A DNA stretch of 64,000 nucleotides from Arctopsyche grandis (lineage: Eukaryota > Arthropoda > Insecta > Trichoptera > Hydropsychidae), in assembly GCF_051622035.1 (NCBI RefSeq), contig NC_135360.1:3407501-3471500 (forward strand). Direction: 5' to 3'. Below are positions 1 to 64,000 of the stretch, piece after piece. Each line of letters begins with the position of its first letter. The stretch's first letter is position 1. The translations under genes were made by a program, and so were the position numbers. The notes under the pieces are model-generated. The model was not told where the DNA came from, ran no database searches, and saw only the letters and a program-made list of their open reading frames with translations.

Positions 1-800
1 TTCATACAGGGGTTAAACCACACAAATGTGATATTTGTTCAAAATCATTCCTTTCAAAATTTTACCTCCGTGTACACATGCTTATTCATAGTGGGGTAAA
101 GCCATACAATTGTGACATTTGTTCAAAATCATTCCATTCAAAATTTTACCTCCGTAATCACGAGCTTGTTCATAGTGGGGTAAAGCCATATAAATGTGAC
201 ATTTGTTCAAAATCATTCCTTAGAAAGAATGAACTCGGGGTGCATATGAATATTCATACTGGGTTAATGCCAGACAAATGTGTCATCTGTTCAAAATCAT
301 TCCTTACAAAGTCTGGCCTTAGTAGACACATGGTTGTTCATAGTGGCGTAAAGCCATACAAATGTGACATTTGTCCAAAATCATACCTTAGAAAGAATGA
401 CCTCCATGTACACATGTTTATTCATAGTGGAGTAAAGCCATATAAATGTGATATTTGTTCAAAATCATTCCATTCGAAATTTTACCTACGTAATCACACG
501 CCTATTCATAGTGGGGTAAAGCCATACAAATGTGACATTTGTTCAAAATCATTCCGTAGAAAGAGTGATCTCAGCGTACATATGAATATTCACACTGGGT
601 TAAAGTCAAACAAATGTAACATCTGTTCAAAATCATTCCTTACAAAGTATGGCCTCCGTCAACACATGGTCATTCATAGTGGGGTAAAGCCATATAAATG
701 TGACGTTTGTTCAAAATCATTCTTTAGAAAGTTTGGACTCAGAGTACATATGAATATTCATACTAATATTAAGCTGGAACAGGGAGTATATCCAGTCTAA
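1..800 (+). CDS. ZAD-ZNF locus 1: 3' end of C2H2 zinc-finger gene (partial)
   Basis: The frame is open from the left edge of the window to a stop at 798-800, so the 5' part of the gene lies outside. Nine C2H2 fingers are visible, mostly of the pattern CDICSKSF-x5-L-x2-H-x3-H, joined by HSGVKPYKC or HTGLKxxKC linkers. Such tandem fingers bind DNA in the nucleus. No ZAD is visible here; membership in the ZAD family is inferred from the same finger style and orientation as the loci downstream. The protein ends in a finger-free tail of about 12 residues. The linkers use SGVKPY rather than the TGEKP consensus, and many finger pairs are similar enough to suggest internal tandem duplication. Confidence 0.85.
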   Translation, partial: HTGVKPHKCDICSKSFLSKFYLRVHMLIHSGVKPYNCDICSKSFHSKFYLRNHELVHSGVKPYKCDICSKSFLRKNELGVHMNIHTGLMPDKCVICSKSFLTKSGLSRHMVVHSGVKPYKCDICPKSYLRKNDLHVHMFIHSGVKPYKCDICSKSFHSKFYLRNHTPIHSGVKPYKCDICSKSFRRKSDLSVHMNIHTGLKSNKCNICSKSFLTKYGLRQHMVIHSGVKPYKCDVCSKSFFRKFGLRVHMNIHTNIKLEQGVYPV

Positions 801-962
801 TATGTTTCTTGGCTAATATGTTTCTAATATCAGGCTAACGGGATTCTATTGTTCACCACCCAGAGTAAGTGCTTAAACAAAGAATACGCTGGAGTTCTCA
901 CAGGACTGGGCGAGTTCATGCGTAAACAATGCACACGTCAGGGTAGACCTCTTATCGGATTA
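801..962. repeat. Interspersed repeat, copy 1
   Basis: This stretch just after the locus 1 stop matches 10340-10512 over most of its length (shared blocks such as TATCCAGTCTAATATG, ACGCTGGAGTTCT and CTGGGCGAGTTC). No coding potential or terminal repeats are recognised, so the family is unknown. It may be a piece of a longer element present at both places. Confidence 0.6.
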
Positions 963-991
963 TTATTATATATAATATACCTATTGTATAT

Positions 992-1078
992 TTTATTACT
1001 TTATAATAAATTTGTGTTGTTTTATTACTTTATAATAAATTTGTGTTGTTTTATTACTTTATAATAAATTTGTGTTGT
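992..1078. repeat. 29-bp tandem repeat, 3 copies
   Basis: Three perfect consecutive copies of a 29-bp AT-rich unit that begins TTTATTACTTTATAATAAAT. It is a simple minisatellite with no evident function. Confidence 0.9.
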
Positions 1079-1091
1079 TTTAATTTTGTGT

Positions 1092-1720
1092 TTATTCATT
1101 TATTACAATAATTATATTGTATTTACTAAAATACCTTTCAGCATCCACACTATTAACGGGACACCAAATAGATTTTAGAGCGGCACAACCAAACTCTTCA
1201 TATTTAATTTTTGTTGCCATCAATAATAGCAATATATCCGGCATAGATTCACTTTTTATATTCTCTATTAATTGTATAAAAAATGCTAATATCCTTCCAA
1301 ACATTGAGCCTCTGTTAATACATTAAACAATGGCAGGTTTCTAAAAAACAAAACTGTTTCTTTAACATTATTAGATTTTGTACCTGCCACAGATGGATTG
1401 AATAGTGTACTCAATGTTCGGAGGAATAGATTTGTCTCATTTAGTCTTGAGTGCGAGTCTAGTTTTAAGACGCTTTTTTGAGCAGCCTTTTGGATACACA
1501 GCTCCAACTTCTTTTATTTACAGTAGTAGACAAAAGCAGTTGCATGGTTTCGACAGGAAAAACACCGTCTATGGTAAACTGCAAGCTCTGTTTTATCCCC
1601 TCATTTTCTTCACATAATAAATGGGCAAAGGGATAGGAAGACCTTTCTAAATCGTCTATTAATTTTATAAATTTTATGCAAATTTCACTTTTGTTTGTTA
1701 TTTTAGCATATATTCGCATG
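1092..1720 (-). pseudogene. hAT transposase C-terminal remnant
   Basis: Three short minus-strand reading frames in sequence carry pieces of one hAT-type transposase. The most telling is the motif SVDAERYFSKYN preceded by a tryptophan (residues near 1150-1170), which matches the C-terminal dimerisation region of hAT transposases. Upstream frames (1286-1507 and 1465-1719) look like the middle of the same protein. Several frame changes separate the pieces, so it is dead. I did not identify terminal inverted repeats. Confidence 0.7.
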
Positions 1721-2123
1721 TTTTACAAATTTAGCATCTATTCCGAATTTTAGCATCAATTAAGTATTAATAGGAAAGTGACCAAAATACGGGTCTCTAG
1801 TTATATATAAACATAGCGGAAGATAATTTATTGGTGCGCGTGCGTATTAATAGTAAAAAAGTCGAGCGCTCATTAAACGCTCGACGAAATGATGAATGAA
1901 TACGTGTGTCTTCGTGAATGTGTGTATGTGTGTAAGCTCTCGCGTATCTGACGCTGATGCCACCCGATCCAACTCAGGCCCTCAATATCAAGAGCACATA
2001 TCAGAAGCTCAGGTCCCCGCGTCTCCTCGATATTAAGTTAGTGTTGCGAAGGGGTGGGTGGAGGATCCAAGTAAAAGGCCAAAGTCATGTCACAGCATTT
2101 ATTGGTGATTAAGAAGATACACG
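1721..2123. other. Intergenic, no gene seen
   Basis: AT-rich spacer. The only structure noticed is a short inverted repeat (GTCGAGCG / CGCTCGAC, 1860-1885). No reading frame of interest. Confidence 0.5.
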
Positions 2124-2881
2124 TGTAGGAATCTCGTCGTCGTCATCGTCATCGAAACCTTCGAGAATATTCCGCAACAACAAAATACATCGAGCGGAAC
2201 AGCATCAAGCATTCCAGAAAATTCGACGCCTCGACGAAAACAAAATTCCTCTCGTACGCGTCAATAACCACTTCCATCAAGCATTCCAGAAAATTCGACG
2301 CCTCGACGAAAACAAAATTCCTCTCGTACGCGTCAATAACCACTTCCACCAAGCATTCCAAAAACACTATAAAAGGAGGTACAACCCAAACAACGCCAGT
2401 CGACCCACAGCAGCAAGCGTCGACATACAGCAGCAGACTAGTCAACATACAGCTCCTGACCAGCCACCACTACACTACGCGGACTTGGAAGATCAACCAG
2501 CCGGACGAGCCAGCAACACACTGCCGTATCCAGAGACCTTCCGTACATAGCTGAATGCTGAGCCAGCGACACTCTACCATATCCAGAGACCGCTGAACGA
2601 CATACTTTTGCCCACAAATACCATACCTTTGTACAACCATAGGCAAACAATAAAACTTTATAAAACTAGCACAACAGTGTTTCGTTAGGCCGGGATACGG
2701 TCAACACACATGTAACCCGCCTACATTGGTACTACTCCGACGTGATCTACGCAACCTTCTGATCATTCAACAGCGCTGTCAACACATCGCTACCCCGCCT
2801 ACATTGGTGACCCCATCTTTGAACCACACAACAGTGTTTCGTTAGGCCGGGATACGGTCAACACATCGTACCCCGCCTACA
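2124..2881 (+). repeat. 5' LTR
   Basis: Left LTR of the element, bounded by TG...CA. Inside are two copies of an approximately 70-bp direct repeat and, near 2370, TATAAAAGGAGG, a plausible TATA box. The last 60 bp (GTTTCGTTAGGCCGGGATAC block) recur in all LTR fossils of this window. Confidence 0.85.
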
Positions 2882-3157
2882 TTGGTGACCCCGACGTGAT
2901 CTACGCAGCCTTCACAGCAGCCCACAGCGCTGTCAACACACATCGCTACCCCGCCTACACTGGTGACCCCCGACGTGATCTACGCAACCTTCTGATCATT
3001 CAACAGCGCTGTCAACACACATCGCTACCCCGCCTACATTGGTGACCCCATCTTAGAACTACGCAGCCTTCATAGCAGTCAACAGCGCAGTCAACACGGC
3101 AGCCCACAGTGCAGCCTCCACAACAACCAACAGCCGCCACGACAGCAGTCAACAGCG

Positions 3158-3270
3158 CAGCCTACATAGCAGCCCACATCGCAGCCTACATAGCAGCCCA
3201 CATCGCAGCCTACATAGCAGCCCACATCGCAGCCTACATAGCAGCCCACAGCGCAGCCTACAAAGCAGCC
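3158..3270. repeat. 24-bp tandem repeat inside LTR element
   Basis: About four and a half copies of a 24-bp unit beginning CAGCCTACATAGCAGCCCAC. Eight codons long, it produces Ala/His/Tyr- and Cys/Gly-rich decoy frames on both strands. Confidence 0.9.
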
Positions 3271-3951
3271 AACAAACGCCACGACAAGGCAACAGCCAGA
3301 AGCCTTCACGCAACCGCAAGCTTCGAGCAACCACAAGCTTCACGCAACCGCAAGCTTCATGCAACCGCAGACTTCACGCAACCGCAGCCTACAACGCAGT
3401 CTACAACGCAACCCTCAACGCAGACTTCAAACGCAGTCCGCTACATGTCCCCACAACTAGTGACCATGTCAAACAACTCCGCAGCTTTCGCCACAACAAA
3501 ACGCAACCCGGAGACAACAACCAAATGGATCCACTACTGTTGATCCGCCAGCACCGCTCATCACACCTTCGATGATTCATCACCTCGATGAGCCCATGCA
3601 GGACGCCGCAGCCTGCACAACAGCACCGTCCAGACCGTCACAAACCTTCACTACCATTGTAACGACCGCAACAGTAACATGGTGTGAAAGTACATATGGA
3701 CCAGCTACCAACACAACCCGCTGTTGAGTCAACCCACTCCAGCACAACCGGCGAAACAAATCGCCACTGAGCCAACTAGCTCCAACACAACACAGCCGCT
3801 GTCGAGACAACTAACTCCAGCACAATCAGCACAACGCCTGCACAACAACATCGTCCAGACCACCAACCTTCACTATCAACGTAGCCTAGACAGAATAAGC
3901 AACATGGTAGAAAATAACAACTTGGACCGGCATGCAACACAACCCGCTGTT

Positions 3952-4390
3952 GAGACAACTAACTCCAGCACAACCAACGAAGACTAGCACTCAACGCACT
4001 TCGTCAACCAACGTTCTTCACGCAAGATCCGCTGTCGAGACAACTAACTCCAGCACAACCAACGAAGACCAGCACTCAACGCACTTCGTCAACCAACGTT
4101 CTTCACGCAAGACCCGCTGCCGAGACAACTAACTCCAGCACAACCAACGAAGACCAGCACTCAACGCACTTCGTCAACCAACGTTCTTCACGCAAGATCC
4201 GCTGTCGAGACAACTAACTCCAGCACAACCAACGAAGACCAGCACTCAACGCACTTCGTCAACCAACGTTCTTCACGCAAGATCCGCTGTCGAGACAACT
4301 AACTCCAGCACAACCAACGAAGACCAGCACTCAACGCACTTCGTCAACCAACGTTATTCACGCAAGACCCGCTGCCGAGACAACTAACTT
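3952..4390. repeat. 85-bp tandem repeat inside LTR element
   Basis: Five copies of an 85-bp unit starting GAGACAACTAACTCCAGCAC, with unit starts at 3952, 4037, 4122, 4207, 4292 and a final partial start at 4377. The copies are nearly identical, which points to recent unequal exchange or template switching during reverse transcription. Confidence 0.9.
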
Positions 4391-4676
4391 CAGCACCACC
4401 AGCAAAACAGTCACGCGAATGACTCCACGCAGAACACAGCAGCCTGCACAACAGCACCATCCAAGCCATCACAAACCTTCACTACCAACGCAGCTCGCCC
4501 AAAATAAGCAACCTGGTAGAGAACAAGACTTGGACCGGCATGCAACACAAGACCCGCTGTCGAGACAACTTTCTCCAGCACAACCGGACAAACAACGACG
4601 CCATCGAGTCAATAGACTCCAACACATCAAGATTCCCACAAAATCACACACATCGCTAACACTCACCGGAGAGCCA

Positions 4677-5434
4677 TGTAGGAATCTCGTCGTCGTCATC
4701 GTCATCGAAACCTTCGAGAATATTCCGCAACAACAAAATACATCGAGCGGAACAGCATCAAGCATTCCAGAAAATTCGACGCCTCGACGAAAACAAAATT
4801 CCTCTCGTACACGTCAATAACCACTTCCATCAAGCATTCCAGAAAATTCGACGCCTCGACGAAAACAAAATTCCTCTCGTACGCGTCAATAACCACTTCC
4901 ACCAAGCATTCCAAAAACACTATAAAAGGAGGTACAACCCAAACAACGCCAGTCGACCCACAGCAGCAAGCGTCGACATACAGCAGCAGACTAGTCAACA
5001 TACAGCTCCTGACCAGCCACCACTACACTACGCGGACTTGGAAGATCAACCAGCCGGACGAGCCAGCAACACACTGCCGTATCCAGAGACCTTCCGTACA
5101 TAGCTGAATGCTGAGCCAGCGACACTCTACCATATCCAGAGACCGCTGAACGACATACTTTTGCCCACAAATACCATACCTTTGTACAACCATAGGCAAA
5201 CAATAAAACTTTATAAAACTAGCACAACAGTGTTTCGTTAGGCCGGGATACGGTCAACACACATGTAACCCGCCTACATTGGTACTACTCCGACGTGATC
5301 TACGCAACCTTCTGATCATTCAACAGCGCTGTCAACACATCGCTACCCCGCCTACATTGGTGACCCCATCTTTGAACCACACAACAGTGTTTCGTTAGGC
5401 CGGGATACGGTCAACACATCGTACCCCGCCTACA
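4677..5434 (+). repeat. 3' LTR
   Basis: Right LTR of the element, same length as the left copy and almost identical in sequence, followed by the target duplication CACG. Confidence 0.85.
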
Positions 5435-5712
5435 CACGCACTGGCAGTGCTCCGTCCAGAATGTCTTGATATCGCCAAGTTCCGCCTTATAAGGGGCAGG
5501 TCTCTCAGGGCATCTTCGACGTCCGATTTGTTTACCTATTGTTATGGTCACGTACTAGATGTGCCACGGAAGTGTCCCACGCTACCGCTGTCGGTTCTGA
5601 GAACTCTACCGGAATGAGACCGCTACCCCCGCTAAGTGCATTCGGGGGAGATAATCCTCGAAACCAATTATAACGGTCACACAGTTTCTGAGATGCTACT
5701 CGGCCTAATCCG

Positions 5713-5844
5713 AGTGTACGTAACATTAGTATGACCACTAAGTCATACTAACGAAAAATCGCGTGCCAAATATTCCGTATTCGCGATTTTCATCGCAAAA
5801 ATTGTTTTTTGGGCGATCACAATGTGCGTAATAATCTAATTACC
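5713..5844. mobile_element. MITE of the GGTTCGGTGATTACT family, truncated copy
   Basis: Shares its right half (CATACTAACGAAAA, then the CCAAATATTCCGTATTCGCG block, ending in CTAATTACC) with copies at 9728-9901, 16495-16698 and 61246-61449. The left terminal part is missing here. Confidence 0.6.
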
Positions 5845-5964
5845 GTCCACCACAAACCCACATACATCCCGTCCGTTTTTATATATACATATACATATAT
5901 ATTATTATGGCCACTGTCGACTCTCCATTCTCAAGACGTTTGAGCTTCTGGTGCCGAAATAACG

Positions 5965-8314
5965 ATGGAGTGTAGACTTTGTCTATATTCTGCCCCACCG
6001 GAGGCTTTTGTCTCCATCCATGGCGATCCTCATCCACGGTATTTGGTGCAGCGCATTTGGACCGGCTGTCGGCTGAGGGTCAGTTATACTAACTCATTGC
6101 TTTGCTAACTCGTTAGTCCTCACAATTGTCACTCCCTTTCTCATTTGCAGGTTAGAAAAGATGACAAGCTGCCAAATATGATATGCCTTTCGTGTGTCAA
6201 CAATCTGGAATTGCTCGACACATTTCGAAATACTTGTCTTCGGAGTGATGAAAGATCGAGGATAAGATCAGACGAGTCTTTGAAAGTCAAGCCAGAGGAA
6301 GCTTTGCTGGACGATTTAATATGGGATGATGAGTCTAATTTGCCACTAAACTTAACTTCTAATTTACCAGACAACGGCGAGGTATGTAAATGGGATTCGT
6401 GTGCCTTAGAACAATTCCAAGCAAAACATTAAATTAAATTAAAAAAAATCACATTCACAAAATTCACAATTAAAATTGTATAGCGGTTGTTTTATTTTGT
6501 AGATAAATGGCGGGAAAATTACTTCAGCTGATGAAATGGTAGATACCATTGACAATGCAGCGGATACATTACCATTACGAAAAACCCTAGATAAGATATG
6601 TTCTATAAATTCTGAATTGGATCTTAAAACTAATTTCCAAGACAGTCTTGTGACACGGACAACATCTCACGCTCGAAAAAGGCTGCTTAATTGTAACATT
6701 TGTTCCAAGTCGTTCAACAGGAAACAATACCTCAATGCACACATGCATATTCATACTGGGGTTAAGCTACACAAATGCAATATTTGTTCAAAACCATTTT
6801 CTCACTCATCTAACCTCGGTGTACACATGCGTATTCATACCGGAGTAAAGCCTCACAAATGTGACGTTTGTTCGAAATCGTTTATTGAAAAATCTAACCT
6901 TATGAAACATATGAGATGGCATTCCGGAGAGAAACCGTTCAAGTGTGATATTTGTTTAAAATCATACATTACAAAATTTTCTCTCGGTGCGCATATGAGT
7001 ACTCATACTGGGACCATGCCACACAAATGTGACATTTGTTCAAAATCGTTCTCTTTTCAATCTTTACTTTCAAGGCATTTGAAGTCTCACACTGGGGACA
7101 AGCCTTATACGTGTGATATTTGTTTAAAATCGTTCATAACGAAATTTTCCCTCGCTATACACATGAGTATTCACACGGGGGTAAAGCCGCACAAATGTCA
7201 CGTTTGTTTAAAATCGTTCGCTCAAAAACACGTCCTCATGAGACATATGCGATGCCACTCGGGCGAAAAACTATTCAAATGTGATATTTGTTCGAAATCA
7301 TTCCTAGCAAAATATGACCTCGGTGTACACATGAGTATTCACACTGGAGTGAAGCCGCACGAATGTCTCGTCTGTCTAAAATCATTTCCTACGAAATGTT
7401 TACTTTCAAGGCATTTAAAAACACACGCTGAAGACAAGTCACATAAATGTGACATTTGTTTGAAATCATTCGCTCAAAACTATATCCTCGTGAGACATAT
7501 GAAATGCCACTCTAGAGAGAAAGTGTTCAGATGCGATCTTTGTTCAAAATCGTTCCGTAGTAAATTAGACCTTGCTCTACACACGAGTATTCATAGCGAA
7601 GTTAAGCCGCACAAATGTGACATTTGTTCGGAATCATTCATTGGAAAATCTAACCTCGGTATACATATGAGTAGTCATAGTGGGCTAAAGCCTCACAAAT
7701 GTGACATTTGCTTAAAATCATTCGCTTTTCAATACTTACTTACAAGACATTTGAACTCTCACGCCGGAGACAAGCCACATAAGTGTGATATTTGTTTAAA
7801 GTCATTCACTAGGAAATTTTGCCTCGTTACGCACACGCGTATTCACACCGGGGAAAGGCCACACAAATGTGACGTATGTTTGAAATCATTTACTGAAAGA
7901 TCTAACCTTATGAAACATATGAAGCGCCACTCTGGAGAAAAACCGTTCAAGTGTGATATTTGTTCAAAATCGTTCATTTCAAAATTTTCCTTGAGTGCAC
8001 ACATGAGTATTCATACGGGGGTAAAGCATCACAAATGTGGCCTGTGTTTAAAATCATTCGCCGTACGATCTTTACTTTCACGGCATTTGAAGTCTCATGC
8101 TGGGGACAAGCCATATAAATGTGATATTTGTTTAAAATCATTCGTTACAAAATTTTCTCTCGGTGTACACACGAGCATTCATACCGGCGTGAAGTCTCAC
8201 AAATGTGACATTTGTTTAAAATCATTCACTTTCAAATCTTTGCTTTTAAGGCATTTGAAATCTCACCCTGGAGATGAGCCATATACATGTGATATTCCCT
8301 CGGTGTACACATGA
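5965..8314 (+). CDS. ZAD-ZNF locus 2: ZAD domain plus 19 C2H2 fingers
   Basis: Three-exon model: 5965-6078, 6151-6381, 6503-8314, all with GT-AG phase-0 introns of 72 and 121 bp; 718 residues. Exon 1 gives MECRLCLYSAPPEAF with the first ZAD Cys pair; exon 2 gives ICLSCVNNLELL with the second pair, so the zinc-binding ZAD (a dimerisation domain near residues 1-75) is intact. A linker containing LPLRKTLDKICS precedes 19 complete C2H2 fingers. ZAD-ZNF proteins are nuclear DNA-binding factors; no specific target is known here. The array stops abruptly inside a would-be 20th finger (YTCDI followed by PSVYT and stop). More finger relics lie beyond, so the ancestral array was longer. An AATAAA lies at 9210-9215. 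The gene was found by its MEC start and the exon pattern shared with the paralogues. Confidence 0.88.
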
Positions 8315-9105
8315 GTATTCACACGGGTAAAGCCACACAAATTTAACGTTTGCTTAACCCTTTGCCCGCGGCAATAAATATAGCGAACAAGCCCTGTACC
8401 TTTTTAGCGAATTTGGCAATCGAGTTTTCGATCTTAAATACAGATTTTAATATTTACTCAAGTAACCAGATATGTTAATTAACACATAAAGTATTATTTT
8501 AAACAATAAAATACATAATTTATCTCGTAGTTTTGGATTAATTGTCAAATAATCATTCTTCATAATTTTATGAAGACGTGACGTCACATAAACGAGGTTT
8601 CAGTATGGTTCCACAAAAAACTAATTTTTGACTGGTATATATTCATTTTAAGCAAATTGAATAGATGGCATTCAACTCTCAGTAATATATTCAAACAATT
8701 TTGAGCCTTAAAACAGTCGAAATAGGCGCATATAAGCCTCGAAATCCCGTGCAAAGTTCAGAAATTCTATGGAAGACAGCCGCGCTACAGACTTGTCGCC
8801 CAAAGCTTCCATAGAAGACAGCCGCGGGCAAACGGCTAAAATCATTTATTGAAAGATGTACCCTTGTGAGACATATGCGATGCCACTCGGTAGAAAAACC
8901 GTTCAAATGTGATATTGTAAATCAAATATATATCAATTCACTGCAAAATATGACCTATGTAGGTGTACACATGAGTAGTCTTACTGGGTTAAAGCCACAC
9001 CAATGTGACATTTGTCTAAAATCATTCTCTACAAAATCTTTACTCTCCAGGCATTCAAACTCATACGTTGGAGACAAGCCATCCAATTTTTCTTTACAAA
9101 TATCA
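8315..9105 (+). pseudogene. Finger relics downstream of locus 2, split by a MITE
   Basis: Sequence 8300-8357 and 8837-9105 still resembles finger units (HMRCHSVEKPFKCDI, HQCDICLKSFSTKSLLSRH) but with broken frames. It is the lost 3' end of the locus 2 array, interrupted by the element at 8358-8835. Confidence 0.75.
8358..8835. mobile_element. TTAA-flanked MITE (piggyBac-like), copy A
   Basis: 478 bp with terminal inverted repeats CCCTTTGCCCGCGGC and GCCGCGGGCAAACGG. It is flanked by TTAA on the left (8354-8357) and CTAA, a one-base decayed TTAA, on the right (8836-8839). The second copy at 41721-42195 is its reverse complement and has intact TTAA on both sides. No transposase. TTAA target duplications are characteristic of piggyBac elements. 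It sits in finger-coding DNA: the target is the TTA AAA codon pair of the CLKSF motif. Confidence 0.85.
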
Positions 9106-9215
9106 CCTTGTGAAACATGCACTGTTGCACATCTCCGGTTTTACCCAGAGTTTCTGCGTTTTACCAACAGCCTTCAGACCCTGATTTATGAAAATTCTTC
9201 GGATTAATTAATAAA

Positions 9216-9720
9216 GTTTCCTACTACTAATTCAATCAAATACCTTTCAATTAGCTTCTTTTAGTATAAAATATTGAGCTTACAACGCACAATTTCCATA
9301 AAATAAAACTTTTGATACTTCGTCTCTTCAGATTGATTAAAATTTGGAATAATCTACCAAATGAATTATGTTTTGGGAAAGATAGTGAGCAACCTAAAAC
9401 TAGAGTCTCTAAGTAAATTGAAATTTTTTAATTTTTTAATAAAAGTCATGAATTCAAATTACATTATAAATAAAATCGATGAATTGCAAAATTTTTTATG
9501 TGTTCTGGCCAAAGCCAATGTTTTCTCCATCTCATACCCATTTTTTGATTTGTTTGTGTATGAAATTCATACACATATACTATGAATGTACTTACTTCTT
9601 ATTTATACCTATTTCATTACCAATAATTCAATAAATTGGGGTTACATGTCAGTTTTAGGTTTTTTTTTTATTTCCATTAATATTTCATATTTTTATTACT
9701 GATAATTTTATACTGTAACT
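9216..9720. other. Intergenic, no gene seen
   Basis: AT-rich sequence after the probable poly(A) signal of locus 2. The 74-residue frame at 9361 shows no domain or splice context and is not called. Confidence 0.5.
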
Positions 9721-9727
9721 TGGGAAC

Positions 9728-9901
9728 GGTTCGGTGATTTCTAGTCACAAAGTCACCAAAATCTCTATAACGGAATATCTGGCAGCCGAAAAGTCTAACG
9801 ATAACTAACGAGAACTTGAGTGCCAAATATTGCGTATTCGCGATGTTAATGGCAAAAATTGTCTTTGTGACCACCGCAATGTGACTAATAATCCAATTAC
9901 C
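9728..9901. mobile_element. MITE of the GGTTCGGTGATTACT family
   Basis: Begins GGTTCGGTGATTTCTAGTCAC and ends GTGACTAATAATCCAATTACC; the ends are imperfect inverted repeats. No coding capacity. Other copies are at 5713-5844, 16495-16698 and 61246-61449. Confidence 0.7.
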
Positions 9902-10339
9902 CTTGGGAACCTGAGAGAGAGTTTCACTGTCTATGTGGATTCGTGTTTCCAGTTTATGAAATTTAATGATTTTTTTTATTTTCATATTGATTATATTGAT
10001 ACAAGGTTTATACTGGATTTTTTTCGTGAAGAGTACATTTTTAAAGGGTCAAAAGAAAATAATGGAAGAAATATCGAACAGGAGTAAACTGCCACTTCTG
10101 GTTTAAGAATCTTAAACTCATGTAATAATCGAATCAATTAACTTATGTAATTTATTATGCTTATTACATGTAAAAAAATTCCAGTCCAATCCGTTGAGAG
10201 ATTTACGAGATAATTGAATCCAAAAACTTTCAAAAAGAGGACACTTATAAGGAGAGGTAACTTAAAAATTAAAAAAAAAAATTGCGTTTTGTCATTTCAG
10301 TACTATAGACAAATAGTAACATACCGTAACGTGGGTATA

Positions 10340-10512
10340 TAAGAGTGAATATCCAGTCTAATATGATTCGTGGGTGAAAAATAGAGACCCCGAATTAGGA
10401 TAACGGGAATCAGTAAGTGCCCGAACAAAAACTACGCTGGAGTTCTTACAGACCTGGGCGAGTTCGTGCGTAAACAATTAATTCGCGAGGGTAGATCTTT
10501 ACGTGCCTAGAC
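10340..10512. repeat. Interspersed repeat, copy 2
   Basis: Matches 801-962. Family unknown. Confidence 0.6.
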
Positions 10513-10641
10513 AACCTAGGATCGGGGGAGCTGTGCTGTGCAACTTGTTCTTTATAAGCAGGTATATCCGTGACCACTGTTCGAAAGCATATATGCTAAC
10601 CACTAGTCCACGCTGCTGGTTAAATATAAATACAAAACTAT

Positions 10642-11374
10642 CAGGGGTGTCATTTGGGGGGGGAGGGGGGCAGCCGCCCCCTAGATTTGAACGAGACTAC
10701 ACATTGTTTAATATATTATTATGAATTTGAATTAAAATACAAAACCATCAAAAATAGAATATTGAATTTCTTTAGAACACCGTCAGGTATAAACAAGTCC
10801 ATTTTTTCCAGAAAAAATGTTAACTCCCAAATATATATTTTTTTGGGTTCGGTGATTACTAGTCAAATGAGAACCGGTAACAGGATAACCAGTCGCTCTA
10901 GATCGTTCAAACGTCGTCACCCGTCACACTAAAACTGGTTGCAAGAAAACTGATCACACCCGAAAATTGGTCACCAGAAAACTGGCCACACCCAAAAATT
11001 AAAAATTGGTCACATTTTTGGGTGTAGCCAGTTTTTTCGTGACCAATTTTTGGGTGTGACCAGTTTTCTCGTGACCAATTTTTGGGTGTGACCGATCTAG
11101 AGCGACCGGTTATCCTGTTACCGGTTCACATATTACTAATAGTCCGTTCACCATTTTGTCTTAATTTGAAAGATATTTGCAAAACTCGTTTATCCTTTCA
11201 AATTATTATTTTACTGATAAAAATATATAAATAAAATGATTAAAAGAAAATAGTTAAAATTCATATACACTCATTTTTTAAATTTAATACACCCCTCCCC
11301 CCTAGAAAGTCATTCTTTACTCGACAAAAATTTTGTCCCCCCCCCCCCTGGGAAAAGCTGAAATTACGCCGCTG
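10642..11374. mobile_element. Possible hAT-like MITE with G/C-run ends
   Basis: The ends CAGGGGTGTCATTT and AAATTACGCCGCTG are imperfect inverted repeats of the CAGNG type common in hAT elements, each next to a long G or C run. The flanking 8-mers agree only partly, so the boundaries are tentative. A second fold-back element sits inside. Confidence 0.5.
10846..11152. mobile_element. Fold-back element with long inverted arms
   Basis: Starts GGTTCGGTGATTACTAGTCA and ends TAATAGTCCGTTCACC. Between are long inverted arms (GAACCGGTAACAGGATAACC against GGTTATCCTGTTACCGGTTC) and repeated TTTTTGGGTGTGACCAG units on both strands. The right half recurs at 16361-16483. It shares its termini with the GGTTCGGTGATTACT MITE family, so it is probably a longer relative. 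Confidence 0.75.
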
Positions 11375-11515
11375 ACACTTATATATTAATATATGCATAA
11401 GCTAAAAACTAATACATTTTATTGTTTAGTTAATGCGATGATATTGTAAGCCACCAATGGTTAATTACCGACAACTGTAATCCATTTAAAAAAAAAATTT
11501 CAGGAACTACCCAAT

Positions 11516-11665
11516 GGCTACGTCCACACTACCGATATCTACACCCGATATTCTCGAATTTTCCATATCCAGTTCCCATATTGCAACCTGTGGTTGCTAT
11601 TTAAGAACTGGTTATGGAAAAATTCGCAAATATCGGGTGTAGATATCGGTAGTGTAGACATAGCC
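11516..11665. mobile_element. Palindromic MITE 1 of a tandem pair
   Basis: Near-perfect palindrome: GGCTACGTCCACACTACCG at the left end pairs with CGGTAGTGTAGACATAGCC at the right. Flanked by AAT on both sides. A 3-bp target fits PIF/Harbinger-type elements. Confidence 0.75.
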
Positions 11666-11668
11666 AAT

Positions 11669-11797
11669 GGCGCCGTTCACACTCGATATCTACTACCGAT
11701 ATTTCCATATCCAGTTCCCATATTGCAACCTGTGGTTTCTATTTAAGAACTGGATATGGAAATATCGGTAGTAGATATCGTGTGTGTGGACGGCGCC
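11669..11797. mobile_element. Palindromic MITE 2 of a tandem pair
   Basis: GGCGCCGTTCACACTCGATA at the left pairs with TATCGTGTGTGTGGACGGCGCC-type sequence at the right. The centre is shared with MITE 1 (ATATCCAGTTCCCATATTGC). Separated from MITE 1 by a single AAT and followed by AAT. Confidence 0.75.
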
Positions 11798-12163
11798 AAT
11801 GGCAAGAGAGGCATTAAATTAATTGCCAACACTAAATGAAAGATAGATTGCAAAGATTTCAATTTATTTATTGATACCGAAAATTAGTTCGTAGGGATGG
11901 CAGCACTAAAGGAATGAAATTTGATCTGGAAAAAAATGACATGGTAGTTGCAATAGTCCTTGTTCTGGGAAAAATAATTAAAAAAAGATATGATCCCATC
12001 TTAATCCTTTAATTAATTCCTTTGCTAAGTTTGGGCGTGTGGGAAAATACAGCGTTTGAAGATTGGTATAACTAGTACTAAATTTAGACAAAGGATGTCA
12101 CTAAAAAAAAAGCGAGGCGTAGCCAAGTCCATCTGGTAGCTGTCAGAGGTAAATACAGGCACG

Positions 12164-13633
12164 ATGGAGTGCAGGCTTTGTCTTGGATCAGTTCCGGCGG
12201 AGTCTTCCGTCTCCATCTTCGGCGATCGTCATCCAGAGCGTCTAGAGCAATGCATTCAGACCTGCTGTCAAATTCAGGTCGGTTGCTGGTTATAGGTTAC
12301 AATTATTGTGGACCCAATTGGTTAACTCTTCCCACCGCTCAATCCTACTTTTTTTCATCTGCAGGTTCAGAGAGACGACGGGTTGCCGGACACGGTGTGT
12401 CTTTCGTGTAAGACCAATCTGGAATTGTTAATCAGCTTTCGGAAGGCTTGTTTGCGAAGCAACGAAACGTCTCGACTGAGGTTAGATGATTGCTTGAAGA
12501 TCAAGACTGAAGAAGTTTTATTGGAAGATGTAATATGGGACGATGAGCCTTCACAATCGACAATTCACCGAAAGAATAGTGAAATTTGCTCAAAGCCATT
12601 TCCCAGATCACATCCTGGAGAAAAGCTGTTCCGATGTGACATTTGTTTAAAATCATTTATTCGAAAAGATTCACTTGTGATACATTTAAGATCTCACACG
12701 GGGGAAAAGCCTTACCGGTGTGAAATTTGTTTAAAATCCTTTAATCGAAAAAATACACTTGTGATACATTCAAGATGTCACACGGGGGAAAAGCCTTACA
12801 AGTGTGAAATTTGTTTAAAATCATTTGCACGTAAATCTGACCTCGAGGCACATAAAAAATTGCATACTGGGATAAAACCACACAAATGTGGCATTTGTTT
12901 AAAATCATTTGCTCATAAAAATAGACTTGTGTTACATTTAAGATCTCACACGGGCGAAAAGCCTTACAAGTGTGAAATTTGTTCAAAATCATTTATTCAA
13001 AGATCTAACCTCGTGTCACATGAAAAATTGCATACTGGGATAAAACCACACAAATGTGACATTTGTTCAAAATCATTTATTCATAAACATGAGCTTGTGT
13101 CACATTTAAGATATCACACGGGGGAAAAGCCTTACGAATGTGAAATTTGTTTAAAATCATTTTCTCGCAAATGTGACCTTGGGGCACATAAAAAAATCCA
13201 CACTGGGATAAAAGCACACACATGTGACGTTTGTTCAAAATCATTTATTCTTAAATATGACCTTATGTTACATATAAGATGTCACACGGGGGAAAAGCCT
13301 TTCGAGTGTGAAATTTGTTTAAAATCATTTTCTCGTAAATGTGACCTCGGGGCACATAAAAAAACGCATACTGGGATAAAAGCACACAAATGTGAAATTT
13401 GTTTAAAATCTTTCAGTCGAAAATCCAGCCTCGAGTCACATAAAATAATGCATACTGGGATAAAACCACACAAATGTGAAATTTGTTTAAAATCGTTTTC
13501 TCGTAAATCTGACCTCGGGGAACATAAAAAAATGCATACTGGGATAAAGCCACACAAATGCGACATGTGTTCAAAATCGTTCATCTACAAATATATCCTC
13601 GTTCGTCATAAAAAAACTCATAAAGTGGAATAA
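12164..13633 (+). CDS. ZAD-ZNF locus 3: ZAD domain plus 12 C2H2 fingers, two-exon form
   Basis: Two exons, 12164-12277 and 12365-13633, joined by an 87-bp GT-AG intron; 460 residues. Exon 1 reads MECRLCLGSVPAESSVSIFG, exon 2 begins VQRDDGLPDTVCLSCKTNLE, completing the ZAD Cys quartet. Unlike its neighbours it has no second intron and no LPLRK linker: the ZAD exon runs through IWDDEPSQSTIHRK, a degenerate half-finger and directly into 12 intact fingers, joined by TGEKPY or TGIKPH linkers that are closer to the classical consensus. Likely a nuclear DNA-binding regulator. It is the most diverged member of the cluster in both ZAD and fingers. Confidence 0.9.
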
Positions 13634-13708
13634 TAACAACAGGCTTATTATATAAACACTGTTAATAATTTAAAATTTTGTCTGCATGCGTGCAATGATG
13701 AATGAATA

Positions 13709-13815
13709 GAACCACACAAATGTGACATTTGTTTAATATCATTTATTCATAAACATGACCTTGTGTTACATTTAAGATGTCACACAGGGGAAAATCCTTA
13801 CAAAGTGTGAAATTT
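13709..13815 (+). pseudogene. Orphan finger fragment after locus 3
   Basis: About one and a half finger units (HKCDICLISFIHKHDLVLHLRCH) with no start, then broken at the next linker. It resembles the fingers of locus 3 and is probably a remnant of a formerly longer or duplicated array. Confidence 0.75.
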
Positions 13816-15299
13816 TATAATTTTTATTTATTGAATAAAATTGAAATAATTTTGGTAAACATACTTATGTATGTACATAAAATGTTAAATCTTGAACAGG
13901 TTCTTTATATTGAGTCCTTATTGTGATTTGTCAATAAAATTAAATATTTAAAAAAAATATATTCTTTTTATCATTTCCCAGGTATCAAATCTGGGTGTCA
14001 AAAATCTTTGTTTTGAGAAAACCGATTTTTTTCGAAAATCAAGAAGTTTGAAGATCTATTTTGTGACCTAAATCATTATTTTTTAAACCAGTGGTTCTTA
14101 ACTGGGGTGCGCGCACCCCATGGGGTTTTGAAGATCTATTTTGTGACCATTATTCATTAAACTAACCACTACATGAAATTTGTTCATTATTTGTGTATTC
14201 GATTAACAAGTATTTTTTGTATTAAAATTATCAATTTGTTAAAATAATTGAAATAAAATCCGATAGATAATTTGGGAGAAAAAGAGTTTCGATGGCTTGG
14301 GTAAAGCATTATCAAGGGCAAGCTTTCATACCGCAGATTTATTTATTATTACATACCTCCTTTACGTTTCACTTACGATTACGATTCAGGAAAAAGTTTG
14401 CCTCTTATCCGATCGTTTTCATACTTTGCCACATTGCTCATTTTGGTCATCAATATAAGTAAATGGATCCTCCGCAATTACAATGGTGCAAAAATATCGT
14501 GTAAATCGCGTTTATAATCTGCCCGCCGGTTGTTTATTAGTTTTAAACATAGATGGCGGTAATAAAATAAAATTATTGCTTTATTCAAAATAATAATTTT
14601 ATATACAAATTATAGAAGAGGTATGTTTTTAAAAAACTTTGTTTTATAACATTTTTATATAATTTTTTTTACACATATAAATACCAGGAAGGCCTAAGAG
14701 GTAAGCCCTAATGCGCCTTGCTGGCCAATTACAAACAATGCAGCATTTTTATTATGGTGCGTATGCACCAGGCCAACGAATGGCACCATAGGCCAACTTT
14801 TGAAACCAGTAGCGTACAAAATATCGAAATAAAAATTAAATTAAATATCAAAATTAAGCTAAAGAGCGAGATTGAGCTAAAATTAGATCATCGTTGATGT
14901 TCTGAATTACAACAATGTTTTGAATTACGACGATTTACAACCAGAGAAATATTATAATTTCTCTGCTTACGAGCGAAAAAAAATATTGTTATTATTTCTT
15001 AAAAGTCGTCACGATATCCACTGTCCTATGAGAAATCAATTATACGCCATCACACTTTAGCCTATATACGGTTGTATGAGTTGATTTGAGATTGTATTTG
15101 TATATTCATGAATTTGCTCCCATTCGATCAAAATCCACCCTCTTGTAAAAATCAGCTTAGAGGTAAAATTTATCGGATGATGTGTGATTTTTATTTTGTT
15201 TTTCTTTGTGATTGCCGACCGACTGAAAATATATGAAAATCTATTAATTTTATTTCGACGAAAGAAAAAAAAACCGACAACTCTAGTTGTATATATTTT
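13816..15299. other. Intergenic, transposon ends only
   Basis: No gene seen. At 14088-14115 is CAGTGGTTCTTAACTGGGGT, a sequence typical of a hAT terminal repeat, but no partner end was found. At 14680-14745 is a fragment matching the tail of the SINE at 15300-15713. The rest is AT-rich and unremarkable. Confidence 0.5.
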
Positions 15300-15713
15300 T
15301 ACATAGATATATACCAGGAAGGCTTGACAGGAAGACCCCAATGCGCCTTCATGGACAATTAATTAACAATGCAGCATTTTATTATTACATAAATCACTGT
15401 ATTTCCAGAAGCTGAAGAACACGAAATAACAATTAATTAATTAAATAATTAATCCATTGAGACATCTATGGATTTAGATTTTGTACATATATTTTACAAA
15501 TTATACATACAATAATTACAGAAGATTTGCGACAAGAGGAAAGATGATTTTTTTTTTAAGGAACTGTTTCAACAATGATCAAATAAAATTGGCAAACTCT
15601 GATCGATTTAGAGTCACAAATACCCCCAAATCTAACCAGCAGTATGGCGGATCGAACCCACTGATCATTTGGTGCTAAACATACATGCTACCATTAGGCC
15701 ATACTGCTGGATA
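15300..15713 (-). mobile_element. tRNA-derived SINE
   Basis: On the minus strand the head reads GCAGTATGGCCTAATGGTAG (A box) and later GGGTTCGATCC (B box), ending in a paired stem, so the head derives from a tRNA. Then follows the family body CTGGTTAGATTTGGGG and a tail shared with 14680-14745. The other full-head copy is at 37117 onward; a headless one is near 43620. It is not a functional tRNA: the cloverleaf is extended by the SINE body. Confidence 0.7.
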
Positions 15714-16360
15714 TATGAAAATAAATGGATGGGGGAAGTTGTGGTGAGCAACTAGTCCTCGATTAGGAGGACATATGCTTGGAAGTACATATATCAAGAT
15801 TTATCTAAAGCGAGCGCTGGTTAAGCGTGGACCTCCTGAATCGTTTAATAAAAGCTGTGAAGCGACCTTAGCCTTTCATCTGGATCCTGAACTCATTCTT
15901 ACGCAGCAATACTGAACATTTTGTTAATAAAATACTGGTCATTTAATTTCTAATTGTTCGCGGGTCACATTGAGCAAAAATGTTGAAAAATAATGTTATT
16001 AAGACAGAGCCAGATTTAGATGAAGAAAAAAAGGAGGTACTGAACCTCACCAGTTTCATATGCGCATTCACTGAACCCTTCTTAATTGGAAAAATAAAAT
16101 ATGATTTTTTTCAAATTCAAAACATAGGTATATATTTTACTGATGCACAAAATGAACCGTGCATCAACATCACTGTGTTCAAAGAATAAAACCATTAACA
16201 TGATTTTCGCACAAAAACAAAAACATAATAATGAATATTTACTGCAAATCAGTTTGACTTCTGCTGTTGCCTTTCAGAGACCAGTTCAGAAACCTTGGCA
16301 AGTGCCGCTCTCATGCCACTTTCGCAACAAAGTTTGTTCCTTTTCTTCGTTTTTATGACC

Positions 16361-16483
16361 AGTTTTTTCGTGCCCAATTTTCGGGTGTGACCAGTTTTAG
16401 TGTGACGGGTGATCACGTGTGACCGATCTAGAGCGACCAGTTGTCCTGTGACTGGTTCACATATGACTAATAGTCCGTTTACC
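16361..16483. mobile_element. Right half of fold-back element
   Basis: Matches the right arm of 10846-11152 (GTGTGACCAG units, GATCTAGAGCGACC, ending TAATAGTCCGTTTACC). Left arm missing. Confidence 0.65.
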
Positions 16484-16494
16484 GTTTACCAGAT

Positions 16495-16698
16495 GGTTTG
16501 GTGATGATTGGTCACAAAGCGCTCCCCCAAAATTCACTAAAATCTCTATAACGGAACATCTGGCAACCGAAAAGTCCATCATACTAACGATAACTATCAT
16601 ACTAACGAAAACTCGAGTGCCGAATATTCCGCATTCACGGCTTTCATAGTAAAAATTGTCTTTGTGACCATCGCAATGTGACTAATAAACCAATTACC
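16495..16698. mobile_element. MITE of the GGTTCGGTGATTACT family
   Basis: Starts GGTTTGGTGATGATTGGTCAC, ends GTGACTAATAAACCAATTACC, with the same internal blocks as 9728-9901. It ends directly at the conserved upstream block of locus 4. Confidence 0.7.
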
Positions 16699-16845
16699 TT
16701 ACCAGACAGTGAGGTATTGGTAGGGTTGCCATACGCCATGACAGCGAGTTGTCGATGAACGAAAAACATAGGCTTGTGTACACGAATAGTCAGCTCCAAT
16801 ATCCGCTCTCCACTCTTTTACGGTGCTTCTCCTATCCACGTAGCG
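16699..16845 (+). promoter_or_regulatory. Conserved upstream block of locus 4
   Basis: A block of about 140 bp ending at the start codon contains GAGGTATTGGTAGGGTTGCC, CATGACAGCGAGTTGTCG and CAGCTCCAATATCCGCTCTC. It recurs before loci 6 and 9, and in part before loci 7 and 8. Retention in several paralogues suggests promoter plus 5' UTR, but recent common ancestry alone could explain it. Confidence 0.55.
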
Positions 16846-19165
16846 ATGGAATGCAGGCTTTGTCTCTACTCTGCCCCACCAGAGGCTTTCGTCTCCATCC
16901 ATGACAACCCTCATCCACAGCGTTTGTCGCAACGCATTTGGACCTGCTGTCAACTGCGGGTCAGTTACACTTGTATCCTTGCTATTACTAATTCGTTAGT
17001 TCTCGTTATCTTCATTTCATTTCTCATCTGCAGGTCAGGAAAGATGACTGTTTGCCAGATACGATATGCCTATCGTGTGTCAACAATCTGGAGTTGCTCG
17101 ACAGCTTTCGAAACCATTGTCTTCGTAGTGACAAAGCGTCGAGGATGAAATCAGACGAGTCTTTGGATGTTAAGTCAGAGGAAGTTTTGTTGGAAGATTT
17201 AATATGGGATGCTGAGTCGGTTGCTAATTTTCCACCAAACATTTCTAGTTCACCAGACAATGGCGAAGTAAGTAAATGGGATTCAAGTACCTCAGAACGA
17301 TTCTAAGTAAAACATTCAATTAATCAAAAATATAAATTCATATGTAAAATTACATCTAATCACGCTATTAATATGTTTCATATATTAAATTGTATAACGA
17401 TTGTTTTATGTTTTAGATACGTAGAGGAAAAATGATTTTGAACGATAATATGTTAGAAATAATAGATACCAATAGTCACATTGTATCGGAAGAATTACCA
17501 TTACGAAAAGGTTTAGATAAGATGTGCTCTACACATTCTGAATTGGACCATAAAATTAATTGCGAACACAAATCGTCTACTCATAAACACAATCTTGTGA
17601 TACAGAAAATATCTGATTCTCGAAAAAAGCTGCATGACTGTGACATTTGTACAAAATCATTTACCACGAAACAAAATCTCGGCGCACATAAGAATATTCA
17701 TACTGGGATAAAGCCGCACAAATGTGACATTTGTTTGAAATCATTCGCTCGAAAATTGCAACTCGTGGGACATTTGAGTCACCACTCTGGCGAAAAGCCG
17801 GTCAAATGTCATATTTGTCCAAAAACATTCACTCAAAAATCTTCACTTGTAACGCATTTGAAGTCTCACACTGGAGACAGGACACACAAGTGTCACATTT
17901 GTTTAAAGTCATTTACTGTAAAAAGTTACCTCACAAGACATTTGAGTCTCCACTCTGGGGAAAAACCATTCAAATGTGATATTTGTTTAAAATCATTCAC
18001 TCGAAAATCATCACTTACAATGCATTTGAACTGTCATACTGGAGACAAGCCACATAAATGTGATATTTGTCTAAAATCGTTCACTCAAAAATCTTCACTT
18101 TCAATGCATATGCACTCTCACACTGAAGACAAGCCACACAAATGTAAAACTTGCCTAAAATCATTCGCTCTAAAAAGTTACTTTCTGAAACATTTGACTT
18201 TCCACTCTGGAGAGAAACCGTTCAAATGCGACATTTGTTTTAAATCATATACTCTAAAAAGTGACCTTATGAGACACTCGAGTTTCCACTCTGGGGAAAA
18301 ACCGTTCAAATGTGATATATGTTCAAAATCATTCATTGCAAAATATGACCTAGGTGTTCACATGAGTATTCACACTGGTGTAAAGCCACACAAATGTGAA
18401 GTTTGTTTTAAATCATTTACTGTAAAAAGTTACCTTGTGAGACATATGAGTCGCCACTCTGGAGAAAAACTGTTCAAATGTGATATTTGTTTAAAATCAT
18501 TCATTAGTAAACATGATCTCGGTTCACACATAAGTATTCACACTGGCCTTAAGCCATTCGAATGTAACATTTGTCTAAAATCATTCACTAAAAAATCTTC
18601 ACTTGCAACGCATTTGACCTCTCACACTGGAGACAAGCCACACAATTGTAACATTTGCTTCAAATCATTTACTCTAAAAAGTAGCCTTGCGAGACATGTG
18701 AGTCTCCACTCCGGTGAAAAACCGTTCAAATGCGTCATCTGCCTAAAATCATTTACACAAAAATCTTCACTTGCAACGCATTTGAAATCTCACACTGGAG
18801 ACAAGCCACACAAATGTAACATTTGCTTTAAGTCGTTCGCTCGAAAAAATAACCTAATGAGTCATTTGAGTCTCCACTCTGGGGGAAAACCGTTCGAATG
18901 TGACATTTGTTCGAAATCATTTGCTGCGAAAAGTTACCTTGTGAAACATTTGAGTCACCACTCCGGAGAAAAAGCGTTCAAATGTGATATTTGTTTAAAA
19001 TCGTTCAATACAAAATTATACCTCGATGTACACATGAAAATTCATACCGGGGTAAAGCCACACAGTTGTGTCATTTGTTTAATTTCATTTTCTAACAAAT
19101 CTAACCTTATGCGACATATGAGAAGTCACTCTGAAAAAAACCGTTCAAATGAAATATTTGTCTAA
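16846..19165 (+). CDS. ZAD-ZNF locus 4: ZAD domain plus 18 C2H2 fingers
   Basis: Exons 16846-16959, 17034-17267 and 17417-19165, phase-0 GT-AG introns of 74 and 149 bp; 698 residues. ZAD Cys pairs are in MECRLCLYSAPP (exon 1) and ICLSCVNNLELLDSF (exon 2). Exon 2 ends in the family motif PPNISSSPDNGE; exon 3 opens with a linker holding EELPLRKGLDKMCSTHSELD, then 18 fingers. The last frame ends SEKNRSNEIFV, where a finger linker EKKPFK would be expected; a one-base shift in a run of A ends the protein, and a further finger relic follows to about 19185. Nuclear DNA-binding factor by family; target unknown. Confidence 0.88.
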
Positions 19166-19386
19166 AATCATTCATTGCAAAATATTATATTTTATTATTA
19201 TATATAATATATATTAGGATTTCTGTATTCCCGGACTTTTTCAATTCCCGGGACACGGGGCGGAGCCCAGGATCGTTCCCGGGATACATGTAAAAAAACT
19301 TTTTATTCAATTTATTATATTTTTTATTAATAAAAAAATATTTATTTATTTACAAACTATAAAAAAAGTAAACAATACATAATGTA

Positions 19387-20090
19387 CAGTCCCTGTCCAA
19401 GAAATTACGGACACCCGTTTTAAACTTTTGCGCGCAATAGAAACAACTACTCACTGCAGCCCCTTTAGGGTTCATTTTTTTGTATGCGCCTCTTTATTAC
19501 CTACCCTATTCACACAAAAAAGATTTTGTGTAGGACTGTTATTCAAAAGAATGTGAAACAAAATTGAAATGTGGAACAACCATTGATGTATAGTACACTA
19601 GATGGGCCCAGACGTGTTATTTTGGTTGGAGATCTTGTCTTCACTAACTGAGGGGTGCGGGGGGTCTAACTACCGGGGAAGTTGGGCTTTTTTCCCTACG
19701 ACGCAGCGGTACCTACCTACCTACTAAGAGAAACTGTGCATGCGCCAAAAGGGAGACAAGTATAACACGTGAGGGCGAATCTAGTGTATTATACATCAAT
19801 GGGAACAACAGTTTGCTCCTGAAATTCGATCAGTGAAGATGTGCGTTTCTGTAAAAAATTTTAATTATCTCTTCAACAACACTGATTTTTTCTTTTGCAA
19901 ATTTTGCATTTTGAATTTTTATTGTAAGTGCAAGTATTAATTATTTTATTGTTTTGTTGTATTTTATTATATGTATTTATTTTGTAAATAAACCGTGTTA
20001 CAACAAAAATACATATTAGTTTTTAATATACTAGTAAATGCAGAATTTGTGATTTTTGCAAGGTGTCCGTAATTTCTTGGACAGGGACTG
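19387..20090. mobile_element. Tc1/mariner-like non-autonomous element
   Basis: 704 bp with 29-bp inverted repeats beginning CAGTCCCTGTCCAAGAAATT and ending in its complement, flanked by TA on both sides (19385-19386, 20091-20092). TA targets and CAGT ends are typical of Tc1/mariner. No transposase frame is recognisable inside. Confidence 0.85.
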
Positions 20091-20137
20091 TATCTATTAA
20101 TTTGAAAAAATGTTATTATAAAAGTAACCTTATTTAA

Positions 20138-20355
20138 CACATTCAGCCCGGCGCATGATTTCATACATTTGCCCATGTGGCGGCACTATTACGCGTGACG
20201 GCATTAAATCACTTTATATAATGAGTTGTCCCTAAATCTTTAGAATTTTATAGGAATTTTAGTGTTGGGGTGCTCAATGAAGTGGAACCGTAAAATTATA
20301 GTCTGCTATAGCACTATCCGCGGGGCCACCGGTGGTACACGCCGGGTTGAACGTG
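20138..20355. mobile_element. TTAA-flanked MITE (piggyBac-like), second family
   Basis: 218 bp between TTAA copies at 20134-20137 and 20356-20359. Inverted ends CACATTCAGCCCGGCG and CGCCGGGTTGAACGTG. No coding capacity. Confidence 0.75.
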
Positions 20356-20425
20356 TTAAATTAGCTTCTTAAGAATACTAAAATATTTAAATGAGAATCC
20401 GAAAGCCTATCGAAAACAATTTTTT

Positions 20426-20664
20426 TTAATTATCAGGTTTTTCTCCTGTCAGCATGTATATTTTAATTTCTTTTTTAAAGTCGAGGCTATTTTTATTTAA
20501 GTTATTTTGTATATTTGTCTTTGATAACTCCTTATTTAATTCTTCATTCATCGTCAAACACACAATTGTTTCATCTTTATCCGAATCTAAAAGAGTTTCT
20601 TCCACTGTGGAACCGTCAATACTAGAAGGATATATTCGCTTCATAATAGTTTCAGCGTAGGCTA
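20426..20664 (-). CDS. Uncharacterised minus-strand frame, possible last exon
   Basis: The frame encodes YAETIMKRIYPSSIDGSTVE and continues as an acidic and Asn/Lys-rich segment to a stop near 20426. A plausible acceptor (GATGTATAG) precedes it. No domain is recognised and no partner exon was found. It could equally be chance open sequence. Confidence 0.2.
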
Positions 20665-21373
20665 TACATCGGTAAGTATAGTGACGTAATTGTTGTCAAT
20701 TTTACGCGGTACTTTTCTATAAATACGCTACATCGCACAGAATGCAATCCGATCAATTTAGTTATAAAAATGTATCCCATGTTGTTTATTTTGTAAATTA
20801 ATACATAAACAAATAGAGAAGTTTTTATCGGACATACGTCGAGCACCAAGCGTCAAATACGACTGATGCTAAAATTATTTAGATCTGTCCGTGGACAGAA
20901 TGTCACTTGACAACAAAAGAACACCTAAATCCACTTCTATTAATATTACATTTGTCTGCGTACCGCGTAAAATTGACAACAATTATTTATTCGTAAGGGC
21001 CCCTCTATTCTTATTAAATCTCTCTGATACATGTACAATGTACAACGCACATTGGCGTTCTTCAGGCCCATGAACTTGTCAAAATATAAAACAAACCATC
21101 AATAGGAGAAAATTCACAATTAAAAGTTTTCGATCAAAATGAAAATATAATACTAAAATAATACCTCCTGTTTACTATGAATATTTTAAGACATTGAATC
21201 AAAATTATAATTAAATGAACATTATGAGTAATATTTGTACATATTTAGAGTGAATCGTTTTAATACAATTGTTAAGCTGTTTATAATCTTAAGAATAGGT
21301 GTCAATAAAAAAATAAAATTTATATGCATTCTTTTAATTGTTATTTGCTACAATATAAAACTACATTTGAGCT

Positions 21374-21800
21374 TGTAAGACAGGGAAGGTATGTTGACCG
21401 TATCCCGGTCTAACGAAACACGTGTTGTGTAGTTTGAAAGAGGATTATTGTATGTACGAAGAGGTTTCTTCGGAGATGTGATCTAGTTGAACTCTAGAGG
21501 CTCACTCTGCCGGTGGAGGTTGCTGCGTTGCTTTATAAACGTTTTGGGTTGAAGTGTGTCGTGTGCACATCTTTTGTTCTTGGTACTCGCGAGCGTGGTT
21601 TTATGGGTTCATACGCCTGGACGTAGTTCGTGGTTTTATGGGTTCAGTGAGTTCTTCCTTTGTTTCCCAGATACGTGTATAGAAACACGTGTCGACCTTT
21701 TGACGAGGCGAGCGTGTGCCATGCGTTAATGACTTTCCTGGATATGTGTCGCAGTGACCTGATGAGATCATTTCAGTTGTACTACATGCCTACAAGCTTA
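21374..21800 (-). mobile_element. LTR fossil, partial
   Basis: Minus-strand LTR piece. Read on the + strand it begins TGTAAGACAGGGAAGGTATG, followed by the complement of the GGCCGGGATACGG block that marks all LTRs here. It matches the copies at 52459 and 42893. The other end is not clear and the copy is degraded. Confidence 0.6.
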
Positions 21801-22055
21801 TGACACTAATGACTTAAAATATACATTTAAAATGTGTTTGTATACAATTGTTATAAATTAAATTGGCATCCACGTTCATATTGCAAAAACCGCTCTGTCA
21901 GTAGCTTCAATGAATTATTCATAGATATAGAATACCATAGATACGCTCTAAGCCGATCACCCTGTTGGACCATGCACACACAAAAAAAAGTACAGATCAT
22001 GCACACTCTCTCTCAGTAGCTTCTAAGTAGGAAGGTCGATTGACATTTTTCAAAA

Positions 22056-22132
22056 ATGCCAACGTGTTCAGTGAAATTGTGTTACAATTACTCAAGAAAA
22101 CATAAAAAGGCGGATGGCATCACATATCATAA
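22056..22132 (+). CDS. THAP-domain first exon (fragment)
   Basis: A 25-codon frame, MPTCSVKLCYNYSRKHKKAD then GITYHK, ends at a strong donor (AA|GTAAGAAT). It fits the start of a THAP domain: Met, the first two zinc ligands in C-x4-C, then a basic stretch and H. THAP domains bind DNA and occur in host regulators and in P-element transposases. The next exon with the remaining Cys-His pair and AVPTF-like motif was not found. A short Leu/Lys-rich frame at 22234-22440 (ALKEIQKSTLSLKRQNNDLN) could be the coiled-coil tail of the same gene. Possibly a broken gene. Confidence 0.5.
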
Positions 22133-22752
22133 GTAAGAATTAATATATAATGTCTTCAATTATAGTACATATAATGAAATATCGGCGCGATGTATGTACA
22201 GCGGTCGACAACCTCTGCCACAGGTGTCACTAAATGCACGCGTATATCTTGTTGGCCCTGAAGGAAATTCAGAAATCGACATTAAGTTTAAAACGACAAA
22301 ACAATGATCTAAATATTAAAGTGTCAGCTTTAAAATTGATCCTTGTGGAAGTTATAGTAACATACATTTGTAGTTTAATAAAGTGTGTTTATGGCTTTAT
22401 TAGTTTGGTTTACTGTCACGCGGAGTGTCCAATAAATTAAAGTTATAAATAAAATAAAACTTCAGTGCATGTACATATGTACATAAATTGGTTGCTGACC
22501 ACTGCGTTCCTTCCTTTTTTTTTCACCACTTCCCCGCTAGTGGCGACAAGATCCCCACTAAATTTATATGTAATGGCATATCTAGGTTATTCTACATCTA
22601 TGGAATTATTACAATATGTATCACAGCATATTAAAGATATCACATACACATATGTACATAATAAGAGACAAAAAATTTTGGCAAATAAGTTTTCTTTGGT
22701 CAGAGGAGGCAGTGAAGAGGCCTGAAACGAAAAAAATCATTATTATACACAA

Positions 22753-23345
22753 CTAGTGTTGGACCCGTTGATTTCAACGGGTGGTTTCGAAAAGGAATTG
22801 AAACTCGAATAAAAATAAAGTTAAAGATATTGAATCGACTGGTTTCGGAAAGAAATTGATGCACGAATTACGAATGACAAATTAAGAAGTGATTACGAAT
22901 TACGAATTACATTTTGTGCATCGCCGACGCCTCCGGCACCCCGGGGCCTTCGCCCCCGGCGCTTCCGTCGCTCCGGGGCCTTTGGCCCCAGCGCCGCCGA
23001 CGCCTCCGGCGGCCGCACCGCACCCAGCGCCCCCGGTGCCTTCGGCACCCCGGGGGCTTCGCCCCCAGCGCCACCGACGCCTCCGGCGCTCCCAGCGCCC
23101 CCAATGCTTTTGGCACCCCGGGGGCTTCGCCCCCAGCGCCCCCTGCGCCCCCAATGCCTTCGGCACCCCGAGGTCTGAAAAAACTGGGAAACTGAAAAAC
23201 TGAAAAACTGAAAAAATGAAAAAAATGAAAAAACTAAAAAATTAGAGAAATGAAAAAAACTGAAAAAATGAAAAAAAATGAAAAAACTGACAGAATGAAA
23301 AAAATGAAAAATATGAAGAAAAAAAATTTGTTCCCTATACTGGTT
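22753..23345 (-). mobile_element. Helitron-like element with GC-rich minisatellite, copy 1
   Basis: On the minus strand the element ends with the hairpin CCCGTTGAAATCAACGGG, then TCCAACACTAG followed by T. A 3' hairpin close to a CTRR end inserted before T is the hallmark of Helitrons. Inside, 22918-23170 is a GC-rich array of CCTCCGGCxCCCCGGGGCC-like units, in strong contrast to the AT-rich surroundings, followed by an AAAACTGAAAAA-type array (23175-23320). Long Pro/Ala/Gly frames on both strands are by-products of the array. Confidence 0.6.
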
Positions 23346-23954
23346 GACGGTTGATCGTCCGTCACAAATATACAAATATATTTAGCGACAGTCCGTTTTT
23401 ATATATAGTATGAATGATGATGCTCAATGTGTACGTACATATTACACTTACTGATACGGAGAAACGACGATAACTTAACGCCTGAAGGGTGATAATAGTT
23501 GCTAATTCACTGAAACACTTCTTCAAGTGCCCTGTCCTCCCAGAATGTCGCCAACTAGACTTCCCATCCGTACTCTGTCTATGGTGCTGAGGCCGTACCA
23601 CTGATTTCTACTGGGACAGGGAGCACTGATCTCAAACGTGTCCAAGGGAAGACTATCGAGAAGAGATCGCCTGATCTCGTATCAAGCGCGCAAGGAAATC
23701 GGACGCCGGGAAGTGGGGGGGATAAATTATCCAAATAAAAAAATCGGGATAATTTCTCGTTTTAGATACCTTTAAGATTTAACGAATTTGAGTTGGCAGT
23801 ACGTACTGGTGAAACGTCAAATGTCAAACTTCGAATGAGTATGTGGAATCGGTCAAATCTTAAAGGACGCTTTAACGAAAAAATTAGCCCGGTCGAGTAC
23901 TTTGTTGGTGACCCTAGTCCATCCAGACATTTGTAATTCTCCTGCAGAGTAGCG

Positions 23955-26374
23955 ATGGAGTGTAGACTTTGCCTCTGCTCTGTCCCACCAGTGGTTCTCG
24001 TCTCCATCTATGACGATCCTCATCTGCCGCATTTGGTGCAACGCATTTGGACCTGCTGTCGGCTGCGGGTCACTTACACTTGATCCATTGCTATTACCAG
24101 CTCGCTAGACCTCGCAACCATTATAATCTTTGTCATTTGCAGGTAAGGAAAGGTGACGACCTCCCAGATACGATATGCCTTTCGTGTGTCAACAATCTGG
24201 AATTGCTCAACAGCTTTCGAAACGCTTGTGTGCAGAGTAACGAAACGTCGAGGGTGGGATCAGCTGAGGCTTTGGACGTCAAAGCAGAGGAAGTTTTGCT
24301 GAAAGATTTTATGTGGGAAAATGAGTTGGGTGCTGATTTGCCACCCAACATTTCTAGTTCACCAGACGATGGCGAGGTAAGCTAACAGCATTCAATTGCC
24401 TTGGATTAATTACAAACAAAAAATTGTCTTAACCCTTTGGATGCCGACCAACGCCGATCGGCGTTTTGCCAATAAGTCCGTGAGCCTGAAATACGCCGAT
24501 AGGCGTTGTATTTTCAGCATATACAAAGTAAACAAGAATGCTACATGCCAAGCCTGTAAAGGTAGTATTGAAAAAAAAATGCATTGAACATGGGTCGTGT
24601 AATCTGTGTCAATGTTTATAAAGACTGGTTTACACCGAAATATCTGAATTTATAACCATAGCAGAATTTCTCGATGGAAATCCCTAACTAGTGAGTATTT
24701 TAGATTGTGGCTTGGCATTTAGATTGCGAGCATTACATTTTAACAACAATGAAGAAAATGAAACTTGTTTTGGAAAAATACATTAATTAATAGACTTATT
24801 TTGTTTATATTATATATTGTTGCAAGATATATTAGTGAGTCTAAACACACCTTTACAAAACTCGAAATCCTTGGTAGTAGTTATCTAGGGTTTGTTTGGA
24901 TTACCTACAATTTTTATACCTGCTTTCTGTTGGATTTCTAAATAATTCTAGTTGGAAATGTTGGCAGACTTTCAACAGAAAAGACGTCAGCACTCAAAGG
25001 GTTAATCGATACTATTAATTTACCTGTAAAATAAAATTTAATCTCACAATCAAGTTGTATAACTTTTGGATTATTTTATAGATACCCAGAGTAAAAATTA
25101 CTTCAGACAATAGTAGATCAGAAATGATTGATGCAGACGAATTACCATTACCAAAAACTAGTTCTACACATTCTGAATTGGGCCATAAAATTAATTCCCA
25201 AGACAAATCGTTTACTCTTGAGCACAATCTTGTGAAGCAGAAAAGATGTGATTCTCAAAGAAAGCCGCATTCTAGAGATAAACCGTTCAAATGTGATATT
25301 TGTTTGAAATCATACCTTAGAAAATATGACATTATGAAACATATGCGAAGCCATTCTGGAGAAAAACCATTCAAATGTGATATTTGTTTAAAATCATTCT
25401 TGGAAAAGTGTTCCCTCATCGCACACATGTATATTCACGGTGGGGTCAAGCCTCACAAATGTGACATTTGTTCAAAATCATTTACAAAGAAACGAAGTCT
25501 TTATGCACACATGTGTGTTCATACTGGGGAATACCCACACAAATGTGACCTTTGTTCAAAATCATTTGCTTATAAATTTGCCTTTACAAATCATGTGAAA
25601 CGCCACTCTGAGGGAAACCCATTCAAATGTGACATTTGTTCAAAATCATTCCCGGTGATAGGCAGTCTTCGTAATCATATGAGTATTCATAATGGGGAGA
25701 AGTCACATAAATGTGAAATTTGTTCCAAGGCATTTAATATGAAACGCAATCTCGATAACCACATGGTTGTCCATACACGGATATATCCACACAAATGTGA
25801 CATGTGTTCAAAATCATTCCTTAGAAAGGAACACCTACTTGGGCATATGAATTTTCACATCGGGATAAAGAAAAACGAATGTAACGTGTGTTCGAAATCA
25901 TTTACTAGAAAACCTAACCTCATACGACATATGAAAATCCACTCTGGAGAAAAACCTTTGAAATGCGACATTTGTCTAAAATCATTCTATCAAAAATTTC
26001 GCCTCGTTGAACATATGATTATTCACTATGGGGTGAAGTCACACAAATGTGATGTTTGTTTAAAATCATTTTTGTTAAAATTCAACCTTATCAGACATAT
26101 GAAAGTGCACTCTGGAGTAGAACCGTTTAAATGTAAAATTTGTTTAAAAGCATTTCCTTGGAAAAATAAGTTTATGTGTGATATGAAAATCCACTCTGGA
26201 GAAAAACCATTCAAATGTGATATTTGTATGAAACCATTCATGTTAAAATCTAAGCTTGCTAGACACATTAGTACTCATAGTATAGTAAAGTCATACAAAT
26301 GTAAGATTTGCTTAAAATCACTTAAAACGAAACAAACTCTCAGTTTTCACATGAATATTCATAAACGAGACTGA
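23955..26374 (+). CDS. ZAD-ZNF locus 5: ZAD domain plus 13 C2H2 fingers
   Basis: Exons 23955-24068, 24143-24376 and 25082-26374; 546 residues. ZAD Cys pairs are in MECRLCLCSVPPVV and ICLSCVNNLELLNSF. The linker carries DELPLPKTSSTHSELGHKIN, then 13 fingers; in finger 11 (CKICLKAFPWKNKFMCDMKIH) the first zinc-binding His is replaced by Asp. The second intron is 705 bp, long for this family, because it holds a 569-bp MITE at 24433-25001. The stop codon lies inside the target duplication of the hAT element that follows at 26377. The upstream block seen at loci 4, 6 and 9 is absent. Confidence 0.87.
24433..25001. mobile_element. TTAA-flanked MITE (piggyBac-like), third family, in intron 2 of locus 5
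   Basis: Flanked by TTAA at 24429-24432 and 25002-25005, with ends CCCTTTGGATGCCGACC and GTCAGCACTCAAAGGG. Near the left end are repeated CGCCGATCGGCGTT / CGCCGATAGGCGTT palindromes. A partial reverse-oriented copy is at 36055-36410. Confidence 0.85.
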
Positions 26375-26376
26375 TG

Positions 26377-27177
26377 CAGTGGCGGATTAAACGTTTCGGA
26401 GGCCACAGGTGCAACGTAATTTAACCCCCCCCCCCACTAATCATAAAGTGACTTTTTTTTCAATTGTGAATTGTATTTACAATCTTATACAAACAAAAAA
26501 TATATATTATACAATTATATAAACAAACATCTATTTACAAACTTATACAATTAAGAAAAAAAGGAAAACATTTTAAATTGGTACTCTGGCCACAATGCTA
26601 AGTGCATACTCATTGGGAGCCATTACAGTATCATTTTCACCTTTACTTTCTTCCTCATTTTCTTTTTCGGAAAACTGTTCTTCAGTCGTTTTAGGAGTCT
26701 ATTCTTCAGACGTTGTATGATGCTGCTCATTAATTTTTCCAAAGGGATCTTCATCAGTTCTTCTACAGGGCTGCTTTTCGATCCTTTCCAGTGGTTGATA
26801 TTCGTTCCTTTCAGAGAGCTGCTCATTAGTTCTTCTACAGGGCTGCTTTTCGGTCCTTTCAAGAAGTTGTTCTTCGTTCCTTTCAGAAGAACTTTTCTCC
26901 AAGATGTTCCGATATTCTGCCATTTTTAATGTAATTAATTAGCGAATTCTTTTGTAGCAGTGAAATTTATCTAGAAAGGCCAAACAATCGACGACGGCGA
27001 GAACAATTATCGCAAAGCTTTGTAATTTACATAAAAAAGTAGTCGTAAACTCCAATATTTCATGGCAAAATGCATAGGAATTTCCGAATTATAATTTTTC
27101 TCAGAACGATTTGGAGGCCCCTTAAATTTTGAGGCCACAGCTATGCGCCAATTTTGCTGTTCGATAATCCGCCATCG
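26377..27177. mobile_element. hAT-like non-autonomous element
   Basis: 801 bp with ends CAGTGGCGGATTA and TAATCCGCCATCG, flanked by GACTGATG (26369-26376) and GACTGATT (27178-27185). No transposase. The interior (26620-26900) has internal repeats giving decoy frames such as SSPVEELM. It sits right at the stop codon of locus 5. Confidence 0.75.
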
Positions 27178-27890
27178 GACTGATTTTAAAATAATGTTTG
27201 TTTAAAATCATTTTCTGAGATAACTAACCTTATACAACATTCTGGAGAAAATCTGTTCAAATGTGATATGTATTTGCAATCATTCAAGACAAAATACATT
27301 GGGGACCCGGGGGATAACGGATACCCTAGGGAAAAATGAAAGAAAATGGGTGTAGGAATAAAAAATATTGTGACGAACCAGGTTTACACACAAAAGGCGA
27401 AAAGGTGTCCTCAAGGAACACGTTCTAATGGGAAAACGTGGACTGACCTGGACGTGTTGTAGGGTCGTTGGGAGTTCTCCTGGTTTTAAGCTCCTCGTCG
27501 AAATGCGGCCAGCTGTACGAGCTGGTGGGAGAAAAGCTGGAGACCCGGTCATCGAGGCTTTAGCTGTTTCGTAAACAGCTGCGTATGAAGAGGGCAGGAG
27601 CTCCAGGAACTATACAGCTACTACTGAGGCTCAACCGCACAGTGGACTACATATAAAAATTATAAAAGAAGACAATAAAAAATAGTTAAAAAATAATATT
27701 AAGAAAGAGTATTTATAGTGGGGTAAAACCGCACAATTGTAATATTTGTTTAAAATCATTCACTAGCAGATTTTCACTCGAAGCGCAAATACTAATGTCG
27801 CGTTTGTTAAAAATTATTATCCTGAAAGATCTACTCTTTTGAGACATATGAGAGAGGATACTGTGGAGAATAGCCGTTAAAATGCGCAAT
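27178..27890 (+). pseudogene. Finger relics downstream of locus 5
   Basis: Broken finger units at 27190-27296 and 27715-27890 (CLKSFSEITNLIQHSGENLFKCD-like, NCNICLKSFTSRFSLEAQ), separated by about 420 bp of unclassified sequence (27297-27714) that looks inserted. They are remains of a longer locus 5 array or of a lost neighbour. Confidence 0.65.
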
Positions 27891-28013
27891 TTTTTTTAAA
27901 TTGTACATTATTTCCAATACTGGCCACTTTTATTACGATAATTTTGACTTAGTATTATGGGAGCGAAAGGAATGAAATGGCGCTGCTACTTCATGCACGC
28001 TGTTTATTATGAC

Positions 28014-28144
28014 TAGAGGTAGGACCGGAAGCGTGCCGTTTTTGTTCAATGATTGTAAATGCTTTGTAAAAAAGTTCGGCAAACCTTTAACAATGCATTT
28101 ACAACATTTGAACAATAAACGGCCCCCTCAGGGTCCGGGCTTTA
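28014..28144. mobile_element. Palindromic hAT-type MITE, copy 1
   Basis: 131 bp, fold-back, start TAGAGGTAGGACCGG, core TTGTAAATGCTTTGTAAAAA, flanked by an exact 8-bp duplication ATTATGAC (28006-28013 and 28145-28152). Relatives at 51828-51960, 52048-52191 and, much decayed, 33785-33965. Confidence 0.85.
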
Positions 28145-28329
28145 ATTATGACAGCCGGGAAGGGTCTTAACACTTTCAATGCTGAGCTAGAATCCGTGCC
28201 ATGCTGATATTTTATAAAATAGCTCTGTCTCACAAATGTTTTGACAGTGTGGAGGTCTAGATAGTTCTTGGAAGGCGCGTCTACCTGAATCTTGAATAAA
28301 GCACGCTATACAGTACCTATATTTATTCA

Positions 28330-28946
28330 TTATTTTCGCTAGTATCATCTTCTTCATTATTATTAAAATTCAAAGCCCTCTGAATAAAAAAAATCTATCA
28401 CGAGACATAAATTGGGGAATGTGGTGAGATTAAATAAATAATGTTTTTTTCCAATAATCACTTTGACGATTCTATCGTATGGTCCCCATGTGCAGAAAAA
28501 TTCCTAGCCAAATTTTAAATTCGTCGATTGTTATATCTTTCCAGCATGCTATACGGCTATGCTCACAATTCGATCTAGTTAATATTTCTACTGCATATAA
28601 ATTGCTTTTTTTCAATCACGAGATTATAAAATTCCTGATCTAATAATAAATTTAAAAAATCTATGGGTTCGTTTCCCTGAATAGCAACTTTAATCCCTGG
28701 CCTCCCCGTAAAAGGAATCTCCTGACGCTGCATAGCTGTATTCGACCATGTTCTTGATGTTGAAGGCTGGCTGGTTGACCCGTTTGAAGAAGTTGAAGGT
28801 ACAACAGAAGACATTACGGTTTGAGAAATATTAGAAGGAGCGACATTTTCGTCGTTATCGCTATCGCCATCAGACTCCAATTCGCTGTCGATTTCGTATT
28901 CACTCTCTGTTCCATACTCAACATCAGTGTCATACATATTCTCCAT
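28330..28946 (-). pseudogene. piggyBac transposase N-terminal fragment
   Basis: The 123-residue frame 28575-28946 has an acidic, Ser/Thr-rich N-terminus and then FTGRPGIKVAIQGNEPIDFL, as in the DDE_Tnp_1_7 (piggyBac) family. Downstream on the same strand, WKDITIDEFKIWLGIFLHMG-like and MSRDRFFLFRGL-like segments can be read in sequence to about 28330, but not in one frame, so the gene is dead. The catalytic aspartates are not reached. TTAA followed by CACTTTCAATGC at 28169-28184 may be the element's terminus. Confidence 0.7.
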
Positions 28947-29024
28947 ACTAAAACGTAATAAAAAAATAATAGTAACAACACTCGAATGTTTACTCGATTT
29001 GTTTACTCGAAATCATATACATAC

Positions 29025-29813
29025 TGTAGGCGGGGTAGGAAGTGTTGACCGTATCCCGGCCTAACGAAACACTTGTGCTTGTTTTAAGTTGTTTTATTGT
29101 TTGCCTAAATATTGTACAAGTGTATTAGAATATTTGAGGAAGCTTTCTCGAAGCGGCTATTGGCTGTTGACTTGGTGTCGTGATGGCCGCTGGATCTGCA
29201 ATGTGTCGTTGCTCTGGATCCGGCTATGTTCAGATGTCTCTGGATATGGCAGTGTGTTGCTGGCTCAGCATTCGGCTATGTTCAGAAGGTCTCTGGATAT
29301 GGCAGTGTGTTGCTGGCTCGGCATTCGGCTGAGTTACAAGCGTTCTTCCATTGTAGGGTAGTGTAGTGGTAGCTGTTCAGATGCTGGATGTCGACTGGTC
29401 CGCTGCTGTGTGTCGACTCTTGTTGCTGTGGGTCGACTGAAGTTGTTTGGGGTGGACCTCCTTTTATATTGTTTTTGGGGATCCACGTGACCTGTGTTTG
29501 GCGATTGATTCCGAGAAGTGCACGTGGTGTTTACGTGTGCAAGTTATGCGAGGAATGTGGTTTGTTGTTTAGGGTGGACGTTTCTCGAATGTTTGGCGTC
29601 GTTCCACTCGATTTAGTTTAATGGATGCAGGTGTTCTTCGTGTCGTTCTGCTTGGTTTGTTGGGGTAGAATATGCTCGAATGTTTGGCGTCGTTCCACTC
29701 GATTTAGTTGAATGGATGCAGGTGTTCTTCGACTTGAGATGACGTCAATGGTTGAGCGTGAGAAATCGCAATAGATTTCGATAGTTTCGATTTGCGGTGG
29801 CGAGATTCCTACA
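29025..29813 (-). mobile_element. Solo LTR
   Basis: 789 bp, starting TGTAGGCGGGGTAGG and ending GGCGAGATTCCTACA, flanked by the exact 4-bp duplication ATAC (29021-29024 and 29814-29817). It is an inverted copy of the LTR type seen at 2124. The internal part has been lost, as happens by recombination between two LTRs. Confidence 0.8.
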
Positions 29814-29817
29814 ATAC

Positions 29818-31029
29818 ATTTATTCAAAATCTGCACTCTCTAAGATGAATCCGCACTCTCTAAGACGGTCCAGGTTGTAAATGTGTAGCGGAAAATCAAG
29901 TAGATACGTAAGTCAAGTCGTGAAGTCTCAAACGACAGTTGAGCTAAGACTGAATGTACTTTTCATATGATATCCCGTAAAAAAGGAACTTGTGGTTTTT
30001 CCCTTATTTAGTTCCCTTAAAAGATAGCGTAAAAGTCCACAATTGCTAAAAGGTATTACATTATGTTTTCCAGGAGTCGACTCATCATTATCGTGTAAGC
30101 AGGTAAATCGAAAAAAAATTGGCATTTTTACATATAAAGTGATAGCATCATATTTGGATCACCCATTAGACATTTTAGTATATTCACTTACATTTACTAA
30201 GAGTAATATTTACTAAGCTTTTTGTATAAAAATATAATCATCAAAACATCTAAGTTAAAAAATAAACAGTAAATAATATTATACCTTTAGGCGAAAAAAT
30301 TTAATGCTTCTCGCGTTACTATAGCAAGTGCGTATATATATTTTTTTTTGAACCTTTCTGTTGGAAAGGGACAAAGCGCGCTCGGTGAGTCGCGCGCGGC
30401 TACGGAAATTTTGTGAACACGACAGGCGTGTCATTAGCACCCAACGGGTTAAGTGGTAGCCACCAACATGGTCGAATCTATCACAATTCGCAGGATGAAG
30501 AGCCAAACTCGACCGTGTCGTAGAGCCTCTACAGCAGAGCCACGCAACCTCTTGATAATCGCGGTACACATTGCTTACGATTCGTTTATCAGCTACGTAT
30601 GTACATACATACATATGAACTTCATCGGCAGTCGCTAGCTAGTCCTTACATACATAGGTGACAAAACGTTAACTAACATCGGTTTTCTCCCTCACACGCG
30701 ATTTCGCTCGCACGCGTTATATCAAAGTGGTGCCTGCGATTCAAATTTCATTACAAAGTTTCAGTGTGGCAGTTTCAAAGACATATAATGATGTTTGAAT
30801 TATCACTAAAATACACAGCCATATAACAATATACCAATACTCACTTTGAGCACAACAATACTAGATTTTGAATTAAAGACCGCAAAAGCCAAAAAACTGT
30901 AAAAAGTGCGCATTTTTTTAAACGCTCATATCTCATAAAAGAGACCCAAACAACAAAAATCATTATCATATTCGAATTCAGTGGGTCAAACTTGGTAACG
31001 ATTGGTTAGTCTTCGTTCCACTCCGTTTT
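29818..31029. other. Intergenic, no gene seen
   Basis: AT-rich spacer between the solo LTR and the upstream block of locus 6. Small frames lack domains. No RNA gene recognised. Confidence 0.45.
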
Positions 31030-31164
31030 CCAGACAAGTGAGGTATTGGTAGGGTTGCCATACGTCATGACAGCGAGTTGTCGTTGAACGGAAAACTAAC
31101 ACGCACAATCATCTCCAATCTCTGCTCTCCACTTTTAAACGGTGCTTCTCCCGTCCACGTAGCG
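31030..31164 (+). promoter_or_regulatory. Conserved upstream block of locus 6
   Basis: Same block as before loci 4 and 9: CAAGTGAGGTATTGGTAGGG, GTCATGACAGCGAGTTGTCG, GTCCACGTAGCG, ending at the ATG. Probable promoter and 5' UTR. Confidence 0.55.
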
Positions 31165-32604
31165 ATGGAGTGCAGGCTTTGCCTCTGCTCTGCTCCACCA
31201 GAGGCTTTCGTCTCCATCCATGACGATCCTCATCCAAGGCGTTTGTCGCAACGCATTTGGACCTGCTGTAAGCTGCAGGTCAGTTACACCCAACTCATTG
31301 CTATTGCTAATTCGTTAGTTCTCGTAATCTTCAATTCATTTTTCATCAGCAGGTTAGGGAAGATGACTGTCTACCAGATATGATATGCCTTTCGTGTGTC
31401 TATAATCTGGAGTTGCTCGAAAGCTTTCGAAACCATTCCCTTCGAAGTGACAAAGTTTCGAGGATGAAATCAGACACGTCTTTGGATGTTAAGTCGGAGG
31501 AAGCTTTGTTGGAAGATTTAATATGGGATGTTGAGTCAGGTGCTAATTTTCCACCAAACATTTCTAGTTCACCAGACGATGGCGAAGTAAGTAAATGGGG
31601 TTCGAGTGCTGTAGAACGATTCTAAGCAAAACATTCTATCGATCGAAAATTTAAAAATTCACATGTAAAATGACATCTAATCATACTATAAAAATGTTTC
31701 ACATATTAAATTGTACAACGTTCCGTTTATGTTTTAGACTCGTGGAGGAGAAATTAATTTGAATGATAATCTGGCAGAATTAATGGATACCAATAAACAC
31801 ATCCTAGCGGAAGAATTACCATTACGAAAAGCTTTAGATAAGATGTGCTCAACAGATTCTGAATTGGACCATAAAATACATTTCCAAGACAAATCGTCTA
31901 CTCATAAACACAATCTTGTGACACTAAAAACATCTGATACCCGAGGAAAGCTGTATGACTGTGACATTTGTGCAAAATCATTTACTACAAAAGAAAATCT
32001 CGACGCACATAAGAGTATTCATACTGGGGTAAAGCCCCACAAATGTAACATTCGTTTGAAATCATTCGCACTACAATTGCAACCCGGGAAACATTTAAGT
32101 CACCACTCTGGCGAAAAACCCCCCAAATGTGACATTTGTTCAAAATCATTAAATACGAAACAAAATCTCGGAACACATACTCGGGTGAGGCAACCCAAAT
32201 GTGCTAATACTTCAGAATCTTCAGAATCAAACACCACTGTTGGCCATGTTGCACGCAATCGTCCAACAAAATATAATAATGCCAGTTCTGATACAAAAAT
32301 GATTTTAATAAAATGTTTCAAAGATGGAAAAACAATAAAAGAGTCTGCAGAAATAGCTGGAATTAATAAAAATACAGCGAAGGGAATAATTAATAGATAT
32401 AAAAAAAATGGTGATATGTTGGAGGAAAAATGTCGTGGTGGGAGAAGAAACATTAAACTGTCATCAGAATTACTTATAGAAATTGAAAATATAGTCGTAG
32501 AAAATCCATCGATAACTTTAAAGAAAATTAAGGAGAAGATTCTTGAAAGAAAAAGTGTGCATTTGAGCATAGGCTCAATTTTTAATGCTCTAGAAAAACG
32601 ATAA
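31165..32604 (+). CDS. ZAD-ZNF locus 6: ZAD-C2H2 fused to a Tc1/mariner-type HTH domain
   Basis: Exons 31165-31278, 31353-31586 and 31738-32604, phase-0 GT-AG introns; 404 residues. Residues 1-75 form a complete ZAD (MECRLCLCSAPP; ICLSCVYNLELL). The linker has EELPLRKALDKMCSTDSELD. Finger 1 (about residue 190) is intact; finger 2 has Arg for its second Cys; finger 3 lacks the last His. The frame then runs unbroken into residues 289-404: RNRPTKYNN, a first helix-turn-helix (IKESAEIAGINKNTAKGIIN), a GGRR turn, and a second one (ENPSITLKKIKEKILERK). This is the layout of the bipartite DNA-binding region of Tc1/mariner transposases. The frame stops before any catalytic DDE/D domain. Inference: a ZAD-zinc-finger/transposase fusion protein that could dimerise through ZAD and bind transposon ends. 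Alternative: a recent insertion that only happens to be in frame. Confidence 0.8.
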
Positions 32605-32689
32605 AGGATCACATTAAAAAGTGATTCTATGGAGCCTGAGTGCTGAAATTCATCGAGTACAATCATAGTATTATATTATTCTAATGTTA

Positions 32690-33201
32690 ATGTACAGCAT
32701 AATAGGAAAAAGAGCTCAAAAACCTATTTAAAATTCTTATAAATGCTCATAATACATCTAATACATAATATTAATTAAAGACTTTCTAAAGTCGATGACC
32801 TAAAGCAGATTGTGTTTAGGTAATCTGTGTTTATACCTGAAGGGTATAGACATGTTGTTGTAATCACCGAGTCTCTTCACAAGTGTGTTAGTATGGTTAT
32901 TAGTGATTCTGTCATAGAATCTACTGGTTAGTTTGTTAGTAATGTCTGTAACAAACGGAATATTATATATGGCATGCAGTTTTTTCAAGTTAGTATATAT
33001 GGGTGTGTTATAAATTATTTTTAGGGATTTATTTTGTATAACTTGGAGCTTGGAAAGGTTAGTATTCGAGGCGTTATTCCATACAGGTGAAGCATAGGTT
33101 AATAATGGTAATATGAGCGCGCGATATAATTTTATTTTATTTTTAGTTGATAAAGAACTATGGCGATTAAATATTGGATATATTGAGGATATACCCCGCA
33201 T
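32690..33201 (-). mobile_element. Jockey-type LINE fragment (reverse transcriptase C-terminus)
   Basis: The 133-residue frame contains SLSTKNKIKLYRALILPLLT then YASPVWNNAS and LQVIQNKSLKIIYNTP, the thumb/C-terminal part of Jockey-clade ORF2. It is 5'-truncated; sequence on the far side (33202 onward) is unrelated. It lies about 100-200 bp after locus 6, tail towards it. Confidence 0.75.
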
Positions 33202-34212
33202 CGCCTTGCATTTCGCTCCTCAACTCAAAGATTATCCGGAGATTTTTCAAAACACCAGTGTGTAAAAATATCAGAAACAAAAAAAAACAATTCGAAGACG
33301 ATGTCACGTTTTCTATAAAAACAAAATAACAAAAAAACGACTTTATTTTGGTGCAAATCTTGTAAAGAGCCTCTGCACTTAGGTGACTGTTTCGCAAAGT
33401 TTCACACAAAAAATATATTCTAATCTGTGTTTTGTAAAAGTAGTTTTATTTTTTAATGTTTAGCTTACATATATATAAATGTAATATAAGAATCATGTTT
33501 GTAGTTCTCAATGTGTGTAGTAGCTCAATTTTTAAATCATAATTATTTTAATTTCGATATTTAGTTTATAAATTTATGTTTTGATGTAATCGTAGTATAA
33601 GAATCATGTTTGTAGTATAATGCTCAATTTTTAAATCATAATGCTTTTTATTTCGATATTTAGTTATGTAAATGTAGTATGTAGTAAGCACAATTGTATT
33701 TTTACTTTTTCAAATTAAATCAAGAAAAACATAATTCATGTTTTATTTTACTCAAGTTATAAATTATTACGATGTTACAATATTATCTCATAGTGATCAG
33801 TAGAGCGCGGATAGAGAGCGTGCTTTTTCCAGGAATCGGGGCGGTTTGGCTCTATTTACAAAGTTAGAGTGCAAAAAAAAAGGTTCGGCTAATCTTTAAC
33901 AAAGCATTTACAACAATTCAACAATGGATGGCGCGCTGTGGGTCCGCTCACTAGTGATCAGTCCACGATGTGTCGTCAAAATGGTCATAAATTATAGTTT
34001 TTTTTTCTGGGAACTTTACTCACTGGAACCCGAACCGTTCCGCAACATTGACATAATGGGAACATAAAAAAATGCATAAAATGACTATTTTATTTTTTCT
34101 GGTTAGATTGTTAAATACATTTCCAAAGAATATTGAGCTTGATTTTATATAAGAAGATGTGAAACGATTTTCATGCGTTAGCGTCTATATTTTCAATTTA
34201 GAATTATGTTTT
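33202..34212. other. Intergenic with decayed MITE
   Basis: AT-rich. At 33470-33690 a stretch such as AATGTAGTATAAGAATCATG recurs two or three times in diverged tandem. 33785-33965 is a decayed relative of the TAGAGG palindromic MITE (shared AACAAAGCATTTACAACA core). No gene seen. Confidence 0.5.
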
Positions 34213-35455
34213 TGTAGGAATCTCGTCGTCGTCATCGTCATCGAAACCTTCGAGAATATTCCGCAACAACAAAATACATCGAGCGGAACAGCGCCAAGCA
34301 TTCCAGAAAATACTACGCCTCGACGAAAGCAAATTCCCCTCGTACGCATCAATAACCACTTCCATCAAGCATTCCAGAAAATACTACGCCTCGACAAAAG
34401 TGCATTCCTTTCGTACGCATCAACAAACTAAATGCTCGTACGACCACTTCCACCAAGCATTCCAGAAAATTCGACGCCTCGACGAAAGCAAATTCCTTTC
34501 GTACGCATCAACAAACTAAATGCTCGTACGACCACTTCCACCAAGCATTCCAGAAAATTCGACGCCTCGACGAAAGCAAATTCCTTTCGTACGCATCAAC
34601 AAACTAAATGCTCGTACGACCACTTCCACCAAGCATTCCAGAAAATTCGACGCCTCGACGAAAGCAAATTCCTTTCGTACGCATCAATAACCACTTCCAC
34701 CAAGCATTCCAGAAACCATATAAAAGGAGGTACAACCCAAACAACGCCAGTCGACCCACAGCAGCAAGCGTCGACACACAACAGCAGACCAGTCAACATA
34801 CAGCTCCTGACCAGCCACCGCTACACTACGCGGACTTGGAAGATCAACCAGCCGGACGAGCCAGCAACACACTGCCGTATCCAGAGACCTTCCGAACCTA
34901 GTCGAACAACAGCGCTGACAACACATCGCTACCCCGCCTACATTGGTACTACCCCGACGTGATCTACGCAACCTTCTGATCATCCAACAGCGCTGTCAAC
35001 ACATACCTACCCCGCCTACATTGGTGACCCCATCTTTGAACTACGCAGCCTTCATAGCAGTCAACAGCGCAGTCAACACGGCAGCCCACAGTGCAGCCTC
35101 CACAACAACCAACAGCCGCCACGACAGCAGCCCACAGCGCAGCCTACATAGCAGCCCACAGCGCAGCCTACATAGCAGCCAGTCGACCCACAGCAGCAAG
35201 AGTCGACCCACAGCAGCAAGCGTCGACATACAGCTCCTGACCAGCCACCACTACACTACGCGGACTTGGAAGATCAACCAGCCGGACGAGCCAGCAACAC
35301 ACTGCCGTATCCAGAGACCTTCCGAACATAGCCGAACACCGAGCCAGCAACACACTGCCGCATCCAGAGACCTTCTGAACATAGCTGAATGCCGAGCCAG
35401 CGACACTCTACCATATCCAGAGACCGCTGAACGACATACTTTTACCAACAATTAA
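34213..35455 (+). mobile_element. LTR fossil, second element of the family, truncated
   Basis: LTR at 34213-34942 (TGTAGG...CCTACA), then the primer-site region and a short internal part (34943-35175) as in 2124-5434, then a partial LTR-like piece to 35455. It is shorter than the first element, internally deleted and rearranged, and coding-empty. Within its LTR the 70-85-bp direct repeat (CACTTCCACCAAGCATTCCA) occurs four to five times instead of twice. Confidence 0.75.
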
Positions 35456-35739
35456 CCATACTTGTGTATACGTGTTACTACCAAATAAATACCACATTAA
35501 ACATATAGTTGTATTAATACCGAACACAGACGAATCTGTCTACAATACATGGCGGACTGGTGGTGAAGAAGACCTTCACAATAAGACTAGTTCCCATATT
35601 TTCACTTTTTTTTTTGCTTATTTTACGTTTATAACATTTATTTAAGAATTTAGAAAGAGTTTATTTTAATCAATTTAAACTAAAAGGAGCCGGGCCCGGG
35701 CAATATTCACGCATAAATTTACGCGGCCACTATAGTGTT

Positions 35740-36045
35740 AATGCCGAAGGCAACGGGGGTGCTGGGGGCGAAGCCCCCGGGGTGCCGAAGGCATCGGAAG
35801 CGCTGGGGACGCCGGAGCGACGGAGGCCCCGGGGTGTCGGAGGCATCGGGGGCGCTGGGGGCAAAGGCGTCGGGGCGTCGGCGATGCACAAAACGTAATT
35901 CGTAATTCGTAATCACTTCGTAATTTCTAATTCGTGCAGCAATTTTTTTCCGAAACCAGTCGATTCAATATCTTTAACTTTATTTTTATTCGAGTTTCAA
36001 TTCCTTTTCGAAACCACCCGTTGAAATCAACGGGCCCAACACTAG
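35740..36045 (+). mobile_element. Helitron-like element with GC-rich minisatellite, copy 2
   Basis: GC-rich array (35745-35885, GGGGGCGAAGCCCCCGGGGT-type units), then TAATTCGTAATTCG repeats, then the hairpin CCCGTTGAAATCAACGGG and CCCAACACTAG followed by T. Same order as copy 1, opposite strand. The 5' end is not defined. Confidence 0.6.
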
Positions 36046-36054
36046 TAGTGTTAA

Positions 36055-36410
36055 TGAATGTATTTTTTCAAAACAAGTTCCATCTTCTTCATTTTTTTTC
36101 AAATGTAATGCTAACAATCTAAATGCCAAGCCACAATCTAAAACACTCAGCGGTTAGGGATTGTCATCGAGAAGATCTGCTATGGTTGTAAATTATGAAA
36201 TTCCGGTGTAAACTAGTCAATGTTTATAAACATTGACACGGATTACACGACCCATGTTCAATGCATTTTTTTCAATACTACCTTTGAAGGCTTGGCATGT
36301 AACATTTTTGTTTACTTAGTACATGCAAAATTTACAACGCCTGTCGGCGTTTTACAGGCCCATAGACTTGTCAGCAAAACGCCGATCGGCGTTGGTCAGC
36401 ATTCAAAGGG
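36055..36410. mobile_element. Partial TTAA MITE, third family
   Basis: Reverse-oriented relative of 24433-25001, sharing AACGCCGATCGGCGTTGG and the end CAGCATTCAAAGGG followed by TTAA (36411-36414). The left end is truncated at the Helitron-like element. Confidence 0.7.
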
Positions 36411-36829
36411 TTAACGAATTAAAAACAAATGTTCTTCGAAGAGGCATTTATTTAACAAAACAATCCTTTTTCAAGGATTTTAATATGCTTTTATGTATAG
36501 TATGATAGTATTTTATTACTAATACTCAGTTAGTGGCGACACTTTCTCCAGGCAAATTTTTATCTAATGCCTCATCAAATAATTATGTATGTATTTGTAA
36601 TTTCAATAAAATAAAATAATTAAAAATATCTAATTGATCAAATTTGAAATGAAAAAGGTTTAGTTTGAAAAAATGTAGCACTTTTTAAACTTGTCTATTA
36701 CGATTATTTTTCACCATGATACTGGCGGATTTGATTTGAATATACATATATTGTTGACCAAACCGCGCAAAATTACAAAGTTTCAAAACGATCGGAAGAA
36801 TGTAGGATATCAAATCCGAGTGTCAGAGC

Positions 36830-37717
36830 GTCGGAGGCGCCGGATGCATGGGGAGCGCTGGGGGCGAAGGCCCCGGGGCGTCGGATGCGCCGGAGGAGTC
36901 GGGGGCGCTGGGGGCAAAGGCCCCGAGGCGTCGGAGGTGCCAGGGGCGTTGGAGGAGTCGGGAGGGCTGAGGGTGAAGGCGTCGGAGGCACCGGGGTCGT
37001 CGGGGGCGCTGGGGCGAAGGCCCCGAGGCGTCGGAGGCGCTGGAGGAGTCGGGAGGGCTGGGGGCGAAGGCGTCGGAGGTGCACAAAACGTAATTCGTAA
37101 TTCATAAGCATTCCACGGCAGTTTGGCTTAATGGTAGCGTATATAATTAGCACCACTGAGACCGAAGGTTCGAATCGTCAAACTGCTGGTTAGATTTGGG
37201 GATTTTGTGACTCCAAATCGATCGTTTCTATATCACAGTTTGCCAATTTTATCTGATCATTGCTGAAACGGTTCCTGAAAAATTGGTATTAGATCATTTC
37301 CTGCTGTCACAAAAATCTGTCTGTGTATAATTTGTAATAATTATGCACAGTAATCTGAAATCTATAGATATCTCTATAGACATCTTTATAATTTCGTATT
37401 TATTATATGTATAAAAATTGTATACAAAAATCTAAAAATAATCCATCGATGTCTCTATGATTATTATTTCTCATTAATTGTTATATAATTAATTGTTATA
37501 TGCTATATATTCTGATTGTATATGTATTATTGTATTTCTGATTTCTGATTATTTATGTATTCTGTATTTCGTTATCGTACACCCGTCGTATTGGAGCGAT
37601 CTGTAATGACGAATGTATATTGATTGTAACAATAAAAATAATCACTTCGTAATTTGTAATTCGTAATTTCTAATTCGTGCATCAATTTCTTTCCGAAATC
37701 AATGGGCCCAACACTAG
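36830..37717 (+). mobile_element. Helitron-like element with GC-rich minisatellite, copy 3
   Basis: GC-rich array at 36830-37080, interrupted by the SINE at 37117, and closed at 37630-37717 by TAATTCG repeats and an end GGGCCCAACACTAG before T. The terminal hairpin is decayed here. It is 660 bp downstream of copy 2, in the same orientation. Confidence 0.55.
37117..37330 (+). mobile_element. tRNA-derived SINE
   Basis: Head GGCAGTTTGGCTTAATGGTA (A box) and AAGGTTCGAATCG (B box) closing on CAAACTGCTGG, followed by the family body GTTAGATTTGGGGATTTTGT. The related AT-rich tail may extend to about 37620. Confidence 0.75.
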
Positions 37718-37820
37718 TTAATAATAATAACTAATTTGGATTATATTTTTTACTCTACGTCACTTTACGAGTTCGAGCTAAATGTTAAGAGGTTTAAAAC
37801 AAAATTTTAACAGTAAACAC

Positions 37821-39578
37821 CAGTGGCGGCTCGTGATAATTTTTAGTGGCGGGGCTGCACTGAAAAGATGTCTAAAAAATGTCACCATAATTATTCTATC
37901 ATGTCATAACAGGACAAAATAAGCACAATTTTTGGCGTACGACCACTTACATGTGGATTTAAGTATTATTGAAAAAAAAACTAGCAAAATTCACCACCCA
38001 TTAAAGGGGTGCGTCCAAACGCGATGAAGATTTCGAAAAATACGCTGGTACTCCAGTAAGATTGCTAAAAAAAATTCGTTCTTGCTGGTTTCGCGACGCG
38101 GATTAAAAAAAACCCCAAAACCTTTCAAAAACTTAACCCCCTAATTCGTAACGAAAAACATTAACCTGTTGACAATGCATCGATACATCGGTTGTTTCAT
38201 CTGCCATAACAGCTAGATAAGTTGCTTTTTTTATTTCAGCACTTATTTGTTCCCTACACACGTTCAAAATACAATCTAAAAGTTAATTTTTAATAGTTTT
38301 TGATGTCCCTTTAAAAACCGAAGAAGTTTGAAAATGTTTTTTTAAAGAATCGTCGAAATTTTGTGAATATTCTAGAAGCCCCCGAAAAACTCCTGGATTT
38401 TTTGAATTATCTGTTTCATCGTGTCCCCTCATTGGCATTTAAAATTTACCGCAAAATTTAACGCAATCAATAATTTTAAATAAAACATCCCGATTTTTTT
38501 TGACGTTTTCGTTATGCTTATCTATTTCCCGCCGACAAGCTTCCCAAAATCGTGAGATTACACACATTTTTTAAGTGTTCGACACTTCCCTCGTGTTTTT
38601 AAATTAATCGTTTAAATGTTTTAAGTCAATAACTCCTGTTTTCGTCCAAGATGCTTCGCCTGGCGACTCGCCTCCAAACAAAAGACACGGATAACAAAAT
38701 AACGCGTTTTTTTCTGTACATCTCGTTAACCAATTGTATTTTTTATAAATGTCTGGATTAAATTTTCGCGAGTAACTAAAAGATCTACTAGTTGCAGGCT
38801 GTGAAATAATTAAATTGGGCGTGAGGCAGCCTAATGCTTTTATAGCGACTTTTTCGGTAAGTTCTAGTCGCGAAAAGTGCAAATTTTGTAAATATTTTAC
38901 TGAATTCTTTTGTTCTTCCATTTTTAAAAGAAAAAAAATCTTAATATATTTAAATAAAAATTACGAGAAAAAGTTAAACAGATTTGAAAAAAGTTTGCTG
39001 TTATCAAAATGAAAACGACTCACCGAAGATTTGATGAGGGCTCGTACGCAACCAATTAAGAGTAACGAAAACGAATAAAGCTGTGATCGTGCGATTCAAC
39101 TAATCAAATGTAAGATCAAGCGCGCGAAATCTTAAACAAACTGACAGATGAATGTCGTTTAACAGGCGAAGGCTGCCGACTGTCCAGCCCAAAACGGAAG
39201 AGTGAGTGAAAGAGAAAGAGCTATCTGCAGTTGCAAATAGCTCCTTCTCTTTCTCGTTCCGAAACTCCGGGCTGGGCAGCGTTCAGCTCGGCGCTGTAAC
39301 ACTTTACAGCCAGTACAGCAACATTTTAATTCATCTGTCACCATACAAGTTAGTGGGGTCTTCGAAACGGTCAACATTACTTACAATATCACCCTTTTGG
39401 ATATGGGTGATATTGTAAGTAGTATTTACTCTGTCGAAGGCCCCAATAGTTAAGTCCATCCAACTAATAAAAAAAATATCATTAATAAATAAAATATTAA
39501 ATGTATTATTAAATATATATCTTAGAATTTTATAGGAGGGGCTGCAGCCCGGCAGCCCATTAGGACGAGCCGCCACTG
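37821..39578 (-). mobile_element. hAT element with ZMYM/TTF-type zinc-finger exon, internally deleted
   Basis: 1758 bp with inverted ends CAGTGGCGGCTCGT and ACGAGCCGCCACTG and a perfect 8-bp duplication GTAAACAC (37813-37820, 39579-39586). On the minus strand 38604-38921 encodes 105 residues with YKKYNWLTRCTEKNALFCYP and SWTKTGVIDLKHLN, the TTF-type zinc finger found at the start of ZMYM1-like hAT transposases. The RNase H-like catalytic core and dimerisation region are absent, so the copy is non-autonomous. A strong hairpin (CTTACAATATCACCC / GGGTGATATTGTAAG) lies at 39382-39420. Confidence 0.87.
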
Positions 39579-39923
39579 GTAAACACGCTGACAGTTACAG
39601 TTCACGCGCATGCGCAGAAGGCTTTGCGCCTGTCGCAGATATACATAGTACCTGCAAATAGCCGATAATTCGCAGATACAGTACCTGCGAATAGCCACAA
39701 CCTTTATTTTTACATACCTCTTCTTACTTCGCCTTACGATTATTCATGCTACGCCGCGCAGCAAATGTTTTGCCTACCATTGTTTGGTGTATGTGCTACC
39801 ATTAAAATATATGGGAATAAGGATAACAGGATATAAATGCATCCTGAAGTATTTGCAGCGTGCAAGCTGCATGCATCTTCGGTGCTGCATATAGTCGACA
39901 GTGCGCAATAGGCGAACGTCGAG

Positions 39924-40017
39924 ACGGCCAGTTGTCGTTGAACGGAAGACATACACGAATAATCAGCTCCGTCTCCGCTCTCCACTTTTCTACGGTGCTT
40001 CTCCTGTCCACGTAGCG
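39924..40017 (+). promoter_or_regulatory. Conserved upstream block of locus 7, partial
   Basis: The part from CAGTTGTCGTTGAACGGAA to the ATG matches loci 4, 6 and 9; the more distal GAGGTATTGG half is missing. Confidence 0.45.
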
Positions 40018-41716
40018 ATGGAGTGCAGGCTTTGCCTCTGCTCTGCTCCACCAGAGGCTTTCGTCTCCATCCATGACGATCCTCATCCACAGCGTTTGTC
40101 GCAACGCATTTGGACCTGCTGTAAGCTGCAGGTCAGTTACACCCACCTCATTGCTATTGTTAATTCATTAGGTCTCGTTATCTTCAATTCATTTCTCATC
40201 TGCAGGTTAGGAAAGGTGACCGTCTGCCGGATACGATATGCCTTTCGTGTGTCAACGATCTGGAGTTGCTCGACAGCTTTCGAAAAGCTTGCTTTCGGAG
40301 TGACACAACGTCAAGGGTGGAATTAGACAAGTGTTTGAAAGTCAAGCCGGAGGAAGTTTTGCTGGAAGATTTGATATGGGAAAATGAAGCGGGTGCCGAT
40401 ATTCCACCAAACATTTCTAGTTCACCAGACGATGGCGAAGTAAGTAAATGGGGTTCGAGTGCTGTAGAACGATTCTAAGCAAAACATTCTATCGATCGAA
40501 AATATAAATTCACATGTAAAATGATATCTAATCACACTATAAAAATCTTTCACATATTAAATTGTATAGCGTTCCGTTTGTGTTTTAGACTCGTGGAGGA
40601 GAAATTAACTTGAATGATGATATGGCAGAAATAATAGATGCCAATAAACACATCCTAGTGGAGGAATTACCATTACGAAAATCTTTCGATGAGATGTGCT
40701 CAACAGATTCTAAATTGGACCATAAAATAAATTTCCAAGACAAATCGCCTACTCGTAAACACGATCTTGTGACACAGAAAACTTCTGCAACTCGAAGAAA
40801 GCTCTATGACTGTGACATTTGTTCAAAATCATTTAGTACGAAATCAAATCTCGATGCACATAAGAGTACTCATACTGGGGTAAAGCCACACAAATGTAAC
40901 ATTTGTTTGAAATCATCTGCACTAAAATTCGCAACTCGTGAATCATTCGAGTCACCACTCCATCGAAAAACCTTTCAAATGTAACATTTTTGTTCAAAAT
41001 TATTTAATACGATACAAAATCTCAGATCACACGATTACACACACGGGTAATGCCACACAAATGTGATATTTGTTTAAAATCATTCACTCGAAAATCTTCA
41101 CTTACAATGCATTTGTACTGTCACATTGGAGACAAGCCACATAAATGTGACTTTCCACTCAAATGTGACATTGTTCAAAATCATTGGCTCTAAAAAATAA
41201 CCTTGGGACATGTTTGAGTTTTCACTCTGGGATAAAGCCGTTCAAATGTGAAATATGTTAAAAATCATTCACTTTCAAAAATAATTTTATGAGACATTTG
41301 AAGCTCCACTCCGAGGGAAAATCGTTTAAATGTGACACTTGTTCAAAATCATTTTCTCAAAAATGTAACCTTACGTTGGCGACATAAGAAATGCCACTCT
41401 GGAGAAAAAGCATTCAAATGTGACATTTATTCAGAATCATTTACTTTAAAATGGAACCTTATGAGACATTTGAGTTTTCACTCTGGTATAAAACCGTTCA
41501 AATGTGAAATACATATGTTTAAAATCATTCACTTTGAAAAATAGCTTTATGAGACATTTGAAGCTCCACTCTAGGGGAAAACTGTTCAAAAGTCACCACT
41601 CTGAAGAAAAACCCTGCAGATGTGACACTTGTTTAAAATCATTTATCAAGAAACATAATTTTGGTGCACATATGAATATTCATACTGGGATAAAGCCATA
41701 CAAATGTATCATTTGT
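40018..41716 (+). pseudogene. ZAD-ZNF locus 7: intact ZAD exons, decayed finger array
   Basis: Exons 40018-40131, 40206-40439 and 40589-40984 are open and correctly spliced (ZAD pairs MECRLCLCSAPP and ICLSCVNDLELL; linker EELPLRKSFDEMCS; one good finger at 40806-40880). A base insertion in the second finger (ALKFATRESFESPL instead of a normal helix) leads to a stop at 40982-40984. From 40985 to 41716 about seven finger units remain recognisable but in shifting frames. As it stands the locus could still make a protein of about 247 residues with ZAD and one finger; more likely it is a dying gene. Its 3' end is cut by a MITE at 41721. Confidence 0.8.
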
Positions 41717-41720
41717 TTAA

Positions 41721-42195
41721 CCGTTTGCCCGCGGCCGTCTTCTATGGAAGCTTTGGGCGACAAGGCTGTCTTCCATAGAATTTCTGAACTTTGCACGGGA
41801 TTTTGAGCCTTATATGCGCCTATTTCAACTGTTTAAAGGTTCAAAATTGGTTGAATATATTACTGAGAGTTGAATGCCATCTATTCAATTTGCTTAAAAT
41901 GAATATATACCAGTCAAAATTAATTTTTTTGTGAAACCATACTGAAACCTCGTTTATGTGACGTCACGTCTTCATACAATTATGAAGAATGATTATTTGA
42001 CAATTAATCCAAAACTACGATATATATTATGTATTTTATTGTTTAAAATAATAATTTGTGTTAATTAACATATCTGGTTACTTGAGTAAATATTAAAATC
42101 TGTATGTAAGGTCGAAAACTCGATTGCCAAATTCGCGAAAAAGGTGCCGCCGTGTACAGGGCTTGTTCGCTATATTTATTGCCGCCGGCAAAGGG
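41721..42195. mobile_element. TTAA-flanked MITE (piggyBac-like), copy B
   Basis: 475 bp, reverse complement of 8358-8835, ends CCGTTTGCCCGCGGC and GCCGCCGGCAAAGGG, with exact TTAA at 41717-41720 and 42196-42199. Like copy A it entered a finger codon run (ATTTGTTTAA). Confidence 0.87.
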
Positions 42196-42256
42196 TTAAA
42201 TAAATTTTCTAAAAAATCTTACCTTACGCGATATATGATATGTCACTCTGTGATAT

Positions 42257-42769
42257 TTGTCTAAAATCATCACTTGCAATGCCTTTGCAAGTGAAGATTT
42301 TCATTATATTTGCAAGGGCAGATTTTTAAATCCTTTTACAAAGAACCGTTGTCAGGAAGGAAATATACAATCTCAAAATACACGCTTCAATCGAAGTCAA
42401 GAGGATAATAATATAGAACTCACTGCGGATTCAAATTCTCAGGTTGAACTTCAACTTTTGCCATCGCTGAGAGCAACAGAATTTAATCGGGCGGATGACA
42501 TACCTGATGCACAATCAACTCCAGAGTTAAACAGAAATAAAACTAAAGCGTATAAAAGGCCACTTAGCGCTTTAGACAAATGCGCAATGGAGTATTTTAA
42601 TATGAAGAGAAAAAGGTATGAAAATTTAGAGGGAGATCCATGTGAAAATTTTCTCTTGAGCCTCGTCCCTCACATGAAATCGATGACACCGTTGGAACAG
42701 CTGTCATTTCAAAAAGGAGTTCTGGATCTCATTGAAAATATTAAATATCGACAACTTCACAACCCCTAA
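42257..42769 (+). CDS. BESS-motif protein fragment (last exon?)
   Basis: The frame gives a basic/acidic N-terminal half, then PCENFLLSLVPHMKSMTPLE and QLSFQKGVLDLIENIKY, a good BESS motif (a protein-interaction helix pair found at the C-terminus of MADF-BESS factors in insects). No MADF domain is visible upstream, where finger relics of locus 7 end at about 42256. The true exon probably starts after an AG near 42300-42330; the first ATG of the frame lies in finger relic sequence and is not convincing. It is either a stranded last exon of a MADF-BESS gene or part of a PIF/Harbinger element, which also encode MADF/Myb-like proteins. Confidence 0.5.
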   Translation: MSKIITCNAFASEDFHYICKGRFLNPFTKNRCQEGNIQSQNTRFNRSQEDNNIELTADSNSQVELQLLPSLRATEFNRADDIPDAQSTPELNRNKTKAYKRPLSALDKCAMEYFNMKRKRYENLEGDPCENFLLSLVPHMKSMTPLEQLSFQKGVLDLIENIKYRQLHNP

Positions 42770-42892
42770 AATTATTCCAACCATTCATCGGGGACTAATG
42801 AAGCATGTGAATTTTAAAATAATTTTTCCGAACCGAATACTTATGTATATAAATTTATAATGTTATCACATAAAACCTTTCATTTTTAAATA

Positions 42893-43455
42893 TGTAGGAA
42901 TCTAGCACGACTTGTGCTATTACGAATCAAAACCAATGATCTCATCGTCGATCCTGTACAAACACGCATAACTCATGGGCAACGACCCCTTCGACCATTC
43001 CAGAATTAAGAGTTCATCGCTTGATCGTAAAATGAACGAATCCCAACAGTGATGTCATCAGGATACCCTAACACGTGTCTGAAAAGACATTTACTCGTGG
43101 CACACGACCGCATTCTTAAAAGAACGACGTCTTGGCGCTGACCCCATAGCTATAAACCACACGTGTACCGAGCACGCGCCTCGAAAATAGGGCAACACGT
43201 ATCTCTAACACACGTGTCCTGGAAACGAAGACAAAGCATATGCACACGGCACGCTTTAAGTCAGAACGTACATAAAGCGACGCACCAGCTCCCAACACCA
43301 GAGAACCTCTGGAGTTCAACCAGCTCACTTCTCCGAAGCTCAACCTCTTCGTACATACAATAACCATTGTAAAAATTGAACAAAAATAAACGATCCTCTT
43401 TCAAACTCAACTGAGTCTCCATAGGCCGGGAAACGGTCGAAACCTTTAACCCTTC
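42893..43455 (+). mobile_element. LTR fossil
   Basis: Starts TGTAGGAATCTAGCACGACT and runs to the CATAGGCCGGGAAACGGTC block near 43450. It is a plus-strand relative of 52459-53276 and 21374-21800. A solo or end-truncated copy; degraded and with no internal region. Confidence 0.6.
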
Positions 43456-45543
43456 CTATAAATATTATAATGTTTTTACCTTAATATCATTAATAGACGT
43501 TCTTCGGAAGAAATTTAATCTCTGTAGTGTGTATTTTGTTACATTAAGCTTGATGAAACTAAACTTAATCTTAATCTTAACCCACTTGATTGAAAAGAAT
43601 GTATTCCGAGTATATCTGTAATGCTGCTGGTTAGACTTGGAGATTTGAGATCCAGGGCGATCGTTTCGTATCAGAGTTTTTCTGACTTCATTGTTGAAAC
43701 GGTTCGTCCATTAAATTTGGCTAAAAACCATCCTACCTAATTAAAATCAAATTTAATTGTATATGTGAGTTTCAATATATTTGAAACTTTACTTCATTTA
43801 CATATAATCAGAAATTTCAATCTTCATTGACAATTATTTTTGATACTTGGCCATACCTCAGCTACCTTGGGTTTTCGGTTTTAAATTAAAATAAAACCCA
43901 GTTTATACTAATGAAATGGCATTTATTCATATGAATACAAAAAAAAACAATTTACATTTTGGGAATTCAAAGATATTTACTAAATTTATATGTACTGAAA
44001 ATTATAAAAATATTTAATTTACAAGAATTTTTTTTTTCCAATGAAGAAAAACTAATATAAAGTGAACTAACAAAAATTCAAATACAATTCACATGACTTA
44101 TAAGCGTTCAAAAAAAATAAGCTTCTTTTCGTCAGTAGTGCTAAAAAATTGTAATTTTCAGATGGGATAAAATTTAATATAATACAATATTAGCAGTACT
44201 TTTCAGTGAAGACCACGAGAAGGTAGAAGCCTAAAACTTCACCAGGAAATGGTTAAGAATGGTATAGGAGAATAACATTTGTAAGAAAAAGTATTATTAT
44301 TCATAAATATGCTCCACATAACCACAAACAGGTTTGAACCACAACGGTGGTGAACGCATGTTAGAATGAGTAGTGTTTAGTTCCCCAGGTGCGACCAGAA
44401 ATATTAAAACATTTATTGAACTTCGTTCACGGTAGGATGAGTATAAATATTCTTCGATTTGTGAATATTATTTAAGATATGCGAGAGATTTCAATTTTTG
44501 AAGAAAGAAAGTTGATCTGTTTAAACGCCTATATACATATAAGAGATAGATTTCTTAATCAATAAGGTCATCAAGAAAAAATGCATAAAACACATAGATT
44601 ATGATTAATGAGTAATAATTAGTGTGGCACAACGTTAGGTCTTTTTAATAAGTTTTCAGCCAAATTTCGTCGTCTTTTTTTCTTCTTTTGAACACCCACC
44701 AATGCGGGGCGTCCAGAAATTAATCTTTTGTTACCTTTAGTAACGCCAGATAATATATGTATGTACATATTTTAAAATGTATAATTTGTAAAACTGGAAC
44801 ATGAATATTACTAAGTGCAATTATTTTCAAATAGAATCGATTTTCTTAATAAATTTTCGTCACATACTATATTTGAAAGTAAAGTCAATTCAACGATAAG
44901 CTGAAATATTAACAATAAATAAAATAAAGTAAAAACTTACTCATTGTACGTCTACACGTAAAATTGAGTCGTTTGATACAATATTATGTAATTAAAAAGT
45001 ACAACTTTAAGGAAAATTGTAATTAATTACAATTTTTCCAGTACAAAACTTCAAATTGCTATCGCTTGTTTAAGACAATTATAAAATCCACACACATTTG
45101 AAAATAAAGAACCTATATATGTTAATAAACTAAATATAATTTTAAATAAATACTAAATATATTAAGTTTAATGTTTTAATTCTTCCTTTAAGATTATTCA
45201 ACATTTTAGTGTTGAGGTTTCTGACCAGGGAATACTTATTTCGAATCCTGGGAATTGGATATAAAAATAAAACTTTAAAATATACAATATGTCCGACTGC
45301 ATGAAAGGAAATTATTTACAAAAGATTGTTGTTAACAGTGGCTTAGCTAGAAAATATTGAACCGCATGCAAAAGTTACCAGACGGCCACCATTATTTTTA
45401 TTTTTTATATGCCATCCACTTCTACTTAAAAATATATCACAGTCGAAATAAGCAGTAGTATAATTCAATATACTGAATTTAAATTAACTGAAATTAATAT
45501 TGCATACCGTTGGGTAGATTTAATGATAAATTTTCAGTTAAAT
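43456..45543. other. Intergenic, SINE piece and duplicated exon end
   Basis: AT-rich. 43620-43730 is a headless SINE body (GCTGCTGGTTAGACTTGGAG). 44640-44760 duplicates the 3' end of the gene at 45544-46905. Nothing else recognised. Confidence 0.5.
44640..44760 (-). pseudogene. Duplicate of the last-exon end of the CARF/MULE-like gene
   Basis: On the minus strand it reads GVTKGNKRLISGRPALVGVQ then KKKKRRRNLAENLLKRP, against GFTRSIKILTSRRPRIGGCS at the end of the gene 0.8 kb upstream. The nucleotide match extends through CTTCTTTTGAACACCCACCAAT. It may be an alternative last exon with a basic, nuclear-localisation-like tail, or a duplicated remnant. Confidence 0.5.
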
Positions 45544-46905
45544 TTAGTCTTCTTTTGAACACCCACCAATTCGGGGGCGTCTAGAAGTTAATATTTTGAT
45601 ACTTCTAGTAAATCCTGATCGCCTCTTGCTAACTGCCCTTGGTTGAACGTTTATTGAGGCTCTATAGTGCTTTCTAATTAGTTTTCTTTCTGAAAAGCAA
45701 TCTGCTATTGCTATGTAATCTGATGGATTTTTGCATTTTTCAATTTCAGATATAAATTTTTTACAATGATATATTGGTAAGTTTTTAATTAGTTTATCAC
45801 AAGCTCGGCGGGTCAAATTCAAAATTTCCTGATCATCTTGTACAGGGGCAATAATATTGTGAATACATTCTGAAGTGGAAGGAAGCTGTTCGATAAGAAT
45901 ACTTGAGGTTAAAGGCTGTTGAATGGTAGTGAAATATGAAGACGGAGATGGAGACGAAGGATGTTGAACAGTAGAAGATGAAGACTGCTGAACGGTGGTG
46001 GAAGACGAAGACAAAGTCTGTTGAATGCTAGTTAAAGATGAAAACGAAAGCTGTTCTGAATAAGGATTGTTTTCAAATGCATTATAAAACTCCGTAGTAT
46101 CAGCCTTGTCGCCCAACGGTAATACTGCAGTTGTATCGCTCAAATGTTTTTTCCTCCACCTCTCATACCAATGGGCGACCATCCTTGGTTTTGGATTGAA
46201 GATTCCGTTGACCATTAATTTATCAACATCCCCAAATTCTTCTTTAAGAAATGCAGCATGCTCTCGAATTGCTTTCGCCACACCCATATTTCTGTCAAAA
46301 TAGCCTTGAAATCTATCAAATGTGGCAGAAGACGGAGCTAACGAAGTAAGAACTTCAGCACTCTCGGTATCATGGGAATGTTGTAAATTAATGGTTATTA
46401 TGGCAGGCAAATTATCCTAAAATGAACAAAAAAGTTAAAGTAATATAAATTATTTTTTTTAAATAAAAGTATTAAATATTATGTATTTTTTACCTTCACG
46501 TGTTGGTATCGATATCTAGTATATTTATTAGTATATTTCACTATAATATTAATAGACGCTGAACAGTCGAAATTCTTTTTTTTCAATTTTTTATTTCTAC
46601 TGCTGAATTGGCATTTATAATGTTTTCTGTAAGAAAAAAAATGTTTCTTCAAAAAAAGGCATAACTAAGTAACGCTAACATTTGTATATATGTACATAGA
46701 TGATAGGAACTTACCTGCATACGTATTTTCCGCCATCGTCTTTCGACCGGGATACAATCCACCTGGAGTTCGTTAGTTGGCCATACAAAGTAACCCATTC
46801 GACACAATTTTCAATGTCGTGGATTTCAGCAAAGAGCTTCATCGACGAACCATCGTCTGAGATCGAATCCACCTTAGACCTATATTTCTCAGGAAAGTTG
46901 GTCAT
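45544..46905 (-). CDS. Three-exon gene resembling the N-terminal region of CARF/MULE-like proteins
   Basis: Minus-strand exons 46905-46715, 46626-46494 and 46416-45544 join with GT-AG introns of 88 and 77 bp in consistent phase (2, then 0) to a 398-residue frame. The start is the ATG at 46905 (MTNFPEKYRSKVDS). Residues 15-75 contain FAEIHDIENCVEWVTLYGQL and GGKYVC, continued in exon 2 by RKHYKCQFSSRN and a Lys-rich run with a further Cys, and in exon 3 by DNLPAIITINLQHSHDTES, a Cys/His pattern reminiscent of the WRKY/GCM1-type fold at the head of CARF and MULE transposases. Later come FNPKPRMVAHWYERWRKKH, a Ser/Thr/Gln-rich stretch and a basic C-terminus. There is no MULE catalytic core. Likely a nuclear DNA-binding protein, host gene or domesticated transposase; family assignment is from memory of motifs. 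Confidence 0.65.
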
Positions 46906-47083
46906 GTTGAGATGTATGAAAATGAACACGCACTATGTAGAGTAACGACAGCAAAATAATCTTTCTCCCAATCGGTATGAGAGGTGAAATGCCCGATTTT
47001 CACTTTGGCCGTTGGCATGTCAAATGACCGACAGCGCGCCACTATAACGCCTATTGGCGAATAATGGAAACACATATCACGCA

Positions 47084-47230
47084 TCTCACTCTCTCTTTAT
47101 GTGCACGAGTGAGAAGTGTATATGAATCGTTAATCTCGAACGGGTTCCGATTATATGCCTCTCTCACTATGTGCCCGAGTGAGAGGAGTGTATATATGAG
47201 TAGTAATTCTCTCATGGGTTACGGATATTA
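47084..47230. repeat. Diverged tandem duplication of about 75 bp
   Basis: CTCTCTTTATGTGCACGAGTGAGA recurs as CTCTCACTATGTGCCCGAGTGAGA, each followed by GTGTATAT and GGGTT. It lies upstream of the minus-strand gene and may be part of its promoter region. Confidence 0.55.
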
Positions 47231-47310
47231 AGATTGGTGTTTACGCACGTGGTCGAACAGTTGCATATGTTTTCGGGTCGACCGGTCGACGGCGCGTAAT
47301 ACACCTTACC

Positions 47311-48018
47311 TAGGGTTGCCAGATGATAATTTGATAAAGGAGGGCAGATGGGTCTAAAAAGGAGGATTTTCTGTTAAAAAGGAGGACATTCAGAAATTAA
47401 ACGAATTTTTTTATATTATTTAACTTTATTTTAATCATATTTAGCTGAGCTGCCAATTTTGGAAAGAAGTTCTTGGTTTTTTAACAAATAATTATAAAAA
47501 TCTTCACATGTCATGTTTTTAAAGTTGTATTGAGTAAGAATTAAAGATTTAACTGCCTGCACACTTAGTCTATTCCTCTCTTTGCTCCACTGAGTATTAA
47601 TCAGTGAAAATACTCTTTCCACATTTGCGTTATGTGCGCTTATACAAAAATAAAACTCGCAGATCTTGAGCAGTTCTGAGAAACATTCAATGTTTTTAAC
47701 ATTTTTGAAGTAGATTGTCCACTGCTCGTGCAACTTTAAATGATAATATGCTTCATCTTCATCTGATTTTGATTTAAGAAATGAAATCAAGTTACAAAAT
47801 TGATCGTGTAGCTTAAAATCGTCAATCTCTACACCTCTGATGCTCAATAACTCAATGCATGAAACTAAATCATCATGCCCTGCCCCCTTTTTCGCTTCCC
47901 GCCAGTCCCGCCCGATGTTTAGCAAAAAGGAGGAATTACAGTAGGTAAGGGAGGACGGGAGGACAAAACATGGAAAAGGAGGACATGTCCTCCTTTTGGA
48001 TACCATCTGGCAACCCTA
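47311..48018 (-). mobile_element. hAT element with transposase C-terminus
   Basis: 708 bp with inverted ends TAGGGTTGCCAGATG and CATCTGGCAACCCTA and a perfect 8-bp duplication ACCTTACC (47303-47310, 48019-48026). On the minus strand 47431-48006 encodes 191 residues ending with SAHNANVERVFSLINTQWSK and RLSVQAVKSLILTQYN, the hAT dimerisation region. Catalytic residues are missing, so it is non-autonomous. It lies about 90 bp before the start codon of locus 8, where the other loci carry the conserved upstream block. Confidence 0.9.
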
Positions 48019-48104
48019 ACCTTACCAGGCCTTAGCATACACGAACAGTCAGCTCCAATCTTTGCTCTCCACTCTTCTACGGTGCATCTCCTGTCTACGT
48101 AACG

Positions 48105-49581
48105 ATGGAGTGCAGGCTTTGCCTCTGCTCTGCTCCACCAGAGGCTTTCGTCTCCATCCATGACGATCCTCATCCACAGCGTTTGTCGCAGCGCATTTGG
48201 ACTTGCTGTCAGTTGCGGGTCAGTGACACCCAACTCATTGCTATTGCTATATTTCGTTAGTTCTCGTTATCTTCAATTCATTTCTCATCTGCAGGTTAAG
48301 AAAGGTGACCGTCTGTCAGATTCGATATGTCGTTCGTGTGTCAAGAATCTGGAGTTGCTCGAAAGCTTTCGAAATGTTTGTTTTCGGAGTGACACAACGT
48401 CGAGGGTGGAATTAGACAAGTATTTGAAAGTCAAGCCGGAGGAAGTTCTGCTGGAAGATTTAATATGGGAAAATGAGGCGGGTGCTGATTTTCCACCAAA
48501 CATTTCTAGTTCACCAGACGATGGCGAAGTAAGTAAATGCGATTCGAGTGCTTAAGAACCATTCTAAGCAAAACATTCAATTGATTGAAAATATAAATTC
48601 ACATTTAAAATGACATCTAATTAAAATATAAATATGTTTCACATATTAAATTATATTAACGTTCGTTTTATGTTTTAGACATGTGGAGGAAAAATTACTT
48701 TGAACGATAATATGGTAGAAATAACAGATACGAATAGACACAATCTAACGGAAGAATTACCATTACGAAAAGATTTAGATAAGATGTCCCCCACACATTC
48801 TGAATTTGACCATGAAGTAAATTTCCAACACAAATCGTCTACTCAAAAACACAGTCTTGTGACAAAGAAAACATCTGGTGATGACATTTGTTTGAAATTA
48901 TTTACTACGAAACAAACTCTCGACGCTCATATGGGAATTTGTACTGGGGTAAAGCCACACAACCATATCAGTCACCACTCTGGAGAAAACCCGTTAAAAT
49001 GTAACATTTGTTTAAAACCATTTTCTAATAAATTTAACCTTTCGCAACATAAGATAAGATACCATAGAGAAAAACCGTTCAAATGTGACATTTGTTCAAA
49101 ATCATTTTCTAATAAATACAACCTTTCGCGACATAAGATATGCCACCACGGAGAAAAACCGTTCAAATGTGACATTTGTTCAAAATCATTTGCTCTAATA
49201 GATGACCTTTCGCGACATAAGATATGCCACTATGGAGAAAAACCGTTCAAATGTAACATTTGTTTAAAACATTTTTTTACAAAATATGACCTTTCACGAC
49301 ATGAGAAATGCCACTCTGAAGAAAAACCGTTCAAATGTGACATTTGTATAAAATCATTTTTTACAAAATATGACCTTTCGCGACATGAGAAATGCCACTC
49401 TGGAGAAAAACCGTTCAAATGTGACATTTGTTCAAAATCATTTGCTTTAAAAAGTTACCTTTGGAAACATTTGAAATTTTACTGTGGAAAAAAACCCTTC
49501 AAATGTGACATTTGTTCAAAATCATTTGGTCAGAAATCTTGCCTTGTGAAACATTTGAGTCTCCATTCAAATCCATTTTAA
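48105..49581 (+). CDS. ZAD-ZNF locus 8: ZAD domain plus 7 C2H2 fingers
   Basis: Exons 48105-48218, 48295-48528 and 48679-49581; phase-0 introns of 76 and 150 bp; 416 residues. The ZAD second pair reads ICRSCVKNLELL, shared only with locus 9. The linker has EELPLRKDLDKMSPTHSEFD. The first unit (DDICLKLFTTKQ) has lost its first Cys; seven fingers follow, one with Cys replacing its last His (WKHLKFYCGK). The protein ends LHSNPF where locus 9 continues with more fingers. Exons and introns are nearly identical to locus 9, so the two are recent duplicates, but this copy is shorter by about nine fingers. Confidence 0.87.
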
Positions 49582-50041
49582 TATCATTTTCTAAAAAATA
49601 TAACCTAAGGATATGCCACTCTGGGGAAATACCGTTTAAGGTCTGTTCATACCTATCCAGCACGAACCGTATCCTGCATGTGTCCTACAAGTGCGGATAG
49701 TATTCTTTGGTACATTATATGGACGTATTCATACTCCATCGCGCATGCGCATTGACGCATTCATGCGCGTCCATATAGAATGTACTAAAGAATACTGTCC
49801 GTACTTGCAGGATTCGGGTCGTGCTGGATAGGTATGAACAGACCTTTAACCGTTTAATTGTATAAAATCATTCGCTCGAAAATATTCACTTGCAACGCAT
49901 TTGAATTTTCATTTGAAGACCACAGACACAAATGTAATATTTGTCTAAAATTATTCCCTTCAAACTACATATTTGCTTTCTTCATTAAAATACACACACG
50001 CCATCCGGATTTGCTTGAAAGAATTTCTAAATTAAAAATGT
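49582..50041 (+). pseudogene. Finger relics after locus 8, split by a MITE
   Basis: 49582-49635 (KKYNLRICHSGEIPF) and 49856-50041 (IKSFARKYSLATHLNFH, KCNICLKLFPSN) match the end of locus 9 (IKSFTRKYSLATHLKFH). They are the abandoned 3' end of the array of locus 8. Confidence 0.75.
49640..49845. mobile_element. Palindromic MITE with TTAA flanks
   Basis: Ends GGTCTGTTCATACCTATCC and GGATAGGTATGAACAGACC, flanked by TTAA (49636-49639, 49846-49849). Fold-back over nearly its whole length, with GCGCATGCGC at the centre. A single related end (AAGGTCTGTTCATACATAAC) is at 56803. Confidence 0.8.
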
Positions 50042-50546
50042 AACGTCACTCGAAGGAGAAACAAACAATTTATCGAAAAGTTTTCACATACTTCACCACT
50101 CAAATATTGTTCTTGGCGTTTTTGTTGTTATTTGTTGCAACAGTAACACCAGTTCATGACCATACGCTGGATGGCGATAATTCGGAGCTGTCTCTCCTTT
50201 TATATTCTACGTTAATAATATTGAATGTTGTATTTATTTTGGATATTTTTAATTATATGTGTAAATAAACGAAATTGAATTTAATTAACCGAAATTGAGA
50301 AATAATTTAATTTAACCATGATCATTTTGTCTTTTTAAACAACATACACATTTAGGAAATCTTACTCACACCAATATTCATGGGTTTGCTACCTGAGCTA
50401 TTTGGTTGAGTTTTTATTCCACTTTTAGACTCACTATGATCAACTATTTTTGTGACGGTTTAGTATACTTTGATATTATTAAACAACATTTATGCAATTT
50501 AACTAATTTGGTCTTTTTAATAATTATCGAGAAAATTAATTAATTA

Positions 50547-51220
50547 ATCTAATATATAATTTTCGAAAGAGACTTTGTATGTAACTATATATTAGTTGGG
50601 AGCTTCGAAAACAAAACAACAAAGTGTCTATGACGATGATATCGATTTCGATTCTGTTTCTGGATTATTTTTTCAGTTCCGTTTCCAGATTCTTTTATCA
50701 TTTCCGGATCCGGCCCCTTTTTCAATTCCGGATCCCGATTACTTTTTTATTTCCGGATCCCGATTTTTTTTCAGTTCCGGTTCCGGTTTCCTTTTTCAGT
50801 TCCGGATCCAGAATCCTTTTTCAATTCTGGATACAAATTCCTTTTTCAGTTCCGTATCCGTAATCCTTTTACAGATCCGGATCCCTATTCCTTTTTCAGT
50901 TCCGGATCCCGATTGTTTTTTCAGTTACAATTCCAGATTCCAATTTCAGTTCCGGTTCTGCATTCCTGTTTCAGTTTCTCATCCCGATTCCGTTTCCAGT
51001 TTCGGATCAGGATTATTTTTTCAGTTCCTGTTCACTTATATATATAAAAAAACCATTAATTTATGATTGGCTGTGAATAAATACTATTTTTTTTTTCGAT
51101 TTAAATAAATTTAATAATAAGAAGAGGTTCGTAAAAAACAAATGAATGTTTACTACAAGATTTACCATGTTTAAACGGTTTATATTATAAATACCGAGTG
51201 AACCCGAGTCAAACCACTAG
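50547..51220 (+). mobile_element. Helitron-like element H1, with TTCCGGATCC minisatellite
   Basis: Begins TCTAATATATAATTTTCGAA after A and ends with the hairpin region ACCGAGTGAACCCGAGT, then CAAACCACTAG before T. Inside (50650-51030) is an irregular minisatellite of about 24 bp built on TTTTTCAGTTCCGGATCC, which gives a Phe/Ser/Pro decoy frame. No Rep/helicase gene; non-autonomous. Confidence 0.65.
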
Positions 51221-51448
51221 TCTAATATTATATATATAATTTCGAAAGAGACTTTGTATCTAAGGTTTGGTTGGGAGCATCGAAAACAAATCAAAGTCTC
51301 TATAACGACGATATCGATATCGTTGAATATTATTTTCTTTCGATTCAAATAAATTTAATAAAAAAACAAATGAATGTTTACTATTAGATTAGCCATTTTT
51401 AAGCTGTTTATATTACAAATACCGAGCGCGGCCGGGTAAAACCATTAG
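51221..51448 (+). mobile_element. Helitron-like element H2
   Basis: Starts immediately after H1 with TCTAATATTATATATATAAT and ends ACCGAGCGCGGCCGGGT, AAAACCATTAG before T. 228 bp. Closest to H3 (56086-56270); the flanks of H2 and H3 are also similar, so H2 and H3 were one insertion before the locus was duplicated. Confidence 0.7.
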
Positions 51449-51827
51449 TATATTGTAAAATCATAGCTTTGATTTGGTGTTCAACAATGTTTTTTAACAT
51501 ATGTAAAATATTATATACATATATATAAAATTGAATGTCTGTTTGTTTGTCTCGTATAGGCTCCTAAACCACTCGACCGATTACGATGAAACTTTTGGGA
51601 TTTGTTGTATGCATGTCCGGGAAGCTTACTGTGAAAAAAACCTCTTAACAATAATATTCGTAATTACGATTTTACTGACGCGAAAGTAAAGCCTTCAACG
51701 CTTCACGCCGCGAGTGTGACAATAACCGCTTCTACTTCGCACTACTACGGAAACGGGAACGGGAATTGCACGCGTTAAGGCGTTCTTCCACCGAATAAGT
51801 TGACGCGCACGTATCGTGACTGATGAC

Positions 51828-51960
51828 TAGAGGCCGGATAGCCAAGGGGCCGCTCATTGTTCCATTGTTGTAAATCCTTTGTAAAAAAGGGTCGGCAAAC
51901 CTTTAACAATGCATTTACAACATTTGAACAATACGCGGCCCCTTGGCTATCCGGCCTCTA
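51828..51960. mobile_element. Palindromic hAT-type MITE, copy 2
   Basis: TAGAGGCCGGATAGCCAAGG to its complement, with a perfect 8-bp duplication CTGATGAC (51820-51827, 51961-51968). Core AACAATGCATTTACAACATT. Confidence 0.9.
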
Positions 51961-52047
51961 CTGATGACTGCGGCAGAAGTCCGTCAACGCGGCGTATGTG
52001 TATTCGTATGCGTCACCGTCACTGTGGCGGTGTGCGCACTCCTTAAC

Positions 52048-52191
52048 TAGAGGTCGGAATCTGAAGGGGCCGGAAACGTGCCGCCTATTGTTCAATTGTT
52101 GTAAATGCTTTGTAAAAAAGGTTCGGCAAACCTTTAACAATGCATTTACAATCTTTGAACAATAAACAGCCCCTTCAGATTCCGGGCTCTA
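52048..52191. mobile_element. Palindromic hAT-type MITE, copy 3
   Basis: TAGAGGTCGGAATCTGAAGG to CCCGGGCTCTA-type end, same core as copy 2 and 87 bp after it. Flanking 8-mers have diverged. Confidence 0.8.
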
Positions 52192-52458
52192 CCCATTACA
52201 AACCACGTACGCAAGTTGCATACTTTGGCGCAAACACGATACGTGCGCGTCAACATATTCGGTGGAAGAGCGCCTTTACTGTGGCATTGCAACGCATGCC
52301 AGGTTCAGCCAGTGTTTAATAAAGTATTAGGTAGTCCCGGAATGAATTTCGTTTTTCATAGTTAAATTCAAACTTAATTTTTTAAAATTATTTATAATCC
52401 ATCAAGATATATATCATCAAGAGTCAACATTGGATTTGCGATAATTCATAAAGATTCA

Positions 52459-53276
52459 TGTAAGGCAGGGAAGGTATGTTGACCGTATCCCGGCCTAACG
52501 AAACACATGTTGTGTAGTTTGTAAGAGGATCGTTTATTTTTGTTCAATTTTTACAATGGTTATTGTATGTACGAAGAGGTTGAGCTTCGGAGAAGTGATC
52601 TGGTTGAACTTCAGAGGTTCACTCTGGTGTTGGGAGCTGGTGCGTCGCTTTATATACGTTCTGGCTTGAAGCGTGCCGTGTGCAGATGCTTTGTCTTCGT
52701 TTCCAGGACACGTGTGTTAGAGACACGTATTGACCTGTTTTCGAGGCGCGTGCTTTATAGCTGTGGAGTCACCGCCAGGACGTCTTTCGTTTAAGAATGC
52801 GGTTTTCGAGGCACGTGTTTAAGGTACACGAGTGTTACAGTTTCCTGATGACACCACTGTTGGGTTTCGTTCAATTTACAATCGAGCGATGAACTTATGG
52901 GGGATGAACGAGCGAGACGACTGCATGTTGAATGCACGTGTTTTATTTATGACAGCTGAAGGCAGAGTGAGTAGCGGCTCTCCGAACCCAGCCGAGTTGG
53001 TCCCCACTCGCAGGAAGGCAAACAAACTCGACCATGTCGTATAAGCGAGCCGCCACAAACTCTTTCTTCTGGAATGGTCGGAGGGGACGTTGCCCTTGAG
53101 TTATGCATGTTTGTACAGGATCGATGAAGAGATCACTGGTTTTGATTCGTAATAGTACAAGTCGTGCTAGAATAACCATTTTAACAATTGAACAAAAATA
53201 AACGATCCTCTTACAAACTACACAACATTTGTTTCGTTAGGCCGGGATACGGTCAACATACCTTCCCTTCCTTACA
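52459..53276 (-). mobile_element. LTR fossil with an inverted end piece
   Basis: Begins TGTAAGGCAGGGAAGGTATG and ends CATACCTTCCCTTCCTTACA; the first and last 100 bp are inverted copies of one LTR end, with a minus-strand LTR body between. It is a rearranged LTR copy, related to 21374 and 42893, with no internal region. Confidence 0.65.
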
Positions 53277-53472
53277 GGTAAAAAGATCTGCTCCAAAAAA
53301 CAAAAACATCAGAAAAGTATGATTGGGCAAAGAAGAGCGATGATAATAAAGTCACCAAAGTCAGGGTAGACCGAAGGCGAGAGAAGAATGGGTGAAATAA
53401 AATGTTTAGGTAAGGTTCTTTTTGGTTACGCCTAGTGCGTTATACAAAATTTGGCCTTTTATTTAATCTTCA

Positions 53473-53613
53473 CCAGACCAGTGAGGTATTGGTAGGGTTG
53501 CCACACGTCATGACAGCGAGTTGCCGTTGACGGAAAACATCGAATTGCATACACACACAGTCAGCTCCAATCTCTGCTCTCCACTCTTTTATGGCGCTTC
53601 TCCTGTCGTAGCG
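53473..53613 (+). promoter_or_regulatory. Conserved upstream block of locus 9
   Basis: CCAGTGAGGTATTGGTAGGG, GTCATGACAGCGAGTTGCCG and CAGCTCCAATCTCTGCTC up to the ATG, as at loci 4 and 6. Locus 8, its sister, keeps only the proximal 70 bp. Confidence 0.55.
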
Positions 53614-55891
53614 ATGGAGTGCAGGCTTTGCCTCTGCTCTGCTCCACCAGAGGCTTTCGTCTCCATCCATGACGATCCTCATCCACAGCGTTTGTCGCAG
53701 CGCATTTGGACTTGCTGTCAGTTGCGGGTCAGTGACACCCAACTCATTGCTATTGCTATAATTCGTTAGTTCTCGTTATCTTCAATTCATTTCTCATCTG
53801 CAGGTTAAGAAAGTTGACCGTCTGCCAGATTCGATATGTCGTTCGTGTGTCAAGAATCTGGAGTTGCTCGAAAGCTTTCGAAATGTTTGTTTTCGGAGTG
53901 ACACAACGTCGAGGGTGGAATTAGACAAGTATTTGAAAGTCAAGCCGGAGGAAGTTCTGCTGGAAGATTTAATATGGGAAAATGAGGCGGGTGCTGATTT
54001 TCCACCAAACATTTCTAGTTCACCAGACGATGGCGAAGTAAGTAAATGCGATTCGAGTGCTTTAGAACCATTCTAAGCAAAACATTCAATTGATTGAAAA
54101 TATAAATTCACATTTAAAATGACATCTAATTAAAATATAAACATGTTTCACATATTAAATTGTATTAACGTTCGTTTTATGTTTTAGACATGTGGAGGAA
54201 AAATTACTTTAAACGCTAATATGGTAGAAATAACAGATGCCAATAGACACAATCTAACGGAAGAATTACCATTACGAAAAGATTTAGATAAGATGTGCCC
54301 CACACATTCTGAAATTGACCATGAAGTAAATTTCCAACACAAATCGTCTACTCAAAAACACAGTCTTGTGACACAGAAAACATCTGGTGATGACATTTGT
54401 TCGAAATTATTTACTACGAAACAAACTCTCGACGCTCATATGGGAATTTGTACTGGGGTAAAGCCACACAACCATTTCAGTCACCACTATGGAGAAAATC
54501 CGTTCAGATGTGACATTTGTTTAAAATCATTTTCTAATAAATATAACCTTTCGCGACATAAGATAAGTCACTCTGGAGAAAAACCGTTCAAATGTGACAT
54601 TTGTTCAAAATCATTTGCTCTAAAATATGACGTTTCGCGACACAAGATATGTCACTCTGGAGAAAAACCGTTCAAATGTTACATTTGTTTAAAATTATTT
54701 TATAAAAAATCTGACCTTTCGCGACATAAGATATGCCACTCTGGAAAAAGACCATTCAAATGTGACATTTGTTCAAAATCATTTGCTCTAAAATATGAAC
54801 TTTCGCGACATAAGATATGCCACTCTGGAGAAAACCCGTTCAAATGTGACATTTGTTTAAAATCATTTTATAAAAAATCTGACCTTTCGCGACATAAGAT
54901 ATACCACTCTGGAGAAAAACTGTTCAAATGTGACATTTGTTCAAAATCATTTGCTCTAAAATATGACCTTTCGCGACATATGATATGCCACTCTGGAGAA
55001 AACCCGTTCAAATGTGACATTTGTTTTAAATTATTTTATAAAAAATCTGACCTTTCGCGACATAAGATATGCCACTCTGGAGAAAACCCGTTCAAATGTG
55101 ACATTTGTTTAAAATCATTTGCTTTAAAAAGTTACCTTGGGAAACATTTGAAATTTCACTGTGGAAAAAAACCCTTCAAATGTGACATTTGTTCAAAATC
55201 ATTTGGTGATAAATGTTTCCTTGTGAAACATTTGAATCTCCACTCTGGAGAAAAACCATTCAAATGTGACATTTGTTCAAAATCATTTTCTAAAAAATCT
55301 GACCTTTCCCGACATAAGATATGCCACTCTAGAGATAAACCGTTCAAATGTAACATTTGTTTAAAATCATTTTCTAAAAAATCTGACCTTTCGCGACATA
55401 AGATATGCCACTCTGGAGAAAAACCGTTCAAATGTGACATTTGTTCAAAATCATTTGCTCTAAAAGTTTATCTTATGAACCATTTGAGTCATCACTCTGA
55501 AAAAAGACCATTCAAATGTGACCTTTGTTTTAAATCATTTGCTTTAAAAAGTTACCTTGGTAAACATTTGAAATTTCACTCTGGGATAAAACCGTTTAAA
55601 TGTGACATTTGTTCAAAATCATTTGGTGAGAAATGTCACCTTGTGACACATATACGTCGCCACTCTGGAGAAAATCTTACGCGACAATTGATTTACCACT
55701 CGGTAGAAAAACCTTTCAAATGTGACATTTGTTCAAAATCATTTTCTAAAAAATCTAACCTTTCGCGACATAAGATATGTCACTCAGGAGAAAAACCGTT
55801 CAAATGTAGTATTTGTATAAAATCATTCACTCGAAAATATTCACTTGCAACGCATTTGAAGTTTCACACTAGACCACAGACACAACTGTAA
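53614..55891 (+). CDS. ZAD-ZNF locus 9: ZAD domain plus 16 C2H2 fingers
   Basis: Exons 53614-53727, 53804-54037 and 54188-55891; phase-0 introns of 76 and 150 bp; 683 residues. ZAD pairs are in MECRLCLCSAPP and ICRSCVKNLELL; linker EELPLRKDLDKMCPTHSEID. Sixteen intact fingers plus one collapsed unit (SGENLTRQLIYHSVEKPF). Fingers 2-7 alternate two helix types, ALKYDLSRH and YKKSDLSRH, a dimer of about 168 bp repeated three times; most fingers share the helix end DLSRHKICH, so neighbouring fingers may read similar base triplets. Nuclear DNA-binding factor by family; sister of locus 8. Confidence 0.9.
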
Positions 55892-56085
55892 TATTTGTCT
55901 AAAATCATCCCCTTTAAAATTAATTACTTTGTTTGAGTTTTCATTCCACTTTTAATTCACTATGATCAACTATTTTTGTGATAGTTTTAGTATATTTTGA
56001 AATAATATACTTTGATATTTTTAAATAACATTTATTCAATTTAACTTAAGTAATTTGACATTTTAATAATTATTAACAAAATTAA

Positions 56086-56270
56086 TCTAATGAGACTTTG
56101 TATGTAAGGTCTAGTTAGGAACATCGAAAACAAATCAAAGTTTCTATGACGACGATATCGATATCGTTGAATATTATTTTTTTTCGATTCAATAAATGTT
56201 TACTATTAGATTAGCCATGTTTAAGCCGTTTATATTACAAATACCGAGCGACGCCGGGTAAAACCACTAG
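56086..56270 (+). mobile_element. Helitron-like element H3
   Basis: TCTAATGAGACTTTGTATG to ACCGAGCGACGCCGGGT and AAAACCACTAG before T; 185 bp. Its right flank (ATCATAGCTTTGATTTGGTG) is the same as that of H2. Confidence 0.7.
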
Positions 56271-56599
56271 TATATTATAAAATCATAGCTTTGATTTGGT
56301 GTTCAACAATGTTTTCTGACATATGAAAAATATTATTTACATATTTAGGTAAATAAATCAAAATTTTATTTTACTGCAAATATTTTTCAGATACATTTTT
56401 ATTCGTAGCCTAGCCAATTATTATTGTTAATATAAAAACTGAAAACAGCCTTCAATTGTCAAACCTTAAAAAAAAACAGTTATGTTGTACATTTGTATGA
56501 AGATATGTAAACATAACTTCATTGATAAATATTATGTATAATCTTTGAAAATAAATCTTTAAAGAGTTTTACATTATTTCATTTCAAGCTCCAATATAC

Positions 56600-56960
56600 T
56601 CACCACAGAAAACGATATCATCACTGTTATTTCGCAGTGAAGTTTATTTGCATTTGCTTAAACTGGGATCGAGGCCACTAAATGGAATCCTGAATTAAAC
56701 ACAAATTTACTCTTAACTTAATACTTATTTATGAACGGATGCTAATTAATTGATCTTGAATTTTGATCATATTCGCTCGCCTAAAAATAATGTTCACTCA
56801 TAAAGGTCTGTTCATACATAACAGCACTACACGTTTCCGTCTCTAAAACGTCAGTTTTACTCGTACTTTTACAGCACAGCACGTTTTCTGTGGAAAGTAT
56901 GCCACAGAAAACGAAATCATCACTGTTATCTGCAGTGAAGTTTATTTGAATTTGCATTTT
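56600..56960. repeat. Direct repeat of about 60 bp, spaced 0.3 kb
   Basis: CACAGAAAACGATATCATCACTGTTAT then GCAGTGAAGTTTATTTG (56598-56652) recurs at 56893-56948. One end of the GGTCTGTTCATAC MITE lies between. No gene seen in 56271-56945. Confidence 0.7.
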
Positions 56961-57325
56961 CTCACAAAAATCACCTTACGCGACATATATGTATGTAATA
57001 TGCCACTTTGGAAAAAGTGCCCTGCGCTACAAACGATTGCAAACCAAGCGGGCGCATGCTCATTTCATACTTTTGTCTCGGCTTTTGCCCTTTTTAACTT
57101 GCCAGAAAGATCCAACTCAATTTTAATTAAGAGTTGCCAATCATCAATGTATTATACATCGAAATGTCATCTGCGCAACCCCATGAATATCTCGTCTTTC
57201 GTACATGCTGAAATTCAAACAGTTAAATTTCAATCGAAATGAGCATGCAGCCGGGTGGTTTGCAATCATTTGCAACAAACCCTTAAATGTGATATTTGTT
57301 CAAAATCATTCACTCAAAAACAGGT
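56950..57325 (+). pseudogene. Orphan finger relic split by a MITE
   Basis: 56955-57024 (FSHKNHLTRH-like, then CHFGKSA) and 57277-57325 (KPLKCDICSKSFTQKQ) are two halves of a finger region. Between them 57025-57276 has inverted ends TACAAACGATTGCAAACC and GGTTTGCAATCATTTGCAAC with GCATGCTCATTTC arms, a MITE. The host array is dead; this is the last trace of the cluster. Confidence 0.65.
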
Positions 57326-57559
57326 GCTACTTTAGTATGCGGTCTACCTTAGCATGCGATCTACCTTTGATTCGCAGTGGACTATTTATTATTATTATTT
57401 GTATCGTAGCAACGACCTGTTTATTATATTTTTATTTTTCCTGACGCCCCGTAATGTTGTCGAAGCATTTCTATCAAATTATCGTCAGCAGCCTAATCTT
57501 AAATAAATAAGGCCAACCCTAACTTTACCTAAGAGTGGGGGCCCATTCATTCATCGTCG

Positions 57560-58320
57560 TTCATTCTTTGTTTCTCGTCGTTCTTTCTTTCTTTCTTCCA
57601 TTCATCTCTATCGTTCGTGCGTCTCCTTCTTGAGCATCACCGTTGACGCGAACGTGTCGATGATTGCCCAAGCTTCCATCTTCTATTAGCTTCTTGCCCA
57701 GGTTTTCGGGTGAGTTCACTCCGATTTCCTCCATTCTTTCTCTTTCTTCCGCCCAAGCTGAGCACACGAAAAGGGTATGCTCTGCGTCATCCACTTCGGC
57801 TAAGCAGTGGTGGCATTTTGTTTCGGCCTCCTTTTTGATCCTGTGGAGGTACTTGCCAAAGCAGCCGTGGACCATCAGCAGCTGTGTCAAGTGGAAACTG
57901 GTATCCCCGTGTTTCCTCTCAACCCAGCCATTCACCATCCACTGCTGGATGAAGGCCTCTCCAACACGCTTCCACTCGTCTCTGTGTTGCGCAACTCTCA
58001 TCCATCTCACCCCACACATTTTCCTAATTTCGTCTACCCATCTTCTCTGCAGTCAGGCATGCAATAACTATTGAACATTAGTTTGGGCTTATCTACGTTA
58101 ATTTTTAATCCTGCTTTCCCACTTTTCCTGTCCGGCTGTGTTAGTCTGTTAAGTAGGTCAGCTGGATCACGAGCTATTAAAACTACGAGTATATCGTCTG
58201 CGAACCGAAGGAGACTTAAGAAGCGACCGTTGATGCTTACTCCGGCTGTGTTCCATTCCAGGTTCCTGAACACGTCCTCAAGCACCGCATTGAATAGTTT
58301 AGGACAGGGTTTCCCAAACG
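57560..58320 (-). mobile_element. Composite LINE remnant (RTE-type RT plus R1-like tail)
   Basis: On the minus strand, 58285-58034 encodes LEDVFRNLEWNTAGVSINGR and LLRFADDILVV, a reverse transcriptase with the ADD catalytic box. It is followed by RRWVDEIRKMCGVRWMRVAQ and HRDEWKRVGEAFIQQW (58052-57950), the C-terminal signature of RTE elements. The same frame then continues SFHLTQLLMVHGCFGKYLHR and CHHCLAEVDDAEHTLFVC, the zinc-knuckle tail of R1-clade LINEs. RTE and R1 ORFs do not normally join like this. The RT is deleted between the ADD box and the C-terminus. A dead composite. Confidence 0.7.
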
Positions 58321-60547
58321 AGGACCTTGACCTTATCGAAAAGTCAAGACCATCGAATTACTTGTATTATTGCTCCAAGGCAACACCCATGGATATATTA
58401 TAATATAACACCTGTACATATTATATTATTTTACAATTATATATAAATTTAATTAAATCCATCTCATTCGTTGTTTTGTGATAGATTGGACGTTCGCAAA
58501 TAAAAATACGATAAATAAAATCAGTTCAGATTTAACCGATTCAGTAAAATATTAATTTAAAACCTTTCATGAAAACAAATCATAAACACGAACTTTCAGA
58601 AAAATATAAGTTACACATCTGTTTCTGAGATAAAATTAAGTAAGGCGGACCTTTCTAACAATTCGCTCCATGGGTCAAACAATTTCTAAGGATTTTACCC
58701 AAGGCATAACTTTCAAAAAACGAAATATACTTACTTCGAAATCATAAAACCTTTTTTTTTCAAAGTAGCTTATTGCAGCGATTATTTTATTGGCCACTAA
58801 GCTACCCAAGACATAAATAAACGTAGCATTCATAGATCCATAGTATTTCATTTATCATTAAATTCATAATATTTTCTAAATTCACACTATTCCTAAATTT
58901 AGAGGGGGGGAAGCAAGTGCCCCTCCATACCCCCCCCCCCAGATTTGGCCAGGCCAGGAACACCTATGTCATTTGAAATACTATGAATCTTGCTCAAATT
59001 CGATTATTCATAAAAGCTTAGGCCAGCAGAAACTGCAATGTCGATCAGAGGCTCCTTCCAAAAAGCTACTTTTTTTTCCACCCCTGGATAAAGTTGAATT
59101 GTTTAAATGAAAAAATCAAGTGGTCAACGTCCGTTGTAAGCTCAGTGCCAAACTAATTCATAGCAATATTGCTACGAGTTATTTTTATGAAATTAATATT
59201 AGTTAATAGTTGCTAGAACATATTAATTTACCGTCAATGTATTATTTTTGTTCAGACCAATTGTATTATGGTCGGCTTTCGTAGCGTTACGACCAGAAAA
59301 CAAGCCTTTGTTTGGGAGGGGAAACGGCGTTTGCCGCGTGTTTCCTCTGATCTATTCGCTTCGCGCTTAGGTCGAGTGAATACTTTGATTAACTCCCGGC
59401 TTCGTTCCCACCACCGAGTCACCGGTCAGCTCGGCCTGATCGGCAGACGATACTAGGAGATCAGCTCCAGTATACGTTTGGTGTGAAGTTGTCGTCGAAG
59501 TTACACCACGTAGTCGCGTGTGTTGGGTGAGGTTTGGTGCATAACCTCAAGCCACATAACACGTGTTCTTCGGTATACAACCCCTCCCCCTTTTTTCACC
59601 CCCTTTCTGTATAATTTATATTAAATACAGTTGCTTACAAACAGATTTACAACCTGTTTCATTATATATAATCTCCCATAATTGTCTTTCTCCCCACATC
59701 ACACTCACACATACGCACACTGTACGAGAGAGGGAGACAGAGAGAGCCATCAGCAGAGACCAGAGACCAGACCTTATGCCGGTGCCAGACATGAGTTCAA
59801 AGAAGTGATCTCTTCTTTGAAGACTTTGCTCTCACATTTGGTCACATATTGTTGTATCTGCCAGATATGTGTTCAAAGATTTGCCACACTGCGCTCGCAC
59901 AACTGAGCTTCGCGCAGTGTGGCAGGCACACAAACTGTTATGTTGTGAATATCTTACAACCTATGTATGTACTTATATTACTCTTTATTCCCGCTTCTTA
60001 TTTTGATTCTTTGAACGCACGCTTAATTGATATTTTCCTTTAATGTTATTTATGAGACTTCCAAAATCTTTATTGTTTTAGTTGCATTTTTCTCACGACT
60101 CAATGCTATCTGCGTGACGAATTCTGTGCATCTACTCAGCCATTTCTCGATACATTCAAAACACATATGTTAACACTAAAAATATAGTTTTTAATTAACT
60201 TTATTGCTTTTCTGCATTATTCCCACGACTCTTAATCCGCACAACGAATTGTGTGAAATCTACCCCCAAGGGATACATATGCAAACACTAAAATATTAGT
60301 TTTACCAGCATTTTTCACACGACTCGAATCGAATCGTATTCCCTCAAAAACCCTTTTAAAGCTGCGTAGCTAATTGTGTAACTAATTGTGTGTAAACCAT
60401 TTCTCGATACACTCAAGGGTCAAAGTATTAAAGTCTTAATTAACGACTCGAGTTCCCCCCTAAAATATTATTTTCTCACGAATTATGATTGGTCCAAATT
60501 GTTACCCTTATTGAATATATACTGATGTAAAACATATGGAAGACTAC
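58321..60547. other. Intergenic, no gene seen
   Basis: 58308-58325 has CAGGGTTTCCCAAAC, a hAT-like end without a found partner. 58905-58945 has G and C runs typical of a MITE edge. A perfect 12-bp stem (GCCACACTGCGC / GCGCAGTGTGGC) is at 59883-59923. Short frames have no recognisable domains. Confidence 0.45.
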
Positions 60548-60712
60548 TTGCGATCGAACCGTCTGACTTGCGATCAAACACTCTAACTAGTAACTTGCGA
60601 TTGAACAGTGTAACTAGTAACTTGCGATCAAACACTCTAACTGATCACTTGCGATCAAACAGTCTTACAAGGCACTTGTGATTAAACTGCCTAACTAGTA
60701 AACTACTAACTA
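60548..60712. repeat. Degenerate tandem repeat of about 26 bp
   Basis: Six diverged copies of ACTTGCGATCAAACACTCTA plus CTAGTA. Confidence 0.8.
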
Positions 60713-61245
60713 GTAATGTGTAATACAAACTTGTACATTAATCTCGTGTATACTTACTACTATTAAAAGAAGATCTTATAAAAAAAAGCTGTGACTATAA
60801 TATTTGTACACCATCTCCTTCTCGTCCCCGTAACAAAACATTTGGACTTTTATCCCATTGATGTGCGCTAAAAAACCGACACGGAACGGCAAAGCGCACT
60901 TAAGTGATCAAATATGAGACAATAGTATTAAATGCCCGTGCCACACATGTGAACACTTATTTGATCACATGTCTGGCGCCGGCATTAGACGACGATCAGC
61001 GGGCACCATTGGGGGAAAGCCTCGCCGACGATCTACCGCCGAGCTTTACAAAACATCATGTCCAGGTGGCTTCTCGATTGAGAACGCCTGGCGTACGAAC
61101 AATTTTATACAAATGTTCTCGACTGCAATGATCTAAATTTTTAGATTTACATAAAAATTATCATTGGAAAATAGCAGTTAAGATCCTCATTTTGCCTACT
61201 ACCTGGTTATGAAGAATGAACTACTATAATCAAGTTGAAAAAAAT

Positions 61246-61449
61246 GGTTCGGTGATTACTGGTCACAAATTACTCGTCACAAAGTCACTAAAATCTCTAT
61301 AACGGAATATCTGGCAGCCGAAAAGTCCATCATACTAACGATAACTATCATAGTAACGAGAACTTGAGTGCCAAATATTGTGTATTCGCGATTTTCATGA
61401 CAAAAATTGTCTTTGTGACCACCCCAATGTGACGAATAGTCCAATTACC
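61246..61449. mobile_element. MITE of the GGTTCGGTGATTACT family
   Basis: GGTTCGGTGATTACTGGTCAC to GTGACGAATAGTCCAATTACC; the longest complete copy of the family here. Confidence 0.75.
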
Positions 61450-62693
61450 GAAAAAAATACCACTTCACATTATGCAATGGTCGATTTGTGGACGCGTTTT
61501 GGCCGTAGTCGCCGCGCAACGGTTTGTAGTGGCATCGTGACATCTGTCAAATACAAATTCGAACATTTAACCAACACTGATTTTATCCCTTCGTGAAACA
61601 CTTAAAAATGACATTAATCAGATCAAACTCGACCAATAATATATCTCATAATCGACATATTAAAGCCTCACTTCTATATATTTAATATTTGATCGACATT
61701 CGCACGACAGCTGTCAAATCTTTGGACCCACTACCAATCAGGTAATATATAATACTAATAATACATATTTGAACCAGATTGAAAATTTGAACGGGCCACT
61801 CCCAATAATAAGTTGTGCGTATATCAAACAGGACTTCTTAAAGTGCTGGCCTGCCGCCTCTCATGAAGTTTCGACTAAGCCTGGCATTTTGTCAGTGATG
61901 GATGAATCCAAAAATAAGAATGCCAATCTTTAACTTCGAGGTTGTTTTCAATGAGTATTTCTATTTTTCAACTAAAATTTTCTGACCAATAAGTATTTAG
62001 ATTTATATGTAGTATGCCCATTGCAAAAAGTGCCGTCATGAAATATAATGTTTATTAAACTGAAAAGATAGTGTATATAACCGTTTCATTAAGTTTTCGT
62101 GCAAAATATTGACATTTATATTTAGTTGAATTTAAAATATACACAAATATGTATATGCAAATGTGATGCCCAAAATTTGTTTGTGGTTTTGTTCGTTATA
62201 CAAATCACTAGTTTTCAATTTCGAACCAAATTTGATATTCTACATGTCTCATCGTACTCTAGCTTAGCCAGAATATAACTAATTCAACATGTGTATAATA
62301 TCAAAGTATTTAAAAATTAGATTGTTATATAATGACTAAGAATGTAAATTACATTTTACATAAATATTATATAAAAAAATCTGTATCTGTATTTTTTATG
62401 TATAGGAGTTTAAAAAAACTTCTTGTGTTTACAATGGTGTTTTTATTCACTACTAAATATGTACATCAGCATTGTATGATTTCATTTTAGTCTTCAATCC
62501 CAAATGTCACCTTTAATATTAAGACCAAAACAATTACTGTATGCCTAATTCGTTGGCCTTTTAACTCGGGTTATTAAGTATAAGTGTTCATTAAAACGAT
62601 TCTGTTATGTAGAGACATATGTACATAGATTGAATTTGAAATGCACTTTGGAATTGAGCTGATGTTGACTTGTTTAATCGGCCGTATCTTTCG
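61450..62693. other. Upstream region of the CEP135-like gene, no gene seen
   Basis: AT-rich, no coding frame. It may hold the promoter and a non-coding first exon of the gene that follows: ATCTTTCGCAG at 62684-62693 looks like a splice acceptor just before the start codon. Confidence 0.5.
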
Positions 62694-62703
62694 CAGAGTC
62701 AAG

Positions 62704-64000
62704 ATGGACGACAAATATCTGAAGTTGCGCAAGCAACTGAGCTATTTCGGATACACGCAAACCTTCCCCATGGATTGCATGCCATTGGTGGAGAATCTGA
62801 CTTCGGACTTGCTGGAGACGACCAATAGTCTGCAGCATTACATGCAATTGTACAAAGAAGTCCTCCAACAGAGGGATACGCTGAAGGGAGCCGCCGAGCC
62901 TTACAAATGCGACAACGCGAAATTGATCAAAGAAAACAACAAACTACACCTGGGATTGCTGCGATGCAAAGAAGATTTGACATTCAAAAGTAACGACGTA
63001 AAGTCGAAAATACGGAGGCTCGAGAGTGAGATAGATGTATTGAAAGAGCAGAATAAAAGTCTGCGGCTTCGAAATCAGGAGTATCAAATGAAGAGCATAT
63101 CGGCCGATACGATCAGCTCGGCGAGGAGGTCCGTCCTCGGCTGTGGCGCTAAAGACCCTTCCAAAGCGTGCTCGTCCTGTTATGAGTTGAAGCGTCGAAT
63201 GGATCAGCTCGTTAAAGAGTCGGCCGATTGTAAGAATGAGAGCGTGGAACTGTTTGAAAAGTTGGCCTTTTTGAAGTGCCAATTGGAACACAGAGACAGG
63301 GAGATCGAGAGGTTGAACTCTTTACTGCAGGGCGGTCGACCTTTGTCGGTGTTGAGGAAGGAGTGTCAGGCCGGAGACGACGAAAAGTTCGCAGAGATAG
63401 TCGATTTTGTGAAGAGTCTCGAGGCGGCCAATGAGAATCTGAGCGCGCAGCTGAAGGAGTCACTGTCGAAGCAGCATGAGGCTATGAGTCGAGCCGTGCA
63501 AATGGCTGACAAAAACGAGTTTCTCGCCAAGAAGCTGCAGGAGACGGATCAGAAAGCTCTAACAGCCGAAGCGGAGTGCAACGCACGTCTCAAGGAGAAG
63601 TGTGATCAGATCAATTCTCTGCAGAATAAGTTAAAAGCGGCCGTGGCCGAGAATGAAGACTTCGATCGAAAGTTAAAGGACTTGTCTAGTTCGCATTTCG
63701 GATATGAAGTCGATGTTGAAAGGAACTCGTGCGAAATTACCGCTCTGAAGACTTCGTATGATTCCGCCAAAGAAATGAATGAAAGTCTCCATCGCGAGAA
63801 TAAAAAGCTCAGCGAGATGAATCGCCGGCTTGAAGAGTTGCTCAAGTTAGACGAAGCTGCTAAATGTGAAGTGTGCGGCAAATTGAAATTAATCGCAGAG
63901 GATGCCGTCAAAACAAATCAAAACGTGTATTGCAAGTGCGAGAACATTTCTAAAGAGTCGTTGATCAAGTTGATCGAGAAAGAGCGAAAGTTCTATGAAA
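62704..64000 (+). CDS. Cep135: CEP135/Bld10 centriole protein, 5' part (runs off the window)
   Basis: An open frame of 432 codons from the ATG at 62704 runs off the right edge. The N-terminus MDDKYLKLRKQLSYFGYTQT, then CMPLVENLTSDLLETTNSLQ and EPYKCDNAKLIKENNKLHL, follows the order of the conserved CEP135 head (RKYxNxRKxLDxLGYRQT, LVEKLFSDLVxTTESL, EPYKLENARLxRENNELYL). Further on, HRDREIERLNSLLQGGRP matches the conserved REREIERLxxxLxGGR motif. The rest is coiled coil (heptads to the edge). CEP135/Bld10 is a scaffold of the centriole cartwheel that links the hub and spokes to microtubules. GC content and codon use are clearly higher than in the ZNF cluster, consistent with a conserved gene outside the repeat-rich region. 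Confidence 0.92.
   Translation, partial: MDDKYLKLRKQLSYFGYTQTFPMDCMPLVENLTSDLLETTNSLQHYMQLYKEVLQQRDTLKGAAEPYKCDNAKLIKENNKLHLGLLRCKEDLTFKSNDVKSKIRRLESEIDVLKEQNKSLRLRNQEYQMKSISADTISSARRSVLGCGAKDPSKACSSCYELKRRMDQLVKESADCKNESVELFEKLAFLKCQLEHRDREIERLNSLLQGGRPLSVLRKECQAGDDEKFAEIVDFVKSLEAANENLSAQLKESLSKQHEAMSRAVQMADKNEFLAKKLQETDQKALTAEAECNARLKEKCDQINSLQNKLKAAVAENEDFDRKLKDLSSSHFGYEVDVERNSCEITALKTSYDSAKEMNESLHRENKKLSEMNRRLEELLKLDEAAKCEVCGKLKLIAEDAVKTNQNVYCKCENISKESLIKLIEKERKFYE

Follow-up and report, generated by a model that had tools for sequence, protein, structure and literature searches.

A ZAD zinc-finger gene joined in frame to the DNA-binding domain of a Tc1-type transposase in the caddisfly Arctopsyche grandis

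Genomic context

The window analyzed here, a single 64-kb stretch of the A. grandis genome, contains eight ZAD starts (5965, 12164, 16846, 23955, 31165, 40018, 48105 and 53614) and, at 1-773, an extra finger array that begins outside the window. Copies are numbered from this array onward, which makes the one at 31165 L6. At the DNA level, the closest tandem paralog of L6 is L7 (40018..41086, forward strand), with 87% identity over 31062-32223; this copy lacks the helix-turn-helix (HTH) tail that is the subject of this report, and its finger array is frameshifted. This copy (40018-41719) is probably a pseudogene. Two further copies, at 48105-49572 and 53614-55870, are near-identical in the ZAD and introns (intron divergence 0.013 and 0.020) and differ in array length, the pair being a recent duplication. 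The region 34213-35468 includes an 88-base tandem unit in 3.8 copies (34355-34687), and this unit together with its adjoining sequence recurs at 2124-5383 in many alignments of >85% identity.

The divergence between L7 and L6 is 0.10 and 0.05 in the two introns, with a dS of 0.15. In intron 2 the copy nearest to L6 is L7, with L8 and L9 farther away (0.13 and 0.12), but in intron 1 both L8 (0.07) and L9 (0.06) are nearer than L7. The tandem copies are thus mosaics, and gene conversion may falsify an age bound for L6.

Structure of the fusion gene

The 404-aa product of L6 is encoded at 31165-32604 by three exons on the forward strand: exon 1 (31165..31278) specifies the N-terminal half of the ZAD (MECRLC...), exon 2 (31353..31586) its C-terminal half and the start of the linker, and exon 3 (31738..32604) the linker, a finger remnant, the junction, the HTH tail and the stop. 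The first-pass annotation of this DNA had held that the ZAD exons and splice sites are kept, that the array is down to one good finger and that the reading frame runs on unbroken from fingers into HTH, and each of these statements was confirmed. The splice sites, read by eye, are consensus-like, and residues 3-72 match the Pfam ZAD family PF07776 with 35.6 bits against a gathering cut-off of 28. One of the three C2H2 fingers is complete, so that L6 lacks the intact array of a ZAD-C2H2 gene. This finger (residues 191-211; 31954..32022, forward strand) is recognized by Pfam zf-C2H2 and by the pattern C-x2-C-x12-H-x3-H, which also gives a chance match within the L6 ZAD. Zinc ligands are gone from the other two, both on the same strand: the second Cys of finger 2 (32038..32106) is replaced by Arg in the sequence, and finger 3 (32125..32184) is without its last His and part of its linker, as judged from the sequence and from comparison with the paralog at 40018.

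Similarity to the finger arrays of the paralogs stops, and similarity to transposases starts, in a junction zone at 32205..32236 on the forward strand (last clear match at ~32208; BLAST end at 32223), and the reading frame is uninterrupted across it up to 32601. The host domain and the transposase domain share this single open frame, which is the architecture of a host-transposase fusion, and the join between finger and HTH is located in the DNA of one exon and is not made by splicing. A single assembly is the basis of these observations, and a chimera of two unrelated pieces could have arisen there; such an origin is highly improbable, as the junction falls within one open exon in which the transposase and finger frames agree, and as the NCBI record of this gene, though presumably derived from the same assembly, is identical letter for letter.

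Transposase similarity begins within ~30 bases of the end of finger homology, and no untranslated leader separates the two. At the other end, tblastn alignments of the transposases P0002, P0003 and P0004 cross the stop at 32602-32604 and extend ~20 residues further, to about 32664-32682; the in-frame continuation (32605..32664, forward strand) corresponds to the linker to the DDE domain and has a second stop. Because homology continues in frame beyond the first stop in this way, the L6 open reading frame ends inside a broken transposase remnant, the rest of which is missing. The first-pass statement that it ends before any catalytic domain is true, with the amendment that homology runs on to about 32664. 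Beyond 32682, no significant match to the DDE catalytic domain was found in the window among the best 12 tblastn rows for each of the three transposases. Insertion of a whole transposon was rejected, given that no leader separates finger from transposase homology and that no catalytic part was found downstream. Directly downstream of the remnant sits an open stretch on the minus strand (32803-33219), which reads like the C-terminal end of a reverse transcriptase of the non-LTR class; a Pfam search of the stretch gave no match, leaving this reading unsupported.

The NCBI gene model

The NCBI protein of LOC143913497 (P0001, 591 aa) ends with the complete L6 product, with zero differences. It begins with exons 1 and 2 of the neighbor at 23955 and takes the ZAD, linker and pre-finger residues from that copy, which places a second ZAD in front. 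The neighbor has 12 strict C2H2 matches and an array open to 26374; P0001 leaves it at 25292, through a weak-looking donor (AAAT|GTGATA) in the Cys codon of the first finger, and enters L6 two bases 5' of the ATG, where the joint codon TCG yields the observed Ser. What NCBI predicts is a double-ZAD form and not the single-ZAD transcript of the earlier finding. Transcript evidence is one possible reason why the pipeline skipped the open array at 23955, and this gene model is the sole pointer to expression of the L6 fusion.

The transposase-derived tail

Over ~120 residues, the tail shares 61-65% identity with the N-terminal region of complete transposases of the DD34E Tc1/IS630 type. A search of 5.8 billion proteins with residues 288-404 returned four matches among 225 candidates: P0001 itself, P0002 (61% identity), P0003 from Lucilia sericata (65%) and P0004 (47%), the latter three all with a DDE_3 domain. 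With an E-value of 1.5e-31 to a complete transposase in a database of this size, the tail is not a chance match. The reach of this search was limited, since it missed P0047, which was later recovered by a profile search; of the 7,993 candidates scored in the latter, 97 proteins had E <=0.001. The catalytic triad spacing is D83D34E in four of four proteins measured (P0002, P0003, P0005 and P0008). Curated profiles are weak alone: matches of the tail to Pfam HTH_32, HTH_23 and HTH_28 were seen, as was one to NCBIfam IS630 (33.3 bits, E 3.3e-8), all of them under their cut-offs.

An AlphaFold2 model of the tail (mean pLDDT 89.6) comprises two predicted three-helix units on the forward strand, the first at 32287..32406 (model helices 18-29, 34-41 and 45-57) and the second, to which the sub-cut-off HTH_32 match also belongs, at 32464..32595 (helices 77-89, 95-106 and 112-120). 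Between them lies an RGGRR turn (32434..32448), whose R, G and G are nearly invariant in a 25-row alignment. The earlier description of two transposase-type HTH units and a GGRR turn is borne out by homology and predicted structure, and the identity to P0002 and P0003, the tree and the model assign the tail to the bipartite N-terminal HTH of the Tc1/IS630-type DD34E family. Among fold matches of the model, Pax paired domains were the best, with Pax6 at the top, and Tc3, SETMAR and Mos1 were less clear. A Pax gene was rejected in spite of the Pax6 match, as PF00292 scored only 14.1 bits against a cut-off of 22. A PDB sequence search with the tail listed three sequences up to E 1, the best being a repeat protein (8vd6), whose E-value of 1.5e-7 is the sum over four short stretches, none significant singly. 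A second copy of the HTH was sought in the window, and just an 11-residue chance match was found (22223-22255, E 2.4). No relatives were found in phage records, and none of 108 stretches of viral contigs that fitted a pattern was confirmed. At the level of sequence, L6 is confirmed as a real in-frame fusion of a ZAD with a bipartite transposase DNA-binding domain of the Tc1 type.

Other fusions of the same HTH family

Precomputed Pfam annotation of the 97 proteins places non-transposase domains in P0001 (ZAD, C2H2), P0047 (BTB) and P0006 (SCAN) only. P0047 is new here as a second A. grandis fusion: it is isoform X2 of LOC143919269 (443 aa), encoded outside the window, and combines a BTB domain (89.4 bits), in place of the ZAD of L6, with an HTH 61% identical to that of L6. 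It resembles L6 in stopping short of the catalytic domain, just before which it ends with ...LRITLKCNP, and its transposase N-terminus looks complete by eye; the HTH of this isoform may be an alternative C-terminus. The BTB motif FSLCWNN is one residue off the TTK motif, given as FxLRWN in PMC11426971. In the 25-row HTH tree, L6 and P0047 group as sisters with support of 89/80, which is under the support limit, and 14 of 22 inner branches are left open; this pairing would be expected from two captures out of a single transposon lineage and equally from one capture that was passed on. A search for more fusions with the P0047 HTH returned P0047 alone among 228 candidates. A 478-residue relative, P0019 (isoform X1 of LOC129909229, Episyrphus balteatus), has a long N-terminal extension with a CxxC-x10-CxxC motif ahead of the transposase, and this extension has no Pfam match at E 0.01.

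Selection and origin of the fusion

Changes private to single copies were counted without L2, L3, L5 and L9. In the ZAD, those private to L6 comprise six nonsynonymous and three synonymous changes (binomial p 0.44 vs no constraint), compared with 2:8 in L4 (p 0.0002) and 1:2 in L7 (p 0.13); the direct contrast of L4 and L6 gives a Fisher p of 0.07. In the linker the L6 ratio is 7:2, and L4, L6 and L7 are all compatible with no constraint. Pairwise dN/dS of the ZAD is 0.21 for L4-L6, 0.77 for L6-L7, 0.63 for L6-L8 and 0.59 for L6-L9. For the HTH, conserved columns were counted over 18 family members, with the seven distant rows of the 25 excluded, and changes affect 3/42 columns in L6 and from 2/42 to 12/43 in the other 17. 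The ZAD is neutral-like, and the HTH itself is undecayed, with few conserved-site losses, which is compatible with selection as well as youth. The HTH frame (122 codons) has no stop; when neutral decay was simulated, the frame stayed open at 5% divergence with a probability of 0.51 if stops alone were counted and of 0.11 once indels were added (assumed 0.1 indel per substitution), and at 1-3% divergence with a probability of 0.65 to 0.26, indels included. Given these survival values and the divergence between L6 and the other copies, the open HTH frame proves little. Three word-limited searches yielded no ortholog of the fusion: their 4, 97 and 1 protein matches included no ZAD-HTH protein other than that of L6.

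Domestication, in which a ZAD-HTH protein is made, is kept by selection and acts on scattered copies of the parent transposon by regulating or silencing them, would agree with an HTH count toward the low end of the 18 members, with the stop-free HTH frame in the light of its simulated survival at 5% divergence, with the BTB fusion of the same species ending at a nearly identical point, and with the part that ZAD proteins play in the control of heterochromatin and piRNA clusters, as described in PMC7655104 and PMC9531945. It is nevertheless rather unlikely, in view of the private ZAD changes of L6 set against those of L4, the zinc ligands lost in two fingers, the stop within the remnant and the ortholog not found in the word-limited searches. 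It is also unlikely that L6 is a dying duplicate, that is, a pseudogene with a transposon fragment, a frame open by chance and no product. The broken fingers, the neutral-like ZAD, the simulated survival at 1-3% divergence and a birth-and-death setting, where 64 kb hold eight ZAD loci and the array at 40018 is already broken, all suit a pseudogene, but the splice sites are intact, the upstream region is alignable with other copies (from 31027 in the case of L4), and the NCBI coding model runs through L6 despite the open array at 23955, a hint of transcript evidence.

The most likely reading, favored with moderate confidence, is that L6 is a young chimeric gene that is not visibly selected. One tandem ZAD-C2H2 copy has lost its array beyond the third finger, and the lost part is replaced, in the same orientation and frame, by a piece of a transposase gene of the DD34E Tc1/IS630 type; this probably came about by a partial insertion or rearrangement leaving neither the 5' end of the transposon nor its catalytic part. 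Behind the ZAD, exon 3 now specifies the linker, a single complete finger and a bipartite HTH of paired-like type. ZAD domains dimerize; if L6 is translated, two chains would join through their ZADs, with the HTH of each binding the terminal repeats of the parent transposon family. The putative product, a dimer that holds transposon ends, would then compete with the transposase or mark transposon copies.

Comparison with known fusions

Transposase capture supplies new regulators in vertebrates, where SETMAR and KRABINER-type genes are host-transposase fusions. Whereas their host partner is SET or KRAB, that of L6 is a ZAD in an insect, joined within one exon; L6 also differs in having no catalytic domain and in being known from its sequence and a gene model alone. 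The analogy to KRAB- and SETMAR-type fusions drawn in the first-pass annotation stands for design and architecture, on the evidence of homology, structure prediction and the NCBI model. Its functional part is tentative, given the second ZAD in that model, the neutral-like ZAD, the lack of an ortholog among the matches and the stop inside the remnant; the BTB fusion of this HTH family in the same species counts in its favor.

ZAD and BTB are two major oligomerization domains of insect transcription factors. It is conceivable, though quite doubtful, that in caddisflies a DD34E transposon family is turned against itself: within one genome, ZAD and BTB would have taken up its DNA-binding half on at least two occasions, cut both times just before the catalytic domain, to give multimeric transposon-end binders. 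If so, the ZAD and BTB captures would parallel the KRAB and SCAN fusions of vertebrates. With one transposon family in two fusion proteins of one genome, recurrent capture is directly testable.

The FLYWCH domain is transposon-derived, from a transposon superfamily other than that of the L6 HTH. The BTB-FLYWCH isoforms of Drosophila mod(mdg4), as described in PMC11426971, resemble L6 in joining an insect oligomerization domain to a transposon-type DNA-binding domain, and differ from it in being many. A nematode case of transposase capture, an F-box joined to a Tc1/mariner HTH (the A2 family) in Caenorhabditis, is described in PMC12062965; as in L6, the transposase HTH alone was captured by a multicopy gene family, but the nematode fusions are reported to form an expanded, functional family with an N-terminal HTH, while L6 is a single known copy with a C-terminal one. 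No description of a ZAD-transposase fusion was found in the titles and abstract openings of the open-licence papers listed; neither PMC12062965 nor PMC10027918 uses the terms ZAD and zf-AD in its main text, and ZAD is absent from that of PMC11837612.

The SCAN protein P0006 (isoform X2 of LOC109435920, Rhinolophus sinicus, 612 aa; SCAN, HTH and DDE_3 in a gene model) resembles L6 in carrying the same transposase family behind an oligomerization domain, and differs in that DDE_3 is retained and the host is a mammal. The family is also present in Rhinolophus ferrumequinum (P0009), and it may have passed horizontally between insects and bats.
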